Assembly (NCBI RefSeq): GCF_001042635.1
Contig: NZ_AP012331.1
Span: 992,001-1,056,000, forward strand
DNA from: Bifidobacterium scardovii JCM 12489 = DSM 13734
Lineage (GTDB): Bacteria; Actinomycetota; Actinomycetes; Actinomycetales; Bifidobacteriaceae
Length of the DNA: 64,000 nt
Direction: 5' to 3'
Positions 1-64,000 of this stretch are shown here, piece by piece; position 1 is the stretch's first letter, and each line of letters starts with the position of its first letter. Under the pieces are notes generated by a model. It searched no databases and had not been told where the DNA came from. It was given only the letters and a program-made list of their open reading frames with translations. The position numbers and the translations under genes were made by a program.

Positions 1-137
1 CTTATGATGGCGACGATATCGGGAAAGGGAATCGCGGCGTGAACCGTGGTTCGGGAGAGGTTGGCGAAGGTACGTGAACGGTATGGAGCCGTCCTTGGCG
101 GGCGGTGGCGGGGCACGACTATGTCGGAGAGCCGGCG
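1..137. other. left edge, no gene recognised
   Basis: This GC-rich stretch lies downstream of the histidine kinase gene, which ends at 138 on the minus strand. No reading frame in it resembles a known family, and I see no clear terminator hairpin. It may be intergenic or the end of a gene that lies mostly outside the window. Confidence 0.4.
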
Positions 138-1511
138 TCAGTGAGGCCGGGGCAGTACGATGCCGAGCTCGAAGACGCCATCCTCGGTGGTGATCACCAT
201 ATCGCCGTCGAGGGCATCGACGATCATGCGGATGCTTTTCACGCCGTATCCATGGGATGCCGGGTCGGTTTTGGTCGTGATCAGATCGCCGTTGCCGGAG
301 CGTATGACGTGGTCGAAATAGTTGGAGATGCGGATACTGACTAGATCGCCACGGATCGCCATCGTCAGCTTCACTACACGCCGCTGCGGGTCGTCGAGCC
401 GGCGCAGCGCCTCGATCGCGTTGTCCAGCGCGTTGCCGAACAGCGAATAGATGTCGTAATCGCTGATCCAATCCACGCATGTCGCGTCCGCCATATACGT
501 GAATCTGATGCCGAGCCGTGCGCATTCGAGGCTTTTCTGCGTGAGCACCACGTCGAGGGCGGCGTTGCCGGTTTTGGCGATGCTGTCATAGGTGCCGACT
601 GAATCGGAGATCTCGTCGAGCACGGCGTTCGAACGGGCCGCGCCGGCAGCCCCGTCCGCGTTGACGGCGGAACGCAGACGCCCGATCTGATGCTTGAGAT
701 CGTGGTAGCGCACGTTGGTGGTCTCGATCGTGTCTTTGAGCAATTCGTAGTAGTTGGTCCGCAGATCGTTCATCTGGCGCATGAAGGCGATCTCGTCGCT
801 CAGCGTCTGATTGCGCGATAATTCGTTGAACAGCAGCAGGATGATCACGCAGGTGAGCACGGAAATGGCGCGCATCGCGAACTGGGTCTCGTCGTTCAGA
901 TCGGAGGCATAGACGTAGGAGCTCAGCCCGACGGTGACCAGCAGCGTACTCGCCACCAAGGCTGCCAATACGCCCGCCGAGCTCATGCGTATCCTGGCCA
1001 CGTCGAAACGACGGATGTACCACTGCCAGAATATCGCGTAGACAGCGGCGAACACCGCCACACGCGTGGCTTCACCGGCCGTCCACGAGGCGAGTTGCGG
1101 CAGTCCGGCGGCCCACGACAGCCGCATGCGACCCAGATCGATGATCTCCACCGCCGCCGCGGCGATATGCTGCAGCGCGTATCCGCACATGGCGATGCCG
1201 GTGGCCATGCGCCAGTCGCAACGGCACACATGTTTCACGGCGGTGATGGACGCGAGGAACAGCAGCGTGAAGTTGGCCGTGGAGCGCAGCAGATACTGAG
1301 GCAGCACGATTATGCCGCATTCGGTGATCAGCACGCAGAACGCCATCATCGCCAGCAGGGCAACGACCGCGCGCCGACGCAGCCCGCCCGGCTTTTCGGG
1401 CGTGCGCAGGGCGAACAGCAGCTGCGCCACGATCATCTCCACGGTGGCGGCTTCGTTGTTGAAGATGCTGAGCGCCGGCACGGTGCCCACCATGATGTTG
1501 GGAAACTCCAT
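138..1511 (-). CDS. agr-like GHKL sensor histidine kinase
   Basis: A 457-residue membrane sensor kinase. The first ~240 residues are mostly hydrophobic (about six membrane segments). They are followed by a coiled linker, a phospho-acceptor box YHDLKHQ near residue 270, and a GHKL ATPase domain with an N box (NALDNAIEAL, ~370) and a glycine box (GYGVKSI, ~425). The H box and ATPase order are those of AgrC/ComD-type kinases, which sense peptide or other extracellular signals. It starts 5 bp after the LytTR regulator gene, so the two form an operon and a signalling pair. No AgrB/AgrD-like gene is visible, so the signal is unknown. The start is not supported by a strong ribosome site; M7 is an alternative. 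Confidence 0.85.
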   Translation of the reverse strand: MEFPNIMVGTVPALSIFNNEAATVEMIVAQLLFALRTPEKPGGLRRRAVVALLAMMAFCVLITECGIIVLPQYLLRSTANFTLLFLASITAVKHVCRCDWRMATGIAMCGYALQHIAAAAVEIIDLGRMRLSWAAGLPQLASWTAGEATRVAVFAAVYAIFWQWYIRRFDVARIRMSSAGVLAALVASTLLVTVGLSSYVYASDLNDETQFAMRAISVLTCVIILLLFNELSRNQTLSDEIAFMRQMNDLRTNYYELLKDTIETTNVRYHDLKHQIGRLRSAVNADGAAGAARSNAVLDEISDSVGTYDSIAKTGNAALDVVLTQKSLECARLGIRFTYMADATCVDWISDYDIYSLFGNALDNAIEALRRLDDPQRRVVKLTMAIRGDLVSIRISNYFDHVIRSGNGDLITTKTDPASHGYGVKSIRMIVDALDGDMVITTEDGVFELGIVLPRPH

Positions 1512-1516
1512 CGTGC

Positions 1517-2218
1517 TCAGCGCCCCAACGACATGGTCACCGCTCGCAGGATCTCCTGCTTCTTTGATCGGCTGACCTCGATGCGGTTGCCGCCGACCGT
1601 GATCGTGTTGCCGTCAATGGCCGTGATGTTGTCGATATTGACCAGATACCAGCGGTTGCAGCGCATGAAGTTGCCTGCGGCGAGCGTCTGCTCGGCCTGG
1701 CCGAGCGTGCCTTTGACCGTGTGGTCGCCGTCGGCGGTGTGATAGGTGACGTAGTGGTCCTGCACTTCCACGTAATCGATGCGCTCGATCGGCACGACCT
1801 GCATCGCGTCGCGCGTCACCAGACGTATGGTCTGCGTTTTGCGGCGGCTGATACGCTGCAGGGCCTTGCGCATCACCATGTCGAAGCTGAAGTAATCGAC
1901 CGGCTTGACCACGAAGTCGAGCGCCTCGACTTCATAGCCCTTGATCGCGAGCTGCGCCATGTTCGTCACGAAGATGATGACCGTGGACGGGTCGGTTTCG
2001 CGGATGACCTGCGCGGCCTTGATGCCGTCGACCTGCGCCATCTCGATGTCGAGGAAGATGATGTCATAATCCGGTTTGTAATGGTGCAGCAGCTCCGCGG
2101 CATCGGTGAAACCGGTGATCTGCGCGTCCGTGCCGCGTTCTCCGGCGAAGCGCGTGATATAGCCGCCCAGCAGCTCGCGTGCCTCGGCATCATCGTCGAC
2201 CACGGCAATGGCAACCAT
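1517..2218 (-). CDS. LytTR-family response regulator
   Basis: A 233-residue response regulator. The receiver domain covers residues ~1-120, with the acidic pocket VVDDDAE at the start, the phospho-acceptor Asp in IIFLDIEM (~55) and the conserved Lys in VKPVDYF. The C-terminal half is a LytTR DNA-binding domain (NFMRCNRWYLVN and the following conserved Asn/Ile-rich strand). The ATG at 2218 is chosen over the longer frame because TGGAGGCGAAAG precedes it directly and the receiver fold begins there. It is transcribed first in an operon with the GHKL kinase (5-bp gap). LytTR regulators normally bind tandem direct repeats at their targets; no targets can be assigned here. Confidence 0.9.
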   Translation of the reverse strand: MVAIAVVDDDAEARELLGGYITRFAGERGTDAQITGFTDAAELLHHYKPDYDIIFLDIEMAQVDGIKAAQVIRETDPSTVIIFVTNMAQLAIKGYEVEALDFVVKPVDYFSFDMVMRKALQRISRRKTQTIRLVTRDAMQVVPIERIDYVEVQDHYVTYHTADGDHTVKGTLGQAEQTLAAGNFMRCNRWYLVNIDNITAIDGNTITVGGNRIEVSRSKKQEILRAVTMSLGR

Positions 2219-2319
2219 CTTTCGCCTCCATGCGTCCCGTGCTTCCCGTTGCCTTCCTACGATAGCAAACGGGAAGCGCGAGGCGTGATGTTTGGCGGAT
2301 GCGCCGGCAGGGTGCGCGG

Positions 2320-2687
2320 TCAGAGCAGGAAGCCGCAGGCGGCCGCGGCCACCGGGACGACCGCGCTGGCGAGCAGGTATCCGGCGGCGGTGGGGTAGCG
2401 GTGTTTGCGGGCCAGCGTGACCATTTCGTTGATGGCGGTCGATAACGTGGAGAATCCGCCGAGCGCGCCGGTGGCCAGCGCCAGACGCCACGGTTCCCCG
2501 ATGGCTCCGCCCATGGCCATCGCGGCGACCAGGCCGGCGAGGAAACCGGCGATCAGGTTGATCGTGAAGGTGGAGAGGGGGAAGGCCTTCGACCAGTACG
2601 TCTTGATCGTCGTGTCGAGCAGATAGCGGCAGGAGGCGCCGACGCCTCCGCCAGGCAGACCAGGACGGGGAGCGTCGCGTGCATCAT
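2320..2687 (-). pseudogene. crcB: fluoride channel subunit CrcB/Fluc, second copy, frameshifted
   Basis: The natural start is the ATG at 2687, which overlaps the stop of the upstream crcB as ATGA. The reading begins with MMHATLPVLVCLA and then loses frame. The neighbouring frame continues with GGVGASCRYLLDTTIKTYW and the typical CrcB body with STLSTAINE and a hydrophobic end. One missing G near 2650 (GCGGGAGG reduced to GCGGAGG) would account for this; a restored protein would be ~122 residues, normal for CrcB. CrcB proteins form dual-topology fluoride exporters and are often encoded as pairs. The shift could be a true mutation or a sequencing error in a short G run. No fluoride-riboswitch core was recognised upstream of the pair. 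Confidence 0.8.
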
Positions 2688-3253
2688 CGGGCCTCGCCTC
2701 CCTTGCGAAGGGGCGTGGCGCCGGTTCGGTCGGCTTGCGCGGCCAGACGTGTGCCGGCCCATGCGCCGAAGGTCGCGGCGGCGAGACCGGCGGCGAAGGT
2801 CGCCGCAAGGTAGCCGATGCCGGCTGCGGCCTGTCCGGAGCGGATCGCGGTGAAGCATTCCAGCGCGAGCGTCGACATCGTGGAGAGTCCGCCGCACATG
2901 CCCATGCCGAGGCCGCGGCTGGCGAGCTCCTTGCCGCGGGATCCGATGCGCGGCGACGCCGCGAGATAGGCGGTCAGCCCGGCATAGCAGAGGCATGCCA
3001 GCAGATTGGCGGTCAGCGTGCCGGTGTGGAAGGCGCCGGATGGCGGCACCTGAGTGAACAGATATCGGATCGCGGTGCCGATGGTACCGCCGGCGAAGAC
3101 GACGGCGAGCAGGTCGAGACGAATATCGGGACGGCGTTTCGATGCGAATGGAGTCGGGGATGCCGGCGGTGTTGACGGTACCGGTGGTGTGGATGGCGCC
3201 ATGTCGCCGGTGGTTCCGGCGGTTCGTTGCGCGCCGGCTGATGATGAACTCAT
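2684..3253 (-). CDS. crcB: fluoride channel subunit CrcB/Fluc, first copy
   Basis: A 189-residue protein whose last ~130 residues are a CrcB/Fluc domain: GGTIGTAIRYLF at its start, the TLTANLLACL asparagine helix and the GLSTMSTLALE motif, with four hydrophobic segments. CrcB homologues act as homo- or heterodimeric F- channels that lower cytoplasmic fluoride. The N-terminal ~50 residues are polar and rich in Pro, Thr and Ser, unusual for the family (~125 residues), so the true start may be further in. The ATG at 3253 is preferred because GGAAAGG lies upstream. The stop overlaps the next crcB start by ATGA, so translation is probably coupled. Confidence 0.85.
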   Translation of the reverse strand: MSSSSAGAQRTAGTTGDMAPSTPPVPSTPPASPTPFASKRRPDIRLDLLAVVFAGGTIGTAIRYLFTQVPPSGAFHTGTLTANLLACLCYAGLTAYLAASPRIGSRGKELASRGLGMGMCGGLSTMSTLALECFTAIRSGQAAAGIGYLAATFAAGLAAATFGAWAGTRLAAQADRTGATPLRKGGEAR

Positions 3254-3439
3254 GATGAGCCCCAAGCCTTTCCGAATCGCTGTGGACCGCTGACGGCACA
3301 ACGATCCCTAAAGTAGGTGTCGTGTGCAGGAACTATCAGCGTGATGCGGTTCGAAAACAAGTTTCAGGCGGGTCCCATCGCCGCATCCCAAGCCTACTCG
3401 CAGGCCGGACATGCGGTGCGGCCCCCGCCCGGTATCGTT

Positions 3440-3489
3440 CTGAGATTCTTAGCACGCAAACCGACGCATCTGCGTGCTAAGAATCTCAG
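3440..3489. repeat. 19-bp perfect inverted repeat, TTCTTAGCACGC type
   Basis: Perfect 19-nt arms at 3440-3458 and 3471-3489 are separated by 12 nt. The arm carries CTGAGATTCTTAGCACGC. The stop codon of the 299-residue surface protein (3486) lies inside the right arm, so it could act as its terminator, although there is no T run. A diverged, longer copy with the same arm sequence occurs at 23859-23995 in a divergent promoter region, so termination is unlikely to be its only role. Confidence 0.8.
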
Positions 3490-4385
3490 GACTCGATGAG
3501 GTCGGACGTCGATCCGTCGGAGTAGCTGCTGGAGCCGGTTCCGGAATCGGCGCTGCCGTTGGAGCCGGAGTTGCCCGACTGGCCGTTGCCGCTCGGCGGC
3601 TCGCCCATGCCGTTGCCGTTCGATTCGCCCATGCCGCCGGGCATCTGCATCTGCTGCACCCGATACCTGGAATCGCCGTCGAGCGCGGAGAACCCGGCTG
3701 CGCCGATCGCGCCGCCGACCAGTCCGCAGACGAGCGCGACCCCGACGAGAATGGCCCACGTCTTTTTGGTCAACTGCCCCAGGGACTGCGCGCCGATGCG
3801 GCCCAAGGTGCCCGTCTGGCCGCTGGCTCCGGCATTCGGCGCCGGCTGTGGCCACGCCGGCTGCGCGCCGTAGGCCTGGGGTCCGCTGTAATTCGGCTGA
3901 GCGGCGTAGCCGGCCATGTATCCCGGCGCGTAACCCGGTTGGGTGACGCCATTCGGCTGGCCGTATCCGGGCTGGCCGTATCCTTGGAACCCCGGTTGCG
4001 CGGCGTATCCGGGCTGTCCGGTGGTCTGGGCCGGACGCTGACCGGGCTGCGATCCGGTCGTCGGAGCGTCGGATCCCGCCGCCGACTGGGGGATCGTATC
4101 CTGCCGGGTGTCCGAATCGGGCGAATCGGCTCGCTGCCAGTCCCATGCAGGCCGGTTCGCGCCGCCGGGAGCCGCGCTGTCCTGCGCGTTGCCAGCGCCG
4201 GTTCCGGATGACGATCCGGCATCCGTCGGAGCCCCGTTGCCGGCGGATCCGTTGTCGGTTCCGCTGACGGTGGCCGTCTGCGCGTTGTCCGGATCGCGTT
4301 GCGCCGTGTCCGGGGTGGAAGGTTGGCCGCTATCCGTGGCGGAGGTGCCCGGAACGGTGTCGGGGTTGGTGTTGTCGTTGGTCAT
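3486..4385 (-). CDS. membrane protein with a disordered Pro/Gln/Gly N-terminus
   Basis: A 299-residue protein. Residues 1-~80 are rich in Thr, Asp, Asn and Gly. Residues ~85-175 are a Gly/Gln/Pro/Tyr-rich stretch (repeats like GYGQPGYGQP). One transmembrane helix (WAILVGVALVCGLVGGAIGAAG) lies near residue 215, followed by a short Gly/Asn/Ser-rich tail. No enzyme domain is recognised. The layout is of a single-pass envelope protein with a cytoplasmic disordered N-terminus. The ATG at 4385 has CGAAAGGATCATC upstream, nearly the same leader as the next surface protein gene, which suggests related regulation. A tetranucleotide microsatellite lies immediately upstream and could alter its promoter spacing. 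Confidence 0.6.
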   Translation of the reverse strand: MTNDNTNPDTVPGTSATDSGQPSTPDTAQRDPDNAQTATVSGTDNGSAGNGAPTDAGSSSGTGAGNAQDSAAPGGANRPAWDWQRADSPDSDTRQDTIPQSAAGSDAPTTGSQPGQRPAQTTGQPGYAAQPGFQGYGQPGYGQPNGVTQPGYAPGYMAGYAAQPNYSGPQAYGAQPAWPQPAPNAGASGQTGTLGRIGAQSLGQLTKKTWAILVGVALVCGLVGGAIGAAGFSALDGDSRYRVQQMQMPGGMGESNGNGMGEPPSGNGQSGNSGSNGSADSGTGSSSYSDGSTSDLIES

Positions 4386-4408
4386 GATGATCCTTTCGTT
4401 GGAATGCT

Positions 4409-4478
4409 GGATGATTGATGGATTGATTGATGGATTGGTGGATTGATTGATGGATGGATGGATTGATTGATGGATTGG
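4409..4478. repeat. GATT/GATG tetranucleotide microsatellite
   Basis: About 70 bp consist almost only of GATT and GATG units, ending about 24 bp upstream of the start codon of the 299-residue membrane protein (4385, minus strand). The following ~80 bp up to 4560 also contain GGTCG/GGCTG short repeats. Such tracts change length by slipped-strand mispairing. Position between start and likely promoter makes spacing-dependent control possible. Confidence 0.85.
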
Positions 4479-4560
4479 CTGACCGGCTGATGGGTCGGTC
4501 GATGGGGCCGGCCGTCTGTGGAACGGGACGCGGGCGATGGCTGTGGCGCTCGCCGGCGCA

Positions 4561-6162
4561 TCACGCCATCGACCATGCGGTGCTGGTGCCGAATTGCTCG
4601 TCGAAGGCGGAGCGGTCGGCGATGTCGTCGCTGAGCTGCGTGTCAGCGGTCTCGTCGACGGTGGTCGTGTAGCCGCCGATCACCGTCACGGTCACGTCGC
4701 CGGTGCCCTTGACCACGGTGCCGCCGTCGGCGATGATCGTCACGGTATCGCCGTTGGCGTCGACGACCGATCCTCCGTCGGCGACGTTCAGCGCGGAGAT
4801 CGTCGTGTCGTCGGTCACGATCCAGGTCGAGGTGCCGTCGACGTTCACGGTGATCGGAGCGTCGCTGGTCGAACCGGACGCCGCCGAAGCGTTGTCGGTG
4901 ATCGACGCCGCGCCGGTCCATGTCGTGCCGTCCAGCAGGTACAGGTTCACCGTGGAGATCGTATCGGCCACCACGTCGCCGGCAAGCGTCTGATCCCGCC
5001 CGGTGAAGTTCACGGTGGCGCCGTTCGAGCCGGCCTGACCCCAGCCGTTCGCGTCGTTGCCGGACGCCTGCAGCAGCGTGGCGGCGCTCGTGTCGAAATC
5101 GAGCGCGGTGCCGGACAGCACCACGTCGGCGGTCGTGTTCGTGACGTAGAACATCGAGCCGGAACCGATCGCCGACGTCAGCGTGGAATCCTTGGCCTGA
5201 AAGGTAGCGTGCTCGCCCGTGGCGGCCTCGGCGTCACCCGAGGTGGATTGGTAGATGATCACGCCGTTGGCGATCGGATCGGAGCCGGTGGTGCCGGTGT
5301 TGGTGCTCTCGAGCGTCGAATCGTTGATCAGGATGGTGTTCAGACCCTCCATGCCGGCGATCTGGCTGCCGGACGCGGTGCCGGTGACGCCGCTCGCCTG
5401 GATGTCGCCGGTCGAATACAGCAGCGGGGAACCGGACCCCGCGGTGGTCAGCGTCGAATCGGTGATCGATACGGTGCCGCCGCCACGGTCCGTGGCCGCG
5501 GTGGCGCTGTGGTCGCCGCTGGTGTCGGCCGTGACGGCGCTCGCGAGGATCGTGCCGCCATAGGTGGCGTCGAGCCCGCGGGAATTGTCGGCCGTGGTGG
5601 TGATCGTCGTGTCGTTGACGAGCGCGGTGCCGGAGTCGGTGGCGAATACGCCGTTCGATCCGGTGCTGTCCGCGGTCAGTTCGCTGCCGTCGATGATGGC
5701 GGTCGAACCGTCGCCGACGACCAACGCGATGGCGTTCGTGCCGTAGAAATTGCAGTTGTCGTCGTTGGATCCGTCGCCGGTTTTGGCGAGTGTGCCGTTG
5801 CTGACCGTCAGGGTGCCGCCGTTGCGCGCAAGCGCGACGTTGGCATCGGTGTCGGATGCGTTGATATCCTCGCCGTCGGAGGTCTCGTCGGATCCGTCCG
5901 CGGTGAGCGTGGCGCTGTACGACCCGCTGTAGTCGTATTGCATGGTATTCGCGCCGCCTATGGTTCCGTTCATGCCTCCCGGGCCGGTCGTGCCGTTGGG
6001 GGAGGAGGAACCGGAACCGAGATTCCGGATCAACGCGGCGCCGCCGGCGCCGGCGGCGAGGCCGGAGGCCAGGGCGAGTGCCGCGGTGAGCGCGATGAGT
6101 CTGCGCGTGGCGAGCAGCGGCGTCCGCGTGCGTTGGCGTGACGTTGGTTCTTGCGCGTTCAT
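4561..6162 (-). CDS. secreted beta-helix adhesin-like protein
   Basis: A 533-residue protein with a signal segment at residues ~20-45 (RRLIALTAALALASGLAAGAGGAAL) followed by a Gly/Ser linker. The rest is very rich in Thr, Ser, Gly, Asp and Ala, with repeated short strands such as TLTVSNGTL, ALVNDTTIT, TVSITDSTLT and TILINDSTLE. These ~20-residue rungs are typical of right-handed parallel beta-helix cell-surface proteins. There is no sortase motif or C-terminal anchor, so it is probably secreted or bound non-covalently. The ATG at 6162 has AAAGGATGATC directly upstream. The adjacent membrane protein gene has a nearly identical leader and the same orientation, so the two may work together at the envelope. 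Function beyond surface location is inference. Confidence 0.7.
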   Translation of the reverse strand: MNAQEPTSRQRTRTPLLATRRLIALTAALALASGLAAGAGGAALIRNLGSGSSSPNGTTGPGGMNGTIGGANTMQYDYSGSYSATLTADGSDETSDGEDINASDTDANVALARNGGTLTVSNGTLAKTGDGSNDDNCNFYGTNAIALVVGDGSTAIIDGSELTADSTGSNGVFATDSGTALVNDTTITTTADNSRGLDATYGGTILASAVTADTSGDHSATAATDRGGGTVSITDSTLTTAGSGSPLLYSTGDIQASGVTGTASGSQIAGMEGLNTILINDSTLESTNTGTTGSDPIANGVIIYQSTSGDAEAATGEHATFQAKDSTLTSAIGSGSMFYVTNTTADVVLSGTALDFDTSAATLLQASGNDANGWGQAGSNGATVNFTGRDQTLAGDVVADTISTVNLYLLDGTTWTGAASITDNASAASGSTSDAPITVNVDGTSTWIVTDDTTISALNVADGGSVVDANGDTVTIIADGGTVVKGTGDVTVTVIGGYTTTVDETADTQLSDDIADRSAFDEQFGTSTAWSMA

Positions 6163-6360
6163 GATCATCCTTTCGCTTGGATGATCCCATTGAACGGCTG
6201 TATTCGTAAGGGCCGCTGTGCCGCTGCGCAAGAAGGGCTATGCGAGCCGGAAAGATTCTCTGGAGGTTTTCTGAACGCTTGCTGGGTACGTAGTTTGCGG
6301 CGATGATGGCAGTGATTGCAGTGGATGCGTGAGCCGTGCGGTCGTATACGAGGCGGGGCG

Positions 6361-7650
6361 TTAGCACTCGGCGGCGAGCGTCACCTCGTGCACCGGCTGC
6401 CAGCGGACGGCGTCGATGATCTCCTGGCGGTGGTTGCTCGGCAGCGTCATGAAGTCGATGATCTCGTCTCCGGGGAACAGGACGCCGGCGTGCGCCGGCA
6501 CGACGTAATGGGGAACCGCGCCCACGAGATCCTCGCCTTTGGCGGCGCGCGCGAGGGCATCGGCCTGCTGCACGGTGACGGGCAGACCGGCGTCATGCAA
6601 TCCCAGCGCGAACTCGATGGCTTCCGCGGCGGACGGGTAGTTGCCGTCGCCGAGGTGGAACGACCATCCGTTGCCGTCTTGGACGGGCAGCAGCGGCATC
6701 CAGGAGAATCCGGCTCCCGCGAGTACCTCCCAAGTGTGCCCGGTGCCCTGATCGTCGTTGGCCAGGGAGGCGAATGCGCCGGGTGAGTCCTGATCGATGT
6801 CGAGCAGCTCAAGACCGCGCGGGTTGGCGTAGGCCCTGTACCAGTCGGCCGGGGATGGGGCGTGGTTGCGCGGCGGTTTGAGCCCTATGGCGCGGTACCC
6901 CGAGGCGCAGGCCGCAAGGTAGCGTGCGGCGGTCATCCCGGAAACCGGGGCGTGGGGCGCGCCGCCCTCGGAGCCCGTTGGATCGGCTCCCGAACGGTCG
7001 GTCGGCGAATGCTGCGCCGCCCGCTCGGTGAACAGGCCGGCGAAACGGCTGAGGTCCCCATCGGCGATGCGGGGCAGCAGATAGTCCCTATCCTTCGCGA
7101 AGATGCGCCACAGATCCGCGCGGCGGATCGTGCCGGTACGCATGTCGTAGGGCAGATGATCGGCGACGAATGCGTTGTAGGTGCCCTGCGCGCACTGGCG
7201 AATGCAATCCTCGGTGCCTTTTAGCAGCCAATCCAGCAACACGTCGATGTGTTCGCGCTCAGAATAAAGAGAATTATTCCGCGCAAATCGGATGGAGAAA
7301 CCGCCGTTGATCGAAATCAGATGCTCCTGCTGGTGCTGGGCATAGCTGATCGTGTACCAGCACTCCTCGTTGGGGTAGCATGCGAGCCATTGGTCCTTGA
7401 ACTCCCGTGGCGTGCCGAACTCGCCCTCGTCATGAAGCTGGTCGTAGTCGCCGAAGGCTTCGATGGGGCCCCGTTTTGCGGGGATCCAGAAGGATCTGAC
7501 CCGGTGCTCGCCGCTCGGTGCGATGTTCTTGATCAGCGCGACGAGCGCCTGCGCCTTGGTGTCGAACGGCAGGTCGAGATCGGGTGTGGTGGTATTGCGG
7601 AAACGAATGAGGTTGTCGATTTCGGGGGCGTAGAAAGCTGCGGTCGCCAT
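6361..7650 (-). CDS. uncharacterised 429-residue protein
   Basis: I do not recognise a family. The protein is acidic, has no signal peptide or membrane helix, and contains a Pro/Ser/Gly-rich linker near residue 235 (TDRSGADPTGSEGGAPHAP) that separates two globular halves. The N-terminal half has Trp/Tyr-rich segments (EECWYTISYAQHQQEHLISI). The C-terminal half includes YRAYANPRGLELLDIDQDSPGAF in separate conserved-looking blocks. ATG 7650 is chosen because CGAAAGGACTGATC precedes it; this resembles the leaders of the two surface protein genes to the left. It stands alone on the minus strand, divergent from the HicB-like gene. Confidence 0.6.
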   Translation of the reverse strand: MATAAFYAPEIDNLIRFRNTTTPDLDLPFDTKAQALVALIKNIAPSGEHRVRSFWIPAKRGPIEAFGDYDQLHDEGEFGTPREFKDQWLACYPNEECWYTISYAQHQQEHLISINGGFSIRFARNNSLYSEREHIDVLLDWLLKGTEDCIRQCAQGTYNAFVADHLPYDMRTGTIRRADLWRIFAKDRDYLLPRIADGDLSRFAGLFTERAAQHSPTDRSGADPTGSEGGAPHAPVSGMTAARYLAACASGYRAIGLKPPRNHAPSPADWYRAYANPRGLELLDIDQDSPGAFASLANDDQGTGHTWEVLAGAGFSWMPLLPVQDGNGWSFHLGDGNYPSAAEAIEFALGLHDAGLPVTVQQADALARAAKGEDLVGAVPHYVVPAHAGVLFPGDEIIDFMTLPSNHRQEIIDAVRWQPVHEVTLAAEC

Positions 7651-7820
7651 GATCAGTCCTTTCGTCTCCGTTGCACGATGCAAAATATCGATATTAATAG
7701 CGATACCATAATGCTCGTACAAATGTTCGATTGCTGGCCGATGCGTGTCGAAGGCGATTTTTGGTGGTGGTCAGTTGCGCTATGGTGTGCGTATTAAGTT
7801 GTGCTATCGAGGAGGCCTGC

Positions 7821-8147
7821 ATGGCGGATGAGAGCAGCCGATACGTGTATCGCATCCACTGGTCGAACAGGGAATCCGGTTTCGTCGGCACCGTGGCGGA
7901 GCTTCCCGATGTGCGCTACGTGGCTCAGTCGGCGGTCGAGGCGCTGACCGGCGCCCGGTCCCGCGTCGAGGAGCGGGTCGGCGCGCTGCGCCGCAGCGGG
8001 GCCGAGGTGCCGGTCCCGTTTGAGGATCGGTCCTATTCGGGGCATTTCATGGTGCGCGTTCCTCCGGAGATGCATCGTCGGCTGGTTATCGAGGCCGCGG
8101 AGCAGGGCGTATCGCTCAACCGTCTGGTGCAGTCCCGCCTGGCGTGA
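7821..8147 (+). CDS. HicB-like antitoxin, solo
   Basis: A 108-residue protein. Residues ~5-60 form the HicB partial-RNase-H-like domain (YVYRIHWSNRESGFVGTVAELPD..., then AVEALTGARSRVEE). The C-terminus is a ribbon-helix-helix/HicB motif (MVRVPPEMHRRLVIEAAEQGVSLN). HicB proteins neutralise HicA mRNA interferases and repress their operon. No HicA-like ORF lies on either side, so it is an orphan or has another role. The ATG at 7821 follows GAGGAGGC closely; the longer frame upstream has no support. Confidence 0.8.
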   Translation: MADESSRYVYRIHWSNRESGFVGTVAELPDVRYVAQSAVEALTGARSRVEERVGALRRSGAEVPVPFEDRSYSGHFMVRVPPEMHRRLVIEAAEQGVSLNRLVQSRLA

Positions 8148-8225
8148 CCCCGGTGTGAGCCGGCGGTTCTCTCACTGTGATCATGGCGCCGGGATTCGGC
8201 CGGTGCCGTGAGTAGGGTGGCGGGT

Positions 8226-9590
8226 ATGGTTCAGGTTCATGGCATCAAAAGGGCGAGCGCGGACGCGAAATACCGGCAGATGACCGGCAAACCGGTCAAG
8301 CCGCTGATTCTGAAGCTGTGCCTGCCGGCCGTCATCTCCAATCTGGTCACCACCGCCTACAACCTGACCGACACCTTTTTCATCGGCCAGCTGGGCACGG
8401 CCCAATCCGGCGCGATCGGCATCGCCTTCTCCATCATGACCATCCTGCAGGCGCTGGGATTCTTCTTCGGCAACGGCGCCGGCAATTCGATGAGCCGCGA
8501 GCTGGGCAAGCAGAACAATGAGCGGGCGGCCAAGCTGCTGGCCATCGGCTTCACCGGCGCGGTGCTCTCCGGCCTGCTCGTCGCGGTGCTGGGGCTGCTG
8601 ACGCTGCGGCCTCTGGTGGTCATGCTCGGGTCCACGCCGACGATCGCGCCGTACGCCGTGCAATACCTGACGCCGATCCTCGTCGCGGCGCCCTGCGTCT
8701 GCGGGTCGTTCGCGCTCAACGGCCTGCTGCGCTATCAGGGGCAGTCGGCGTTCGGCATGATCGGCCTGGTGTCGGGCGCGCTGCTCAACTTCCTGCTCGC
8801 GCCGCTGTTCATCTTCGTGCTCGGCCTCGGCATCGTCGGCGCCGGCTTGGCCACCGGCATATGCCAGACGCTGAGCTTCGCGATCCTGACCACGATGAGC
8901 CGCAAGTTCGGCGTGATGAAGCTGTCGCTGCGCAACTGCAAGCCGGACGCGCTGCTGGTGCGCGAGATCCTCGGCGGCGGCCTGCCATCGCTGCTGAGGC
9001 AGGGCGCCGGTTCGATCGCGACGACCTGCGTGAACATCGCGGCCAACCCCTTCGGCGACGCGGCGATCGCCGGCATGGCCATCGTGATGCGCATCATGCT
9101 CGGCGCGAATTCGGTGATCGTGGGTCTGGGGCAGGGGTTCCAGCCGGTGTGCGGCTACAACTACGGCGCCGGGCTGTTCGGGCGCGTCAAGGAGGGGTAT
9201 TGGTTCTGCGTGCGCCTGTCCACCTGCGTGCTGTTCGCGCTGGCCGTGACGCTGTGGATCTTCGCCCCACATCTGGTCGAGATCTTCCGTTCGGATCCGG
9301 CCGTGGTGGAGGTCGGCGTGGCCGCGCTGCGCATCCAATGCTGCACGGTGGTGCTCAACGGGTTCAACATGATGGGCAACATGATGACCCAGACGATGGG
9401 CAAAACCGGAATCGCCTCGTTCCTGGCGGTATGCCGGCAGGGCCTGTTCCTGGCCCCGACCGTGCTGATCCTGCCGCATGTGGTCGGGCTGCTCGGCGTC
9501 GAGATGGGCCAGTCGGTGTCGGACGTGCTCACCGCCGTCGTCACCGTGCCGTTCATCGTGCGCATCCTCGGGGAGCTGCGCCGGCGCTGA
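8226..9590 (+). CDS. MATE family drug/sodium antiporter
   Basis: A 454-residue multi-pass membrane protein with about twelve hydrophobic helices in two halves, the DinF/NorM-like MATE layout. Typical segments are KPLILKLCLPAVISNL at the start, TDTFFIGQLG in helix 2, and the second-half GLGQGFQPVCGYNYGA loop. MATE proteins export cationic drugs or metabolites using H+ or Na+ gradients. ATG 8226 or the upstream ATG at 8208 are both possible; neither has a strong ribosome site. The next gene, a UvrA2-like ABC protein, is 94 bp downstream on the same strand, and both may serve toxin or drug tolerance. Confidence 0.9.
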   Translation: MVQVHGIKRASADAKYRQMTGKPVKPLILKLCLPAVISNLVTTAYNLTDTFFIGQLGTAQSGAIGIAFSIMTILQALGFFFGNGAGNSMSRELGKQNNERAAKLLAIGFTGAVLSGLLVAVLGLLTLRPLVVMLGSTPTIAPYAVQYLTPILVAAPCVCGSFALNGLLRYQGQSAFGMIGLVSGALLNFLLAPLFIFVLGLGIVGAGLATGICQTLSFAILTTMSRKFGVMKLSLRNCKPDALLVREILGGGLPSLLRQGAGSIATTCVNIAANPFGDAAIAGMAIVMRIMLGANSVIVGLGQGFQPVCGYNYGAGLFGRVKEGYWFCVRLSTCVLFALAVTLWIFAPHLVEIFRSDPAVVEVGVAALRIQCCTVVLNGFNMMGNMMTQTMGKTGIASFLAVCRQGLFLAPTVLILPHVVGLLGVEMGQSVSDVLTAVVTVPFIVRILGELRRR

Positions 9591-9684
9591 GGCCGAAGCG
9601 CCCGGCGCGTGGCTGGCCTGGTGTGCCTGGTGTGCCCGGGTGCGCCCGCCCGCGTTCGGGACCACGGTCTGGTACACCAGAGGT

Positions 9685-12186
9685 ATGCAGAACGAGCAGC
9701 CAAGGGCCATCGCCGTACGCGGTGCGCGCGTGCACAATCTCAAGAACATCGACGTCGACGTCCCGCTGGGCGAGCTGGTCGGCGTGGCGGGCGTCTCCGG
9801 GTCGGGCAAGAGCTCGCTGGCGCTGGGCGTGCTGTATGCGGAGGGGTCTCGCCGGTATCTGGAGGCGCTGTCCACGTACACGCGCCGGCGCCTGACCCAG
9901 GCCAGCCGCGCGCAAGTCGACGAGGTGCTGCACGTGCCCGCCGCGCTGGCCCTGCACCAGCGGCCGACCGTGCCCGGCATCCGGTCGACCTTCGGCACGA
10001 TGACCGAGCTGCTCAACAGTCTGCGGCTCCTGTTCTCCCGCGTCGCCTCGCATGTGTGCCCGCACTGCGGCGCGCGCAACGAGCCGGCGCTCAACGTGGC
10101 CGCCGGACTGCCCATTACTTGTGCCGGCTGCGGCAGGGAGTTCCATGCGCCCGGCGCGGAATCGCTCGCCTTCAATTCGGCCGGGGCCTGCCCGACCTGC
10201 TCCGGAACCGGCATCGTGCGCGAAGTGAACCGCGCGGCCCTGGTGCCCGACGAATCCAAAAGCATCGACGACGGCGCGGTGCTGCCATGGGGCTCGCTCA
10301 TGTGGGACCTGATGAAGCAGGTGTGCGGCGCGATGGGCGTGCGCACCGACGTGCCGTTCAGCGAGCTCACGCCCGAGGAGCGCGACATCGTGTTCAACGG
10401 TCCGGCCGTCAAGAAGCATATCCTTTACAAGCCGAAGAAGGGCGACGATTTCGCCGAGCTCGACTTCACCTATTTCAACGCCGTGTATACCGTGGAGAAC
10501 GCGCTCGCCAAAGCCAAGGACGAGAAGGGGCTGAAGCGCGTGGCGAGGTTCCTCAAGGAGGGCCCGTGCGCCGATTGCGGCGGCACGCGCCTCAGCGAGG
10601 CGGCCCGTGCGCCGCGGGTGCGCGGGCTGAACCTGGCCGAGGCCAGTGCGATGACGCTGGACGCCGCCGTGGATTGGGTGCGCGGGGTGCCGGAATCGCT
10701 GCGGCCCGACATGCGGTCGATGGCGACGAACATCTGCGAATCGTTCCTGGACGTGGCCCGCCGGCTGCTAGATCTGGGGCTTGGCTACCTGGCGCTCGAC
10801 CGTGCCGGCGCCACGCTCTCCACCGGCGAACGCCAGCGCGTGCAGCTCGCCCGTTCGGTGCGCAACCGCACCACCGGCGTGCTGTATGTGCTTGACGAGC
10901 CGTCCATCGGCCTGCATCCGGCCAATGTGGACGGGCTGCTCGGCGTGATGCATGATCTGGTGGCCGACGGTAACTCCGTAGTGGTCGTCGACCATGACGT
11001 ACGCGTGCTCAAGGCGTGCGACCATCTCATCGAGATGGGTCCGGTCGCGGGCGCGGACGGCGGGCATGTGATCGCGCAGGGCACGGTCGGTGAGGTGGAG
11101 GCGGCTCCGGGCAGCCGCATCGCGCCGTTCCTGTCGGATAGGGGCCAGTCGCGTGTGCGCGAACGTGTGCCGTTCGAGAGTATGTTCGCCGCCGGGCATA
11201 TCCGCATGAGCACCGGCCGATTGCATACGGTCCATCCGCTGGACGTCGACGTTCCGCGCGGCCGACTGGTCGCCGTAACCGGCGTGTCCGGCTCAGGCAA
11301 GACCACGATGGTGCTCGAGTCGCTGATTCCCACATTGAAGGCGCAGGCCGCGGGGGAGCGGCTGCCGGAGCATGTGCGCGGGATTGAGGCTGACGGCGTC
11401 GCCCGGGCGAATTTGATCGACGCGACGCCGATCGGTGCCAACGTGCGCTCCACCGTGGCCACCTACGCCGACATCCACGACGAGCTGCGCCGGGCCTTCG
11501 CGCGATGCGACGAGGCGAAGGCTGCCGGATACAAGGCCGGCGACTTCTCGTACAACACCGGTCGGCTGCGCTGCCCCACATGCGATGGCACCGGGTCGAT
11601 CTCGCTGGACGTGCAGTTCCTGCCGGACGTCGACATCGAATGCCCGGATTGCCGGGGATCGCGGTATGCGCCAGCCGCCGATGCGATTCGGCGCAGGGCC
11701 AGGGACGGCCGCGAGATGAGCCTGCCGCAGTTTATGGCCATGAGCGTGGACCAGGCGCTGGCGGCGACGGGCGACCTTCGCAAAGTCCATGCGCGCCTGA
11801 CCACGCTGCATGATCTGGGACTCGGGTATCTGACGCTCGGCGAGCCGACGCCGGTGCTTTCGGGCGGCGAGGCGCAGCGGCTGAAACTCGCCAGCGAGAT
11901 GGGCAAGGCCCAGTCGGATGCCGTGTTCGTGTTCGACGAACCGACCATTGGCCTGCATCCGCTCGACGTGCGCGTGCTGCTCGGGGTCTTCGACCGTCTG
12001 GTCGGCGCCGGCGCGACCGTCGTGGTCATCGAGCATGATCTCGACGTCATCGCCAACGCGGACTGGATCATCGACATGGGCCCCGGGGGCGGCGAAAGCG
12101 GTGGGCGCATCGTCGCCGCCGGCACGCCGGAGCAGGTCGCGGCCGATCCGTGCAGCGTCACCGGCCGGTATCTGCGGCTGGCGTAG
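9685..12186 (+). CDS. UvrA2-like ABC ATPase (class II UvrA)
   Basis: An 833-residue UvrA homologue with two ABC modules. Visible are Walker A GVSGSGKSSL (~32) and GVSGSGKTTM (~535), signatures LSTGERQRVQL and LSGGEAQRLKL, Walker B VLYVLDEPSIGLHP and VFVFDEPTIGLHP, and zinc-type Cys pairs (CPHCG...CAGC; CPTCSGTG; CADCGGTR; CPTCDGTG...CPDCRGS). Canonical UvrA is ~940-950 residues; the shorter length matches UvrA2/DrrC-like proteins that lack much of the UvrB-binding region. These are linked to tolerance of DNA-binding drugs rather than core repair. A short palindrome TCTGGTACACCAGA lies 15 nt before the start. The ATG at 9685 is the one that starts the ABC fold. Confidence 0.9.
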   Translation: MQNEQPRAIAVRGARVHNLKNIDVDVPLGELVGVAGVSGSGKSSLALGVLYAEGSRRYLEALSTYTRRRLTQASRAQVDEVLHVPAALALHQRPTVPGIRSTFGTMTELLNSLRLLFSRVASHVCPHCGARNEPALNVAAGLPITCAGCGREFHAPGAESLAFNSAGACPTCSGTGIVREVNRAALVPDESKSIDDGAVLPWGSLMWDLMKQVCGAMGVRTDVPFSELTPEERDIVFNGPAVKKHILYKPKKGDDFAELDFTYFNAVYTVENALAKAKDEKGLKRVARFLKEGPCADCGGTRLSEAARAPRVRGLNLAEASAMTLDAAVDWVRGVPESLRPDMRSMATNICESFLDVARRLLDLGLGYLALDRAGATLSTGERQRVQLARSVRNRTTGVLYVLDEPSIGLHPANVDGLLGVMHDLVADGNSVVVVDHDVRVLKACDHLIEMGPVAGADGGHVIAQGTVGEVEAAPGSRIAPFLSDRGQSRVRERVPFESMFAAGHIRMSTGRLHTVHPLDVDVPRGRLVAVTGVSGSGKTTMVLESLIPTLKAQAAGERLPEHVRGIEADGVARANLIDATPIGANVRSTVATYADIHDELRRAFARCDEAKAAGYKAGDFSYNTGRLRCPTCDGTGSISLDVQFLPDVDIECPDCRGSRYAPAADAIRRRARDGREMSLPQFMAMSVDQALAATGDLRKVHARLTTLHDLGLGYLTLGEPTPVLSGGEAQRLKLASEMGKAQSDAVFVFDEPTIGLHPLDVRVLLGVFDRLVGAGATVVVIEHDLDVIANADWIIDMGPGGGESGGRIVAAGTPEQVAADPCSVTGRYLRLA

Positions 12187-12191
12187 CCGTA

Positions 12192-12301
12192 GGCATGCCC
12201 AAATACCCGTTATTGCGATTGGCATGCCCAAACAGGCGAAATAGGGCCCGATAATGGGTATTTCGGCATGTCAATCGCGATAACGGGTATTTCGGCATGT
12301 C
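12192..12301. repeat. long imperfect palindrome, 37-nt arms
   Basis: Arms at 12192-12228 and 12265-12301 match at 33 of 37 positions. The right side also contains a direct repeat: GATAATGGGTATTTCGGCATG (12250 on, here 21 nt in total) and its near copy beginning at 12279, 29 bp apart. The element fills the gap between the UvrA2-like gene and the glycosylase gene. Confidence 0.8.
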
Positions 12302-12346
12302 AAAAACGCGCTAGTGTCCCGTGCCGTAAGTTCGTGTACTATGTCT

Positions 12347-12369
12347 GGCTCCCCTCTTGGAGGGGAGCC
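12347..12369. terminator. GGCTCCCCTC hairpin
   Basis: Perfect 10-bp stem GGCTCCCCTC/GAGGGGAGCC with a 3-nt loop, 65 bp before the glycosylase start. There is no T run, so it may be a weak terminator for the UvrA2-like gene or a leader structure. A one-mismatch version occurs at 17148-17174. Confidence 0.5.
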
Positions 12370-12433
12370 GGAATTACTCAACGGATTAACACGCGGGATA
12401 CTAGGCTCGCACAGAGAACAGAGAGGAGCCGCC

Positions 12434-13120
12434 ATGCGGACGAATCACCTGCCAGCGCCCGAGCGCATCGAGTCGCTGTACCGCACCATGGCCGGCGCGC
12501 TCGGGCCGACCGGATGGTGGCCGGCGGACATCACGTTCGAGATCATGGTCGGCGCGGTGCTCACGCAGAACACGGCGTGGGGCAACGTCGACCGTTCGCT
12601 TGCGGCGTTGAAGGCGGCGGGTGCGCTCGAACCCCATGCGCTGGCGACCATGGAGCCGGAGCGTCTGCGGAACCTGATCAGGCCGTCGGGCTTCTACGTC
12701 AACAAATCCAGGACGCTGCAGTCGCTGAGCCGGTGGTATGAGGAGCGTTGCGGAGCCGCGCCCGAAGGTGCCGCAACGATTCCCGATGCCGAGCTGCGCG
12801 CCGAACTGCTCGGCCTGTTCGGCATCGGCGGCGAGACGGCCGACGACCTGATGCTGTACGTGTTCTCCCGGCGCACCTTCGTGGCCGATACGTACGCGCG
12901 GCGGCTGTTCGCCTTCCTCGGATTCGACGTGCCGGCCGGTTACTCGGCGTTCCACAAGGCCTATTCGCCCGCGGTGCTGGGCACCAGCCTCAGCGTCGGG
13001 GATCTGCAGGAATTCCATGGCCTCATCGACGAATTCGGCAAGGCGTACCGTGACGAGGAGGCCAAAGGCGCGTCGTTCCTGGCCGCCCATCGCACCGCGT
13101 CGCTTGCTTCGCGGCCGTAA
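12434..13120 (+). CDS. MagIII-like HhH-GPD DNA glycosylase
   Basis: A 228-residue protein of the endonuclease III superfamily (COG2231-like). Residues ~25-45 hold FEIMVGAVLTQNTAWGNV, close to the MagIII 3-methyladenine glycosylase signature. The helix-hairpin-helix is LLGLFGIGGETADDL, followed by the catalytic-type Asp in FVADTYARRL. The Lys that gives endonuclease III its lyase activity is Glu here (GIGGET), and there is no C-terminal four-Cys Fe-S loop. A monofunctional base glycosylase for alkylated bases is therefore the best reading. ATG 12434 follows GAGAGGAG. It sits alone between a hairpin leader and the PadR gene. Confidence 0.85.
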   Translation: MRTNHLPAPERIESLYRTMAGALGPTGWWPADITFEIMVGAVLTQNTAWGNVDRSLAALKAAGALEPHALATMEPERLRNLIRPSGFYVNKSRTLQSLSRWYEERCGAAPEGAATIPDAELRAELLGLFGIGGETADDLMLYVFSRRTFVADTYARRLFAFLGFDVPAGYSAFHKAYSPAVLGTSLSVGDLQEFHGLIDEFGKAYRDEEAKGASFLAAHRTASLASRP

Positions 13121-13185
13121 AACCGCCGGTCATGCCCCATGGAGGCCGCCCGACGGTGCTCTGTATTCCCTTGGCATAGAATACC

Positions 13186-13224
13186 TCGAAACGAGACATA
13201 TCGAAACGTGGCGTGTCGAAACGA
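13186..13224. promoter_or_regulatory. three TCGAAACG boxes at exact 15-bp spacing
   Basis: TCGAAACGA at 13186, TCGAAACGT at 13201 and TCGAAACGA at 13216, each 15 bp from the next, end 16 bp before the likely start of the PadR gene (13240). The same box with the same 15-bp spacing recurs at 25852-25875 in front of an oxidoreductase gene. Probable autoregulatory operator; binding by PadR is inferred. Confidence 0.7.
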
Positions 13225-13239
13225 GGTAAACTGGTGGCC

Positions 13240-13773
13240 ATGAGCCTGATTGAAATGATGATTCTGGGATTCCTGAGCGAGCGGTCCATGTGCGGGTACG
13301 AGCTGCGCAAGAAGATGGAGCAGTTGCAGGGCTACGCGCGCAAATTCAGCGACGGCGCGATCTACCCCGCGACGAACCGGCTCGTCGAAGCCGGCCTGAT
13401 TTCCGAACTGTCCGAAACGCGCGACGGCCGACAGCGCCGCGTCTTCACCCTGCTTGAGGCCGGGCGTGGCAGGCTGGTCGACGAGCTGCGCAACACGAGC
13501 GGATTCAACCTCACCGACATCACCCGATGGGCCGTCGTGCTCACCTTTCTCGCCGCCGTGCCGAGCAAGGCCGACCGCGACGCGGTGCTGCGCCGCCGCT
13601 ATGACCTGCTGAACGGCCACGACGTGCATTTCTTCTACTGCGACGCCGGCAATCCGCTCTCCATCGACCAGATCGACGACCCCTACCGCCGCGGCATCAT
13701 CGCCGTGCACGACGCCGAAATCGCCGCCGAACTCGAGTGGCTGCGTTCGATGCTGGATATCGAAGCCGAATGA
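13240..13773 (+). CDS. PadR-family transcriptional regulator
   Basis: A 177-residue regulator. The N-terminal winged helix is typical of PadR (MILGFLSERSMCGYELRKKME, then SDGAIYPATNRLVEAGLIS, and the wing RDGRQRRVFTLLEAGR). The C-terminal ~90 residues are a helical dimerisation region. PadR proteins usually repress stress, phenolic-acid or multidrug genes. ATG 13240 (MSLIEM) fits the family start better than the upstream ATG at 13213, which would lie inside the third TCGAAACG box. The downstream MFS exporter is convergent, so an operon link is absent; the boxes upstream and their copy at 25852 suggest the regulon. Confidence 0.85.
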   Translation: MSLIEMMILGFLSERSMCGYELRKKMEQLQGYARKFSDGAIYPATNRLVEAGLISELSETRDGRQRRVFTLLEAGRGRLVDELRNTSGFNLTDITRWAVVLTFLAAVPSKADRDAVLRRRYDLLNGHDVHFFYCDAGNPLSIDQIDDPYRRGIIAVHDAEIAAELEWLRSMLDIEAE

Positions 13774-13796
13774 TCGCGGCTGGTTGACCGCATCCT

Positions 13797-15029
13797 TCAT
13801 GCCGCGCCTCCGCGCCGCCGTATGCGGTCAGTATGTTTCAGCAGGGTGGTCGCGCCCACGGCGAGCAGGGCGAAGACGGCGCCGAACGGCCCCAGCCAGG
13901 TCAGGCCGAACGCGTCGTTGGCCAGCCCGCCGACCGCCGAACCGACGGCGATGCCGATGTTGCAGGCGGTGGAGCTCATGGAGGACGCCAGATTCAGGGC
14001 GCTTGGATAGGCCTCTTCCGCCACGTCCATGTACAGCACCTGGGCCGCGGAATTCTGCAGGTACATGAGCATGCCGAGCCCGATGAGCAGCAGCGCGCCA
14101 TAGATCGGAACCAGTCCGGCCAGCGGCAGCGTGCACAGCAGTATGGCCTGCAGCGCATATACCGGCCGGATGCCGGCCATCGGCTGTGCGCCGTGGCCGC
14201 GTGCGGCGAGTTTGCCGGCGGTGAGGCTGCTCCACAGGCACGCCAGGCCATAGATGACCAGCGCGGGGCTGACGAACCGCGCCGGCAGCCCGATCTCATC
14301 GCGCAGGATCGGCGTCAGATAGGTGTAGTACGTGTAGCCGGCCGCCGCGCCGCACACCATGGCGACGGTGCCGATCTGTATCCTGCGATCGCCGAACAGG
14401 CGGAACTGCGCGAAGAAGCGGACCTCATGCGCGCGGGCCGAGGCCCGAGCGTTCCGCTTCGGCAGCGAAACCAGCATGGCGGCGATGACGATGCCGGTCA
14501 GCGCGTCGATCAGCCAGAACGTCCGGCGCCAGCCGAACGAGTCCGCCACCCAGGTGCCCAGCGGCACGCCGGCCACGGAGGCGATCGAGAAGCCGGAGAA
14601 CACCCATGCGATGAACTTCGTGCGATGTTCGGGGCTTGCGACGTCGTCCGCATACGTCATGGAAAGCGAAAGAATCGTGCCCGACGCCGCTGCAATGATG
14701 ACGCGCCCCGCGCACAACGCCGCATAATTCGGGGCGACGGCGCACAGTATGTTGCCGGCCAGGAACGCGGCGGCCAACGCGAGATGCGTGGCGAAACGGG
14801 GGAGCCGTGCGGTCAGCGCCGAGCCGATGGGGGTGAGCGGCGCATAGATGATGGCGAACAGCGATACGAGATTGCCGACCATCACCTCCGGTACGTGGAT
14901 GCCGCCGGCGATGTCCGGCAGGATGCCGACGACGATGAACTCGCTGAGGCCGAGCAGGAAACTCAATGCGATGAGCGTGCTGACCGGCGGCGTGAAGAAG
15001 CGCCGGCGAGTCCTGGTTGGTGCAGCCAT
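13797..15029 (-). CDS. MFS exporter, DHA1/AraJ-like
   Basis: A 410-residue transporter with twelve hydrophobic helices. Helix 1 carries LIALSFLLGLSEFIVVGILPDIA, typical of AraJ/SotB-like sugar-efflux or drug exporters; the GRVIIAAASGTILSL helix and GFSIASVAGVPLGTWVADSFGWRRTF motif follow. These proteins expel sugars or small drugs in exchange for protons. It is followed on the same strand (upstream to downstream: acetyltransferase, then this gene) only after the acetyltransferase; here the MFS start at 15029 lies 21 bp from the acetyltransferase stop (15051), so both are likely one operon: modify a sugar, then export it. Confidence 0.9.
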   Translation of the reverse strand: MAAPTRTRRRFFTPPVSTLIALSFLLGLSEFIVVGILPDIAGGIHVPEVMVGNLVSLFAIIYAPLTPIGSALTARLPRFATHLALAAAFLAGNILCAVAPNYAALCAGRVIIAAASGTILSLSMTYADDVASPEHRTKFIAWVFSGFSIASVAGVPLGTWVADSFGWRRTFWLIDALTGIVIAAMLVSLPKRNARASARAHEVRFFAQFRLFGDRRIQIGTVAMVCGAAAGYTYYTYLTPILRDEIGLPARFVSPALVIYGLACLWSSLTAGKLAARGHGAQPMAGIRPVYALQAILLCTLPLAGLVPIYGALLLIGLGMLMYLQNSAAQVLYMDVAEEAYPSALNLASSMSSTACNIGIAVGSAVGGLANDAFGLTWLGPFGAVFALLAVGATTLLKHTDRIRRRGGAA

Positions 15030-15050
15030 GGCATGGTCCGTTCCGACGGC

Positions 15051-15668
15051 TCACTCCCACACGTCGAGCTTGCGGTCCTTGTAGAAATACTCGCGGTCCT
15101 TGTCGCCGATCTCGCGCACGGCCTCGCAAGGCGCGCCGTAGGCGACCGAGTTGGCGGGGATGGAGTGCGTGACGACCGAGCCGGCGCCGATCACGCAATT
15201 GTCCCCGATGGTGACTCCCGGCAGGATCGACACGTTGGCGCCGACCCACACGTTGCGCCCGATGGTCACCGGAATGCAATACACGTAGTGGTGCTCGCGC
15301 AGCACCGGCAGCACCGGATGCCCGGCGGTGGCGATGACCACGTTCGGGCCGAACATGCAGTAGTCGCCGATGGTGATGTCGGCGTCGTCCACGCAGGTGA
15401 AGTTCACGTTGCAATAGATGCCCTTGCCCATGTGCACGTGCGCGAATCCCCAGTTCGCATGGGCGGGCGTCTCGACGTGACAGCCCTCGCCGATCTCGGC
15501 GAACATCGCCTTGAGCAGGCGCTGCTTGCCTTCCGCGTCGGTGGGGTGGGTCCGGTTGAACTCGTAGAGCTTCTCCTGACATTCAAGCTGGCCGTCCATG
15601 ATGTTCGGGTCGTCATAGTGATACGGCAATTGTTCGGTGCGGCGTTCGGCGTTGGTAAGTTCGGTCAT
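15051..15668 (-). CDS. maltose/galactoside O-acetyltransferase
   Basis: A 205-residue hexapeptide-repeat acetyltransferase. The N-terminal cap (ERRTEQLPYHYDDPNIMDGQ) is the maltose-acetyltransferase type. The left-handed beta-helix follows (IGDYCMFGPNVVI, IGRNVWVGANVSILPGVTIG, NCVIGAGSVVTHSI), with the active-site His in ATAGHPVLP. It transfers acetyl from acetyl-CoA to a sugar hydroxyl in the cytoplasm. ATG 15668 is preceded by GAGGATTACCACC; the longer frame to 15848 would overlap the divergent AraC gene. It forms an operon with the MFS exporter and is divergent from the AraC regulator (148-bp gap), which likely controls it. Confidence 0.9.
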   Translation of the reverse strand: MTELTNAERRTEQLPYHYDDPNIMDGQLECQEKLYEFNRTHPTDAEGKQRLLKAMFAEIGEGCHVETPAHANWGFAHVHMGKGIYCNVNFTCVDDADITIGDYCMFGPNVVIATAGHPVLPVLREHHYVYCIPVTIGRNVWVGANVSILPGVTIGDNCVIGAGSVVTHSIPANSVAYGAPCEAVREIGDKDREYFYKDRKLDVWE

Positions 15669-15816
15669 GGTGGTAATCCTCGGTAAAACAGCAATGGTTT
15701 CAAGGTTGTTTGCGATACCAATTGTATGATTTCGCCAAACCCCTCGCATTGCGATAATGTACGAGGTGATAGCGTGATCGTCCGCAGTTGATGATGGCGA
15801 TGAGGGGTGATGCAGC

Positions 15817-16956
15817 ATGGTCAAGAAGCTTGAGGTGTTCTCCGACATGTCGGAGCGCGTGCACTACAACGTGCCCGGGCTGCCGCTCTACTCGTTCCGC
15901 GACGATCTGTGGCGCTACGGCTACACCTCGGCCTGCCACTGGCACCCCGATCTCGAGTTCATCCTCGCGCTGTCCGGCTCGATGCGGTATTCGGTCAACG
16001 GGCATGTGGAAACCATCGAATCGGGGCATGCGATTTTCGTGAACTCGCGCCGTCTGCATTTCGGCTATTCGGACACGCGCACCGACTGCACCTTCATCTC
16101 CACCGTCATCCATCCCTCGGTGTTCACCGGCGGCGCGGAAGCGGGCCGGGCCTATTTCGATGCGAAGACCGGCGAATCGGCGAGCGACTTCATCATGCTT
16201 GGACCCCACGAACCGTGGCAGCGGGAGGTCATCGGCGAGATCCAGCGGCTCAACGGCCTTATGCGGTCGTGCGCCATCGCTTCGACCCCGCCGGCGAACA
16301 CGTTGACGCGTTCGGACAAAGCGCGGCTGCAAGTGCGTCCGGCGCCGGATGATGAGATCGAACTGACCGGGCCTCCCGTGCCGGCCGGCGGCGTTCCTCC
16401 CAGCGCCCTGTTCGGCGGGTCGCCGGTCGAATCGGCGGGCGGGCCGGCGGATGGCGCGGCGGACGGATCGCCGGCCGTCAAACCGCTCGGCTCGGACGCA
16501 TCGCCGGCCGGCCCGGCCACGCCGCTGGACCTCATCGCCTCCGCATCGCGTATCTCCTCGATCATGCTCGCGCACGTCGGCTTGGAAGCGGCGCACCCGC
16601 GCAACGACCCGGATTGGATGGCGTTCTGGAGCATGACGCGGTTCATCTACTACCATTACGGCGAGCGCCTGACCATCGAGGACATCGCCCGCGCCGGGCT
16701 GGTCGGCCGCAGCGCCTGCTACGAGCTGTTCGACCGGTTCGCCGGCACGCCGCCGAACGCCTACCTGAACCGGTTCCGCATCTCGACCAGCGCCACCCTG
16801 CTGGAGGAAAGCGACGGCACCGTCGGCGAAATCGCCGTCAAATGCGGATACGGCACCGCCAGCTACTTCATCCACGCCTTCCGCAAACAGACCGGCATGA
16901 CCCCGCAGCAGTACCGGCGTTTCCGCCGCCGGGCCGCGGATGGCGTGGAGGCCTGA
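15817..16956 (+). CDS. AraC-family regulator with a long disordered insert
   Basis: A 379-residue regulator. Residues ~15-110 form a cupin-type sensing domain (HWHPDLEFILALSGSMRYSVNG). The C-terminal ~100 residues are the two-helix-turn-helix AraC domain (ERLTIEDIARAGLVGRSACYELF, then IAVKCGYGTASYFIHAFRK and MTPQQYRRF). Between them, residues ~175-240 are an unusual low-complexity stretch rich in Ala, Gly, Pro and Ser, which makes the protein ~80 residues longer than common relatives. It is divergent from the acetyltransferase/MFS operon and probably activates it in response to a sugar. The start used has no clear ribosome site; ATG 15817 could be replaced by the in-frame M11. Confidence 0.85.
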   Translation: MVKKLEVFSDMSERVHYNVPGLPLYSFRDDLWRYGYTSACHWHPDLEFILALSGSMRYSVNGHVETIESGHAIFVNSRRLHFGYSDTRTDCTFISTVIHPSVFTGGAEAGRAYFDAKTGESASDFIMLGPHEPWQREVIGEIQRLNGLMRSCAIASTPPANTLTRSDKARLQVRPAPDDEIELTGPPVPAGGVPPSALFGGSPVESAGGPADGAADGSPAVKPLGSDASPAGPATPLDLIASASRISSIMLAHVGLEAAHPRNDPDWMAFWSMTRFIYYHYGERLTIEDIARAGLVGRSACYELFDRFAGTPPNAYLNRFRISTSATLLEESDGTVGEIAVKCGYGTASYFIHAFRKQTGMTPQQYRRFRRRAADGVEA

Positions 16957-17003
16957 CCGTTGGCCGGCTGGCCGATCGGTTGCCTGATTGCCGGCCCGGC
17001 CGG

Positions 17004-17129
17004 CTGACATTCAAGGTCACCGCGCTCGGCGGCGCCGAATGGCTGGTCGTGCTCGGCCTGTCCGCCCTGTCGGTCATCGGCGTGGAACTCGCCAAGGCCG
17101 CCGGCAAGCTGCGCGCCAAGCGCCGCTGA
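17004..17129 (+). pseudogene. C-terminal remnant of a cation P-type ATPase
   Basis: About 41 codons read TFKVTALGGAEWLVVLGLSA and on to ELAKAAGKLRAKRR before a stop. This resembles the last membrane helix and tail of Ca2+/Mg2+-type P-type ATPases (FKVTPL..EWL..LGLS..). Nothing upstream encodes the rest; the preceding sequence is the AraC 3' end and a 48-bp gap. It is a left-over 3' end. Confidence 0.6.
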
Positions 17130-17147
17130 TCGCGGCTCGTGCCGTGG

Positions 17148-17174
17148 CTCCTCTCGTCATTGAGGGGAGCCGCT
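17148..17174. terminator. GGCTCC/GGAGCC hairpin
   Basis: A 10-bp stem with one G-U pair (GGCTCCTCTC and GAGGGGAGCC) around a 6-nt loop, just after the ATPase remnant. It has no T run and is a close relative of the hairpin at 12347. Confidence 0.45.
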
Positions 17175-17236
17175 TCCGCCATGCGGCGAATATGCGTTGC
17201 GGTTAAGGGCATGAGGAGATCCAATAGCGCGGATTG

Positions 17237-17917
17237 TCAGCGATCCAGACGCATGCGGCGGATCTTTTTGAGATAATTCCGTTTGAAGGCACCGATGCCT
17301 CCAAACATTTTTCCATCAGCTACTGTCGACCGTTTATCCGCGTATTTCTGTGCAGTGAGTTCCAGCGCGCAAATGCAGTCAGCAACTTGTGAAAGCCGAT
17401 AATCTCTTGGGGAACTGTTCCGATACTGGATTGCCGTCATTGATAGTGCATACTCGACGGCCGTGCGCAATGCATACGTCACAACCGGCTGTCCGCCATC
17501 GTAATAGATTTTTACGGCATCATATTGCTGGAACCATTCAAGATGCGTGAAGAGGAAGTTGATGATGTCCTGCTTCATGTGTGTTTCAAGTTCTTTGATA
17601 CCTCGAAGATCATGCTTGCGGTAAGTAAATGTCGTATAGGTGATTGGCAGATGCCAGACAAGCGTATAGAAAGCCGTAAATAACTGTTTGCGTATCGGCA
17701 GAGGAATCGACTCATAATCGTCGTGCCCGTTGAAAAGAGGACCGGCATGAAATGGGATATCGGGCAGGCGTCTGTCTCGCAATGCTTGTTCGTACATGCG
17801 GATTCTCTCGAGGATATCCTCATTCTGATCATGAAAAACCAGAGTCAGCAGGTAATATTCAGATTCCTGTCCTCGTTCTCCTGATTCGTCGACGAAGATA
17901 CTGATGGAGCTCATCAT
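17237..17917 (-). CDS. DUF3800 domain protein
   Basis: A 226-residue cytoplasmic protein with the DUF3800 hallmarks: FVDESG at residues 7-12, a central YYDGGQPVV segment with a conserved Asp, and QVADCICALEL near residue 180. The acidic residues suggest an RNase-H-like nuclease fold, but the activity is not established. Base composition is clearly lower in GC than the flanks, so it was probably acquired by transfer; members often travel with phages and defence islands. It is isolated on the minus strand. The MM start at 17917 is supported by a GGGGGC-rich leader only; M2 is equally possible. Confidence 0.8.
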   Translation of the reverse strand: MMSSISIFVDESGERGQESEYYLLTLVFHDQNEDILERIRMYEQALRDRRLPDIPFHAGPLFNGHDDYESIPLPIRKQLFTAFYTLVWHLPITYTTFTYRKHDLRGIKELETHMKQDIINFLFTHLEWFQQYDAVKIYYDGGQPVVTYALRTAVEYALSMTAIQYRNSSPRDYRLSQVADCICALELTAQKYADKRSTVADGKMFGGIGAFKRNYLKKIRRMRLDR

Positions 17918-18048
17918 TGCCCCCTTCGGCGAAAAGAATGCCGGGGAACCCCCCCGGCGCTTGGAGCCTCATTCATAAATAAATGGCGGCTATTCTTTTC
18001 TACCACACATCAGGAACCATTTTCCGCTGTTCCGCCAAAGGCGATGAG

Positions 18049-18072
18049 TGCATGCATGCATGCATGCATGCA
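18049..18072. repeat. (TGCA)6 microsatellite
   Basis: Six tandem TGCA units end 4 bp before the cupin stop codon (18077, minus strand), that is, immediately downstream of that gene. Each unit is self-complementary, so the tract can form a hairpin and is prone to slippage. Confidence 0.85.
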
Positions 18073-18076
18073 GGCT

Positions 18077-18526
18077 TCAGTCCATGCTCTTCGGGGCCTC
18101 ACCGGTACGGCGCAGCGCGTCGTATTCGGCTTCGACCGGCTCCAGCCATTCGTTCGAGGCGCCGTTCACCACGTTCATGATGGCGATGTGCGCGAAGTCG
18201 GCGTCCGGCACGGCCCCGTGCCAGTGCTTGGTCTCCGGCGCCACATACACCACGTCGCCTGGGTTGAGCTCGACCGGCTCCTTGCCCCACTCCTGGTAGT
18301 AGCCGCGCCCGCCCACGGCGATGAGGATCTGGCAGGCCTTGTGATGGATGTGCCAGTTGTTGCGGCAGCCCGCCTCGAACGTGACGTTGGACACGTTGAC
18401 TTCCTTGCCCGAGACCAGCGGCGCCAGATAGCTCTGTCCGATGAAATACCTGGCGTATGCGTCGTTCGGCGCGCCGATCGGGAACGCGCTGGGATTGGTG
18501 ATCGGGGTGCTGTTGTTCTCTGCCAT
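18077..18526 (-). CDS. cupin-domain protein
   Basis: A 149-residue single-domain cupin. The metal-binding first motif is NNWHIHHKACQILIAVGGRG with Glu in EWGKEPVELNPGDV, and the second motif is PETKHWHGAVPD. This is the layout of small cupins annotated as carboxymuconolactone-decarboxylase-associated or quercetin-like proteins. The catalytic role here is unknown; a metal-dependent detoxifying or isomerising enzyme is plausible. ATG 18526 is preceded by AAGGACGGCATT. It stands alone; the (TGCA)6 tract lies directly after its stop. Confidence 0.8.
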   Translation of the reverse strand: MAENNSTPITNPSAFPIGAPNDAYARYFIGQSYLAPLVSGKEVNVSNVTFEAGCRNNWHIHHKACQILIAVGGRGYYQEWGKEPVELNPGDVVYVAPETKHWHGAVPDADFAHIAIMNVVNGASNEWLEPVEAEYDALRRTGEAPKSMD

Positions 18527-18667
18527 AATGCCGTCCTTGAAGTTCCCGGCCGTGCGATATGCCGGCCGCTGCAACCTACGCCACCACAGCATAGGGGCGA
18601 TCGTGCGCCGTGACAATTGCCGTTGAGGCATCGGTCCCCATGCCGGGCGGGCATGGAAACCGATGGG

Positions 18668-18766
18668 TCATCGGATGAGTCCGAGACGGTCGGCTTCGGT
18701 GATGGGGCGGACCACGCGTGCCGGGACGCCGGCGACGATGACTTGTTCGGCGCGCTTCTGATCGCG
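18668..18766 (-). pseudogene. C-terminal remnant of a second hexapeptide acetyltransferase
   Basis: The last ~32 codons read VIVAGVPARVVRPITEADR and then a stop at 18668. VxAGxPARVxRxI is the usual end of maltose/nodulation-type acetyltransferases. The coding sequence cannot be followed upstream. It lies just before an intact acetyltransferase gene on the other strand, so a former divergent or duplicated arrangement is likely. Confidence 0.6.
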
Positions 18767-18851
18767 GCCATGTCGGCGTTTGGACCGGCGAAAGTGCCGC
18801 ATGGGCTGGTCTCGGTGGTTCGTAGGGGTGTTGCGTTCGTGAATCGCGGAT

Positions 18852-18879
18852 GTACACGCTATCGTGTACGTTCGTACAC
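18852..18879. promoter_or_regulatory. overlapping GTACACG palindromes before an acetyltransferase
   Basis: GTACACG-CTAT-CGTGTAC (18852-18869) and GTGTACG-TT-CGTACAC (18864-18879) share a middle half-site, giving three half-sites that end one base before the start codon at 18881. This looks like a TetR/LacI-type operator; no cognate regulator is adjacent. Confidence 0.55.
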
Positions 18880-18880
18880 T

Positions 18881-19546
18881 ATGAGCGACGTCACGATCAA
18901 CGATGCCGGCGCGTCCGGTGGGCAGCACAGGCAGACCCCGGCCGAATACGCCGAGGAACACTATTTCCAGAACGACTCGCGCACCAACCGCGAGCGCATG
19001 CTCGCCGGCGACTTCTATATCGGCGGCGACGACCCGGACAGCGCGCGCATCAGCCAGCAGGGCTATGCGCTGTGCGACGAGTACTACCGCGCCACCGTCG
19101 GCGCCGATCCGGACGCCGGCCGTTTCCTGAAACGGCTCGTCGGTTCGATCGGCGAGGATTCCTACGTCAAGCCGCCGCTGTTCGTCGACTATGGCGAGAA
19201 TGTCCACATCGGCAGGCGCACCTTCGTCAACATGAACCTGACCGCGCTCGACGTCGTCGACATCACCATCGGCGACGACTGCCAGATCGGCCCCAACGTG
19301 CAGCTGCTCACGCCGGTCCATCCCATCGATCCGGTTCCGCGCCGCGACAAGCTGGAGGCCGCCAAACCCATCGTCATCGGCGACAACGTGTGGCTGGGCG
19401 GCGGCGTCATCGTCTGCCCGGGCGTGACCATCGGCAGCAATTCGGTGATCGGCGCCGGTTCCGTGGTCACCAGGGACATCCCCGCGAACGTGGTCGCCGT
19501 CGGCAATCCGTGCCGGGTGCTGCGCCCGATCGACGACCGCGACTGA
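18881..19546 (+). CDS. maltose/galactoside O-acetyltransferase
   Basis: A 221-residue hexapeptide acetyltransferase. The maltose-acetyltransferase cap (ERMLAGDFYIGGDD) is followed by a left-handed beta-helix (NVHIGRRTFVNMNL, IGDDCQIGPNVQLL, IGDNVWLGGGVIVCPGVTIG) with the active-site His in LTPVHPIDPV. It shares only moderate similarity with the acetyltransferase at 15051, so it probably has another acceptor. ATG 18881 lies directly behind the palindromic operator; there is no ribosome site, so a leaderless transcript or a later start is possible. Confidence 0.85.
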   Translation: MSDVTINDAGASGGQHRQTPAEYAEEHYFQNDSRTNRERMLAGDFYIGGDDPDSARISQQGYALCDEYYRATVGADPDAGRFLKRLVGSIGEDSYVKPPLFVDYGENVHIGRRTFVNMNLTALDVVDITIGDDCQIGPNVQLLTPVHPIDPVPRRDKLEAAKPIVIGDNVWLGGGVIVCPGVTIGSNSVIGAGSVVTRDIPANVVAVGNPCRVLRPIDDRD

Positions 19547-19756
19547 GCGGCCGGCCGCACGCTCGCCCGCGCCGCGCCGGGCGTGAGACCGGCGCTGTGC
19601 CCGGTGTCATTCGCCGATCGGTGACGTGCGCAACGTACAATGTTTGGTACATGCCCCTCACGGCGAGCGGGCATGGCCCGCATGCGCGCGCGTGGCGATA
19701 TGGGATCGCTCGTGGCGCCGCGCCGGGCGACACGCCGGCAAGAAGGACGGATCTTC

Positions 19757-20731
19757 ATGATCGAATCGGTGGATGATATCAGGACGATTGCCAACATCGG
19801 CACGGGAACCATGGGGCATGCGATCGCGCTGCAGTTCGCGGTGGCCGGGTATCCGGTGCATCTGGTGGGGCGCAGCGAGGGATCGCTGGATCGGGCGATG
19901 GCGGCGATCCGGGCTGATGCCGCCGAACTCGCCGACGCCGGATTGCTGCGCGAAGGCGAGTCGGTGGACGACGTGCTGGCGCGCATCACTCGGTACACCG
20001 ACTACGCCGGCGGCGTGTCCGGCGCCGATTTCGTCATCGAGGCGGTGGCCGAGAACCTGGAACTCAAGAAAACCATATGGACCGAGATCGAACAGGCCGC
20101 TCCGGCCGATGCGATCCTGGCCACGAACACCTCCGGCCTGAGCCCCACTGAGATCCAGTCGGTGCTGGCGCATCCGGAACGCTTCGTCGTCGCGCATTTC
20201 TGGAATCCGGCGCAGCTGATGCCGCTGGTCGAGGTGGTGCCGGGGGAGAGGACCGACCCGCATGTGGCGGATCTCACCTTCGACCTGATGACCAGGATCG
20301 GCAAGAAGCCGGCGAAGCTCAACAGGGAATCGCTGGGGTTCATCGGCAACCGGCTGCAGATGGCGGTGCTGCGCGAGGAATTCCACATCATTCAGGAGGG
20401 GATCGCCGACGCGGCCACCGTGGACAACGTGATGAAGTACAGCCTCGGCCGGCGCTGGAACCTGGTCGGCCCGATCGCCAGCATCGATCTCGGCGGGCTC
20501 GACGTGTTCTACAACATCAGCACCTATCTGTTCGACGACATGGACAACGGCACCGGCCCGAGCCCGTTGCTCGCCGAGAAGGTCAAGGCCGGCGACCTCG
20601 GCGCCAAGACCGGCCGCGGCTTCTTCTCGTGGCAGGGCGAGGACGGCAAGCGCATCATCGAAGCCCGCAACAAGGCGTTGCTGCGCGCCCTGAAGGACGA
20701 TGCCGCGGACGCGGCCGCCGCGGAAGCGTAA
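19757..20731 (+). CDS. 3-hydroxyacyl-CoA dehydrogenase family enzyme
   Basis: A 324-residue NAD-dependent dehydrogenase. The Rossmann motif IGTGTMGHAIALQFAVAGY is at residue ~14, FVIEAVAENLELK at ~95, the TNTSGLSPTEI and HFWNPAQLMPLVEV catalytic segments follow, and the C-terminal domain ends with AKTGRGFFSW. The family includes 3-hydroxybutyryl-CoA dehydrogenase and L-gulonate dehydrogenase (lambda-crystallin). Bifidobacteria lack beta-oxidation, and the neighbours are sugar genes, so a sugar-acid dehydrogenase is an alternative; this is inference. ATG 19757 has AAGAAGGACGG upstream. It is followed by a strong hairpin at 20796. Confidence 0.8.
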   Translation: MIESVDDIRTIANIGTGTMGHAIALQFAVAGYPVHLVGRSEGSLDRAMAAIRADAAELADAGLLREGESVDDVLARITRYTDYAGGVSGADFVIEAVAENLELKKTIWTEIEQAAPADAILATNTSGLSPTEIQSVLAHPERFVVAHFWNPAQLMPLVEVVPGERTDPHVADLTFDLMTRIGKKPAKLNRESLGFIGNRLQMAVLREEFHIIQEGIADAATVDNVMKYSLGRRWNLVGPIASIDLGGLDVFYNISTYLFDDMDNGTGPSPLLAEKVKAGDLGAKTGRGFFSWQGEDGKRIIEARNKALLRALKDDAADAAAAEA

Positions 20732-20795
20732 GGCGCGAATGGGGCGCTATAGCCCGATGGCTCGAACGCGGTAAAACAACCGTGATTCTTGCCGG

Positions 20796-20832
20796 CGGTG
20801 CCGTCTTGCCGAAGACTGGCAAGACGGCACCG
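20796..20832. terminator. hairpin after the hydroxyacyl-CoA dehydrogenase gene
   Basis: A perfect 15-bp stem (CGGTGCCGTCTTGCC and its complement) around GAAGACT. It lies between the dehydrogenase stop at 20731 and the hexuloisomerase remnant that ends at 20885 on the other strand, so it can serve both. It lacks a T run. Confidence 0.65.
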
Positions 20833-20884
20833 TTCGCCATGCGAATGCTGTTGCCCGATGGACTCGCCCGATAATACGGCTTTT

Positions 20885-21001
20885 CTACTCCAGATTCGCT
20901 TGGTACTCCCACAGGGAATCGAGGTCGATATCGCGTTTGCGCACCATGGACATGGCGATGGCGTCGCCGACCAGCAGCAACGACTGCTCGAACAGGCTGG
21001 T
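20885..21001 (-). pseudogene. C-terminal remnant of a 6-phospho-3-hexuloisomerase
   Basis: Thirty-eight codons (SLFEQSLLLVGDAIAMSMV... ending EYQANLE) match the SIS-family hexuloisomerase tail (SLFEQ..LLL.DA, and MFARHANLE at the end). About 150 upstream residues are missing. The sequence is fused head-on at ~21000 to a truncated sugar transporter on the plus strand. Confidence 0.6.
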
Positions 21002-21797
21002 CATCGGCTGCTGGCTCGGCTTGGTGCCGCTGCCGGGCTTGCTGGCGGCCGGGGTGTTGGCGAAGATCGACGACGCCGAAATCGACGTGGACGGCCAGCT
21101 CGCGGCGATCCGCGCGTCCCTCGGCGCCGGCCGCAAGCCCTCGTTCCGCGATCTCATCGGCTCGAACGGGCGCCTGAAGCCAGTGGTCCTGGCCGCCATC
21201 GGTTTCATGATTCTCAACCAGTTCACCGGCATCAACGTCATTTTCTACTATTCGAACTCGCTGTGGAGCGCCGTGGGCTTCAGCGAAAAGGACTCCTTCA
21301 CCATCACCGCCATCACCTCGCTGATCAACATCGCGGCCACCGTCATCGGCATGACGATCATCGACCGTGTGGGCCGCAAGCCCATGCTGCTCGCCGGATC
21401 CGTCGGCATGGTCGTGGCTCAGGGCGGGCTCGCGGTGCTCTTCGGCACCGCTCCGATGATCGGCGGCTCTCCCGTGCTGGGGCCGGTCGCCGGGCCTCTG
21501 GCGCTGGTGTGCGCCAATCTGTTCGTCGTCGCGTTCGGCGTGACCTGGGGCACCACCTCGTGGGTGATGCTCTCCGAGATGTTCCCGAACACGATGCGCG
21601 GCGCGGGCATGGCGGTCGGCACCGCCGCCCAATGGCTGTCCAACTTCGTGGTGACCGTCTCCTTCCCGGTGCTGCTCGGCATCAACGTGGGGCTGGTCTA
21701 CGGCCTGTTCGCCTTCTTCGCCTTCGTCTCGTTCTTCTTCGCGCTCAAATGCATGCGCGAGACCAAGGGCGTGGCGCTGGAGGACATGCGGGCATGA
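21002..21797 (+). pseudogene. C-terminal half of a sugar-porter MFS transporter
   Basis: About 265 residues equivalent to the second half of a ~480-residue sugar porter: the cytoplasmic loop (KIDDAEIDVDGQLAAIRAS), FMILNQFTGINVIFYYS in helix 7, DRVGRKPML, TWGTTSWVMLSEMFP, and the RETKG end. Helices 1-6 are absent and no start or ribosome site precedes the preserved part, so it is not expected to function. It probably belonged to a divergent gene pair with the hexuloisomerase. Any in-frame ATG (for example 20937) lies in the neighbouring remnant. Confidence 0.8.
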
Positions 21798-21841
21798 CGG
21801 TGTCGGGCGGCATCGAAGGGCGATGAACCGCCGACTACTAC

Positions 21842-21855
21842 GGAAAGCGCTTGCA
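21842..21855. promoter_or_regulatory. LacI-family operator-like palindrome
   Basis: GGAAAGCGCTTGCA matches the TGNAANCGNTTNCA LacI/CcpA-type consensus at all but the first base. It lies 150 bp before the aldose-epimerase-like gene and after the truncated transporter. No LacI gene is in the window. Confidence 0.55.
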
Positions 21856-22006
21856 GTATGGCGTAGAGTGATATACAGCAGGGTTGCGGTGCGACAGCCG
21901 CCGCCCACGGAGCACGGGCCGCCGACGATCAGCGTCGGAGGCCCGGCGTCGGAGGCCCGGCGCCGGACCGGATCGCCGGACCGATAATCGCAAGGAGAAT
22001 GAACCA

Positions 22007-23122
22007 ATGAGCGTCAACGAAACCAATGAAACCAACGAAACCGGTGTGGGCGGCGCGCGTGCCGACATGCTGGCCCATATGGGCAGCCTCCAGCAGGCCG
22101 CCTACACGCGCCCGATCGAGTACCAGGAGGGCCGCGCCCGCGGCCTCAAGGCCATCGAGGTGAAGAACGGCCCGCTGCGCTTCGTGTCCATGGCCGACCG
22201 GGCCCTCGACATCTGCCAGTTCGAGTACCGCGGCGAGAACCTCACCTTCCTGTCCAAGCCGGGGCTGAACGGGCGCAACCAGTTCGACACCAACGGGCTT
22301 GAGGCGCAGCGCTCCATCATGGGCGGGCTGTTCTTCACCTGCGGATTCGAGAACATCTGCGCGCCGTACGTCACGCCGGAAGGCGGCAAGTACCCGGCTG
22401 GCAGCTATCCGATGCACGGCCGCATCCGCACCACGCCCGCCGAGCATGTGAGCTCCGACGCGCACTGGAACGCCGAAGGCGAATACGTGCTCGAGGTCTC
22501 CGGCGAGATGCGCGAGGCCGAGCTGTTCGGCGAGAACATGGTGCTGCGCCGCAGGATCACCAGCGTGTATGGCCAGCCGTCGATCACGGTCGAGGACGAG
22601 GTGACCAACGAATCCTTCCGCGACGAGCCGCTCATGTGGATGTACCACTGCAACTTCGGCTGGCCGCTGCTCGACGCCGGCGCCGAGGTCGTGATCCCCA
22701 GCCGCAAGGCCACGCCGCGAGACGAGACCACGGCCGCCGACGCCACGCCGTGGAACGAGATCGGCGCGCCGGTGGCCAACAGGCCGGAGAGCGTGTACCT
22801 GCACGATCTCGTCGCCGACGAGAACGGCCGCAGCTTCGCCGCGGTGGTGAACCGCAAGCTCGGGCTCGGCGTGGTCGTCGAGTTCGACCGGAGCCTCTTC
22901 CCGTACTTCATGGAATGGAAGTCGATGGGTGCCGGCGACTACGTGGTCGGTCTCGAACCCTCGAACTCCAGCGTTCACGGCCGTGGCTGGCACGAGGAGC
23001 GCGGCGATCTGCATACACTGGCGCCGCAGGGTACCGAGCGCAAGTCGCTGACCTTCACCGTCATCGAAGGCGCCGAGGCGATCGACGCGCTGATCGCGCG
23101 CCGCGACGCCCTGCTCGGCTGA
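22007..23122 (+). CDS. aldose 1-epimerase family protein (DUF4432)
   Basis: A 371-residue protein of the galactose-mutarotase superfamily, DUF4432 branch. Visible blocks include RFVSMADRALDICQFEYRGE, GGLFFTCGFENICAP, SYPMHGRIRTTPAEH with the catalytic-type His, and MWMYHCNFGWPLLD. Members act on sugars or sugar phosphates, with specificities mostly unknown. The N-terminus has NETNETNET, encoded by a short repeat. ATG 22007 follows AAGGAGAATGAACC. With the hexuloisomerase and sugar-porter remnants it may be what is left of a sugar-utilisation locus; a LacI-like operator stands upstream. Confidence 0.8.
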   Translation: MSVNETNETNETGVGGARADMLAHMGSLQQAAYTRPIEYQEGRARGLKAIEVKNGPLRFVSMADRALDICQFEYRGENLTFLSKPGLNGRNQFDTNGLEAQRSIMGGLFFTCGFENICAPYVTPEGGKYPAGSYPMHGRIRTTPAEHVSSDAHWNAEGEYVLEVSGEMREAELFGENMVLRRRITSVYGQPSITVEDEVTNESFRDEPLMWMYHCNFGWPLLDAGAEVVIPSRKATPRDETTAADATPWNEIGAPVANRPESVYLHDLVADENGRSFAAVVNRKLGLGVVVEFDRSLFPYFMEWKSMGAGDYVVGLEPSNSSVHGRGWHEERGDLHTLAPQGTERKSLTFTVIEGAEAIDALIARRDALLG

Positions 23123-23148
23123 CGCCGGAGCCGGTACCGATGCCGTGA

Positions 23149-23293
23149 CGCTCATTTCTTAGGCACTTTCCTCGTTTCTTAGGCAGGTGCTCGCCGAGAC
23201 CGGTTTATCGGAGGCCGCCATTCAGCCCGTTTGCGGATGGCGGCCGGCAGGACGCCTGCCTAAGAAACGAGGAAAGTGCCTAAGAAACGAGCG
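23149..23293. repeat. long palindrome with 39-nt arms
   Basis: Arms at 23149-23187 and 23255-23293 match at 38 of 39 positions. Each arm itself contains TTTCTTAGGCA twice. The centre holds another stem (GGCCGCCAT/ATGGCGGCC). It separates the convergent aldose-epimerase-like and GtrA genes and could work as a bidirectional terminator, although it is far larger than needed. Confidence 0.85.
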
Positions 23294-23412
23294 CCGGCGG
23301 TTGCGGAGCGGCAATCCGGCCGAAAATCATGCCATGTCGGGCTCGATTGTGCGTGCCGGCGCCGTGCCGGTCCCCATACGCGTCCGCCGGTAAGTTGTTC
23401 GAAGCCCGACGG

Positions 23413-23805
23413 TCACTTGAAAATCACGTATTTGCACAGCGGATAGCCCCAGCCGAACTGGCAGGCCATCGCGATGAACTTCACCACGTAGGGGCTTATT
23501 CCCGTCGCGCCCGGCATCCAGCCGATCAGCAGCGTGCTGAACGTGAAGTTCCAGATCCACAGCAGCACGAACAGCGCCACGGAGCGGGTGAAATTGCTGG
23601 ACGATTTGAACGTCACATTGCGGTTCATCACGAAGTTATAGGTCGCCGAACACACCACGGCGATGCCGTTGGACGCCTGCGAGGGAACGCCGATCAGGTG
23701 CAGGATGGCGAAGGTCGCATATTCGACGATGGTTTGCGTGGCCGAGACTCCCACATACTTGCCCAGTACGGCCAGCCCGTTCCGCTTGTCGCTGTCTGAT
23801 GCCAT
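23413..23805 (-). CDS. GtrA-like membrane protein
   Basis: A 130-residue protein with four transmembrane helices and the GtrA/DPMS features: KYVGVSATQTIVEYATFAIL in helix 1, YNFVMNRNVTFKS after helix 2, and FGWGYPLCKYVIFK at the end. GtrA proteins are thought to flip or transfer lipid-linked sugars for cell-wall or polysaccharide glycosylation. It is single, divergent from the alcohol dehydrogenase gene, and convergent with the epimerase-like gene. The start at 23805 is the only one that keeps helix 1; a CAGGAAGG sequence precedes it. Confidence 0.85.
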   Translation of the reverse strand: MASDSDKRNGLAVLGKYVGVSATQTIVEYATFAILHLIGVPSQASNGIAVVCSATYNFVMNRNVTFKSSSNFTRSVALFVLLWIWNFTFSTLLIGWMPGATGISPYVVKFIAMACQFGWGYPLCKYVIFK

Positions 23806-23858
23806 TGCCCTGCCTTCCTGTGATGACTCCTACGAGATACTACTGCACGTGATTCCCG

Positions 23859-23995
23859 CCCGGTGCCGTCCTGAGATTCTTAGCGCGCCAAGTCGCCGTA
23901 TTGCGTGCTAAGAATTTGGGCAGCATACCGGTTCTCGGATTCCTGGTACGCTGACGGGCTGTGCCGCGTGCTAAGAATCTCAGGACGACACCGGG
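23859..23995. repeat. long palindrome of TTCTTAGCACGC type
   Basis: Arms 23859-23888 and 23966-23995 match at 28 of 30 positions (CCCGGTG.CGTCCTGAGATT and TCTTAGC.CGC in two parts). A third, internal copy GCGTGCTAAGAAT is at 23903-23915. The arm is shared with the inverted repeat at 3440-3489, including the CCCGGT flank at 3428. It sits in a divergent promoter region, so it is not a simple terminator. Confidence 0.85.
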
Positions 23996-24000
23996 CGCGG

Positions 24001-24030
24001 TTGACTTCGAGCGCTTGAGGTCCTTAGCGT
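24001..24030 (+). promoter_or_regulatory. MerR-type promoter/operator
   Basis: TTGACT at 24001 is followed 18 bp later by TAGCGT. The spacer holds a near-palindrome, GACTTCGAGCGCTTGAGGTC (24003-24022). An over-long spacer carrying a dyad is the hallmark of MerR-family activated promoters. It drives the alcohol dehydrogenase gene. A second copy stands at 41889. No MerR gene is in the window. Confidence 0.6.
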
Positions 24031-24074
24031 GGTGTGTGAAACAGACAATGCGACTCACTGCCTAAGGAGATGCT

Positions 24075-25118
24075 ATGAGTGACATGATGAAAGCCGCGGT
24101 GTTCGTCAAGCCGGGCGAGATGGCCGTCAAGGAGATGCCGAAGGCGCGGCTCGAAGCGGATGGTGACATCGTCATCCGCGTGGTGCGCACCTGCGTGTGC
24201 GGTTCGGATCTGTGGTTCTTCCGCGGTCTGTCCTCTCAGGAACCAGGCGGACAGACCGGCCACGAGTCGATCGGCGTGGTCGAGGAAGCCGGCCCCGAAG
24301 TCACGTCCGTCAAGCCGGGCGATTTCGTGGTCGTGCCCTTCCCGTACAGCTGCGGCAGGTGCCCCGTGTGCAAGGCCGGTTTCGAATCCGTGTGCCCGCA
24401 CGGCGGCTACTTCTCCGCATGCCAGGCCGAATACCTGCGCGTGCCCGAGGCCGACGGCACCGTGGTCAAGGTGCCCGGAAGCCCTGAGGATTACGATGAC
24501 GCGACACTCGCTTCGCTGCTGACCATCTCCGATGTGATGTCCACCGGTTACCATGCTGCCGTGTCCGCCGAGGTCAAGCCCGGCGACACCGCCGTGGTCA
24601 TGGGCGATGGCGCGGTCGGCCTGTGCGGTGTGATCGCCGCCAAGATGCGAGGTGCCACGCGCATCATCGCCATGAGCCGCCATGAGGATCGCGCGGCGCT
24701 CGCCCGCGAGTTCGGCGCGACCGACATCGTGCCCGAGCGCGGCCAAGCCGCCATCGACAAAGTGCTGGAGATGACCGGCGGCTACGGCGCCGACGCGGTG
24801 CTCGAATGCGTGGGCTCCAAGCAGTCCTTCGACACGGCGATCGGCCTGATCCGCCGTGGCGGCGTGATCGGCCGCGTGGGGCTGCCGCACGATGTGGAGG
24901 TCAGCGCCGAAGGCACGTTCTACGCCAATGTCGGCATCAAAGGCGGCCCGGCGCCGGTGCGCCACTATGGCCTTGACGACGGCCTGCTCGACGCGGTACT
25001 CAAGGGCGAAATCAACCCCGGCCGCGTGTTCACCGGCGAGTACGACCTCGACCATATCCAGGACGCCTATGAGGCCATGGACCGGCGCAAGGTGATCAAG
25101 GCGCTGATTCGGTTCTAG
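24075..25118 (+). CDS. zinc-dependent alcohol dehydrogenase
   Basis: A 347-residue medium-chain dehydrogenase. Catalytic-zinc ligands are in VCGSDLWFF (Cys) and TGHESIGVVEE (His/Glu); structural-zinc Cys are in CGRCPVCKAGFESVCP. The cofactor-binding glycine motif is VVMGDGAVGLCGVIAA. It oxidises or reduces alcohols/aldehydes using NAD(P). ATG 24075 has TAAGGAGATGCT upstream. The MerR-type promoter in front fits control by an aldehyde or electrophile-responsive regulator, as for adhR-type systems; that link is inference. It is convergent with the quinone reductase gene. Confidence 0.9.
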   Translation: MSDMMKAAVFVKPGEMAVKEMPKARLEADGDIVIRVVRTCVCGSDLWFFRGLSSQEPGGQTGHESIGVVEEAGPEVTSVKPGDFVVVPFPYSCGRCPVCKAGFESVCPHGGYFSACQAEYLRVPEADGTVVKVPGSPEDYDDATLASLLTISDVMSTGYHAAVSAEVKPGDTAVVMGDGAVGLCGVIAAKMRGATRIIAMSRHEDRAALAREFGATDIVPERGQAAIDKVLEMTGGYGADAVLECVGSKQSFDTAIGLIRRGGVIGRVGLPHDVEVSAEGTFYANVGIKGGPAPVRHYGLDDGLLDAVLKGEINPGRVFTGEYDLDHIQDAYEAMDRRKVIKALIRF

Positions 25119-25133
25119 GGTCAGGTACGCAGA

Positions 25134-25282
25134 GAACGGTTCTCACTAAGAATTGTGTGAGCCATTCGCGCAAAACCGCACAATCGGACATCAAGGGGAT
25201 GCCTGGAATTGCAACGTTCCGAGCATCCCCTTGTTCGTTTGGCCGAGCTGAAGGCTCACACGTTGCTTATTGAGAACCGTTC
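25134..25282. repeat. nested inverted repeats between convergent genes
   Basis: Three nested stems: 25134-25145 with 25271-25282 (12 of 12), 25155-25163 with 25253-25261 (9 of 9), and 25192-25202 with 25223-25233 (11 of 11). Taken together the outer 30-nt arms match at 26 of 30 positions. The element fills almost the whole gap between the alcohol dehydrogenase and quinone reductase genes and may terminate both. Confidence 0.8.
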
Positions 25283-25293
25283 GCTGAACATGA

Positions 25294-25815
25294 CTACTCG
25301 GCGAGCAGCGCCTTGTACTGTGCGGCGGACTGGGCGAGGGCTTCGTCGGTGATGCCGAAGGCGTCGTACGTGGCGAACGGCTTGAGCCAGGTCGCGCCGA
25401 TGTAATAGGCCGTGCCCTCAAGCGGAATGAGCAGCTGCTCGATGGGGTAGCGGCCGGGGGTGCCGGTCTGGTATGCCGATTCCGGCGAACCGGTGGACAC
25501 GGCGACGCCAAATTCCTTGCCTTCAAAGGCGTGGCCTTCGGAGCCGTATGCCCATCCGTGCTCAAGCACCTTGTCTTCCCACTCCTTGAGCAGGGCGGGG
25601 GAGGAGAACCAGAAGATCGGGAACTGGAAAATAATGCGATCTGCTTCCTCGACGGCCTTCTGCTCGGCCTTCACGTCGATCTTGCCATCCGGGTACAGCG
25701 CGTACTCGTCGCGCACGGTCACGTTCGGCAGCTCCTCGGCGGCCTTGGCCAGCGCGGCGTTGACGCGCGACTGTCCCTTCAGATTCGGGTGGAACACGAG
25801 AACCAGCGTCTTCAT
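25294..25815 (-). CDS. NAD(P)H-dependent flavin oxidoreductase (MdaB/KefF-like)
   Basis: A 173-residue flavodoxin-fold enzyme. LVLVFHPNLKGQSRVNAAL is the FMN/FAD phosphate-binding start, ADRIIFQFPIFWFSSPALLKEW is the conserved active-site segment, and GTPGRYPIEQLLIPLEGTA lies near the end. These enzymes perform two-electron reduction of quinones or regulate K+ efflux channels. ATG 25815 follows CAAGGAGATACC. Two TCGAAACGA boxes (inverted, 15 bp apart) sit 37-60 bp upstream, the same motif as in front of the PadR gene at 13240, so PadR control is proposed. Confidence 0.85.
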   Translation of the reverse strand: MKTLVLVFHPNLKGQSRVNAALAKAAEELPNVTVRDEYALYPDGKIDVKAEQKAVEEADRIIFQFPIFWFSSPALLKEWEDKVLEHGWAYGSEGHAFEGKEFGVAVSTGSPESAYQTGTPGRYPIEQLLIPLEGTAYYIGATWLKPFATYDAFGITDEALAQSAAQYKALLAE

Positions 25816-25851
25816 GGTGTATCTCCTTGCTGTCATAAGTCTGTATGAGTA

Positions 25852-25875
25852 TCGTTTCGATATATCTCGAAACGA
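25852..25875. promoter_or_regulatory. TCGTTTCGA/TCGAAACGA operator
   Basis: TCGTTTCGA (25852-25860) and its exact complement TCGAAACGA (25867-25875) start 15 bp apart, the same period as the three boxes at 13186-13224. They lie just upstream of the oxidoreductase start at 25815. Probable PadR-site regulon member. Confidence 0.7.
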
Positions 25876-25975
25876 GATATTAAATGATGCGCGCCGATTT
25901 CGCAAACGACACGCCCGCATAACATCCGATTCGTTCTGGGCGAACACGGATTCGTCATTTGTCGAAAATCCCGAA

Positions 25976-26329
25976 TCAGGCTTCCGGGGCGATGCGGGAT
26001 TGCACGACCTCGCGCAATGCATTGAGGAATGCGTTGACGGCCGGTGTCAGTGGCTGGTTCTTTTTCCAGGCAATGGCGAGTTGCGTGCTCATGGGCGGGT
26101 CGAGCGGGCGGAACGTGAGCCCTGAATCGGGGGAGTCGCTGACCAGTCCGGCTGGTCCGATGGCGCAGCCATAGCCCTCTTGCACAAAGCAGCTGGCGTT
26201 ATGCATGAGGTTCATGGTGCCGACGATGTTCAATGACTTGACGTTGCGGCCGAACCAGCCGGACAGGTCGCGCCGGGCCAGCACGCCCTGCGGCACGATG
26301 ACCGGTACGTCTTTGAGATCCTTGGCCGT
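25976..26329 (-). pseudogene. LysR substrate-binding domain remnant
   Basis: About 118 residues of the C-terminal effector-binding domain of a LysR regulator: LKDVPVIVPQGVLARRDL, LMHNASCFVQEGYGCAIG, and AWKKNQPLTPAVNAFLNAL. The helix-turn-helix and first half (about 180 residues) are missing. It joins head-on with an SDR tail at ~26330. It is unlikely to bind DNA. Confidence 0.75.
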
Positions 26330-26333
26330 CGAT

Positions 26334-26531
26334 GAATTCAACGGGCCGCGCGGCGACTTCTACAAGAACATGTTCGCCAAGTGCCCGGCGGGTCGCCCTG
26401 GTACGGCGGATGAGGTGGCGAACGTGGCCGAACTGCTGATGAGCGATCGTGGTGCATTCATCACCGGGACCGATGTGCTTATCGACGGCGGCGCAACCGC
26501 CAGCTACTTCTACGGCCCGCTCAGGCCGTGA
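26334..26531 (+). pseudogene. short-chain dehydrogenase C-terminal remnant
   Basis: Sixty-five codons of an SDR tail: PAGRPGTADEVANVAELLMSD and the FITGTDVLIDGGATASYF end that is diagnostic of classical SDRs. The Rossmann and catalytic parts are missing. It probably was the target of the LysR gene once encoded on the opposite strand. Confidence 0.8.
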
Positions 26532-27015
26532 GCTGTGGGCGTCGCGGATTCTCGCAGTGGCTTCCAGCGATTAACGGTTTCGCCAAAACTGTTCATTGCC
26601 GTGCGGTAATGGAGGCTTTATTGTTCGCATTGTCTATTAAATCGCTTATCTCGTCACAGCAACAGGGCATTCTGCATAAGGAAAAGGCAACGTGGTGCAC
26701 AATGTCTGGCGCGTGTTCGTGCGGGATGCCAGGCATGTCTGCGCGGTAGCGTCCGACGTGGCATTGCTGGTGGTATCCTGAGTGATTCCGGGACGCGATT
26801 CCTGACTGAACGTGGCGTCGAACTTCACCCATATTCGTTGACGGGCAATGTGCCGATTGCGGTGCCGGGTTGCCAGTATTTGGCAGGTCGGCTTCGCTGA
26901 GAGAGGCGTCAGCGGAGCCGCTATGCCAGGTACTGGCAACCCGGCTTCGCGAACGACACGCCCGCCCGTATTCGGATACGTTTCGGTTGGACGAACATGG
27001 GATACCATTTCTGTC
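26532..27015. other. 484-bp gap: AT-rich start and nested palindrome
   Basis: No gene is supported. The first ~170 bp are AT-rich and contain no recognisable coding. At 26864-26945 there is a palindrome with 22-nt arms (26864-26885 with 26924-26945, 20 of 22) that encloses a second stem (26889-26900 with 26909-26920, 11 of 12). The segment from ~26948 repeats, with divergence, the sequence at ~25901-25960 (both contain AACGACACGCCCGC). Confidence 0.6.
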
Positions 27016-27912
27016 ATGTTGAATCCGCAGTTGGAGACGTTCGTCGCGGTGGCTGAGCTGGGCAGTTTCAACCAGGCGGCGAAGGCTCTGTATGTGACGC
27101 CGTCGGCGGTGATCAAGCAAATCAACGGGTTGGAAACGCACTTGGGATTGCGGCTGTTCGACCGGTCGAAACGCGGCCTGACACTCACCAAGGCAGGTGA
27201 ATCGCTGCTGGCGGACGCGCGGTATATGGTCGGCTATGCGAAGGATTCGCTGGAACGTGCACGTCGTGCATCGCTGGCGGATGCGGGCGAACTGGTGCGC
27301 ATCGGCACCTCGCCGATGACCCCGGCCGGTTTCCTCGTCGACCTGTGGCCGGCTATCCACCGGTTGCAGCCGGAATTGAAATTCGAACTGGTGCCGTTCG
27401 AGAACACGCCACAGAACGCGCGTGAAATCCTCGGCAACTTGGGCCGCAACATCGATGTGGTGGCCGGCGTCTACGATCCGGCGTTCCTTGCAAGCCGCCA
27501 TTGCGAGGCTCTGTCGCTGGACAGCGTGCCGCTACGTTGCGCGGTATCTGTGCATCATCCGCTGGCCGGCAAGCGGCGTCTGCGGTTGGCGGACCTGACC
27601 GGCTATGAGCTGATGATCATCCGTCGCGGTTGGAACCGGTCGGTGGACGCCTTGCGAGACGATCTCGAAGCGCGCCATCACGGCATCACCATTGTGGATT
27701 TCGATTTCTACAGTATCGATGTGTTCAACCAGTGCGAGCAGCGTGACGCGGCGATCCTGACCATCGACTACTGGCACGGAGTGCACCCGCTGTTCAAGGT
27801 GCTGCCAGTCGATTGGGATTACGATATCTCCTTTGGTCTGATGCACGGCCCGCAGCCTTCCGGCGCCACACAGGCCATGCTTGATGCCGTGACCAAGGTC
27901 GCCAAGATCTGA
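27016..27912 (+). CDS. LysR-family regulator
   Basis: A 298-residue full-length LysR protein. The N-terminal winged helix is canonical (LETFVAVAELGSFNQAAKAL, TPSAVIKQINGLETHLGLRLF, KRGLTLTKAG). The effector domain runs from ~90 to the end. It ends only 3 bp from the stop of the convergent ferric-reductase-like gene. The position next to the four-gene redox operon suggests it controls this operon or the SDR it may have replaced. ATG 27016 is chosen because the helix-turn-helix begins there; no clear ribosome site is present. Confidence 0.9.
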   Translation: MLNPQLETFVAVAELGSFNQAAKALYVTPSAVIKQINGLETHLGLRLFDRSKRGLTLTKAGESLLADARYMVGYAKDSLERARRASLADAGELVRIGTSPMTPAGFLVDLWPAIHRLQPELKFELVPFENTPQNAREILGNLGRNIDVVAGVYDPAFLASRHCEALSLDSVPLRCAVSVHHPLAGKRRLRLADLTGYELMIIRRGWNRSVDALRDDLEARHHGITIVDFDFYSIDVFNQCEQRDAAILTIDYWHGVHPLFKVLPVDWDYDISFGLMHGPQPSGATQAMLDAVTKVAKI

Positions 27913-27915
27913 CTC

Positions 27916-29217
27916 TCAGAAAGAGAACGGCTCGTAGCAGATGTCGTTGGCCGGGACGCCCGCTTTGCGCAGTAGTTTGGTGATGGCTCTGGTCATAGCT
28001 GCGGGTCCGGCGATGAGGTACAAAGCATCCGTTGTTATTGCGTGCCGGAGTTCTTCGGCCGTGAACTGACCGGCCTTGAGCATCGACGTATTGCCGGTAG
28101 CCTGCTGCCATGTGCTGAGCTCATTCTGGTAGAGAAGGCCGGATTGCGTGCGTGCGGAATACAGCATGGTGATACGGCGGCGATTCCGTGCGCCGTAGTG
28201 GAATATGACGGGCAGCAGTGGCGTGACGCCGATGCCGCCGGCGTAAATGATGATGGGGCGTGATGCCTCATGCTCGTCAAGGAAACGACGGTATCGACCG
28301 AACGGCGGCAGCAAGTCGACTGTCGTCCCGGGGCTGGCGGCGGATGGCAGGCGTCGGGTGAAATCGCCATCCGCGCGGATTGCGAAACGTATCACGCCGG
28401 TGCCGTCCGGCGCATTGACCATCGAGAACGGATGGTATTCACGCATGCCGCGAATAGAGGGGAAACGAATGAATGCAAAATCGCCCTCCTCCCATGAAGT
28501 CGAGGTTCGGGGGGCGGATATGCGGATCGACAATTCGACCACATTCGGCGCTATGGTACGGCATTGCGTAACCTTGCCATGCCACGCGCAGAACTGCTCG
28601 CGCGTCATGCGGTACGCATAGCAGCCCAGTACGGCTATGGTTGCGCAGTCGACCAACACGGTGAATGGCAGGACGCGTGCGATATACCGGATGAGATGGA
28701 AATGCGCCCACACGCATATCACCGCAACCAGTAGAATACGATGCAGCCATACCGTGAACTCATGGCGGAACGTATGCTCCAGTTTGCGGCGGAGCCAACC
28801 GATTGGTGGCACTCTGTCCGCCACTGGCCTGGCCATGAACATCAGTGCCAGAATCGCGAGAACAACCATTAGCCAGAATGCGATATCGCCCAGCGTTTTC
28901 GGCAACCCGTACGCGGGCAGATCGACGCGGTGCAAGGCGGCCAGCAACAACGCCATCATACCGAGCGTCCCGTGCATGACGTACATATGTGGCAGTCCGA
29001 TGAGTCTATCGAGCCAGTGTGGCCGGCAGCTCAGGTACACGGACTCCAACATCCACACATACGCGATGATGCCCAACGTGATTGGCGTCATCATCATCTC
29101 CCGATACACTGGCGCGATGAACACAGCCAGTACCGCCACGAACGGCATAGGCACTGTGAACAGTGCGATCAGCCAGGCAACGGCCATCCGGTGAGATACG
29201 CAATGTGCGTGGTGCAT
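27916..29217 (-). CDS. ferric-reductase-like membrane oxidoreductase
   Basis: A 433-residue protein. Residues ~10-205 contain six membrane helices with paired His that can bind heme (MYVMHGTLGMMALLLAALHR and WLHR...WAHFHL). Residues ~210-430 form a ferredoxin-reductase domain with the FAD motif REYHPFSMV, the NAD-binding GGIGVTPLLP and the terminal YLIAGPAAM. Such proteins move electrons from NAD(P)H across the membrane to iron, flavins or other acceptors. It is the last gene of an operon with a lipoprotein flavodoxin and two aldo/keto reductases (gaps 50, 28 and 36 bp). Confidence 0.85.
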   Translation of the reverse strand: MHHAHCVSHRMAVAWLIALFTVPMPFVAVLAVFIAPVYREMMMTPITLGIIAYVWMLESVYLSCRPHWLDRLIGLPHMYVMHGTLGMMALLLAALHRVDLPAYGLPKTLGDIAFWLMVVLAILALMFMARPVADRVPPIGWLRRKLEHTFRHEFTVWLHRILLVAVICVWAHFHLIRYIARVLPFTVLVDCATIAVLGCYAYRMTREQFCAWHGKVTQCRTIAPNVVELSIRISAPRTSTSWEEGDFAFIRFPSIRGMREYHPFSMVNAPDGTGVIRFAIRADGDFTRRLPSAASPGTTVDLLPPFGRYRRFLDEHEASRPIIIYAGGIGVTPLLPVIFHYGARNRRRITMLYSARTQSGLLYQNELSTWQQATGNTSMLKAGQFTAEELRHAITTDALYLIAGPAAMTRAITKLLRKAGVPANDICYEPFSF

Positions 29218-29253
29218 TGAACTTCCTGGTTCGAGTTAATCGGCAAATACTGT

Positions 29254-31863
<2,610 letters not shown>

Positions 31864-32203
31864 GATAATGTCCTTACTGTGGTGCATTAAATATGTTTGG
31901 TGTCCGGTATTCTGTTGGTACCGTTTGTGATTACCACGATAAGGAAAAACCATTCTGTGAAAACGTGTTTTATAGGGTCAATCAGCATTTAACTGTTTCC
32001 AAAATGGAATAAGCGTTGGTTGGAGCATTCGCTGGTTGCCACGGCCGTGGCTGACCGCTGCCGGCACGAGCGCCGCCGTGCTTCTCGGCGACCTGTTCCG
32101 TCTGCGAGCGCAGGCGGCAAGTCTGTTCCTGCTCATGCTGTGCCTGTGGCGGTCGTCGTTCGCATGTTCGATGCTGATCTATACCGTGGCGGCTGTATTC
32201 AGC
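31864..32203. other. gap with a possible membrane-protein remnant
   Basis: The first part is the AT-rich promoter region of the redox operon. From ~32035 a plus-strand frame to the stop at 32213 reads as hydrophobic (LFLLMLCLWRSSF, MLIYTVAAVFSVFV) and could be the tail of a lost membrane protein. This is weak evidence. Confidence 0.3.
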
Positions 32204-32331
32204 GTTTTCGTGTAGGATCGGCAGTTTTTATACTTCTGTTTTCGTGAATGATCAGCTACTTCTATACTTCTGTTTTCGTGTAAAATGGCATATATCTATA
32301 CTGTTGTTTTCGTGTAATGAGGTGATTGCTC
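32204..32331 (+). repeat. 34-bp iterons before the first DUF4143 ATPase
   Basis: GTTTTCGTG occurs at 32204, 32238, 32272 and 32306, exactly 34 bp apart. Units 1 and 2 match at 27 of 34 positions. Three of them carry TATACT (32229, 32263, 32297), a good -10 hexamer, at the same phase. The array ends 18 bp before the start codon at 32332. Length 34 is not a multiple of three and stops occur in all units, so it is not coding. Confidence 0.85.
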
Positions 32332-33693
32332 ATGTTGAAGCGCAAAGTGCTGGATAAGCTGATCGCATGGCAACAAAAAGCGGGCGGGCGTGAGGCGCTT
32401 CTCATTGAAGGTGCTCGCCGTGTGGGCAAAAGCACCATTGCCAAAGAATTCGGCCGCACTCAGTACAAGTCGTATATTCTCGTCGATTTCGCGCGTTTGC
32501 CGCGTGACGTTCGCGACATCTTCGAAAACCAGCGTGACGACTTTGACACATTTTTCATGCTGCTGTCTGCGTATTACCGTACGCGACTGTATAAGCGGGA
32601 ATCGCTGATTATTTTCGATGAGGTTCAGCGGTATCCGGCGGCGAGGGAACTCATCAAATATCTGGTTGCGGATGGCCGGTATGACTATGTGGAAACTGGT
32701 TCGCTGATCTCCATCAAGCGGAACGTGGCGAATATCGTCATCCCCTCCGAGGAGCGGAAAATGGATATGGGGCCGCTCGATTTTGAGGAGTTCTGCTGGG
32801 CCATGGGGGAGGAGCTGCTTGTTGAAACGATTCGCAAATCGTTCGAGAGTTTGATCCCATTGCCTGATGCGCTGCATAAGCGGGCAATGAGACTATGGCG
32901 TGAATACTTGTTGGTGGGCGGCATGCCGCAGGCTGTTGCCGATTATGTCGAGTATCGCGATTTTGGCGAGGTGGATTCAATCAAGCGCGGTATTCTGCAA
33001 CTGTACAGCGATGATACCGGCAAGTTCGCCAATGGCGATGCCGGCCGCGTGAGGGGCATTTTCGCTCAGATTCCAGGGCAGCTGTCCAAGCATGAGAAAC
33101 GATTCACTCTGGCATCGGTCAACAAGGATGCTCGATCCCGCGAATACGATTCGGCATTCTTCTGGTTGGAAGACGCCCGCTTGGTGAACCTGTGCCGTAA
33201 TTCGACTGACCCTTTGGTAGAGCTGGGATTGTACGAAGATAACGATTCGTTCAAATGCTATATGGCAGATACCGGCTTACTGGTGTCGCAGGCGTTTGCC
33301 GACCGAGAGACAACGCCGGATGATGTGTATCGGGATATTCTGTTCGATAAACTCTCGCTCAACGAAGGAATGTTGGTGGAGAATGCGGTCGCTCAGCAGT
33401 TCCGAGCGAATGGGCGCAAGCTGTATTTCTTCTCGCGCTCGGATAGGGCGGATGCCTCGAAGACCATGGAGATAGACTTCCTCATCGTTCGGGAATACGA
33501 TAATGCCGCGATGAAACCTCGTATCAGTCCAATTGAAGTGAAATCCACGAAACGATACGGCGTATCTTCGCTCGACAAATTCCGTAAAACATATGCCCAG
33601 CGATTGGGCAAGGAATACGTTCTGCATCCCCGCCAACTTGAAGTGGATGGAGAACGTATCAAGCTGCCGCTGTATATGGCCCACTGCCTGTGA
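32332..33693 (+). CDS. AAA ATPase with DUF4143 (COG1373)
   Basis: A 453-residue protein. Walker A GARRVGKSTIA is near residue 30, Walker B LIIFDEVQRYP near 97, then the helical middle with LLVGGMPQAVADYVEY and DTGKFANGDAGRV. The C-terminal DUF4143 part holds ...EIDFLIVREYD and IEVKSTKR, resembling the PD-(D/E)xK nuclease arrangement. Function of the family is unproven; roles in DNA binding or as defence-type ATPases have been proposed. Composition is poorer in GC than the neighbours. The ATG at 32332 has GAGGTGA upstream. A paralogue lies at 35225, and both are preceded by iterons. Confidence 0.85.
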   Translation: MLKRKVLDKLIAWQQKAGGREALLIEGARRVGKSTIAKEFGRTQYKSYILVDFARLPRDVRDIFENQRDDFDTFFMLLSAYYRTRLYKRESLIIFDEVQRYPAARELIKYLVADGRYDYVETGSLISIKRNVANIVIPSEERKMDMGPLDFEEFCWAMGEELLVETIRKSFESLIPLPDALHKRAMRLWREYLLVGGMPQAVADYVEYRDFGEVDSIKRGILQLYSDDTGKFANGDAGRVRGIFAQIPGQLSKHEKRFTLASVNKDARSREYDSAFFWLEDARLVNLCRNSTDPLVELGLYEDNDSFKCYMADTGLLVSQAFADRETTPDDVYRDILFDKLSLNEGMLVENAVAQQFRANGRKLYFFSRSDRADASKTMEIDFLIVREYDNAAMKPRISPIEVKSTKRYGVSSLDKFRKTYAQRLGKEYVLHPRQLEVDGERIKLPLYMAHCL

Positions 33694-33730
33694 TGCGGGG
33701 AACTTGATCGTGCCGGGCGCGCACCCATTG

Positions 33731-33786
33731 AAACTGTGTCATACTTTTGATACACTTTAAACTGTATTAGAAATATGACACAGTTT
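33731..33786. promoter_or_regulatory. 13-bp inverted repeat operator
   Basis: AAACTGTGTCATA (33731-33743) and its perfect complement TATGACACAGTTT (33774-33786) enclose an AT-rich core with a second weak dyad (ATACACTTTAAACTGTAT). It stands before the membrane protein/GntR pair and is the likely autoregulatory site, as for YtrA-type GntR regulators. Confidence 0.7.
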
Positions 33787-33833
33787 GCTGCCGAACATCA
33801 GGAAGCCGTGCCGTGACCGTATGTGACGGGAGT

Positions 33834-34841
33834 ATGGGGATGCTGTTTTCTCAATCGTGGATAGTGATGGCCATGGCGATATGGCTGCTGATGATTGTGC
33901 TGACCGTCGCGGTGCTGACGCTGGTGGTGCGGGCGCTCCGGCATATGAACCGGGAGCCGTCGTTGACCGCGATCACACCGGCGCAGGGCGAGTTCTTGAA
34001 TGCGGGGCCGGTGCGCGCGGCCCGCAGGCGCATGCTGGCGGCCGTTGCCGCCGGCGTCGTGGTGCTGGTCGTGGGTCTGGCGGTCAATGATGCGATATCC
34101 CCGCTCTATCGGATAGCGTCCGTAACGCCCGGGCTTGCGGCGTCGGCGGTGATGCTGGTGCTGGCCTTGCCGTTCCCCGAATCGTCCGTGGGGATCGGCG
34201 GCGGGGGAGTGCGCGTGGCGTCGCTGCGGTCGCGCGAACCGTGGGCGTACGCGCGCCGGTATGTGCTGATCCAGCCGGTTCTTGCCGCCGTGCTGCTCAT
34301 CGCGTATCTGTGCTTCACCATGGCCACGGCCAGTCCGGACGATTCTGGCCTGATGCGCAGCATCTCGCTGACGTATGGGCGTGACGGTGAGCTGACCGGC
34401 AGCGCGGGTCCGTATCCGGGCTCGTATTACTCGGTGCCGCTGATCGCCGTTACCGTGCTGCTGCTGGCGCTCACATGCTGCGCGCTATGGCGGATCGCGC
34501 ACACGCCCAGTGTGCCGGATGAACGGTATGCGCATGCCGATCGGCTGTGGCGCGTGGCGTTGACGCGCTTTACGGTGTTCCTGTCCGTCGGCTCCATGCT
34601 GGCCTATGCCGTGGCGGTGCTGCTGGTCGCCGGCTCTGCGGTGGTGCGGGTCGGCACCAATGGCGGTACGTGGCCGGCTTCGTATGCGGATGACGTGTAC
34701 CCGACCTTGGGCTGGGCGCAGATCGTGGTCGGCGATGTGCTGGCCATCGCCGCGTTGGCGTTTCTGGTCATGGCGGTCATGTCGGCGGTTCGCCTGTGGA
34801 TGGCGCCGAAGCGGCTCGAAACGTTCGGGGGTCGGTCGTGA
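33834..34841 (+). CDS. multi-pass membrane protein paired with GntR
   Basis: A 335-residue protein with seven to eight hydrophobic helices in two groups. I recognise no transporter or enzyme motif; a long extracytoplasmic loop lies around residue 185 (RDGELTGSAGPYPGSYY). In actinobacteria and firmicutes, genes of this type sit with YtrA-like GntR regulators and often with ABC transporters, so envelope-stress or antibiotic sensing is possible. The stop overlaps the GntR start (GTGA). ATG 33834 or 33840 may be the start. Confidence 0.7.
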   Translation: MGMLFSQSWIVMAMAIWLLMIVLTVAVLTLVVRALRHMNREPSLTAITPAQGEFLNAGPVRAARRRMLAAVAAGVVVLVVGLAVNDAISPLYRIASVTPGLAASAVMLVLALPFPESSVGIGGGGVRVASLRSREPWAYARRYVLIQPVLAAVLLIAYLCFTMATASPDDSGLMRSISLTYGRDGELTGSAGPYPGSYYSVPLIAVTVLLLALTCCALWRIAHTPSVPDERYAHADRLWRVALTRFTVFLSVGSMLAYAVAVLLVAGSAVVRVGTNGGTWPASYADDVYPTLGWAQIVVGDVLAIAALAFLVMAVMSAVRLWMAPKRLETFGGRS

Positions 34842-35203
34842 ACGGTGGCGACGAGCTGCGGCTGGTGATTCGCGAATCGTCGCCGACGCCGGTGTATGAG
34901 CAGATCCGCGCTCAGATCGAAGGCATGGTTCGGGTCGGCGCGTTGCATGATGGCGACCGTCTGCCGTCGGTCCGCCAGCTTGCCGGCGATCTGCGCATCG
35001 CGCCGGGGACCGTGGCCAAGGCATACGCCGAACTCGCCGACTGCGGCATCATCGACACCGGTGCCGGCCGCGCGGCGCGTGTGAAACGGATCAAGCCGAT
35101 TCCCGAACCGTTGATGCGCGCGGCCAAAACCTATGCCGACGAGGCCCGCCGGCTTGGCGCGAGCCTCGATGACGCCTTCAACGTCCTGCGTGCGCAGTGG
35201 TAA
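34838..35203 (+). CDS. GntR regulator, YtrA subfamily
   Basis: A 121-residue short GntR protein. The winged helix is complete (TPVYEQIRAQIEGMVRVGAL, DRLPSVRQLAGDLRIAPGTVAKAYAEL), followed by a ~45-residue helical tail, the minimal YtrA layout. It starts at GTG 34838 overlapping the previous stop, so the pair is co-translated. It probably represses the operon through the 33731-33786 palindrome. Confidence 0.85.
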   Translation: MNGGDELRLVIRESSPTPVYEQIRAQIEGMVRVGALHDGDRLPSVRQLAGDLRIAPGTVAKAYAELADCGIIDTGAGRAARVKRIKPIPEPLMRAAKTYADEARRLGASLDDAFNVLRAQW

Positions 35204-35224
35204 AAGCACGCGCCGATGCGAAGT

Positions 35225-36604
35225 CTACACGGGGTGCACCGTCAGCGAAAAGTCGCCGATGGTGCTGATGGTCGAGGGCGAGGCCAGATCGCAGACATCT
35301 CGCAAGCAGTACGTGGCATACAGTGGGAGATAGGTTGTTCCGCCGTCCTGCGCGATATTGGAGCGGGACAGCACCACGCCCTGCGAGACGCGATATTCGG
35401 CATTGGCCAGTACGGCATCAATGGCGGCGTGCGTGCGGTAGCTTCGCCCCGACTTGACCTCGAACGGCATTACGGAATCGGTATTCGTATCTGCGATGAA
35501 ATCAACTTCGCCATGTTTCTTCGCCATGTAGTAATACAGCGGAATGCCTTGCGCCGTCAGCTCCTGAGCGATTACGTTCTCGTAGATGGCGCCCAGGTTC
35601 GGGGATGAATCATCGAGGTATGCGGCCTGAGCGGTCGGCTGCGGGTATCGTGCCATGAGCATGCCGGTATCAGACTGATACAGTTTGAACTTCGGCGATT
35701 GCGCCGTGCGTTTCAATGGCAATTTCGGTTCGGTGACGCAGTCAGTTTTCAATGCCACGCCCGCATCGACAAGCCAGAGAAAATCCTTCTGATTGCGATC
35801 GTACCGGGCGCCGGGGCTGATGGAGGAGACGGCGAATCTGCCGTTGCCGTCGGTCAGCTGAGTGGGGAGCTGATCGAAGATCTCCTGCACCTGCAATGCA
35901 CGATTGCCCGCGTACTGCGAGATATCGTGTCGATATTGCCGGTTCAGCTCGTGCTGCACCGCGCGCACAGCCGCCAAATCACCTTTGGTGTCCAGAAAAC
36001 GTTGCACGACTTCCGGCATGCCGCCGACCACCAGATAGGTGCGGAAGTTCGTCATCATCGCATCGTGAACATACTGGTCGATCGGTGTGACCGACCGGCA
36101 GGACTCTCGGATGCTTTCAAGTGTCGTCTTCCGTACGCCGATAGCCCAGCAGAATTCCTCGAAATCCATGGGACGCATGGTTTTTTCGATGACCGAGCCA
36201 ACGGGATAGGATCGTACGCCTTTGAATTCGGTGCCAAGCATGGAGCCGGAGAACACGTAATCGAAACGACCGTCGGCCACCAGGAACTTGACCATGGTCA
36301 TCACGTCCGGGGCCTCCTGCACCTCGTCGATGAAAATCAATGTATTGCCCGGGACGAGCGTTGAAGGTGAGAACAAGGTCAGACGGCTGATGAACTCCTG
36401 CGCGTCGTTCGCCGATGCGAGCGCGCGGGCCGCCTGCCGGTTCTCGTACAGGTTGATTTCAAGGTAATGGGCGTATTCATGTTTGGCGAACTCGCGTACT
36501 GCGTAGCTCTTGCCGATCTGGCGGGCGCCGGTCAGCAGCAGTGCTTTGCCGGTGCCGCTGCGCTTCCATTCCAGCAGATCGTTCGAGATTTTGCGCTCAA
36601 GCAT
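35225..36604 (-). CDS. AAA ATPase with DUF4143 (COG1373)
   Basis: A 459-residue paralogue of the ATPase at 32332. Walker A GARQIGKSYAV (~27), Walker B TLIFIDEVQEAPD (~90), SGSMLGTEFKG sensor segment, the TYLVVGGMPEVVQRFL middle and the C-terminal GEVDFIADTNTDSVMPFEVK. The last motif again gives D, E and K in nuclease-like order. The role is unknown. ATG 36604 follows GGAAAGGAACTGCC. Upstream at 36655-36753 lies an AT-rich 33-bp iteron array, unlike anything else nearby except the iterons of its paralogue. It is convergent with the GntR gene (21-bp gap). Confidence 0.85.
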   Translation of the reverse strand: MLERKISNDLLEWKRSGTGKALLLTGARQIGKSYAVREFAKHEYAHYLEINLYENRQAARALASANDAQEFISRLTLFSPSTLVPGNTLIFIDEVQEAPDVMTMVKFLVADGRFDYVFSGSMLGTEFKGVRSYPVGSVIEKTMRPMDFEEFCWAIGVRKTTLESIRESCRSVTPIDQYVHDAMMTNFRTYLVVGGMPEVVQRFLDTKGDLAAVRAVQHELNRQYRHDISQYAGNRALQVQEIFDQLPTQLTDGNGRFAVSSISPGARYDRNQKDFLWLVDAGVALKTDCVTEPKLPLKRTAQSPKFKLYQSDTGMLMARYPQPTAQAAYLDDSSPNLGAIYENVIAQELTAQGIPLYYYMAKKHGEVDFIADTNTDSVMPFEVKSGRSYRTHAAIDAVLANAEYRVSQGVVLSRSNIAQDGGTTYLPLYATYCLRDVCDLASPSTISTIGDFSLTVHPV

Positions 36605-36654
36605 GGCAGTTCCTTTCCGAATCCCTTACGAGAGTAACATTTTCCATCCTGTTT

Positions 36655-36753
36655 GTACAAAATACCGCATTTTGAAATGGGGTTTTGGTGCAAAATACCG
36701 AATTTTAAAGTAGGGTTTTGGTGCAAAATACCGTTCAAAATGTCGTGCAGAAT
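36655..36753 (-). repeat. 33-bp iterons before the second DUF4143 ATPase
   Basis: GTRCAAAATACCG occurs at 36655, 36688 and 36721, exactly 33 bp apart; the first two units match at 28 of 33 positions, the third over its first 13. Each ends with GGGTTTTG. The array is AT-rich against a GC-rich background and starts 51 bp upstream of the ATPase start codon (36604, minus strand). Confidence 0.85.
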
Positions 36754-36807
36754 GCTGCGCGCATGGCGTCTCAAAAGTGTAGGCAAGGGGCGTATGCGGC
36801 TGTGTGA

Positions 36808-37200
36808 TCATGCAGCTGGCTGTGGCGATGCGGTGCTGGAGCGCCGCCGTGCGATTCGTTCGCGGCCTATGCGCGATCGTCCGCCATGCGCCTGCGCCTG
36901 AGATGTTGCGATAGGCGGTTCCCGTTTGCCGGCGTTTTCGGCGGTGGTGATCGGTATGCCGTCGGAGGAGGCTTCGATGATGCGCTGCAGGTAGCCGTAT
37001 TGGGTGCGCGGCTCGTCGTCGTTCAGGCAATCCAGTATGGAGGAGGGTCGATCGGGTTTGTCCCCAAGCAGATCGGCGGCTTTGCGACCGCGATTGGTGA
37101 GGCTGACCATCATGACCCGGCTGTCCTGCTTGGGTGGGCGGCGGCTGATGTGGCCACTGGCGAGCAAGGGAATGGGTGATGATCGGTTCTCCGGTGAACG
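36808..37200 (-). pseudogene. MarR-family regulator remnant
   Basis: The frame ending at 36808 contains SGHISRRPPKQDSRVMMVSLTNRGRKAADLL, given here as two parts of a MarR wing and following helix. The preceding helix-turn-helix is split over another frame (around 37165) and no start can be found. It lies divergent from the aldo/keto reductase at 37423, which it may have controlled. Confidence 0.6.
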
Positions 37201-37276
37201 GGTGCACGGCGAGAGTGGCGTCTGCATTGGTACTGCGGCTGATGTGTTGTGGCGGATCCTCCCATACGCACAAGGT

Positions 37277-37331
37277 ATGGCTGGGCATTGGGCAAACCTA
37301 TTGGATATGGCAGCGCGTTTGGCGTGTAATG
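37277..37331 (+). promoter_or_regulatory. three-block module shared with 41820
   Basis: ATGGCTGGGCAT (37277), TATTGGATAT (37299) and GTAATG (37326) have exactly the same spacings as the blocks at 41820, 41842 and 41869, with weaker conservation between them. It lies about 92 bp before the aldo/keto reductase start, so a promoter or operator is likely. Confidence 0.6.
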
Positions 37332-37422
37332 GATGCGGGATGTGCTGCGGCGTCGGCGCCGGAAGGCAGACCGACGAACCGGACCGGCACGCAATATCGG
37401 ATACGCGGCGAAGGAGCGGCTG

Positions 37423-38415
37423 ATGGAATACACCAAGCTGGGCAACAGCGACGTGACCGTGTCCCGCATCTGCATGGGATGCATGGGATTCGGCGATGCG
37501 GCCAAGGGGCACCATTCATGGATTCTCGACGCCGACCAATCGCGCGAGATCATCGCATACGGCTTCGAGCATGGCATCACATTCTACGACACGGCCATCG
37601 GATACGCGGACGGCACCAGCGAGGAATACGTGGGCCGAGCGTTGCGTTCGATTGCCGGCAATCGTGACGAATACCAGATCACCACCAAGTTTCTGCCGCG
37701 CACGGATGCCGAAAGGGAAGCCGGCGTGACCGGTCAGCGGCACGTGGCCGCGAATCTCGACGCAAGCCTCAGGCACCTCGGCCTCGACTATGTGGACCTC
37801 TACATCTGCCACATGTGGGACTACCACACCGACATGGCCGAAGTCATGGAAGGCATGAATGAGGCGGTCAAGGCCGGCAAGGCGCGCGCCATCGGCATTT
37901 CGAACTGCTACGCCTACCAGCTCGCCAAGATGAACGCGCTCGCCGAAGCCAACGGCTGGGCGAAGTTTGTGTCCATCCAAAGCCATTACAACCTCATCGC
38001 CCGCGAAGACGAGCGCGAACTGGCCCGCCTGTGCCGGGAAGACAACATCGCCATGACCCCGTACAGCGCGCTCGCCGCCGGCCGACTGTCCCGTCTGCCC
38101 GGTGCCGAAGCCACCAAGCGACGGGTCGAGGATCAGGTGGCGCATTCCAAGTACGACGCCACCGAAGCCCAGGACGATGTGATCATCAACCGCGTGGCCG
38201 AAATCGCCCGGCGCCATGAGACCTCGATGACCGCCGTCTCGCTCGCCTGGCTGCTAGCCAAGGTCACCGCGCCCGTGGTCGGCATGACCAAGCCGCATCA
38301 TGTCGATAGCGCGCTCGCCGCCGTGACGCTCAAACTCACGGATGAGGAAATCGCCTATCTGGAGGAACCGTACGTGCCGCACAAGCTCGTCGGCGTCATG
38401 GCTTTTAATCACTGA
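37423..38415 (+). CDS. aldo/keto reductase
   Basis: A 330-residue aldo/keto reductase: LGNSDVTVSRICMGCMGFGD at the start, FYDTAIGYADGTSEEYVG with the catalytic Asp and Tyr, QITTKFLPR with Lys, LYICHMWDYHT with His, and VGMTKPHHVDSA for cofactor binding. NADPH-dependent carbonyl reduction in the cytoplasm is expected. ATG 37423 has GAAGGAGCGGCTG upstream. It is monocistronic and ends before a strong terminator (38434). The degraded MarR gene upstream suggests it has lost its original control. Confidence 0.9.
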   Translation: MEYTKLGNSDVTVSRICMGCMGFGDAAKGHHSWILDADQSREIIAYGFEHGITFYDTAIGYADGTSEEYVGRALRSIAGNRDEYQITTKFLPRTDAEREAGVTGQRHVAANLDASLRHLGLDYVDLYICHMWDYHTDMAEVMEGMNEAVKAGKARAIGISNCYAYQLAKMNALAEANGWAKFVSIQSHYNLIAREDERELARLCREDNIAMTPYSALAAGRLSRLPGAEATKRRVEDQVAHSKYDATEAQDDVIINRVAEIARRHETSMTAVSLAWLLAKVTAPVVGMTKPHHVDSALAAVTLKLTDEEIAYLEEPYVPHKLVGVMAFNH

Positions 38416-38433
38416 TTCGGCACGGAACATGGC

Positions 38434-38463
38434 AAGGCCCCTGACAGCGCGGTCAGGGGCCTT
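38434..38463 (+). terminator. intrinsic-type hairpin
   Basis: A perfect 12-bp stem (AAGGCCCCTGAC and its complement) around AGCGCG, 19 bp after the aldo/keto reductase stop. A short T-poor tail follows, so termination strength is uncertain; it also faces the convergent gene at 38539. Confidence 0.75.
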
Positions 38464-38538
38464 AGCCGTATTTATCGGATTGTTGCCTGGCGGCGACTTG
38501 GCCACGATGAACTTCTTTGTTGGTGTGGCTTGACTGTT

Positions 38539-38913
38539 TCAGTCCTTAAGTCCCTTGCATAGGGGAATGAGGGCGAGCAGCAGCACGATGCCGACCAGTC
38601 CGACGATGATGCCGAAGACGAGCATGTTCCAAATCATGGTCATGCACATGCCGACACCGAGCGCCAGAGCCCCGATGATGGCCAGCAGAGTGATGCCAAC
38701 CGTTTTGAAACTTAGCGGCACGAACATGGGCTTGCCTTCCATCTTGCGGCGAACCAGCAGCGTGATGAGCAGCACTACGGCGCCCACGGCTCCGATGCCG
38801 ACGCCTTGGTTGAAGGCATTCCATTCCGGGAGCATGGTCATGCACATGCCGATGGCGAACAGTACTCCGCCGATGGTGCCCAGGATCATTGAGGCGAAAT
38901 TCTTCTTCGTCAT
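38539..38913 (-). CDS. small four-helix membrane protein
   Basis: A 124-residue protein with four transmembrane helices in two similar halves: GGVLFAIGMCMTMLPEWNAF and GALALGVGMCMTMIWNMLVF. The repeated GMCMTM(L/I) suggests an internal duplication of a two-helix unit. No known function. ATG 38913 is preceded by GAAAGGTCGTC. Confidence 0.6.
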   Translation of the reverse strand: MTKKNFASMILGTIGGVLFAIGMCMTMLPEWNAFNQGVGIGAVGAVVLLITLLVRRKMEGKPMFVPLSFKTVGITLLAIIGALALGVGMCMTMIWNMLVFGIIVGLVGIVLLLALIPLCKGLKD

Positions 38914-39220
38914 GATGACGACCTTTCTCGTAACTGCGTTGGAATCTTGTTGGCGGGATGTGCCCCGTCGTTGTTGACGCTGTACAAGCTACGAGTCGTC
39001 TTCCGGCCGATTGCTAACGAAATATTGATGGGATATTAAACGGTGTGTCGGGCTCAAAAACTGTCTGAAAAACCGTGAAAAACGTTGCAACCATTGGCTT
39101 TTAATAAATCGTTAATACTGGCTCAATATTGCGTTGACGATTGCTTTTAGATTCGGGCGCATATACGAATCGTGCGACCGCTGCGGTACCACATACGGCG
39201 GCGAACAACAGGAGCCCCAT
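38914..39220. promoter_or_regulatory. AT-rich intergenic region
   Basis: About 300 bp between divergent genes. The part from ~39010 to 39130 is markedly AT-rich with several TAAT/ATTAA stretches and probably holds promoters for both sides. No longer repeat was found. Confidence 0.35.
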
Positions 39221-39799
39221 ATGGAACAGCAAATGGCGGGCATCACCCCGGACTTCGTCGGCTATGAATACACATCCGTGCGCGCGGACGGCGCGCATGA
39301 GTCGATGGTGATCGACGCCTACCGGAATTTTGGCTGGCTGCCGGACGGTTCGCGGCGCGGCGGTGAGCTGCACTTCAAGCGTGACCGCAATCTGCTGAAT
39401 CGTACCGAACTGACCCGTCTGCAGCGCCAGTTCGATTCGCATATGCGCGAGCTGGAGACCTTGGGAAAGGCTCCTGCCCGTAAATCATCGATTATCGGCT
39501 GGTGCGTCGGGCTGATCGGATGCGTGTTTCTCGGCGGGGCCACGTTCTCGTATCTGGGTGGACTGATGGGCCTGATGGTCGCGCTGGCGATCCCGGGCTT
39601 CCTCTGCTGGCTCGGTGCAGGGCCTCTCGCCAAGCGGATACGCAAGATCATGACCGAGCGCAATGAGCCGGCAATCGACCATCTGCATGATGTGAACTAC
39701 GACGTATGCCGGCGTGCGAACTCCCTGCTGATGCGCGGCGACGACACCGATAGTGTCTCTAATACCGCCGATGGCAGCGAGAGCAAGACACTGGAGTAG
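39221..39799 (+). CDS. two-helix membrane protein linked to a two-component system
   Basis: A 192-residue protein. Residues 1-~80 are soluble; two adjacent hydrophobic helices lie around 88-130 (IIGWCVGLIGCVFLGGATFS and LMGLMVALAIPGFLCWLGAG); a ~60-residue cytoplasmic tail follows. I do not recognise the family. It starts after CAGGAGCCCCAT and ends 37 bp before the response regulator, so it is probably the first gene of that operon. Confidence 0.65.
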   Translation: MEQQMAGITPDFVGYEYTSVRADGAHESMVIDAYRNFGWLPDGSRRGGELHFKRDRNLLNRTELTRLQRQFDSHMRELETLGKAPARKSSIIGWCVGLIGCVFLGGATFSYLGGLMGLMVALAIPGFLCWLGAGPLAKRIRKIMTERNEPAIDHLHDVNYDVCRRANSLLMRGDDTDSVSNTADGSESKTLE

Positions 39800-39836
39800 C
39801 CTGAAATATATTGAACTTTTGAAGGAGCAGAAGGGG

Positions 39837-40517
39837 ATGGCTATGGCAACCATCGTGGTCGTGGAGGACGAGAAGGAGCTCAACGACATCATGTGCATGT
39901 ACCTGCGCGACGCGGGATACACGGTGCACGGGTGTCTGTCGGCCAACGAGGCGTACGCGGCGATGCATGGGCGAATCATCGATCTGGTGATTTCGGACAT
40001 CATGATGCCCGGTCTCGATGGGTTCGAGTTTGCGGCGAAATTGCGGCAAATGGACGAGCATCTGCCGATCATCTTCGTGACCGCGCGTGACGATATGGCC
40101 TCGAAGAAGCATGGTTTCCATACCGGTGTGGATGATTATATGGTCAAGCCGGTCGAATTGGACGAGCTGGTGTTGCGCGTCGAGGCGCTTCTGCGCCGTG
40201 CGGGCATTGAGGAAAGCCACCTGCTCAAGGTGGGTGGACTGGTGCTTGACGCAGGGGAGATGTCGGCCCAATGGGACGGCAATCCGGTCGAACTGACCGT
40301 GCGCGAGTTCAATATACTGTACAAACTACTGAGCTTCCCGCGCCAGGTGTTCTCACGCGGCCAGCTCATGGACGAATTCTGGGGGCAGGACGCGGACAAC
40401 AATCTGCGCGTCACCGACGTGTACATCACCCGCCTGCGTCAGAAATTCGCCGATTGCCCCTACTTCAGCATTCTGACCATGCGTGGCTTGGGCTACAAAG
40501 CCGTCCCGAATCAGTGA
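39837..40517 (+). CDS. OmpR-family response regulator
   Basis: A 226-residue response regulator. Receiver domain with VVVEDEKEL, the phospho-acceptor Asp in VISDIMMPG (~55) and Lys in YMVKPVELDELVLR. The C-terminal winged helix is OmpR/PhoB-type (VELTVREFNILYKLLSFPRQ, VFSRGQLMDEFWG, VTDVYITRLRQKF). It regulates promoters after phosphorylation by the kinase at 40573. ATG 39837 has GAAGGAG nearby. Confidence 0.9.
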   Translation: MAMATIVVVEDEKELNDIMCMYLRDAGYTVHGCLSANEAYAAMHGRIIDLVISDIMMPGLDGFEFAAKLRQMDEHLPIIFVTARDDMASKKHGFHTGVDDYMVKPVELDELVLRVEALLRRAGIEESHLLKVGGLVLDAGEMSAQWDGNPVELTVREFNILYKLLSFPRQVFSRGQLMDEFWGQDADNNLRVTDVYITRLRQKFADCPYFSILTMRGLGYKAVPNQ

Positions 40518-40529
40518 CTTTCCATGCTG

Positions 40530-40551
40530 AGCCCCCTCTGATGAAGGGGCT
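40530..40551. terminator. short AGCCCC/GGGGCT hairpin between regulator and kinase genes
   Basis: A 6-bp stem with a 10-nt loop lies 13-34 bp after the regulator stop. It is weak and without a T run, so it may attenuate rather than stop transcription into the kinase gene. Confidence 0.35.
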
Positions 40552-40572
40552 AATGAGAATAAGAGAATCGAT

Positions 40573-41673
40573 ATGAACGAAACAGAACAGCCAGACAAGC
40601 CAGCCAAATACAGCATGATTTCCGGCCCGTTATCCGGCTGGATCGTGCTGTGGTCGTTTATCGTGTTCATTGCGGCGGCGGCCGGGCAGATGAGCCTGAT
40701 CGTCTGGCTGCCGAGGCTGTTCCCGATTTTCGATGATATGGCGTACCTGCAGGCCGTCATCATTCTGGCGTACTGGCTGCTGCTGGCCGTATTATTCGCC
40801 TGGGAGACGGGTAAGCAGATCTACGATCGTGTGGAATGGCCGATGCGCAAGCTCGGCGAAGCCACCAGCCGAGTCGCCAAAGGCGATTTTTCCGTGTACG
40901 TGGCACCTCAGCATATTGAGGGGAGCCGCGACTGGAATTCGACCGATCAGATGTTCTCCGACTTCAACACCATGGTCGAGGAGCTGGGCGGCATCGAGAC
41001 CATGAAAAACGATTTCGTTTCCAACGTGAGTCACGAAATCCGCAATCCCCTAGCCGTTATCAAGAATTACGCGACCATGATGCGCGACATAGACATGGAC
41101 AAGGACCAGCGCGAGGAATGCGTACGGATCATCACTGCCGCGTCCGAACGACTCAACGCGCTGGTCACCAATATCCTCAAGCTCAACAAGCTTGAAAGCC
41201 AGACCATCGTTTCACAAGCCGTCGATTACGACTTGACCCGCCAGCTGACCGAAGAGATCCTCACGCTTGATGACCTGTTCACCGAAAAGAACATCGACCT
41301 GGACTGCGATCTGGAAGACCGTGCGATGGTGCACGCCGACCCCGGCATCACCACGCTCATCTGGAGCAATGTTCTTGGCAACGCGCTCAAATACACTGAG
41401 CGAGGCGGCCATGTGAGCGTGATTCAGCGCTCACAGGGCAGCATGGTGTCGGTAGAAATCAGCGACGATGGCTGCGGCATGACCCCGGACGAAGCCGCCC
41501 ACATGTTCGACAAGTTCTATCAGGGCGACACCTCGCATGCCTCTCAAGGCAACGGCCTCGGCATGGCGATGGTCAGGCGCGCCGTGGACCTGAGCCGCGG
41601 CTTCATCGACGTGGCCAGCGCCAAAGGCAAAGGCACCACCATCACCGTGCGTCTGCCAGCCGCACGGTTGTAG
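40573..41673 (+). CDS. sensor histidine kinase (HisKA/HATPase)
   Basis: A 366-residue kinase. Two membrane helices (~15-40 and ~55-75) are separated by a very short loop, then a HAMP-like segment, the H box NVSHEIRNPLAVIKNYA (~150), and the ATPase domain with N box LGNALKYTE, G1 DDGCGMT and G2 GNGLGMAMV. The small extracytoplasmic part suggests membrane or intracellular signal sensing. Its partner is the OmpR regulator 55 bp upstream. Confidence 0.9.
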   Translation: MNETEQPDKPAKYSMISGPLSGWIVLWSFIVFIAAAAGQMSLIVWLPRLFPIFDDMAYLQAVIILAYWLLLAVLFAWETGKQIYDRVEWPMRKLGEATSRVAKGDFSVYVAPQHIEGSRDWNSTDQMFSDFNTMVEELGGIETMKNDFVSNVSHEIRNPLAVIKNYATMMRDIDMDKDQREECVRIITAASERLNALVTNILKLNKLESQTIVSQAVDYDLTRQLTEEILTLDDLFTEKNIDLDCDLEDRAMVHADPGITTLIWSNVLGNALKYTERGGHVSVIQRSQGSMVSVEISDDGCGMTPDEAAHMFDKFYQGDTSHASQGNGLGMAMVRRAVDLSRGFIDVASAKGKGTTITVRLPAARL

Positions 41674-41983
41674 GTCTGCCCCGCTGGCGGTGGCTGTCTG
41701 CGGATGCGAACTGGGGGTGGCAAAGCCTGATGCGGCGCGGATTCCGCAGCCACCCCTAGTTCTCCTCCACACCGCTACCACAGTTTGCGGATGCTGCGTG
41801 AGACACATGCCTGTAGAGCATGGCTGGGCATGAGACGACACTATTGGATATTGCGACGCAGGCGCGATGTAATGCAAGGTATCGGATATTGACTTCGCGT
41901 GCTTGAGGTCAGTAGAACGTTGAATATAGGGAATTTCCCCAAGGAAAGGGGTAGTGCCCGGATTCTTGCGCACTTTGGTCTTC
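41674..41983. other. 310-bp gap with orphan promoter elements
   Basis: No gene is supported. It contains the ATGGCTGGGCAT / TATTGGATAT / GTAATG module (41820-41874) and a MerR-type promoter (TTGACT at 41889, TAGAAC 18 bp later, dyad in 41891-41910). Nothing follows them except the degraded IS256 element, so they are promoters without their genes. Confidence 0.6.
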
Positions 41984-43262
41984 GCCCGTTCCTGTGGCGG
42001 TGATCAGTGCGCTGCTGGTACGTTCTCACCGAGTCTTGACATGTCGAGGTAGCGTCGTGTCGACCATTCGTTGGAGGTCACGTAGCGGATGCGCGCGCAT
42101 ATGAGCATGAGCGCGCTGCGTCCGTCGGGGAAGCTGCCGACCACGCGCGTGCGCCGGCGGATCTCGCGGTTGAGGCGTTCGATCATGTTGTTCGTGCGGA
42201 TGCGGCGGCGATGCTCGCGGGGGTAGCCGTCGAGCAGGTAGGTCGTGGTCTCGCCGATGCCCTCACGAAGGCATTCGGCGGCCTCCCCCGAGCTTCCTCG
42301 AATCCATCTCCTCGGCGACGGATTCCGCCTTCTCCAGCGCCTTGCCGCGGGTCTCCATGGAGAACACGGCCTTCAGGGCGTCCGCGGCCCAATCCCTGTT
42401 CCCGGGGTTGACCCTGGCAAGGATGTTGCGCTCGAAGTGCACCATGCACCGCTGATGACGCGCCCCGGGCAGCAATTCGCCCACGGCGGCGACCAGCCCC
42501 GCACACCGGTCTCCCGTCACCAATCGCACGCCCCTCAACCCTCGTGCGAGCATGCCTTTGATGAACGAGCGCCAGCTTTCCGCGTCCTCCTTCATGCCCT
42601 CCGCCACCGAAAGCACCTCGCGCCGCCCGTCGGCACCGACGCCGATGGCCACCAGCACGCTCACGTTCTCCACGCTGCCTCCCCAGCAGCGCTTGTGCCA
42701 CACGCCGTCCATGAACACGTACGCATACTCCTGTTCCAACGGACGCTCCCGCCATGCGTCAATGTCCGCGTACACCTTCCTGAGCTTGTCGCTCAGGGTC
42801 TGCGAGGGCATGCGATCGCCCCACAACAACTGGGCGACATCATCGACCTGCCGGGTGCTCACGCCGGCCAGGTACATGTCGATCAGCGCCTCCCCGGGCG
42901 CTCTCCTCACGGCGCCGGTAGCGTTCGATCACCGCCGACTCGAACACCGCCCCTTTCAGTTTCGGTACTTTGAGGCTCATCTTGCCGGCCTTGACGGTCA
43001 GGTCCCGCCCGTAGTGGCCGGCCCGGTACGCCTTCCGCTTCCCGCTGCGCTCGTATCGGGCGGCGCCGGTGATCTCGTAGGCCTGAAGCGTCGGGCATCG
43101 CGTTCAACGTCTCCTCGACGCTTTTGCGGACCATCCGGTCCAGGGTGGTCTCCAACATGGCCTGGTCGACCTGTAGAATCTGCTGTGACATGGCTTCGTG
43201 CCCTCGTTTCCAATCGCGATTTGTTTTGTTTGGCGACAGAAAATCGTACACAGGACACGGGC
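41984..43262 (-). mobile_element. IS256-family insertion sequence, degraded
   Basis: Terminal inverted repeats are visible: GCCCGTTCCTGTG at 41984-41996 and the complement of GCCCGTGTCCTGTG at 43249-43262, giving ~1.28 kb, a normal IS256 length. The flanking 8-9 bp differ, so no target duplication is seen. The transposase gene is broken. The right end borders the low-GC Kdp island directly, so the element or a recombination through it likely sets the island boundary. Confidence 0.75.
42004..43191 (-). pseudogene. IS256-family (mutator-type) transposase, frameshifted
   Basis: Three or more frames together make a ~395-residue mutator transposase. The start MSQQILQVDQAMLETTLDRM (43191) breaks near 43085; the next part gives ALQAYEITG...YERSGKRKAY; another shift near 42905 leads to EALIDMYLAGVSTRQVDDVA, DDE residues in YVFMDGVWHK and VTGDRCAGL; a last shift near 42190-42300 leads to IERLNREIRRRTRVV with the Glu. 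With at least three breaks it is inactive. Confidence 0.85.
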
Positions 43263-43281
43263 CATGCCCTATTCCAAGCCC

Positions 43282-43338
43282 TCAACCAATTTGCGCAATA
43301 ATTCGGACGTTATCCAAGAAGGAATGCATCTCCATCAT
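43282..43338 (-). pseudogene. truncated ORF after kdpC
   Basis: An 18-codon ORF (MMEMHSFLDNVRIIAQIG) starts after the strong ribosome site GGAAAGGAGAGG and sits 19 bp downstream of kdpC. A good site in front of such a short frame at the island edge suggests the 5' end of a gene cut off there (stop 20 bp from the IS end). Its identity is unknown. Confidence 0.45.
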
Positions 43339-43357
43339 ATTAATCCTCTCCTTTCCG

Positions 43358-44011
43358 TTAGATTAGGTCCATCTTTTGAGCAATCTCAATATTGACCATC
43401 AATACATTGACTGTTTCTTCACCGAAAATGCCAAGAAACTTGCCATCCGTATTGTTTCTAACAATATCTCGAACAGTGTCTTCACTCAGCCCAGATGCTT
43501 CCACAATTCTGGGAATTTGAATTTCAGCTGATTCGGGAGAAATATGTGGGTCCAAACCGGAACCAGAAGCAGTCAACAAATCGGTAGGAATATCTTCCCG
43601 TTTTACTTCGGGGTTCTTCTCCAAAAATGATTCAATATCTGCTTCCACACGTTCCGTCAGTGCAGGATTAGAGGGCGCATAGTTATTGGATCCAGATCCG
43701 AGCCCCGGAAATTCTGTTTCGTCCCGATAATACTGCTTTCCATTCTCACCCTCGGTATAGACATTATAGTGGTAAGCAGAAGGACGGCTCCACATGTAGT
43801 AATCCTCTGTAAATTCCTGTCCTACATATTTTGCGCCAACTGTTTGGCCATTTACGGTAATGAGATTTCCTCCCGCTTGATTCGGGAAAATCAAGGCGGA
43901 TAATCCAGTTAATAGGCAGGGAAACAAAAGTCCGCAAATTAGCATTAAAACAACTGTAACTGTAACTGCTTGTCGTGTCCCGTGCAGCAAGTTTTTCACT
44001 GATTCTTTCAT
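43358..44011 (-). CDS. kdpC: K+-transporting ATPase subunit KdpC
   Basis: A 217-residue subunit with one N-terminal transmembrane helix (VTVTVVLMLICGLLFPCLL) and an external domain. The YYMWSRPSAYHYN and SGSGLDPHISPESA segments are the family signatures. KdpC stabilises the KdpFABC complex and aids K+ occlusion. It is last of the four structural genes (17-bp gap after kdpB). Base composition is low in GC, as for the whole island, and codon use is Firmicutes-like. Confidence 0.95.
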   Translation of the reverse strand: MKESVKNLLHGTRQAVTVTVVLMLICGLLFPCLLTGLSALIFPNQAGGNLITVNGQTVGAKYVGQEFTEDYYMWSRPSAYHYNVYTEGENGKQYYRDETEFPGLGSGSNNYAPSNPALTERVEADIESFLEKNPEVKREDIPTDLLTASGSGLDPHISPESAEIQIPRIVEASGLSEDTVRDIVRNNTDGKFLGIFGEETVNVLMVNIEIAQKMDLI

Positions 44012-44028
44012 AACACAAGCATCCTTTC

Positions 44029-46089
44029 TTAAAGCCCAAAACCAATTAAAGTAAGCAGAGGAGCAATGATCATATCAATAATTTTAATTCCGATAAAAGG
44101 AGTAATCATGCCGCCTAAGCCATAAATCAGCATATTTCTTGCCAGCATCTTTCCAGAAGACATCGGACGATATTTAACACCTTTCATAGCCAGAGGAATC
44201 AGGCATGGAATGATAATAGCGTTAAAGATTAAGGCGGACAAAATGGCGCTGTAAGGGGTAGCCAGGTGCATAATGTTCAAAACCTGAAGCTGAGGAATCG
44301 CCATCATAAACATCGCAGGAATAATTGCGAAATATTTTGCAATATCGTTTGCAATGGAGAATGTGGTAAGACTTCCTCGTGTAATAAGAAGCTGTTTACC
44401 AATTTCCACAACTTCCAAAATCTTTGTGGGATCGGAATCCAGATCGACCATGTTGGCAGCTTCTTTTGCGGCAGTAGTACCGCTGTTCATTGCCAAGCCG
44501 ACATTTGCTTGAGCCAATGCAGGGGCATCGTTTGTGCCATCGCCTGTCATGGCTACAATTTTTCCTTCAGACTGTTCTTTCTTAATTACGTCAATTTTGT
44601 CCTCCGGTTTGCATTCTGCAATGAATCCGTCAACACCGGCTTCCTTTGCAATAGTAGCAGCAGTAAGCGGATTATCGCCGGTGCACATGATCGTTTTGAT
44701 GCCAATGGCGCGCAGCCGCTCAAAACGCTCTACCATACCGGGCTTTACAGTATCTTTCAGATAAATGACACCTAAAATCCGATCACCCTCACAGACAGTA
44801 AGGGGTGTGCCGCCTAAGCTGGAAATCTTATCAACCTGTTCATGGAGATCTTCAGGAATTACTCCTCCAGGAGATTTCACATACTGCTCAATCGCTTCTG
44901 CTGCGCCTTTACGAACCTTTGTGCCATCCGGAAGATTGACGCCGCTCATTCGAGTCTGCGCGGTAAATTCAATAAATTCCGAACCGGAAATTTCTTCGCT
45001 GTTATCGCCCAAACGACGGGCAAGCTCCAAGGTAGATTTGCCTTCAGGGGTTTCGTCATGCAGGCTGGTGAGTGCTGCGCAGCGGATCAAATCACTGCGG
45101 TTTGCACCGCCTACCGGAAAGAAATCAGCAGCAAGACGGTTACCATATGTGATTGTACCAGTTTTATCAAGAATCATGGTATCTACGTCGCCGCAAGCCT
45201 CCACAGCTTTACCGGACATAGCGATAACATTAAAGCGGGTAACACGATCCATGCCAGCAATACCGATTGCAGAAAGCAGGCCGCCAATGGTGGTAGGAAT
45301 CAGACAGACAGCCAAGGCGATTAGAGTGGAGGTTTGCAGCTGCACACCGGAATAAATACCAATAGGATACAGGGTTACAATGACGATCATAAAGATAATG
45401 GTCAGAGATACCAACAGAGTGCTCAGCGCAATTTCATTCGGAGTCTTCTTACGAGAAGCACCCTCTACCAGTGCAATCATACGGTCAAGAAAGCTGTTAC
45501 CTGCATCGGAAGTAATACGGATTTTCAGCCAGTCAGATACAATCGTAGTACCACCGGTAACGGAGCAGAAGTCACCGCCGGATTCCCGAACAACGGGAGC
45601 AGATTCACCCGTAATGGCAGATTCATCCACAGAAGCAATGCCTTCAATGACCTCTCCGTCGCCGGGGATAATTTCACCGGCAGAAACCATTACAACATCG
45701 CCTTTTTTCAGTTCGCTGGAAAGAACAACCTTTTCTGTCCCGTCTTCCATGAGCAAACGGGCTTTGGTATCTTTCTGCGTTTTTTTGAGGCTTGCTGCTT
45801 GTGCTTTGCCGCGACCTTCTGCAACAGATTCAGCGAAGTTTGCAAACAAAACGGTGATGAATAGCACTACACAGACGATAATATTGTAAACTCTCAAATT
45901 GGTGCCATCGCTTACATCACCAAACAACCCGGGGAAAAAGGAAAGAATCAGGGTAATAAAACATCCTACTTCCACCACGAACATGACGGGATTTTTCGTC
46001 ATGTACACGGGATTTAATTTTGTAAAGGAGCCGATAATCGCCTGACGGAATATTTCAGGTGTAATCAGTTTCTGATTTTTCTTGCTCAT
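44029..46089 (-). CDS. kdpB: K+-transporting P-type ATPase subunit KdpB
   Basis: A 686-residue P-type ATPase of the Kdp type. The actuator TGES motif is in [11 protein letters not shown], the phosphorylated Asp in [14 protein letters not shown], and the hinge in [18 protein letters not shown]. Seven membrane helices are in the usual places. It hydrolyses ATP to drive K+ through KdpA in the cytoplasmic membrane. Its start is 12 bp from the kdpA stop. Confidence 0.97.
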
Positions 46090-46101
46090 AAAAGTTCTTC
46101 C

Positions 46102-47880
46102 TTATGCCCAAAGGGTCAAATGTTCCGCAATGGGGCCAAGTGCAAGTACCGGGAAAAATGTCAGCGCTGCAAAGATGTAAACAACAAACACCAGAATTAC
46201 AGCAAAGCTTACAGTATCAGTATGCAGGGTACCCGCAAATTCGTTCACAAAGCGTTTTTTCATCAAAGATCCTGCAATCGCCAGCTGAATGACAATGGAG
46301 AGATAGCGACCGAAGAACATAGCAAGACCTGTGGTGATATTCCAGAACATTGTGTTGTCAGCCAAGCCCTCAAATCCGGAACCATTGTTTGCGGCAGAAG
46401 AAGCATACTCATAAAGCACCTGAGAAAATCCATGAAATCCCGGATTTGTAATTCCTTCCATTCCAGCCTGCGTTCCAACGGCCAAAGCAGAGAACGCCAG
46501 AATCAACAGCGGATGAATGATGATACACAGGGCAGTCAGCTTCATCTCACGGCCTTCAATCTTTTTGCCCAGATATTCAGGTGTACGACCAATCATCAGA
46601 CCGCAGATAAATACCGCCAAGATTGCATACATGATCATGTTCATGAGCCCAACACCCTTACCGCCAAACACAACGTTGAGCATCATGTGAAGCATCGGGA
46701 TCATGCCGCCCAAGGGGGTTAAGGTATCATGCATGTTATTCACAGTACCGGTTGTAAAGGATGTTGTAGTGGTGGTAAACATTGCAGACTGTGCAATACC
46801 GAAGCGGACTTCCTTACCTTCCATACTACCCATAGACTGGCTTAAACCAACATCCGCAAGTGCAGGATTTCCCTGGCTCTCTGCCCAGAAGCATACAGAA
46901 AGACCAATCAGGAAAATAATACCCATAGCAGCGAAAATGCTGCGGCCTTCACGACCATACATCCATACGGTAAAGCTCTTGCGAATTTTGCGCTGAGACT
47001 CAAATGCCTGCTCTGCATCCAGACCAGACTTTGCCTGTGCCATTTCACGCTTGCGGTCACGCACCATTTTGCCAAAGGTGATAACGCACGCACCCGGCAG
47101 CAGCATCATGGAATAAAGCTCAATCAGATTGGTAATGATGGTTGGATTCTCAATAGGTGTACTGGAGTTTGCACCCAAAAATCCACCGCCGTTTGTTCCA
47201 AAATGCTTGATGATTTCCAATGCTGCAACAGGGCCCATTGCAATTACTTGTTTGGCTCCTTCAATGGTATCTACCATAACATTTCCGGAGAAATTCTGCG
47301 GAACGCCCTGCCATACCAGCAACAAACCGCCGACGATAGAAAAAGGCAACAGCACACGAGTAGTGATGCGAACCAGATCTGCGAAAAAGTTTCCTACATT
47401 GTCTTTTGTTTTTCCGGCCAAGCCACGGATGAATGCAACACAAGCAGCATATCCGCTTGCTGCAGAAACGAACATCATAAATGTAATGACCAACATCTGA
47501 GATAAGTAAGACAACCCAGACTCACCGGAATAGTGCTGGAGATTGGTGTTGGTCATGAAGCTGATAATTGTATTGAAGGAAAGGGATTCCTCCATACCTC
47601 CGATTCCGTTGGGATTGAAAAGGGCGATACTTTGAATTCTCAAAATGATGTATCCCAGAAGAATCATTACACCGTTTGTTGCAAGTAAAGCCAAAGCGTA
47701 TTTTTTCCAGTTCATTCCGTTTTGCGGTTTAATGCCGCTGATTTTATAGATAACGCCGTCTACACGGTCAAAAACCGGATCGGCAAAAGTATGTTTTCCA
47801 GCTGCGATATGATAAACATAAACACCTACTGGAACTACCATTATCAGATAAAGGATAATGGTCAATATAATTTGTAGCAT
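46102..47880 (-). CDS. kdpA: K+-binding translocating subunit KdpA
   Basis: A 592-residue channel-like subunit with four membrane-pore-membrane repeats. Selectivity-filter regions are present, for example FMTNTNLQHYSGESGLSYLS, GTNGGGFLGANSS, FTTGTVNNMHDTLTPLGGM and AANNGSGFEGL. It binds K+ from outside at micromolar levels. It is slightly longer than the common 557-residue form. GGAGGAAATTATC precedes ATG 47880. Confidence 0.97.
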   Translation of the reverse strand: MLQIILTIILYLIMVVPVGVYVYHIAAGKHTFADPVFDRVDGVIYKISGIKPQNGMNWKKYALALLATNGVMILLGYIILRIQSIALFNPNGIGGMEESLSFNTIISFMTNTNLQHYSGESGLSYLSQMLVITFMMFVSAASGYAACVAFIRGLAGKTKDNVGNFFADLVRITTRVLLPFSIVGGLLLVWQGVPQNFSGNVMVDTIEGAKQVIAMGPVAALEIIKHFGTNGGGFLGANSSTPIENPTIITNLIELYSMMLLPGACVITFGKMVRDRKREMAQAKSGLDAEQAFESQRKIRKSFTVWMYGREGRSIFAAMGIIFLIGLSVCFWAESQGNPALADVGLSQSMGSMEGKEVRFGIAQSAMFTTTTTSFTTGTVNNMHDTLTPLGGMIPMLHMMLNVVFGGKGVGLMNMIMYAILAVFICGLMIGRTPEYLGKKIEGREMKLTALCIIIHPLLILAFSALAVGTQAGMEGITNPGFHGFSQVLYEYASSAANNGSGFEGLADNTMFWNITTGLAMFFGRYLSIVIQLAIAGSLMKKRFVNEFAGTLHTDTVSFAVILVFVVYIFAALTFFPVLALGPIAEHLTLWA

Positions 47881-47900
47881 GATAATTTCCTCCTGCTGGT

Positions 47901-47978
47901 TTAAAATTTTTCTGGGTGTACCAATGCATAAACTAAATATCCACCCAGCAGTAAAACAATAATTCCAAGAACAATCAT
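47901..47978 (-). CDS. kdpF: KdpF membrane peptide
   Basis: A 25-residue peptide (MIVLGIIVLLLGGYLVYALV, then HPEKF) with the typical single helix and the GYLVYALxxPEKF end of KdpF. KdpF stabilises the KdpABC complex. AAGGAGGAAAGAAC lies directly upstream, and kdpA follows after 20 bp. Confidence 0.95.
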   Translation of the reverse strand: MIVLGIIVLLLGGYLVYALVHPEKF

Positions 47979-47990
47979 GTTCTTTCCTCC

Positions 47991-48089
47991 TTATTCATTT
48001 CGATCTACTTGCTTTTGGCACCAGCTGATTAACAAAAAAACGAGCCCGACACAGCCTGCCAAAATTGCTATCATGATAAAATCCATCAT
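47991..48089 (-). CDS. 32-residue membrane peptide at the head of kdpFABC
   Basis: MMDFIMIAILAGCVGLVFLL and ISWCQKQVDRNE form one transmembrane helix with a charged tail. The ribosome site is AGAGGAGGATACC and kdpF starts 12 bp after its stop. Conserved position in front of kdpF suggests a component or regulator of the complex; I do not know a named family. Confidence 0.75.
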   Translation of the reverse strand: MMDFIMIAILAGCVGLVFLLISWCQKQVDRNE

Positions 48090-48415
48090 AACGGTATCCT
48101 CCTCTTTGGTTTTACACAAAATATTGTAGCAGTTTTACTGTGAAATTGGTCTTAGCTTTTTTTATATCAGATAAAGATTGCATTAAGAAAAGCGTCTGGC
48201 CCCATCAGGTCAGACGCTTTCAAATTTTTATCTATCGAATAGAATCAGAGGGAGATAAAGCTCTACTTGTAGTCATGAAGCTTTTGTTCATAGATATACA
48301 GTACACATTTCCAACTTGGATTTTTATATAAACATACTCGATGAACAAAAATAACGTTGCCCATTTATGCGAGATGGACAACGTTATTAAGGAATTTTAA
48401 TTTATAGACTTTTCT
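48090..48415. promoter_or_regulatory. kdpE-kdpF intergenic region with terminator
   Basis: Next to the kdpE stop is a hairpin with 15-nt arms (48350-48364 with 48374-48388, one mismatch) followed in the minus direction by a T-rich tail, so it should end kdpDE transcription. A second hairpin, AGCGTCTGGCC with GGTCAGACGCT, lies at ~48190-48220. The kdpF operon therefore has its own promoter, in the AT-rich part around 48095-48170, the expected KdpE target. Confidence 0.65.
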
Positions 48416-49120
48416 TTATTGCCGTATCATTCGATACCCTACACCAATATGTGTTTGAATATATTGAGGGGCAGAAGGATTTTTCTCAATCTTTTTCCGC
48501 AGAGTAGCCATAAACACCCGCAAAGAAGGTGTATCTGATGCAGATGCGATTCCCCATACTTCTTTTAAAATGTAATTATGGGTCAAAACTTTCCCGGTAT
48601 TTTTAGCAAGAACACAAAGCAGTTTGTATTCAATAGGAGTCAAATGAATCTCTTTTTCATCCATATATGCGCATCCAGCAGCAAGATCAATGGTCAATTC
48701 TCCATTGCGGTATACACTGGTTTGTACTTGGGAAGAAGCTTCATCTGTCCTGCTTCTGCGTAAAGCCACGCGAAGTCGGGCCAAAAGTTCATCAATACTG
48801 AATGGTTTTGTTAAATAATCATCTGCCCCAGCATCTAATGCTTCTACCTTGTCCTGATCCTCGCTTCTAGCGCTTACGACGATAATAGGGACATTGCTCC
48901 ATCCACGAACTTTTTGGATAATTTCAGCCCCATCCATATCCGGTAAACCTAAATCCAAAATAATGACATCAGCGTTATAGGACACCGCATCCAAAAGAGC
49001 GCCTGTTCCATTTTTCGCAGTATGATACTGATAATCCTGTGTATCCAACGTTGTTCGTATCAGGTTTGTGATAGCCGGATCATCCTCTATCACAAGAATT
49101 TTTGGTTTATACATGATCAA
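48416..49120 (-). CDS. kdpE: response regulator KdpE
   Basis: A 234-residue OmpR-type regulator: receiver with VIEDDPAIT, Asp in VIILDLGLPDMDG and Lys in YLTKPFSIDELLARL, then a winged helix (HLTPIEYKLLCVLAKNTGKV, VFMATLRKKIEKNP). It activates kdpFABC under K+ limitation. It overlaps kdpD by 14 bp, so the pair is co-translated, with kdpD first. Confidence 0.95.
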   Translation of the reverse strand: MIMYKPKILVIEDDPAITNLIRTTLDTQDYQYHTAKNGTGALLDAVSYNADVIILDLGLPDMDGAEIIQKVRGWSNVPIIVVSARSEDQDKVEALDAGADDYLTKPFSIDELLARLRVALRRSRTDEASSQVQTSVYRNGELTIDLAAGCAYMDEKEIHLTPIEYKLLCVLAKNTGKVLTHNYILKEVWGIASASDTPSLRVFMATLRKKIEKNPSAPQYIQTHIGVGYRMIRQ

Positions 49121-51827
49121 ATTTCACTTCCTCTAAAGGTAATGTAAAGGAGAACACCGCACCATGCGGTTTATTATCGCTGACTGAAATTTCTCCTCCG
49201 TGAGCGTCTACAATAGATTTACATAAGCTCAAGCCCAAGCCTAACCCTCTGCGGCTGTCTGCTTTGCCGATACCTGCCGTGTAAAACATATCAAATAAAT
49301 GCAGCTTGGCTTCATCTGAAATACCCGGTCCGTCATCTGCAATACGGATACGAACCATTTTCTTCTCTTTTTTCGCTGATAAACAGATATGAGAACCTTC
49401 CGGCGTATATTTAATGGCGTCATTTACAATGTTGATAATCACTTGAACAATTAACCGAACATCCATTTTCGCCATTAAAAGATCATCCGCAAGCTCTACC
49501 GATATCTCATGTTCAGCTGCTTTCCGGTCCACATGAGATATCGCCTCCCGAAACACATCGTCGATTAGTTCCGCATTCATCTGAAGATGCATTGTTCCGT
49601 TTTCAATCCGGGTAATCGACAAAAGATTTTCCGTGAGATTTACAAGCCACATCGAGTCATCATAAATAGAACTATAGATCTCCTGTTTTTTGCTTTCATC
49701 CAGCAAAATGCTTTTTTCCATTAAAACACCGGCATTACCGCTGATACTGGTAAGCGGCGTACGAAGGTCATGAGAAATCGCACGCAATAAATTGGAACGA
49801 AGACGTTCTCTCTGTGTTTCCATTTCAATCGCTTGTTTTTCAGCCCGAAGTCTGCGGCGTTCTAATATCAATCCGCATTCGTTTAAAAGTGCAATCAGCA
49901 AATTTTTCTCAAACACATCCAACGGCGGATAGTATTTGGACGGAATCCCTATCACGCCCATCACTTCCTGATTCCCTCGGACGGATAAATATAGATTCTG
50001 TGCGTGAGATAATGTATTAGTAGTTGCTCCGGCGTGTTTGTTATTTTTTACAACCCAGTCTGCAACGCCTACTTCTTCCGCAGTCATTGCTCCAATCAAT
50101 TTATTGGTTTCTGACTGTGGACAAACCTGAAAATCAAGTTCTTTTTCTTTTACTACCAAAGAGTACAAAATCGGCCGATCCAGAAGAGCCCGTACCTGTT
50201 CTGCTGCAAGAGCAATAATTTCCTGTTCATCCCGCCCTTGCTGCATCTTCTGGCTGCTATTCATCAGAAGCTCCATATAGTAAGCTTTTTGAGCAGATTG
50301 GCGAGCCTGTTTTTTTACAGGGATAGCTAATGTACTAGAAATAATACTGGCTACCAACATAATCAAGAAGGTAACCGGATAGTCAGGATCGGTGGCTTCT
50401 AATGAAAATCTTGGAACTGTAAAAAAGAAATTAAAGGAAATGACGCTGAGCAGTGATGCAAGCGCACCGTATAAATGACCATGCGTCCAAATTGCGGTAA
50501 GTAAAACTCCCAAAATATACACAGTAATGATATTCGCTTCCCGAAGACCAGCGGTGTAAAATCCAAAACTGATGATTGTTGCACAAAGTGTAATCAGTAC
50601 AACTTTCAGCAGATCAATCCACCTAAATTTCGGTTCCTCTTTTCGAAGTGAATTAAATTTCTTCTTATAGAGCGGCTGAGTATCCGGAATGATATAAATA
50701 TCAATATCTCCAGCTAATTTTGTCAATTTGTCGGCTAATGTCTTACTCCGTAAAAATATTGTGGATTTGTGATTTGTTCTTCCCAGAACAATTTTCGTAA
50801 TACCGCTAACCTTAGCATATTCTGCAATTTGTACAGCCGGATCATCACCATAAACAGTAGAAATTTGAGCCCCTAATTGCTCTGCAAGCCGAAGATTATC
50901 CCGTAATCTTTTTAAGCTGTCACCTTTCAATTCTTTTGTTTCAGGAGTTTCAACAAACAAAGCTGTAAATCCACTGTGGAATGCCTCTGCCATACGAGCA
51001 GCTGTTCGGATTACTTTGGCGTTGGAAGGAGAGTTTGAAAGACAAATTAAAATATGCTCTCCTGCTTTGGCAACTGTTTCATTTCCGCTTTTTTGAGCGT
51101 TCCGACTTAATCGATCAGCAGTACGACGCAAAGCAATTTCACGAAGCGCCGCCAAATTATCTCTTGTAAAGAAATGATTGAGCGCACGGGAAGCCTGACT
51201 TTTACGATATACTTTTCCCGACTGTAACCGGGCAATTAAATCGTCCGGTTCAATATCAACCAGTTCCACTTGATCTGCAGAGTCAAACACAGAGTCGGGA
51301 ATTCGTTCACTGACGGCAACTTGTGTAATAGAAGCCACCAAGTCATTTAAAGATTCCAAATGCTGAACATTAACGGTTGTATAAACATCGATGCCTGCCC
51401 GCAGGAGTTCTTCCACGTCTTGATACCGTTTAGCATGACGGCATCCTGCCGCATTGCTGTGTGCTAATTCATCTACAAGCACTATTTGAGGATGACGTTT
51501 AAGAGAAGCATCTAAATCGAATTCTTTGAGTTTAATTCCTTTATAATCAACTTCTTTGTTGGGAAGTTGTTCTGATCCTTCGAGCAATGCAAGCGTATCA
51601 GGTCTGGTGTGACGCTCAATATACCCAACTACGATATCAATCCCTTGTTTTTGTGCCTGATGTGCGGCTTTAAGCATAGCGTAGGTTTTACCGACACCTG
51701 CCGCATAACCAAAGAAAATCTTCAGACTCCCTTGTCTTTGATTGTCTATATGCTCTTTATAAGTACCTTCCATATTTTCCAATGATGCATCACTCCATTT
51801 TTCTATTTTTTTTTGATCATACCACAT
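49107..51827 (-). CDS. kdpD: K+-sensing histidine kinase KdpD
   Basis: A 906-residue kinase. Residues ~30-240 are the KdpD domain with Walker A FGYAAGVGKTYAMLKAA, followed by a universal-stress-like domain (ILICLSNSPSNAKVIRTA), four membrane helices at ~405-500, a GAF domain, the H box AISHDLRTPLTSISG (~685) and the ATPase domain ending in RGLGLGLSLCKSIVDAHGG. It senses low K+ or turgor. All features and the low GC fit Clostridia-type KdpD. A hairpin with 15-bp arms lies behind it at 51858-51900. Confidence 0.96.
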   Translation of the reverse strand: MWYDQKKIEKWSDASLENMEGTYKEHIDNQRQGSLKIFFGYAAGVGKTYAMLKAAHQAQKQGIDIVVGYIERHTRPDTLALLEGSEQLPNKEVDYKGIKLKEFDLDASLKRHPQIVLVDELAHSNAAGCRHAKRYQDVEELLRAGIDVYTTVNVQHLESLNDLVASITQVAVSERIPDSVFDSADQVELVDIEPDDLIARLQSGKVYRKSQASRALNHFFTRDNLAALREIALRRTADRLSRNAQKSGNETVAKAGEHILICLSNSPSNAKVIRTAARMAEAFHSGFTALFVETPETKELKGDSLKRLRDNLRLAEQLGAQISTVYGDDPAVQIAEYAKVSGITKIVLGRTNHKSTIFLRSKTLADKLTKLAGDIDIYIIPDTQPLYKKKFNSLRKEEPKFRWIDLLKVVLITLCATIISFGFYTAGLREANIITVYILGVLLTAIWTHGHLYGALASLLSVISFNFFFTVPRFSLEATDPDYPVTFLIMLVASIISSTLAIPVKKQARQSAQKAYYMELLMNSSQKMQQGRDEQEIIALAAEQVRALLDRPILYSLVVKEKELDFQVCPQSETNKLIGAMTAEEVGVADWVVKNNKHAGATTNTLSHAQNLYLSVRGNQEVMGVIGIPSKYYPPLDVFEKNLLIALLNECGLILERRRLRAEKQAIEMETQRERLRSNLLRAISHDLRTPLTSISGNAGVLMEKSILLDESKKQEIYSSIYDDSMWLVNLTENLLSITRIENGTMHLQMNAELIDDVFREAISHVDRKAAEHEISVELADDLLMAKMDVRLIVQVIINIVNDAIKYTPEGSHICLSAKKEKKMVRIRIADDGPGISDEAKLHLFDMFYTAGIGKADSRRGLGLGLSLCKSIVDAHGGEISVSDNKPHGAVFSFTLPLEEVKFDHV

Positions 51828-51857
51828 TTGGGCTTTTTGTGATGTAAAGAAGACATC

Positions 51858-51900
51858 TGAGGCATTAAGATTGTATTAAGAAAGAAATCTTAATGCCTCA
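51858..51900. terminator. 15-bp hairpin upstream of kdpD
   Basis: TGAGGCATTAAGATT (51858-51872) and its exact complement (51886-51900) with a 13-nt loop. It stands between the kdpD start and the divergent small membrane protein gene, so it is either an operator, a leader structure, or a scar of a former terminator. Confidence 0.7.
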
Positions 51901-51989
51901 TTAATGGCACTCGGTATCCTCTAACACTATCTTTTTATACTTTATGATATACTCCGAAGCATAAAAGAGTTGATAAAGAGGTATTTGAA

Positions 51990-52238
51990 ATGATGACCAG
52001 ACAGTTATGCGGAATAAATCACTATAATAAAAGCAACTTTGCTGATAGACATATATTTGCTCTTTTAAAAAGCAAACAAGTAGAACTTGAAGATAAAATG
52101 GAAGCATATTTCAGCCACCATCCGTTTGTGCTTTGGGCAGTTGCATTTGTAGGAATGCCAATCGGAATCTTATTAGCTGTTGGAGTTGTAGCAACAATAT
52201 TTGGGATGGTCATTTTAGGAATTATGTCCTTAACGTAA
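51990..52238 (+). CDS. small membrane protein of the island
   Basis: An 82-residue low-GC protein. The first 48 residues are soluble (HIFALLKSKQVELEDKMEAY), then a hydrophobic segment of ~32 residues (VLWAVAFVGMPIGILLAVGV onwards) forms one long or two short helices. It is divergent from kdpD. I recognise no family; a role beside the Kdp system or as mobile-element cargo is possible. Ribosome site is weak (AAGAGG). Confidence 0.55.
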   Translation: MMTRQLCGINHYNKSNFADRHIFALLKSKQVELEDKMEAYFSHHPFVLWAVAFVGMPIGILLAVGVVATIFGMVILGIMSLT

Positions 52239-52268
52239 TTCAATAAAATGTAACATTCTGGGAAAGTG

Positions 52269-52433
52269 AAAATTCATAAGATCCGGCGTACCTTCGCAGG
52301 GCGGGCGATCGAGATACCGAAGTTTGACATCAAATCCCTCTCCGAAATCCTTGGACACAAGAATGTTTCGTTCACTTTGAATGTCTATGGGAGCACCAAT
52401 CTCCAACAGAAGGTAAAGTACATGAATTTATAG
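52269..52433 (+). pseudogene. C-terminal fragment of a tyrosine recombinase
   Basis: Fifty-four codons carry the end of an integrase catalytic domain: HKIRRTFAGRAIE (HxxR), LSEILGHKNVSFTLNVYG (second His and the nucleophilic Tyr). The N-terminal two thirds are absent. The family is that of integrative elements of Firmicutes. It is the right-hand part of the Kdp island. Confidence 0.8.
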
Positions 52434-52457
52434 AATGGTCTCTTGTAAGAAAGCATC

Positions 52458-52488
52458 GAACAGGAACGGTGGGTTACCGTTCCTGTTC
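52458..52488 (+). terminator. intrinsic terminator after the integrase fragment
   Basis: A perfect 13-bp stem (GAACAGGAACGGT and its complement) with a 5-nt loop, followed by CTCTTTTTCTTTT. The stop codon of the relaxase fragment (minus strand, 52474) is in the loop. Confidence 0.85.
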
Positions 52489-52968
52489 ACTCTTTTTCTT
52501 TTGAAAAGTCTGCTGTACCTTCTGCGCTTGCCGCACCATCCTCCGTACTGCCTGCCGCTCTACATCTTCATGCAGCATACGGGAAACCGTCTTTTTGCTG
52601 TCAAACATCAAAAGCGGGTTGTACTTCTCGCCGTAAACCTGCTGTGCCCGGTTCTCCGCTTCCTGCTCCTTGTCGGGGCGGATGGCCTGCCTCGCCTCAT
52701 AGAACTGCACCGGGTCAAAGCCCTGCGCCCGTTCCCGAAGCCCGGCATATTCGGTCAGGGCAGCATCCAACTCGGCGGAATATTTCTGTTCCTGTTCTTC
52801 CAGCCGTTTCAGGCTCTGCTCCATAGCGGCGATGTCTTTAGGAAATTTATCGGTGGCATCTTCCTCGGTATAGGCCAGCGACGCCAGAAGCAGATTCTTT
52901 TCTGAGCGCAGCTCCTCCAAATCCTCTGTCAGCGCCGCAATCTTTGCCGTCAGTTCCCGGTGCCGGAA
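52474..52968 (-). pseudogene. C-terminal fragment of a MobA/MobL-type relaxase
   Basis: About 165 residues, rich in Glu, Lys and Gln and strongly coiled-coil (LTEDLEELRSEKNLLLASL, IAAMEQSLKRLEEQEQKY), ending QKKKSEQER. This tail is typical of relaxases of Clostridia integrative and mobilizable elements. The nicking domain is missing. It is fused at ~52970-52985 to the truncated host oxidoreductase. Confidence 0.65.
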
Positions 52969-52984
52969 CACATGAATAACCGGG

Positions 52985-53671
52985 AGTGGGATTGAATCCG
53001 TTGACGGCGATGATCGCATCATACTGTTTCTCGTTAGCGAAAACGTTCTCCCTCTTGTAATCCACAACGTGATCAGCCCCTAATTTCCATGCCGTATCAA
53101 CGTTTTTGGTGCTGCATACTGCGGTGACTGTGGCACCATACGCTTTGAGAATCTGTACAGTGAATTGGCCGACGCCGCCGGATGCTCCATATACCAGAAC
53201 GTGTTGCCCTGGCTTTATCTGTGCTTTTCGTATCGCAGACAATGCCGTGGTTCCCGCGACCGGAACGGCGGACGCTTCCTCGAACGAAAGGGTTTCAGGC
53301 ATGGCGCACACGGCGTTGCTGTCGGCACACACATATTCTGCCCATGCGCCGAGCATGCCGTCGGCGATGCCGTACACGGCATCACCCTTGTTGAAACCGG
53401 TAACATCGGCACCGACTTCCGCTACGATACCCGCAAATTCCGTGCCCAGCACTTTGCCGAGTTTCTTGTCTTTTAATTTCTCTTTGATTCGGAACAAGGC
53501 GGAAACCTTGCCTGTCTTCACTGCTGATTCGAATTGCACGAAGTCCGTGGAGTTGATCGAAGACGCTTTTACCTTCACGAGAATCTGATTTCGTTGCGGT
53601 ATGGGCTTTTTCACGTCCAAGACCCTCAGAACGTTCGGGCGACCCATCTCGGTATATACAAGGCCTTTCAT
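52985..53671 (-). pseudogene. quinone oxidoreductase/zinc-less MDR enzyme, 3'-truncated
   Basis: About 229 of an expected ~310-320 residues: N-terminal MKGLVYTEMGRPNVLRVLDV, GTEFAGIVAEVGADVTGFNKGD, and the NAD(P)-binding VYGASGGVGQFTVQIL, ending within AIIAVNGFNP. The C-terminal ~85 residues are replaced by the relaxase fragment. The 5' end and promoter, with a TGTCACA-CT-TGTGACA operator (53736-53751), are intact, so the truncated product may still be made. Confidence 0.8.
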
Positions 53672-53735
53672 AAAAGCGGGCTCATCCTCCTTGCGGTTTG
53701 CTGTCCGGCATGTGGTTGCTGAACGGAATCAAAAC

Positions 53736-53751
53736 TGTCACACTTGTGACA
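53736..53751. promoter_or_regulatory. TGTCACA-CT-TGTGACA palindrome
   Basis: Perfect 7-bp arms with a 2-bp spacer, 65 bp before the start of the truncated oxidoreductase. A likely repressor site; the regulator is not in the window. Confidence 0.6.
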
Positions 53752-53833
53752 TCGGTTGATTGCCATTTATACTACGAGAATCCGGTCGAAGAGCCAACGG
53801 GCTGAGAAGTGCCGCAAAAGAAAGGAAAAAGGA

Positions 53834-53863
53834 GAGCGTGCCACCCAATTCGTGAGCACGCTC
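53834..53863 (-). terminator. terminator of the apbE operon
   Basis: GAGCGTGC and its complement GCACGCTC around a 14-nt loop; on the minus strand it is followed by CTCTCCTTTTTCC. It lies ~85 bp after the apbE stop. Confidence 0.6.
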
Positions 53864-53947
53864 ATTTCTACGGCATCTTCATTCTGCACGCTTGCGATGA
53901 TGCGCGAAGGATTGCCGGCCATGATGCCGTTTATGCCGATTATGTCG

Positions 53948-55039
53948 CTATCCGATGCCGAATCGCAGCAGTGTGCCGTCATCGCGGATAAGCAGAGCGC
54001 CGAGAATCGCCGGGTGCGCGGCGATGAAGCGGGCGGCACGGTGAGCGCCGAGGGTGAGCACGGTGGTGGAATAGCCCTCGGCGTCCAGTGAAGTGCGCGC
54101 GATGATGGTGACGCTGACCAGATTGGTGCGTGCCGGATAGCCGGTGTGCGGATCGATGATGTGATGGTAGGTGATGTTGTCCGCGGTGAACCGGCGCTCG
54201 TAGATGCCGCTGGTGACGATGGAAACGTCGGTGAGCTGCAACGTGGCGATTGAGTGGCCGGTATCGAGTGGATTGGGAATGCCGATATTCCATGGTTGCT
54301 GGTCGGCCGGTCGTCCGTGGAGCACGGTGTTGCCGCCGAGATCGATGAGGAAATGCTCGTAGCCGGCGAATTGGATCGTCTCGCAGAGACGGTCGGCGAT
54401 CCAGCCTTTGGCGATGCCGCCGAGATCGATGGCCGCCTGCGGATCTCGCAATCGGCACCATGCTTCGTCGTCGTTGCTGCTGCCGTTGCTGTTGTCGCCG
54501 CCGGTTTGGTCGGCTGAATAGCCATAAGACATTTCGATGGCGCGGTAGTTCACATGCCGCAGTGCTTGTGCGATTTCGGTTGAATTGGGGACCTGCCGCG
54601 CTTTCCAATTCCACAGCCGGCACAGGGTGCCGATGGTGATATCGAACGTACCTTCGCTTTGTGTGCAATAGTGTACGGCTTCGCCGATGAGGTCGGCCGT
54701 GCGCGGGTCGATGCGCACCCATTCGCCGTGCGCGCGGTTGATGCGTGATACGTCCGAATGGGGGAGTGTACGGGAGAACAGGCGCTCGTATTCGCGGCAT
54801 ATGGCAATAAGCTGCCCTGCCAATGCGATGCCGGTGTCGAGATGCGGGTGTGGGCCGAACTCGATGACCACGCTGGTGTCGAAGGCGAAGAACCGGCAGT
54901 GGATGTGCTGGGTTGCGTCGTCAATGGTAATGGAGGCAAGCTGTTCACGGGGAATCGGATCGAGAGCCGGGGCGGCGGTTTTGGCGTCGGAAGTGGCGCC
55001 GATGCCGCCGCTAGGCTCGCTATGTGGGTAGTATGGCAT
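53948..55039 (-). CDS. apbE: FAD:protein FMN transferase ApbE
   Basis: A 363-residue ApbE-family enzyme. Key parts are FDTSVVIEFG in strand 1, SRINRAHGEWVRIDPRTADL, EGTFDITIGTLCRLWN, AIDLGGIAKGWIADRL (Mg/FAD-binding), and the C-terminal VSIVTSGIYER with HHIIDPHTGYPA. It transfers FMN from FAD to Thr/Ser of partner proteins. A ~40-residue Gly/Asn/Ser insertion (TGGDNSNGSSNDDE) near 190 is unusual. No lipoprotein signal is seen, so it may work inside. It starts 11 bp after the flavodoxin-like gene, in one operon with it. Confidence 0.9.
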   Translation of the reverse strand: MPYYPHSEPSGGIGATSDAKTAAPALDPIPREQLASITIDDATQHIHCRFFAFDTSVVIEFGPHPHLDTGIALAGQLIAICREYERLFSRTLPHSDVSRINRAHGEWVRIDPRTADLIGEAVHYCTQSEGTFDITIGTLCRLWNWKARQVPNSTEIAQALRHVNYRAIEMSYGYSADQTGGDNSNGSSNDDEAWCRLRDPQAAIDLGGIAKGWIADRLCETIQFAGYEHFLIDLGGNTVLHGRPADQQPWNIGIPNPLDTGHSIATLQLTDVSIVTSGIYERRFTADNITYHHIIDPHTGYPARTNLVSVTIIARTSLDAEGYSTTVLTLGAHRAARFIAAHPAILGALLIRDDGTLLRFGIG

Positions 55040-55050
55040 GACCGTTCTCG

Positions 55051-55704
55051 TTACTCGGCGTTGATTGCCGAAGAAACCTGCGTGATCCATGCCTCGGTGT
55101 CGGCATCGGAATTCGCGGTCAGTCCGTCGCCAAGTGTTGCGTTCGGGGCCGCTTCCTTGAGCAGGGCGAGGCTGTCATCGATCGGCGTGTGCGAACTGGT
55201 GCAGAACGGGTAGATGGTCTTGCCGGACATATCGTAGGATTCGAGGAACGTGGCGATCACCATCGGCGCGGTGTCGTACCAAATCGGGTAGCCCAGGAAA
55301 ATCGTGTCGTACTGGTCCATGTTCTCGACAGTGTTTGCCACGGCTGGCCGCGCATTGTCATCGTGCTCTTTTTCGGCGCGGGATGCAACCTCGGCGTAAC
55401 CGTCGGAATATGGTTCGGCGGGCTGGATCTCGATTAGGTCGCCGCCGACCGCGTCATGGATTTTCTCGGCTACGGCCTTGGTGGTGCCGCTGTACGAATA
55501 GTAGGCGATGAGTACATTGTCGTGGTTGCCGGAATCGGTGTTATTGGCGGCCCCATCCGATTGTTCGGATGGGGTACTACCCGTGTCTGACGGATTCTGC
55601 GCGGTACTTGACGATGAGCATCCTGCGAGTAACGGGCAGGCGAGCAATGTTATCGCGGCGAAGATTGCGGTCAGATGGTGGCGGATGTTGGTCGTAGTGG
55701 CCAT
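55051..55704 (-). CDS. lipoprotein with flavodoxin domain
   Basis: A 217-residue lipoprotein (signal with LLACPLLAGC, linker of Ser/Asp/Asn) and a flavodoxin-type domain (VLIAYYSYSGTTKAVAEKIH, with the phosphate-binding loop YSGTTK, and YDTIFLGYPIWYDTAPMVIA). It is exposed outside the membrane and likely carries FMN. It is translationally close to apbE (11 bp), which may supply covalent FMN to this or another partner; no DgxtsAT-like flavinylation motif was recognised in it. ATG 55704 follows AAAAAGGAGCC. Confidence 0.85.
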   Translation of the reverse strand: MATTTNIRHHLTAIFAAITLLACPLLAGCSSSSTAQNPSDTGSTPSEQSDGAANNTDSGNHDNVLIAYYSYSGTTKAVAEKIHDAVGGDLIEIQPAEPYSDGYAEVASRAEKEHDDNARPAVANTVENMDQYDTIFLGYPIWYDTAPMVIATFLESYDMSGKTIYPFCTSSHTPIDDSLALLKEAAPNATLGDGLTANSDADTEAWITQVSSAINAE

Positions 55705-55817
55705 GGTTGGCTCCTTTTTGCGGGTATTTTTCGTGGGTAACAGGGTGATTTTGGGTAGGCTCACGCTATGGCATTGGCGTTGCGTTAGTTTTTTGCTCCC
55801 GCCAGCGGGGCGAGCAA

Positions 55818-56552
55818 TTAGTTTTCGATGGAATCAACCCAAGCAGTCAGATCGGCGTCGGCTGCGCCGACATCATTGCGGGAGACGGAGAATCCGTTGT
55901 CGAGCACGGTGGCATTCGGCTCGAAATTCTTGATCTGTTCGATGGTCCCGGCGAAACCAGAGCCGCCGTGCACGGTGAACGGAATGATGGTTTTGCCGGA
56001 GAAATCATAGGAGTCGAACAGCGTGTGCAATGGCATCGGCAGCACGGCGTTCCAGATGGGGAATCCGATGAAGAACGTGTCGTAGCTCTCGAAATCGGCG
56101 ATGCTGCCGGTCAGTTCCGGTTCGGTGTTATTGCTCATCTCGTTGACGGCGAATTCGATGAGCTCGTCATGATCAGCCGGATACTCCTGAACCGTGTCGA
56201 TGCGGAACATATCAGCACCGGTCTGCTGCTGAATGAGGCTGGCGATAAGTTCGACGTTGCCGTACAGTTCGCCATCGCGCACCACGCGGCTCGCGCCGGC
56301 CTTGGTGTAGGTGCCGGTCGGCTCGGGCATGGAGAAGTAGATGACTAGCGCGTTGCTGGTGGATACCGGTGTCTGCTGATCGGTGTCGGCGCTTTGGCCG
56401 CTGGTATTGGGCGTCGAAGCAGTGCCTGTGTCATTGCTGGCTGTCGAGTTCGTGCCGCAGCCGGCAAGCATCGCGCCGGAGAGCATCACCGTGCCGACGA
56501 TGGCGAAGGACTTACGCAGAATGATGATTCGCGGTCGGTTCGTGGAAGTCAT
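55818..56552 (-). CDS. lipoprotein with flavodoxin domain
   Basis: A 244-residue lipoprotein (lipobox MLAGC near residue 31), Thr/Ser linker, and flavodoxin-type domain (ALVIYFSMPEPTGTYTKAGA, YDTFFIGFPIWNAVLPMPLH, FTVHGGSGFAGTIEQI). It is closer to the protein at 31162 than to its neighbour at 55051. The chain TetR, this gene, the next flavodoxin and apbE runs on the minus strand with 106-, 113- and 11-bp gaps. ATG 56552 has GAAAGGCACTCCC upstream. Confidence 0.85.
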   Translation of the reverse strand: MTSTNRPRIIILRKSFAIVGTVMLSGAMLAGCGTNSTASNDTGTASTPNTSGQSADTDQQTPVSTSNALVIYFSMPEPTGTYTKAGASRVVRDGELYGNVELIASLIQQQTGADMFRIDTVQEYPADHDELIEFAVNEMSNNTEPELTGSIADFESYDTFFIGFPIWNAVLPMPLHTLFDSYDFSGKTIIPFTVHGGSGFAGTIEQIKNFEPNATVLDNGFSVSRNDVGAADADLTAWVDSIEN

Positions 56553-56658
56553 GGGAGTGCCTTTCTTCAGGCGTGGATGATGGACGGTTTGGATGATGTG
56601 GAATGGATATTAGGCGATGGAATGCGGCGAAACAGGAGAGCCGACGTCATGAGGCATG

Positions 56659-57246
56659 TCAGGCGTCGATCTGCTTGCGGTAGCCTTCCACCGCATACGA
56701 CATGCCGCGGGTGATTAGGCCTATCGACAGTTCGATGAAATCCTCCAACGGCATCTTCTTGCCGTCGGCCACCCATTGGCGATACAGGGTGGGGGAGTTC
56801 GACGCGAAGAAAGCGTACACGATGTTCTCGGCGAGCGAATCGAGATCCAGCACGCCGCGATTGCGTTCACGGCGGTAGTCCATGATGCGCTGGCTGATGC
56901 GCTCGTAGACCGGTCGGTAGCTCGGTTCACACAGAATGCGTTCGTGCAGCTTCGACTGTTTGGTGGCCATCGTCATATAGAAGCGAACGATGCCGGCGAT
57001 GTCGTCAAGGCTGGCATAGGAAACGTTCTGTTTGGTGAACTGCGCGACCGTACTCTCCACCACGACCTCGTCCATCAATTCATCGATGGACTGGTAGTGC
57101 AGGTAGAAGGTCTTGCGATTGATGTGTGCGCGAGACGCGAGCTCGCTGACGGTAAGCTGATCGTAGTCAAGCTCGCATATCATCTGCTCGAATGCCGATT
57201 GTATGGCTGCGCGGGTCTTCAATACTCGTAGGTCGGATTCGTTCAT
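56659..57246 (-). CDS. TetR/AcrR-family regulator
   Basis: A 195-residue regulator. The TetR helix-turn-helix is at residues ~8-55 (AIQSAFEQMICELDYDQLTVSELASR, given in part, then HINRKTFYLHYQSIDELMDE). The rest is a helical ligand-binding domain. ATG 57246 has AAAGGAGTATTGCCT upstream. It faces the iron alcohol dehydrogenase gene across a region with two palindromes (57264-57302 and ~57360-57392), its probable operators. It may control both that gene and the flavodoxin/apbE genes downstream. Confidence 0.85.
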   Translation of the reverse strand: MNESDLRVLKTRAAIQSAFEQMICELDYDQLTVSELASRAHINRKTFYLHYQSIDELMDEVVVESTVAQFTKQNVSYASLDDIAGIVRFYMTMATKQSKLHERILCEPSYRPVYERISQRIMDYRRERNRGVLDLDSLAENIVYAFFASNSPTLYRQWVADGKKMPLEDFIELSIGLITRGMSYAVEGYRKQIDA

Positions 57247-57263
57247 AGGCAATACTCCTTTCT

Positions 57264-57302
57264 TGATTACGCCACATCATCCATGTCTGTGTGGCGTAAT
57301 CA
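57264..57302. promoter_or_regulatory. 13-bp palindrome, putative TetR operator
   Basis: TGATTACGCCACA (57264-57276) and its perfect complement (57290-57302) with a 13-nt spacer, between the divergent TetR and alcohol dehydrogenase starts. A second imperfect dyad (ACACACTG / CGGTGTGT) is at ~57361-57392. Confidence 0.65.
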
Positions 57303-57416
57303 TCATACTGTTTCTTGCTGTCCTTTGCTTGAATTTCCGGCCGGTTATATTGTTTATACCACACACTGAGAAATAAGTAACACGGTGTGTCGTAAAGTAG
57401 TGAAAGAGGCAATATT

Positions 57417-58582
57417 ATGCAGAACTTCTCGTTCAGTTACCCGACCCGTATCTACTTTGGCAAAGATTCCGTACGAGACGCGCTCGTCAAAGAAATGCCC
57501 AATATGGGAAATACCGTGATGCTCGCCTACGGCGGCGGCTCCATCAAACGCAACGGCATTTATGATGAAATCACAGCCATCCTCATCGAGTCAGGCAAGA
57601 ATCTCGTGGATTTTGGCGGCATCATGGGCAATCCCACCTACGCGAAGGTGCAGGAAGGCGCGGCTCTCGCTCGCGAACACAATGTTGACTTCATTCTTGC
57701 GGTCGGCGGCGGCTCCACCATCGACTGCTCGAAGGCCGTGGCCGCACAGGCCAAACTCGATGAAGACCTGTGGAATCTGGAATACCGCGATCACCGCTTC
57801 CCGACTGCTTCCCTGCCGGTCGGTGCGGTACCTACTGTTTCAGGTACCGGTTCGGAGATGAACGGGGGAGCTGTCATCACGAACGAAGAAGTCGGTATCA
57901 AGGGTGGGCTGTTCTCCGCAGCGCCGGTATTCGCGGTGCTTGACCCGTCATACACCCTGTCCGTGCCATTCCGCCAAGTCATTTCCAGCGCTTTCGACTC
58001 GTTCAGTCACTGCATGGAAACCTACTTCGGCTCCCCGCGTACCGATAACGTGTCCGACGACATCAATGAGGCGATTATGCGCAACATCATTCGCAATATC
58101 CGCGTGATGCTTGCGCGGCCTGATGATTATGAGGCTCGCAGCGAACTTATGTGGGATTCCGCGATGGCGGAGAACGGCATCTTGAAAATCGGCAAGGTCA
58201 CCGATTTCCAATGCCATCAGATCGAGCATCAGCTTGGCGCGTTCACCAACTGCATCCATGGTGAGGGGCTTGCCGTCATTCACCCGGCGCTCTATCGTCA
58301 TCTCGTTTCGGCCGCGCCTGAGCGTTTCGCCCGATTCGCCACCGCCATCTGGGCATTGATCCGGAAAACAAGGATAGACTCCAAGTCGCCCTGGCTGGCA
58401 TTGATGCTCTTGCCGCGTTCATCAAGGAATGCGGGCTTCCCACCACGCTCGGCCAGCTTGGTGGCGGTGCCGATGACGATGCAATCCTGCGCAAGGTGGC
58501 CGACACCTGCAACATCCAGCCGGGCTGTTGCGTTCGCCTCAGTCGCGATGAGATTTACCAGATCCTGCAGGAGGTGAAGTAG
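57417..58582 (+). pseudogene. iron-containing alcohol dehydrogenase, frameshifted near the end
   Basis: Butanol-dehydrogenase-like type III enzyme. The first ~312 residues are intact: NFSFSYPTRIYFGKD, AYGGGSIKRNG, ILAVGGGSTIDCSKAVAA, and the metal-site segments SSAFDSFSHCMETYF and QIEHQLGAFTNCIHGEGL. At 58351 the frame breaks in TGGGCATTGAT; the other frame continues IDPENKDRLQVALAGIDAL and ends EIYQILQEVK at 58582. One G lost from a TGGGGC run explains it. The iron ligands precede the break, but the lost ~75 residues shape the C-terminal domain, so activity is doubtful unless it is a sequencing error. It is divergent from TetR. Confidence 0.8.
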
Positions 58583-58713
58583 TTGACTCGTGGCGATTGC
58601 CGGTCTGCGGGAAAACGCAGCGTGCAGAGTATGCTGATGCATGAAGAACCGGAGTCCGCGAAAGGCATGGTTGGTCGGCTGTCCCGAATCGGCCATCAGC
58701 GGTTCGTGGTGCC

Positions 58714-58917
58714 ATGCCTGATGCTCCCGACTTCGCCAACGGCATGTCCATCGCCTTCGGCAATGTCGGCATCGCCGTAGGCACCGCAGCGGGAGGCGCG
58801 GCAATCGCTCTCGGATCCATCCGTGCCGCTGCCGGCATGGCATGTGCATTCGCCGCCATCCTGCTCGTGTTACTGCCTATTCGGGTCTCGCTGTCCGGCC
58901 GACTTTCTCTTCGCTGA
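58714..58917 (+). pseudogene. C-terminal remnant of an MFS transporter
   Basis: About 65 codons: APDFANGMSIAFGNVGIAVG, and two more hydrophobic parts to LLVLLPIRVSL. This is the eleventh and twelfth helix of a DHA1-type exporter (the intact exporter at 13797 has a comparable end SALNLASSMSSTACNIGIAVG). No more of it is found between 58583 and 58713. Confidence 0.6.
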
Positions 58918-58945
58918 ATCATTCACCAATCACAAAGGAACCACC

Positions 58946-59509
58946 ATGCAATCCAACAATGTACTTATCATTACTAGCTCTCCCACTGTTGGAGGCAATG
59001 GCGATGTAATCGCCTCGATCGCGGCAAACGAACTGACTGCTCGAGGTGCCAATGCGTCTATGCTTAATCTGCGCAACCTCGATATTCAGCCAATAGCGAC
59101 GGGACAGGATTCAGTGGCGCATTCTGATGAGCCCGATGATGACTTTCCGCAATTACTCGCTGCGATTCACCAAGCTGACGCCATCATCGTCATCTCGCCC
59201 ATCTATTACAACAATCTTGAAGCGAGGCTCATCACCGCAATCGATCGTCTCTACTATCCGATTGCCTTGCGCAACGGTTATGAACGAGGTCCGAAGAAAC
59301 GGCTTGGCGTTATCCTCACTTGTGAAGGTTCCAGCTCCGACTGGCTCAAACTGCTGGTTGACCGCACCTTGACCAAGTCTTTGCGTGCAAGCGTCGCCGA
59401 TATCAAAACCGAGGTATTCGGCCATTGCCCGCCGTTGCAAGGCAAACCAATCAACGCCGACTACTGGCATAGGACCATTTCCCTCGCCGATTGGTGCATC
59501 CAGTCATGA
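58946..59509 (+). CDS. NADPH-dependent FMN reductase/NAD(P)H oxidoreductase
   Basis: A 187-residue flavodoxin-fold enzyme: VLIITSSPTVGGNGDVIAS as FMN-binding loop, DAIIVISPIYYNNLEARLIT as the conserved middle, then ILTCEGSSSDWLKLLV. It reduces quinones, nitro groups or flavins in the cytoplasm. ATG 58946 follows AAAGGAACCACC. It overlaps the convergent LysR gene by 6 bp at their stops. Confidence 0.85.
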   Translation: MQSNNVLIITSSPTVGGNGDVIASIAANELTARGANASMLNLRNLDIQPIATGQDSVAHSDEPDDDFPQLLAAIHQADAIIVISPIYYNNLEARLITAIDRLYYPIALRNGYERGPKKRLGVILTCEGSSSDWLKLLVDRTLTKSLRASVADIKTEVFGHCPPLQGKPINADYWHRTISLADWCIQS

Positions 59510-60424
59510 GTCGGCTCGGAGAAAATCGGCGAAGGCGCTTACTGCGGGGCTGGTCGGGCGGCCTTTCTTCCATGCGATGAGCGTGCTGTTCTCCAGTTTG
59601 GGCCGTAATGGTATGAAATGCATCTGGGCATCATAGGTCGGTATGTCGATACCGATGATGATGCCCACTCCGGTATGTACCAGAACCGTCGCGTTTGAGA
59701 GGAAATTCGCGGTGGCCGCAACCGTGACGGTATCGGCCCAGTCGCCGAGCCAGCTCATCACTAGGCCGCGTACCGCATCACGGTCGGGAAGGATCAGCGC
59801 TTGCCCGTCAAGGTCCTTCGGGCGGATGAACGGCTTGCTTGCCAGAGGATGGTTGCTGCGCATCAATGCGCCCCAGCGGTCATTCGATTCCATACGCACA
59901 TAGTCGTAGCGATCCATATCCACAGGCTCGAACAGCAGTGCCATGTCCAATTTGCCTTGTTCCATAAGCGGCTTGGCTTGTGCGGCACCCATGGTGCGAA
60001 TATCAAATCGCACGTCAGGGTGCGCGATGCGGAATGCGGCGATGCGTTCTGCCAGAAGTGTCATGCTCAATGTCTCAGCACAACCAATGACAACGGATCC
60101 GGTCAGCCGACTATGCACCGTGTGCAGCTCACGTTCCATACGATCTGCCATCGCCACTATGGCCTGCGCTCGCTCCCTCACGAATGCGCCTTCGGGCGTG
60201 AGTTTGATGCCGCGTGCTTCGCGGGTGAAAAGGGTGACACCTAGATCTTGTTCCAACTTCTTCAGATTCCGGGACAACGCCGGCTGAGACATTCGCAGTA
60301 GGTCGGCGGCCGAGGAAATGCTTGATTCCTCCGCGATCGCCAAAAACATGCGTAATGCGTGCAGGTCAAATGACGGGGTCGAGAGATTCTCCGACATCAT
60401 GTCCTTGATGGAATCGCTGTTCAT
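59504..60424 (-). CDS. LysR-family regulator
   Basis: A 306-residue LysR protein. Helix-turn-helix at ~15-75 (LHALRMFLAIAEESSISSAA, MSQPALSRNLKKLEQDLG, FTREARGIKLTPEG) and a complete effector domain. Likely regulator of the FMN reductase or of redox genes nearby. ATG 60424 follows AAGAGGTGCC. Its C-terminus (WKKGRPTSPAVSAFADFL) resembles that of the LysR fragments at 25976 and at the right edge, so the window holds several related paralogues. Confidence 0.9.
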   Translation of the reverse strand: MNSDSIKDMMSENLSTPSFDLHALRMFLAIAEESSISSAADLLRMSQPALSRNLKKLEQDLGVTLFTREARGIKLTPEGAFVRERAQAIVAMADRMERELHTVHSRLTGSVVIGCAETLSMTLLAERIAAFRIAHPDVRFDIRTMGAAQAKPLMEQGKLDMALLFEPVDMDRYDYVRMESNDRWGALMRSNHPLASKPFIRPKDLDGQALILPDRDAVRGLVMSWLGDWADTVTVAATANFLSNATVLVHTGVGIIIGIDIPTYDAQMHFIPLRPKLENSTLIAWKKGRPTSPAVSAFADFLRADS

Positions 60425-60702
60425 GGCACCTCTTCTTTGCAAGTGGATGTGAAACCAGTGTACTGGTGTGAGGAGGGGCTACATCGATAGGCGATGGCGT
60501 CAGATTATGCGGGCAAAACGACAGGTTAGGGCCGAATCGGTGAGGTCGTGCGCATTGCAAAAATTGGTATGAGAATGATAAACCCTTGGAATTATTGGTG
60601 TTCGAGCAAGTTTACGGTGCAGCTATGCATAACGCGCATGCTATACGATGCATGGCGAACATTGTTGCTCCGCAGGCAGATCCAGCACAATGATGGCATG
60701 AC

Positions 60703-60720
60703 GTTCACAACAATGTGAAC
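60703..60720. promoter_or_regulatory. GTTCACA-ACAA-TGTGAAC palindrome
   Basis: Perfect 7-bp arms with a 4-bp spacer, 83 bp before the likely GH3 start. LacI-type operators in sugar loci look like this; the regulator is not visible. The rest of the 378-bp gap between LysR and GH3 shows nothing else clear. Confidence 0.6.
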
Positions 60721-60802
60721 AGCTCACAATCCCAATGATTCCAAGGCTTTGCGAATCATCGCACGGACGCGAAGAACAGGAGAAACCATTCTGGAAATCA
60801 AT

Positions 60803-63246
60803 ATGGATGACGTCATCGCAGTCGTCCAATCCATCCAGGCCGGATTAATCGCGATTGCGGTATTTTTGGTGCTCGCCATCGTCGTCACGGTGTCGGTCAA
60901 CCGCCGAACCGTACAGAACACGGCCACACGCAAAAGGAATTCTCCGACACCGCCATGATTGTTATCGGCCGCGTCGGCGGCGAAGGCCTCGACCTGCCCA
61001 CCGACATGAACGCGAACGGTGTGACATACAACGACAATTCCTTCGATTATCAGGACTTCCCCGAAGGCTCCCATTATCTTGAGCTCAGCCAGAGCGAGAA
61101 GAACATGATCGACCTGGTCACCACGAACTTCGAAAACGTGGTGCTGGTCTACAACGGCGCAAACGCCTTCGAATTCGGATTCCTTGATGATTACCCGCAA
61201 ATCAAGTCCGTGCTGTGGGCACCGCACCCCGGCCAGGCCGGTTTCACGGCACTCGGCGAAGTTATGACCGGTGCCGTGAACCCTTCCGGACGCACCGCCG
61301 ACACCTTCGTAGGCGACCTGACCCAGACCCCGAACTGGGACAACTTCGGTGCCTTCCAGTATGACAATGTCTCTGAATTCGAAGTCGAATCCGCGCGTGG
61401 CGTGCGCTCGCCGAAGTTCGTCAACTATGTGGAAGGCATCTACGTGGGCTATCGGTTCTACGAAACCGCCGCGGCAGAAGGACTGATCGACTGCGACGCA
61501 ACCGTAACCTACCCGTTCGGCTACGGTCTGAGCTACACCACCTTCAGCCAGCAAATGGGCGACCTGACTTACGCTGACGGCGTGGTCTCGTTCGACGTGA
61601 CTGTGACCAACACCGGTGATACGACCGGCAAGGATGTGGTCGAGGCCTACTACAACCCGCCATACACCAACGGAGGCATCGAAAAAGCCACTGCCAACCT
61701 CGTGGCCTATGAGAGAAAACCGACGAACTCGCACCCGGCGAATCCGAAACCGTGACGGTCGAATTCGATGACGATGACATGGCCTCCTATAACTACCAGA
61801 ACGCCAAGGCTTATGTGCTGGAAGCCGGCGATTACACGGTGTCCATCAACGAGAACTCGCATGACGTGATTGATTCGGCAACGGTCAACGTGCCGGAAAC
61901 CATCACCTACGATTGCCGACAGCAACACGCATAACGGCGATGCCATCGTGGCTACCAATGTGTTCGATGACACGGAAGGCAACGTGACCTATCTGAGCCG
62001 TGCGAACGGATTCGCCAACTATGACGAAGCCACCGCTGCGCCTGCCGACTACAGTATGTCGGACGACGTGAAATCCACGTTCTACAACATCGGCAACTAC
62101 GATCCCACCGAATTCGACAATACGGATGACCAGATGCCGACCACCGGCGCGAACAACGGACTGAGACTCGTGGACCTGCGCGGCGTGGACTATGACAACG
62201 CGCAGTGGGACCAGCTACTCGACCAGCTCACCTTCGATGAGATGGATAACATCATCGCTAACGGCGGCTACCAGAACACAGCCATCAAATCCATCGGCAA
62301 GATACGTCTGTCGGATGTGGATGGTCCGGCTGCCCTGAAAGACAATTTCACCGGTGTAAGCTCCATCGGCCTGCCCGCCAACATTGCGCTCGCCTGCTCG
62401 TGGAACAAGGATCTGGCCCGCCAGTACGGCGAAACCATTGGTGACATGGCCCACGAAATGCAGGTGTCCGGCTGGTACGCGCCTTCCATCAACAATCATC
62501 GTTCGGCATTCGGCGGTCGTAACTTCGAATACTTCTCGGAAGACCCCGTGCTGACCGCTGGACTTGCCTCCGAACAGGTGCTTGGCGCGGCCGACCGTGG
62601 CGTGTACGCCTTCACCAAGCACTTCGCCCTGAACGAGCAGGAAAACGAGCGCAACGGGCAGCTGTGCACATGGTCGAACGAGCAGGCAATCCGCGAAATC
62701 TACCTGCGTCCGTTCGAGGAAGTCGTCAAGGCCGACGGCGACGCGCAGGCCATGATGGGCGCGTTCAACTACATCGGCAACACCTACGCCAGCGCGCACG
62801 TCGGACTGAACCAGACCATATTGCGCGAGGAATGGGGCTTCAAGGGCATGCTGGAAACCGATCACTTCTCCGGCCTGAACTACGGTTACCAGACCGCCGA
62901 TCAGGCGATTCGCGGATACGCCGACATCATGCTCGCCTCCACCGAGACCACCAATCATGTGACCGATCACTCCGCCACCTCCGTGATCGCCATGCGTCGG
63001 GCCGTGCACAACATCCTGTACACAGCCGTCAACAGCTGGCGATACGCGGACGGTGAGCCCGCTGACCCGATGCCCGCATGGCAAATTGCGATGATCGTGG
63101 CCGACGTGGTGCTGGGCGTGGCGCTGGTTGGACTTGAGGCGATTGCCATCAAGCGGTTTGTGAGCCGTCGCCGTACCGGGGCCGGTGCTGTTGCCGGCGT
63201 GACTGCGCCGCCCACTACGGATACGCCCGAGCCGGACGCCGAATAA
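60803..63246 (+). pseudogene. membrane-anchored GH3 beta-glucosidase, permuted, broken
   Basis: Pieces of one ~900-1000-residue GH3 enzyme with permuted domain order. (1) 60803-60925: N-terminal helix MDDVIAVVQSIQAGLIAIAV and NRRTVQNTATRK. (2) 60930-61755: GH3 C-domain (DTAMIVIGRVGGEGLDLP, PFGYGLSYTTF) and a fibronectin-like part. (3) 61752-61930 in another frame. (4) 61930-63246: catalytic N-domain (LRLVDLRGVDYDNAQWDQLL, VDGPAALKDN, TKHFALNEQENERN, nucleophile region in GFKGMLETDHFSGLNYG) and a C-terminal helix (IAMIVADVVLGVALVGLEAI). Lesions: an internal deletion with frame change near 60925, shifts near 61712 and 61910. Without an intact frame it cannot give a full product; the last piece alone might be made from an internal start. 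Confidence 0.85.
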
Positions 63247-63335
63247 CCCCATACGTGGGTGACGGCGGTTCCTCCTACCGTCGCCCATCCTCAGCGGTGT
63301 GGATTCGCTGCCCTGAATCCATGCCCATGCCCATC

Positions 63336-63370
63336 AGGCGGCAGCCGACCTCCTCCGGCTGCCGCCTTTT
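63336..63370 (+). terminator. intrinsic terminator of the GH3 gene
   Basis: AGGCGGCAGCCG and its perfect 12-bp complement with an 8-nt loop, followed by TTTT. It is 90 bp after the GH3 stop. The rest of the 323-bp gap to the LysR gene (63570) shows no other feature. Confidence 0.85.
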
Positions 63371-63569
63371 CATATTCGTTCTCGAAGTCGGCATAGGTAC
63401 GGGCGGACGCGGAATGGATACGGGCATATAAAGTCAAAAACGGGCCCAAAACAATGGATACGCATGGATAAAGGCCGATACATTCCGATATTCGTGGGTG
63501 AGGGAACTCACTAAGGCTTCCGTGTAACGGGCTGGGCCAAGTTTGACTGAGAGCTTGGCGTAATGCGCC

Positions 63570-64000
63570 TCACCGCGACAGGAATCGGGCGAATTCGGCG
63601 GCGGCCGGCGAGGTCGCGGCCTGTTTCTTCCAGACGATGGACGAGCTGGTCTCCAGCGCGGGGGAGAGCGGGACGCTGCGCGTGCCCGGGTAGGCGATGC
63701 CCAAATCGATGCCGAGGAAGATGCCGAGGCCATTCGACACCATGATGAGGGCGTTGTTGGTCAGCGAGCAATAGCCGGCGATGTTCGCTCTGGCCTGGTC
63801 GGCATACCGGCCGAACCAGTTCAGCAGCAGATTGTGCACCGGTGTGCGTACCGGGAACAGCAGCGGGAAATCCTTGAGATCCTGCGGGGTCAGGGATGCG
63901 CGCATCGCGAGCGGATGGTTCTCGGGAACCATTGCTGCCCAAGGCTCCGTGGAGTCGGTGCGCCGATATTCGTATTGGCTCACGTCCACCGGGTCGGCGA
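63570..64000 (-). CDS. LysR-family regulator, partial at the window edge
   Basis: The last ~143 residues of a LysR effector-binding domain: FPLLFPVRTPVHNLLLNWFG, NALIMVSNGLGIFLGIDLGI and the end VWKKQAATSPAAAEFARFL. The frame remains open to position 64000, so the 5' end and helix-turn-helix are outside the window. Its tail resembles those of the LysR proteins at 25976 and 59504. Confidence 0.85.
   Translation of the reverse strand, partial: ADPVDVSQYEYRRTDSTEPWAAMVPENHPLAMRASLTPQDLKDFPLLFPVRTPVHNLLLNWFGRYADQARANIAGYCSLTNNALIMVSNGLGIFLGIDLGIAYPGTRSVPLSPALETSSSIVWKKQAATSPAAAEFARFLSR

Follow-up and report, generated by a model that had tools for sequence, protein, structure and literature searches.

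Direct-repeat arrays before DUF4143 ATPase genes vary with the proteins they precede and may be cognate autoregulatory sites

Introduction

Why should two ATPase genes of one family, in one bacterial genome, each be preceded by a tandem array of direct repeats, with nearly the same period in both but with a different sequence in each? The question is raised by the window, a stretch of 64,000 nucleotides of Bifidobacterium scardovii DNA in which two paralogous genes for DUF4143 ATPases, here called gene A and gene B, follow arrays A and B, respectively. A sequence-only reading of the window had proposed that every ATPase possesses repeats of its own, with repeat and protein changing together.

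The family has been described as the phage-defence candidate PDC-S01, in which ATPase domains are fused to a nuclease of the PD-(D/E)XK superfamily, and which ranks fourth in frequency among the defences of all prokaryotes, with validation pending for most candidates of the PDC kind, according to the available text of PMC12988326. It is also described as very abundant in the rumen (PMC13356809, as far as the part available to us goes). The portion of the main text of PMC12988326 that was at hand contains none of the terms "promoter", "autoregul-" or "iteron", and its passages with "repeat" or "upstream" concern unrelated matters; no report of promoter arrays for DUF4143 or PDC-S01 was found in the literature searched, which left aside preprints and most subscription journals.

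Two repeat arrays in one window

The 33-bp array that had been claimed at 36655-36753, before a DUF4143 ATPase, is confirmed. Array B occupies positions 36652..36733 on the minus strand, and its 3' end lies about 50 bp ahead of the gene B ATG; Tandem Repeats Finder reports 36658-36733 with period 33, 2.3 copies, 90% matches and a score of 124. Read in the sense of the gene, on the minus strand, its units begin at 36733, 36700 and 36667, share the core CGGTATTTTGYACM, and end in a partial unit. The self-match score of the array, 34.0, is far above the 12.5 that the best of 2000 dinucleotide shuffles attains, and a motif search of the 3.16-Mb genome finds three copies of GGTATTTTGYACM, every one of them within array B. 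A degenerate fourth core, GCATTCTGCAC, may be present at 36745..36755 on the same strand, 24 bp upstream of the next core.

Array A, at 32204..32317 on the plus strand, consists of 34-bp iterons with four copies of the core GTTTTCGTG and scores 35.0 in the self-match, against 13.0 in shuffles. The motif TTTTCGTG recurs in it at 34-bp steps, and the only three pairs of TTTTCGTG spaced by 22-28 bp in the whole genome lie within array A. The two arrays had also been said to take the same position relative to the gene start, and here the positions are similar without being identical, the distance from the start of the last core to the ATG being 26 bp for gene A and 61 bp for gene B. When 555 overlapping 230-bp tiles of the window were scored in the same way, a TGAT-type simple repeat at about 4.4 kb (4408-4477) alone equalled arrays A and B in self-match. 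Elsewhere in the window, 44029-51827 on the minus strand carries clustered genes for KdpA, P-type ATPase and KdpD domain proteins, which fits a potassium-uptake locus.

Domain architecture of the ATPases

Gene B (35225..36604, minus strand) encodes 459 amino acids and matches PF13173 (AAA_14) with 88.1 bits and PF13635 (DUF4143) with 97.6 bits; gene A (32332..33693, plus strand, with its ATG at 32332 and an in-frame TTG at 32326) matches the same two families with 78.7 and 79.7 bits, all above the gathering cut-off. Besides DUF4143 and AAA-type domains, the Pfam search of both proteins gave neither a Rep initiator nor a ToxN-family domain. The two proteins are 32% identical, and the closest named relatives of gene B among the matches listed are from Bifidobacterium tibiigranuli (75% identity) and B. 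rousetti (71%). Gene B fits the PADLOC PDC-S01 model PDLC04792 over residues 1-437 (E 1.6e-187), and gene A fits PDLC04786 over residues 3-455 (E 6.1e-108); by these model matches, both count as PDC-S01, an abundant and largely unvalidated phage-defence candidate.

Three parts can be assigned within gene B. By inspection, an AAA-type ATPase domain would take up residues 1-147 (36164..36604). Secondary structure and inspection, together with the association with the iterons described below, place a winged-helix region at residues 210-320 (35645..35977), in which residues 268-280 are the putative recognition helix on secondary structure and inspection. At residues 338-440 (35285..35593, all on the minus strand) follows a nuclease-like domain that we take to be of the PD-(D/E)XK fold, and in its alignment of 57 sequences, made up of gene A, gene B and 55 of the 66 eligible proteins from named loci, D368 is invariant and E382 and K384 are nearly so (gene B numbering). 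The same fold name is used for the nuclease part of DUF4143/PDC-S01 proteins in the family literature, in the available portion of PMC12988326. The predicted fold is closest to the archaeal ATPases 2QEN and 2FNA, and then to CED-4/NLR and AAA+ proteins including Orc1/Cdc6, a list of neighbours outside which the nuclease part lies.

Distribution across the family

Array B exemplifies a trait of the family. By the rule that the 230 bp upstream must beat all 30 shuffles, arrays were called before 182 of 217 distinct family genes, a set reached from 252 hit frames, of which 239 had a start, 218 were distinct and 217 had enough upstream sequence. They precede 110 of 129 genes in the gene-B clade, all 31 in the gene-A clade and 33 of 34 in a clade of about 400 residues, are rarer in two smaller clades (7 of 17 and 1 of 6), and belong to genes from several bacterial phyla and from archaea; the clades near gene B are over-represented in these counts because similarity to DUF4143 or gene B was the criterion by which genes were collected. 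The absence of iterons from relatives had been named beforehand as an outcome that would speak against the idea, and it was not borne out, the genes without a callable array being a minority of 35 of 217; inspection of 20 of these revealed degenerate copies in several. The array test is also passed by about 10% of ordinary genes. At the named loci, an array stands before 69 of 84 DUF4143 genes, and the 230 other genes taken from these loci and the window have one in 24 cases; a stricter cut of 4 SD leaves 62 of 84 against 17 of 230. These named loci, from genomes of several phyla, are the 80 best among 196. A separate 80 stretches, from relatives in the genus, were hand-picked, with most places containing an internal stop left out and a few flanks misplaced; start codons were set by alignment or by the distance to Walker A. 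All five archaeal loci among the 80 named ones (L135, L136, L138, L143 and L150) beat 25 shuffles, with periods of 33-34 bp.

The genome of the window itself, a single contig, holds nine DUF4143 matches, and in five of them (L001, L004, L005, L006 and L007) the array beats all 60 shuffles, that of L007 overlapping the first codons of the gene as assigned; a sixth gene, L002, has four cores spaced by 33, 32 and 33 bp. L001 (C1:2698242-2698724) is a paralogue of the type of about 400 amino acids whose frame is apparently broken near Walker A and which has kept its 23-bp array. Within the genus, 85 of the 101 sampled genomes carry DUF4143 genes, the number of matches reaching 26 in one genome, and loci were taken from the matches listed. 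Arrays precede 19 of 25 and 18 of 20 genes in two complete Bifidobacterium sets, 21 of 29 genes in five genomes to which named loci had led, with 30 of 75 places there covered, and 14 of 24 DUF4143 genes in a phylum sample (24 analysed of 28 fetched loci). The last three collections partly overlap the set of 217, the arrays of L335, L322 and L332, for example, repeating those of L083, L112 and L149, and were not added to it; the complete and five-genome sets omit L274 and L334, which have no start, and L307 and L308, which are weak or fragmentary. As a control, ATPases with DUF234 from the same phylum gave a repeat call in 3 of 11 genes (of 15 places located, 13 were taken up, 2 of which had no start), namely a 33-bp pair far upstream, one 16-bp repeat and one 39-bp repeat.

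Relatives with DUF4143 also occur on plasmids, in 59 of 72,556 records. Three of them (L339-L341) are from Parabacteroides, Agathobacter and Collinsella, with called arrays in the latter two; the Collinsella relative lies near AbiE-type genes and that of Parabacteroides near a HipA-family gene. Among genes on plasmids or phage contigs, two of four pass the array test.

Spacing, strand and promoter position

A period of 31-35 bp is seen in 101 of the 110 called arrays of the gene-B clade and in 30 of the 31 of the gene-A clade, and one of 21-24 or 44-46 bp in all 33 of the clade of about 400 amino acids; among 501 core spacings of up to 60 bp, 411 measure 22-24 or 32-34 bp. The spacing classes thus step by about one DNA turn, as would be expected if neighbours keep the same relative orientation. 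Only this step is used here, because the vector length of the helical phase is nearly flat (0.79-0.80) between 10.0 and 11.0 bp per turn. Other layouts were also seen. In L094, L108 and L109, cores 12 bp apart are mixed with 33-bp steps. A separate DUF4143 class (L300, L302, L306, L333 and L279) has periods of about 40 bp (39-41) and palindromic-looking units, which are perhaps bound by dimers, and L244 and L256, which lack a called tandem array, carry ACTCA...TGAGT-type inverted repeats ahead of the start.

Cores occur at 12.9 per kb on the gene strand of the 230 bp upstream, at 0.03 per kb on the opposite strand of the same stretch, and at 0.00-0.14 per kb elsewhere on either strand; the off-target rates are the informative ones, since the cores were picked within that 230-bp stretch. 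Strong sigma-70-like promoters were found in 39 of 173 upstream regions, against 5% of shuffles, and of the -10 elements of these 39 clear promoters, 15 lie inside the called array, 22 downstream and 2 upstream. The promoter of L221, for instance, has TTGACA, a 17-bp spacer that contains a core, and TATACT. Overlap of cores with the interval from -35 to -10 was dropped as evidence, as cores spaced by 33 bp overlap a 23-bp interval almost by necessity. At family level, then, sites are repeated at the promoter of the presumed regulator itself, as in an operator, while at gene B the promoter is weak or absent: the stricter sigma-70-like scan found none there, and a looser one gives a weak candidate at 36631..36659 on the minus strand, composed of TGTACA (36659-36654), 17 bp and TACTCT (36636-36631), whose putative -35 overlaps the last iteron of array B. 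Between array B and gene B no terminator was found, with 0.9 expected by chance. RNA structure is weak across 122 arrays (mean z -0.79, with 14% below -2). Their position at the promoter makes control of the gene that follows the first reading of the arrays.

Repeats and proteins vary together

Arrays and proteins were compared for 130 members of the gene-A and gene-B clades, drawn from 157 proteins of more than 380 residues, of which 27 had no called 31-34-bp array. Iteron similarity follows protein identity with a Mantel rho of 0.24, against a maximum of 0.08 in 300 permutations and 0.006 in the reverse-complement control, so that the lack of co-variation, the other outcome that had been named as adverse, was not what we observed. 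The similarity of the best 10-bp stretch climbs with protein identity on the gene strand only: the share of pairs above the 95th percentile of the reverse-complement control is 5% at 30-35% identity (2623 pairs), 35% at 55-60% (113 pairs) and 89% at 80-90% (70 pairs).

Simple inheritance could explain part of this co-variation, and three further checks were therefore run. In 272 pairs with 60-85% protein identity, local similarity is 20.0 in the array region and 9.8 in the DNA at -500..-260, where shuffled sequence gives 9.6; the far region outscored the array region in 11 of the 272. Columns that are constant within one array match the partner array in 66% of cases and variable columns in 39% (285 ordered pairs), the corresponding reverse-complement controls being 48% and 32%. 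Over 7671 pairs with 30-85% identity, the winged-helix region predicts iteron similarity with a beta of 0.32 [0.20, 0.43] and is the largest predictor in 291 of 300 bootstraps, other regions ranging from -0.02 to 0.07. In the 45-85% pairs the nuclease domain reaches 0.28 against 0.26 for the winged helix, which is largest in 140 of 300 bootstraps, and in the 55-85% pairs the winged helix is ahead again (0.46, largest in 255 of 300). The assignment to the winged helix is thus no more than likely, as the nuclease domain does equally well in the 45-85% pairs. A sharp map of specificity residues was rejected, as sliding scans were broad, with signal also at residues 41-66.

The paralogues that share a genome allow a second view. 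One genome holds up to 19 called arrays that are mutually unlike, and in the two complete sets core matches number 44 and 46 in the genes' own upstream regions, against 2 and 3 in the upstream regions of all other paralogues. Co-resident arrays have a mean similarity of 7.08 against 7.09 in the reverse-complement control (171 pairs) and of 6.81 against 6.73 (153 pairs), and pairs scoring at least 9 number 5 of 171 (control 3) and 1 of 153 (control 0). The relatively similar proteins L265/L267 (66% identity) and L291/L293 (63%) are absent from the pairs with alike arrays. For array-bearing genes of the two clades, identity above 60% occurs in 0 of 52 pairs within genomes and in 195 of 2433 between genomes. 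A limit on coexistence, or incompatibility, is not claimed, given that the complete sets hold the pairs at 66% and 63% and that orthologues are by nature one per genome. Both parts of the proposal, repeats private to each ATPase and their co-variation with it, are supported over the 130 arrays and the two complete genome sets; the purposes offered alongside, copy control, silencing of transferred DNA or defence, are conjectural.

Discussion

Cognate autoregulation is the simplest account of a single strand, stepped spacing, placement at the gene start and change paralogue by paralogue. We consider it probable, on grounds of sequence comparison, that each PDC-S01/DUF4143 ATPase binds its own repeats through the winged helix and thereby controls, probably by repression, its own promoter. 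The winged helix would read the core of the array before its own gene, neighbouring protomers on repeats 33 (or 23) bp apart would touch each other and bind cooperatively, and the assembled ATPase would cover its own promoter, most likely repressing it. The gene might thus be kept low until DNA titration, ATP state or a signal from an invader frees the ATPase. We infer the binding, its cooperativity and any connection with defence, and likewise that the effect is one of repression; the arrays could equally serve activation.

Repression could also be a side effect of an array that is a platform for the main job of the protein. The NLR-like ATPase-nuclease would then be stored or assembled on the repeats, which act as self-marker or nucleation site, until invading DNA or proteins trigger it. 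This we judge unlikely. It would suit the predicted fold, near 2QEN/2FNA and then CED-4/NLR and AAA+ proteins including Orc1/Cdc6, the invariant or nearly invariant PD-(D/E)XK residues, the fit of the PDC-S01 models (E 1.6e-187 and 6.1e-108), and L012, whose nine perfect copies and one partial copy within the 250 bp examined go beyond the needs of a simple operator; the cores nevertheless sit at the gene's own start and on a single strand, and outside its own array neither of the window motifs recurs in the genome. Binding of the repeats by some other host factor, with array and gene merely inherited together, is very unlikely: the upstream elements of orthologues are partly inherited in any case, and for one subset of pairs the repeats are followed equally well by the nuclease domain and the winged helix, but the DNA just past the array is not conserved, the winged-helix region is the best predictor over the full pair set, and a shared host factor is disfavoured because paralogues of the same genome carry unrelated arrays.

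We see even less room for the repeats being iterons that serve a mobile or replicating element, whether at its origin or in homing, and on which the ATPase would act as initiator. Orc1/Cdc6 does stand among the fold neighbours, relatives do occur on plasmids and on contigs filed as phage, and the array is conserved where the DNA beyond it is not; against this, nine copies lie on one chromosome, Pfam finds no Rep domain, and cores are scarce downstream of the gene (0.02 per kb). Least probable of all is an RNA of the type III toxin-antitoxin kind, whose units, transcribed from the repeats, would capture the protein. In type III loci, too, tandem repeats stand immediately ahead of a nuclease-type gene, but these loci are defined by a terminator, according to the available part of PMC5086642, and none was found at the window array. 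This absence, the placing of 37 of 39 clear promoters within or downstream of the array and the lack of RNA structure (mean z -0.79 in 122 arrays) disfavour the RNA reading, and the difference of about one DNA turn between spacing classes also stands against it.

Cognate autoregulation can be extended to a bolder and, in our view, doubtful picture, in which PDC-S01 would be a self-contained sensor-effector on a private array that is operator, assembly platform and self-marker in one, with up to about 20 orthogonal pairs per genome resembling incompatible iterons, forced divergence, and a code that relates winged helix to site. If this were true, protein-array pairs would have to diverge in order to coexist, as incompatible iteron systems do. 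In either case a likely cognate site before most members examined offers a handle on the family, as a co-crystal ligand, as a reporter promoter and as a means of testing self-specificity. About two hundred naturally matched pairs of protein and site are gathered here; more would help in learning winged-helix recognition, and such pairs could yield insulated regulators.

Comparison with known systems

Orc1/Cdc6 proteins with their origin repeats and the iteron plasmids are a known kind of ATPase or initiator system on repeated sites, from which the DUF4143 system differs by its added nuclease domain, by repeats that lie at promoters, by many paralogues on one chromosome and by having no Rep domain. 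ATPases with DUF234 are sister ATPase-nucleases that likewise join a P-loop ATPase to a C-terminal domain, and they differ in giving a repeat call in 3 of 11 genes only. Type III toxin-antitoxin loci share the tandem repeats immediately before a nuclease-type gene, whereas the DUF4143 loci show no terminator where it was sought, in the window, a promoter in or after the array where one is clear, DNA-phased spacing and a protein of another family.

With the PDC-S01 candidates of PADLOC, genes A and B share the model matches and the fusion of ATPase and PD-(D/E)XK nuclease (PMC12988326, available text), and the descriptions of these candidates, in the parts of PMC12988326 and PMC13356809 at hand, mention neither promoter repeats nor autoregulation. 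The new part relative to the described PDC-S01 is the cognate arrays. Autoregulated operators built of phased direct repeats are a known kind of site, and the arrays resemble them in having repeats at the gene's own start, on one strand and near whole helical turns; they differ in that here the regulator would be the ATPase-nuclease itself, with up to 19 unlike arrays in one genome.
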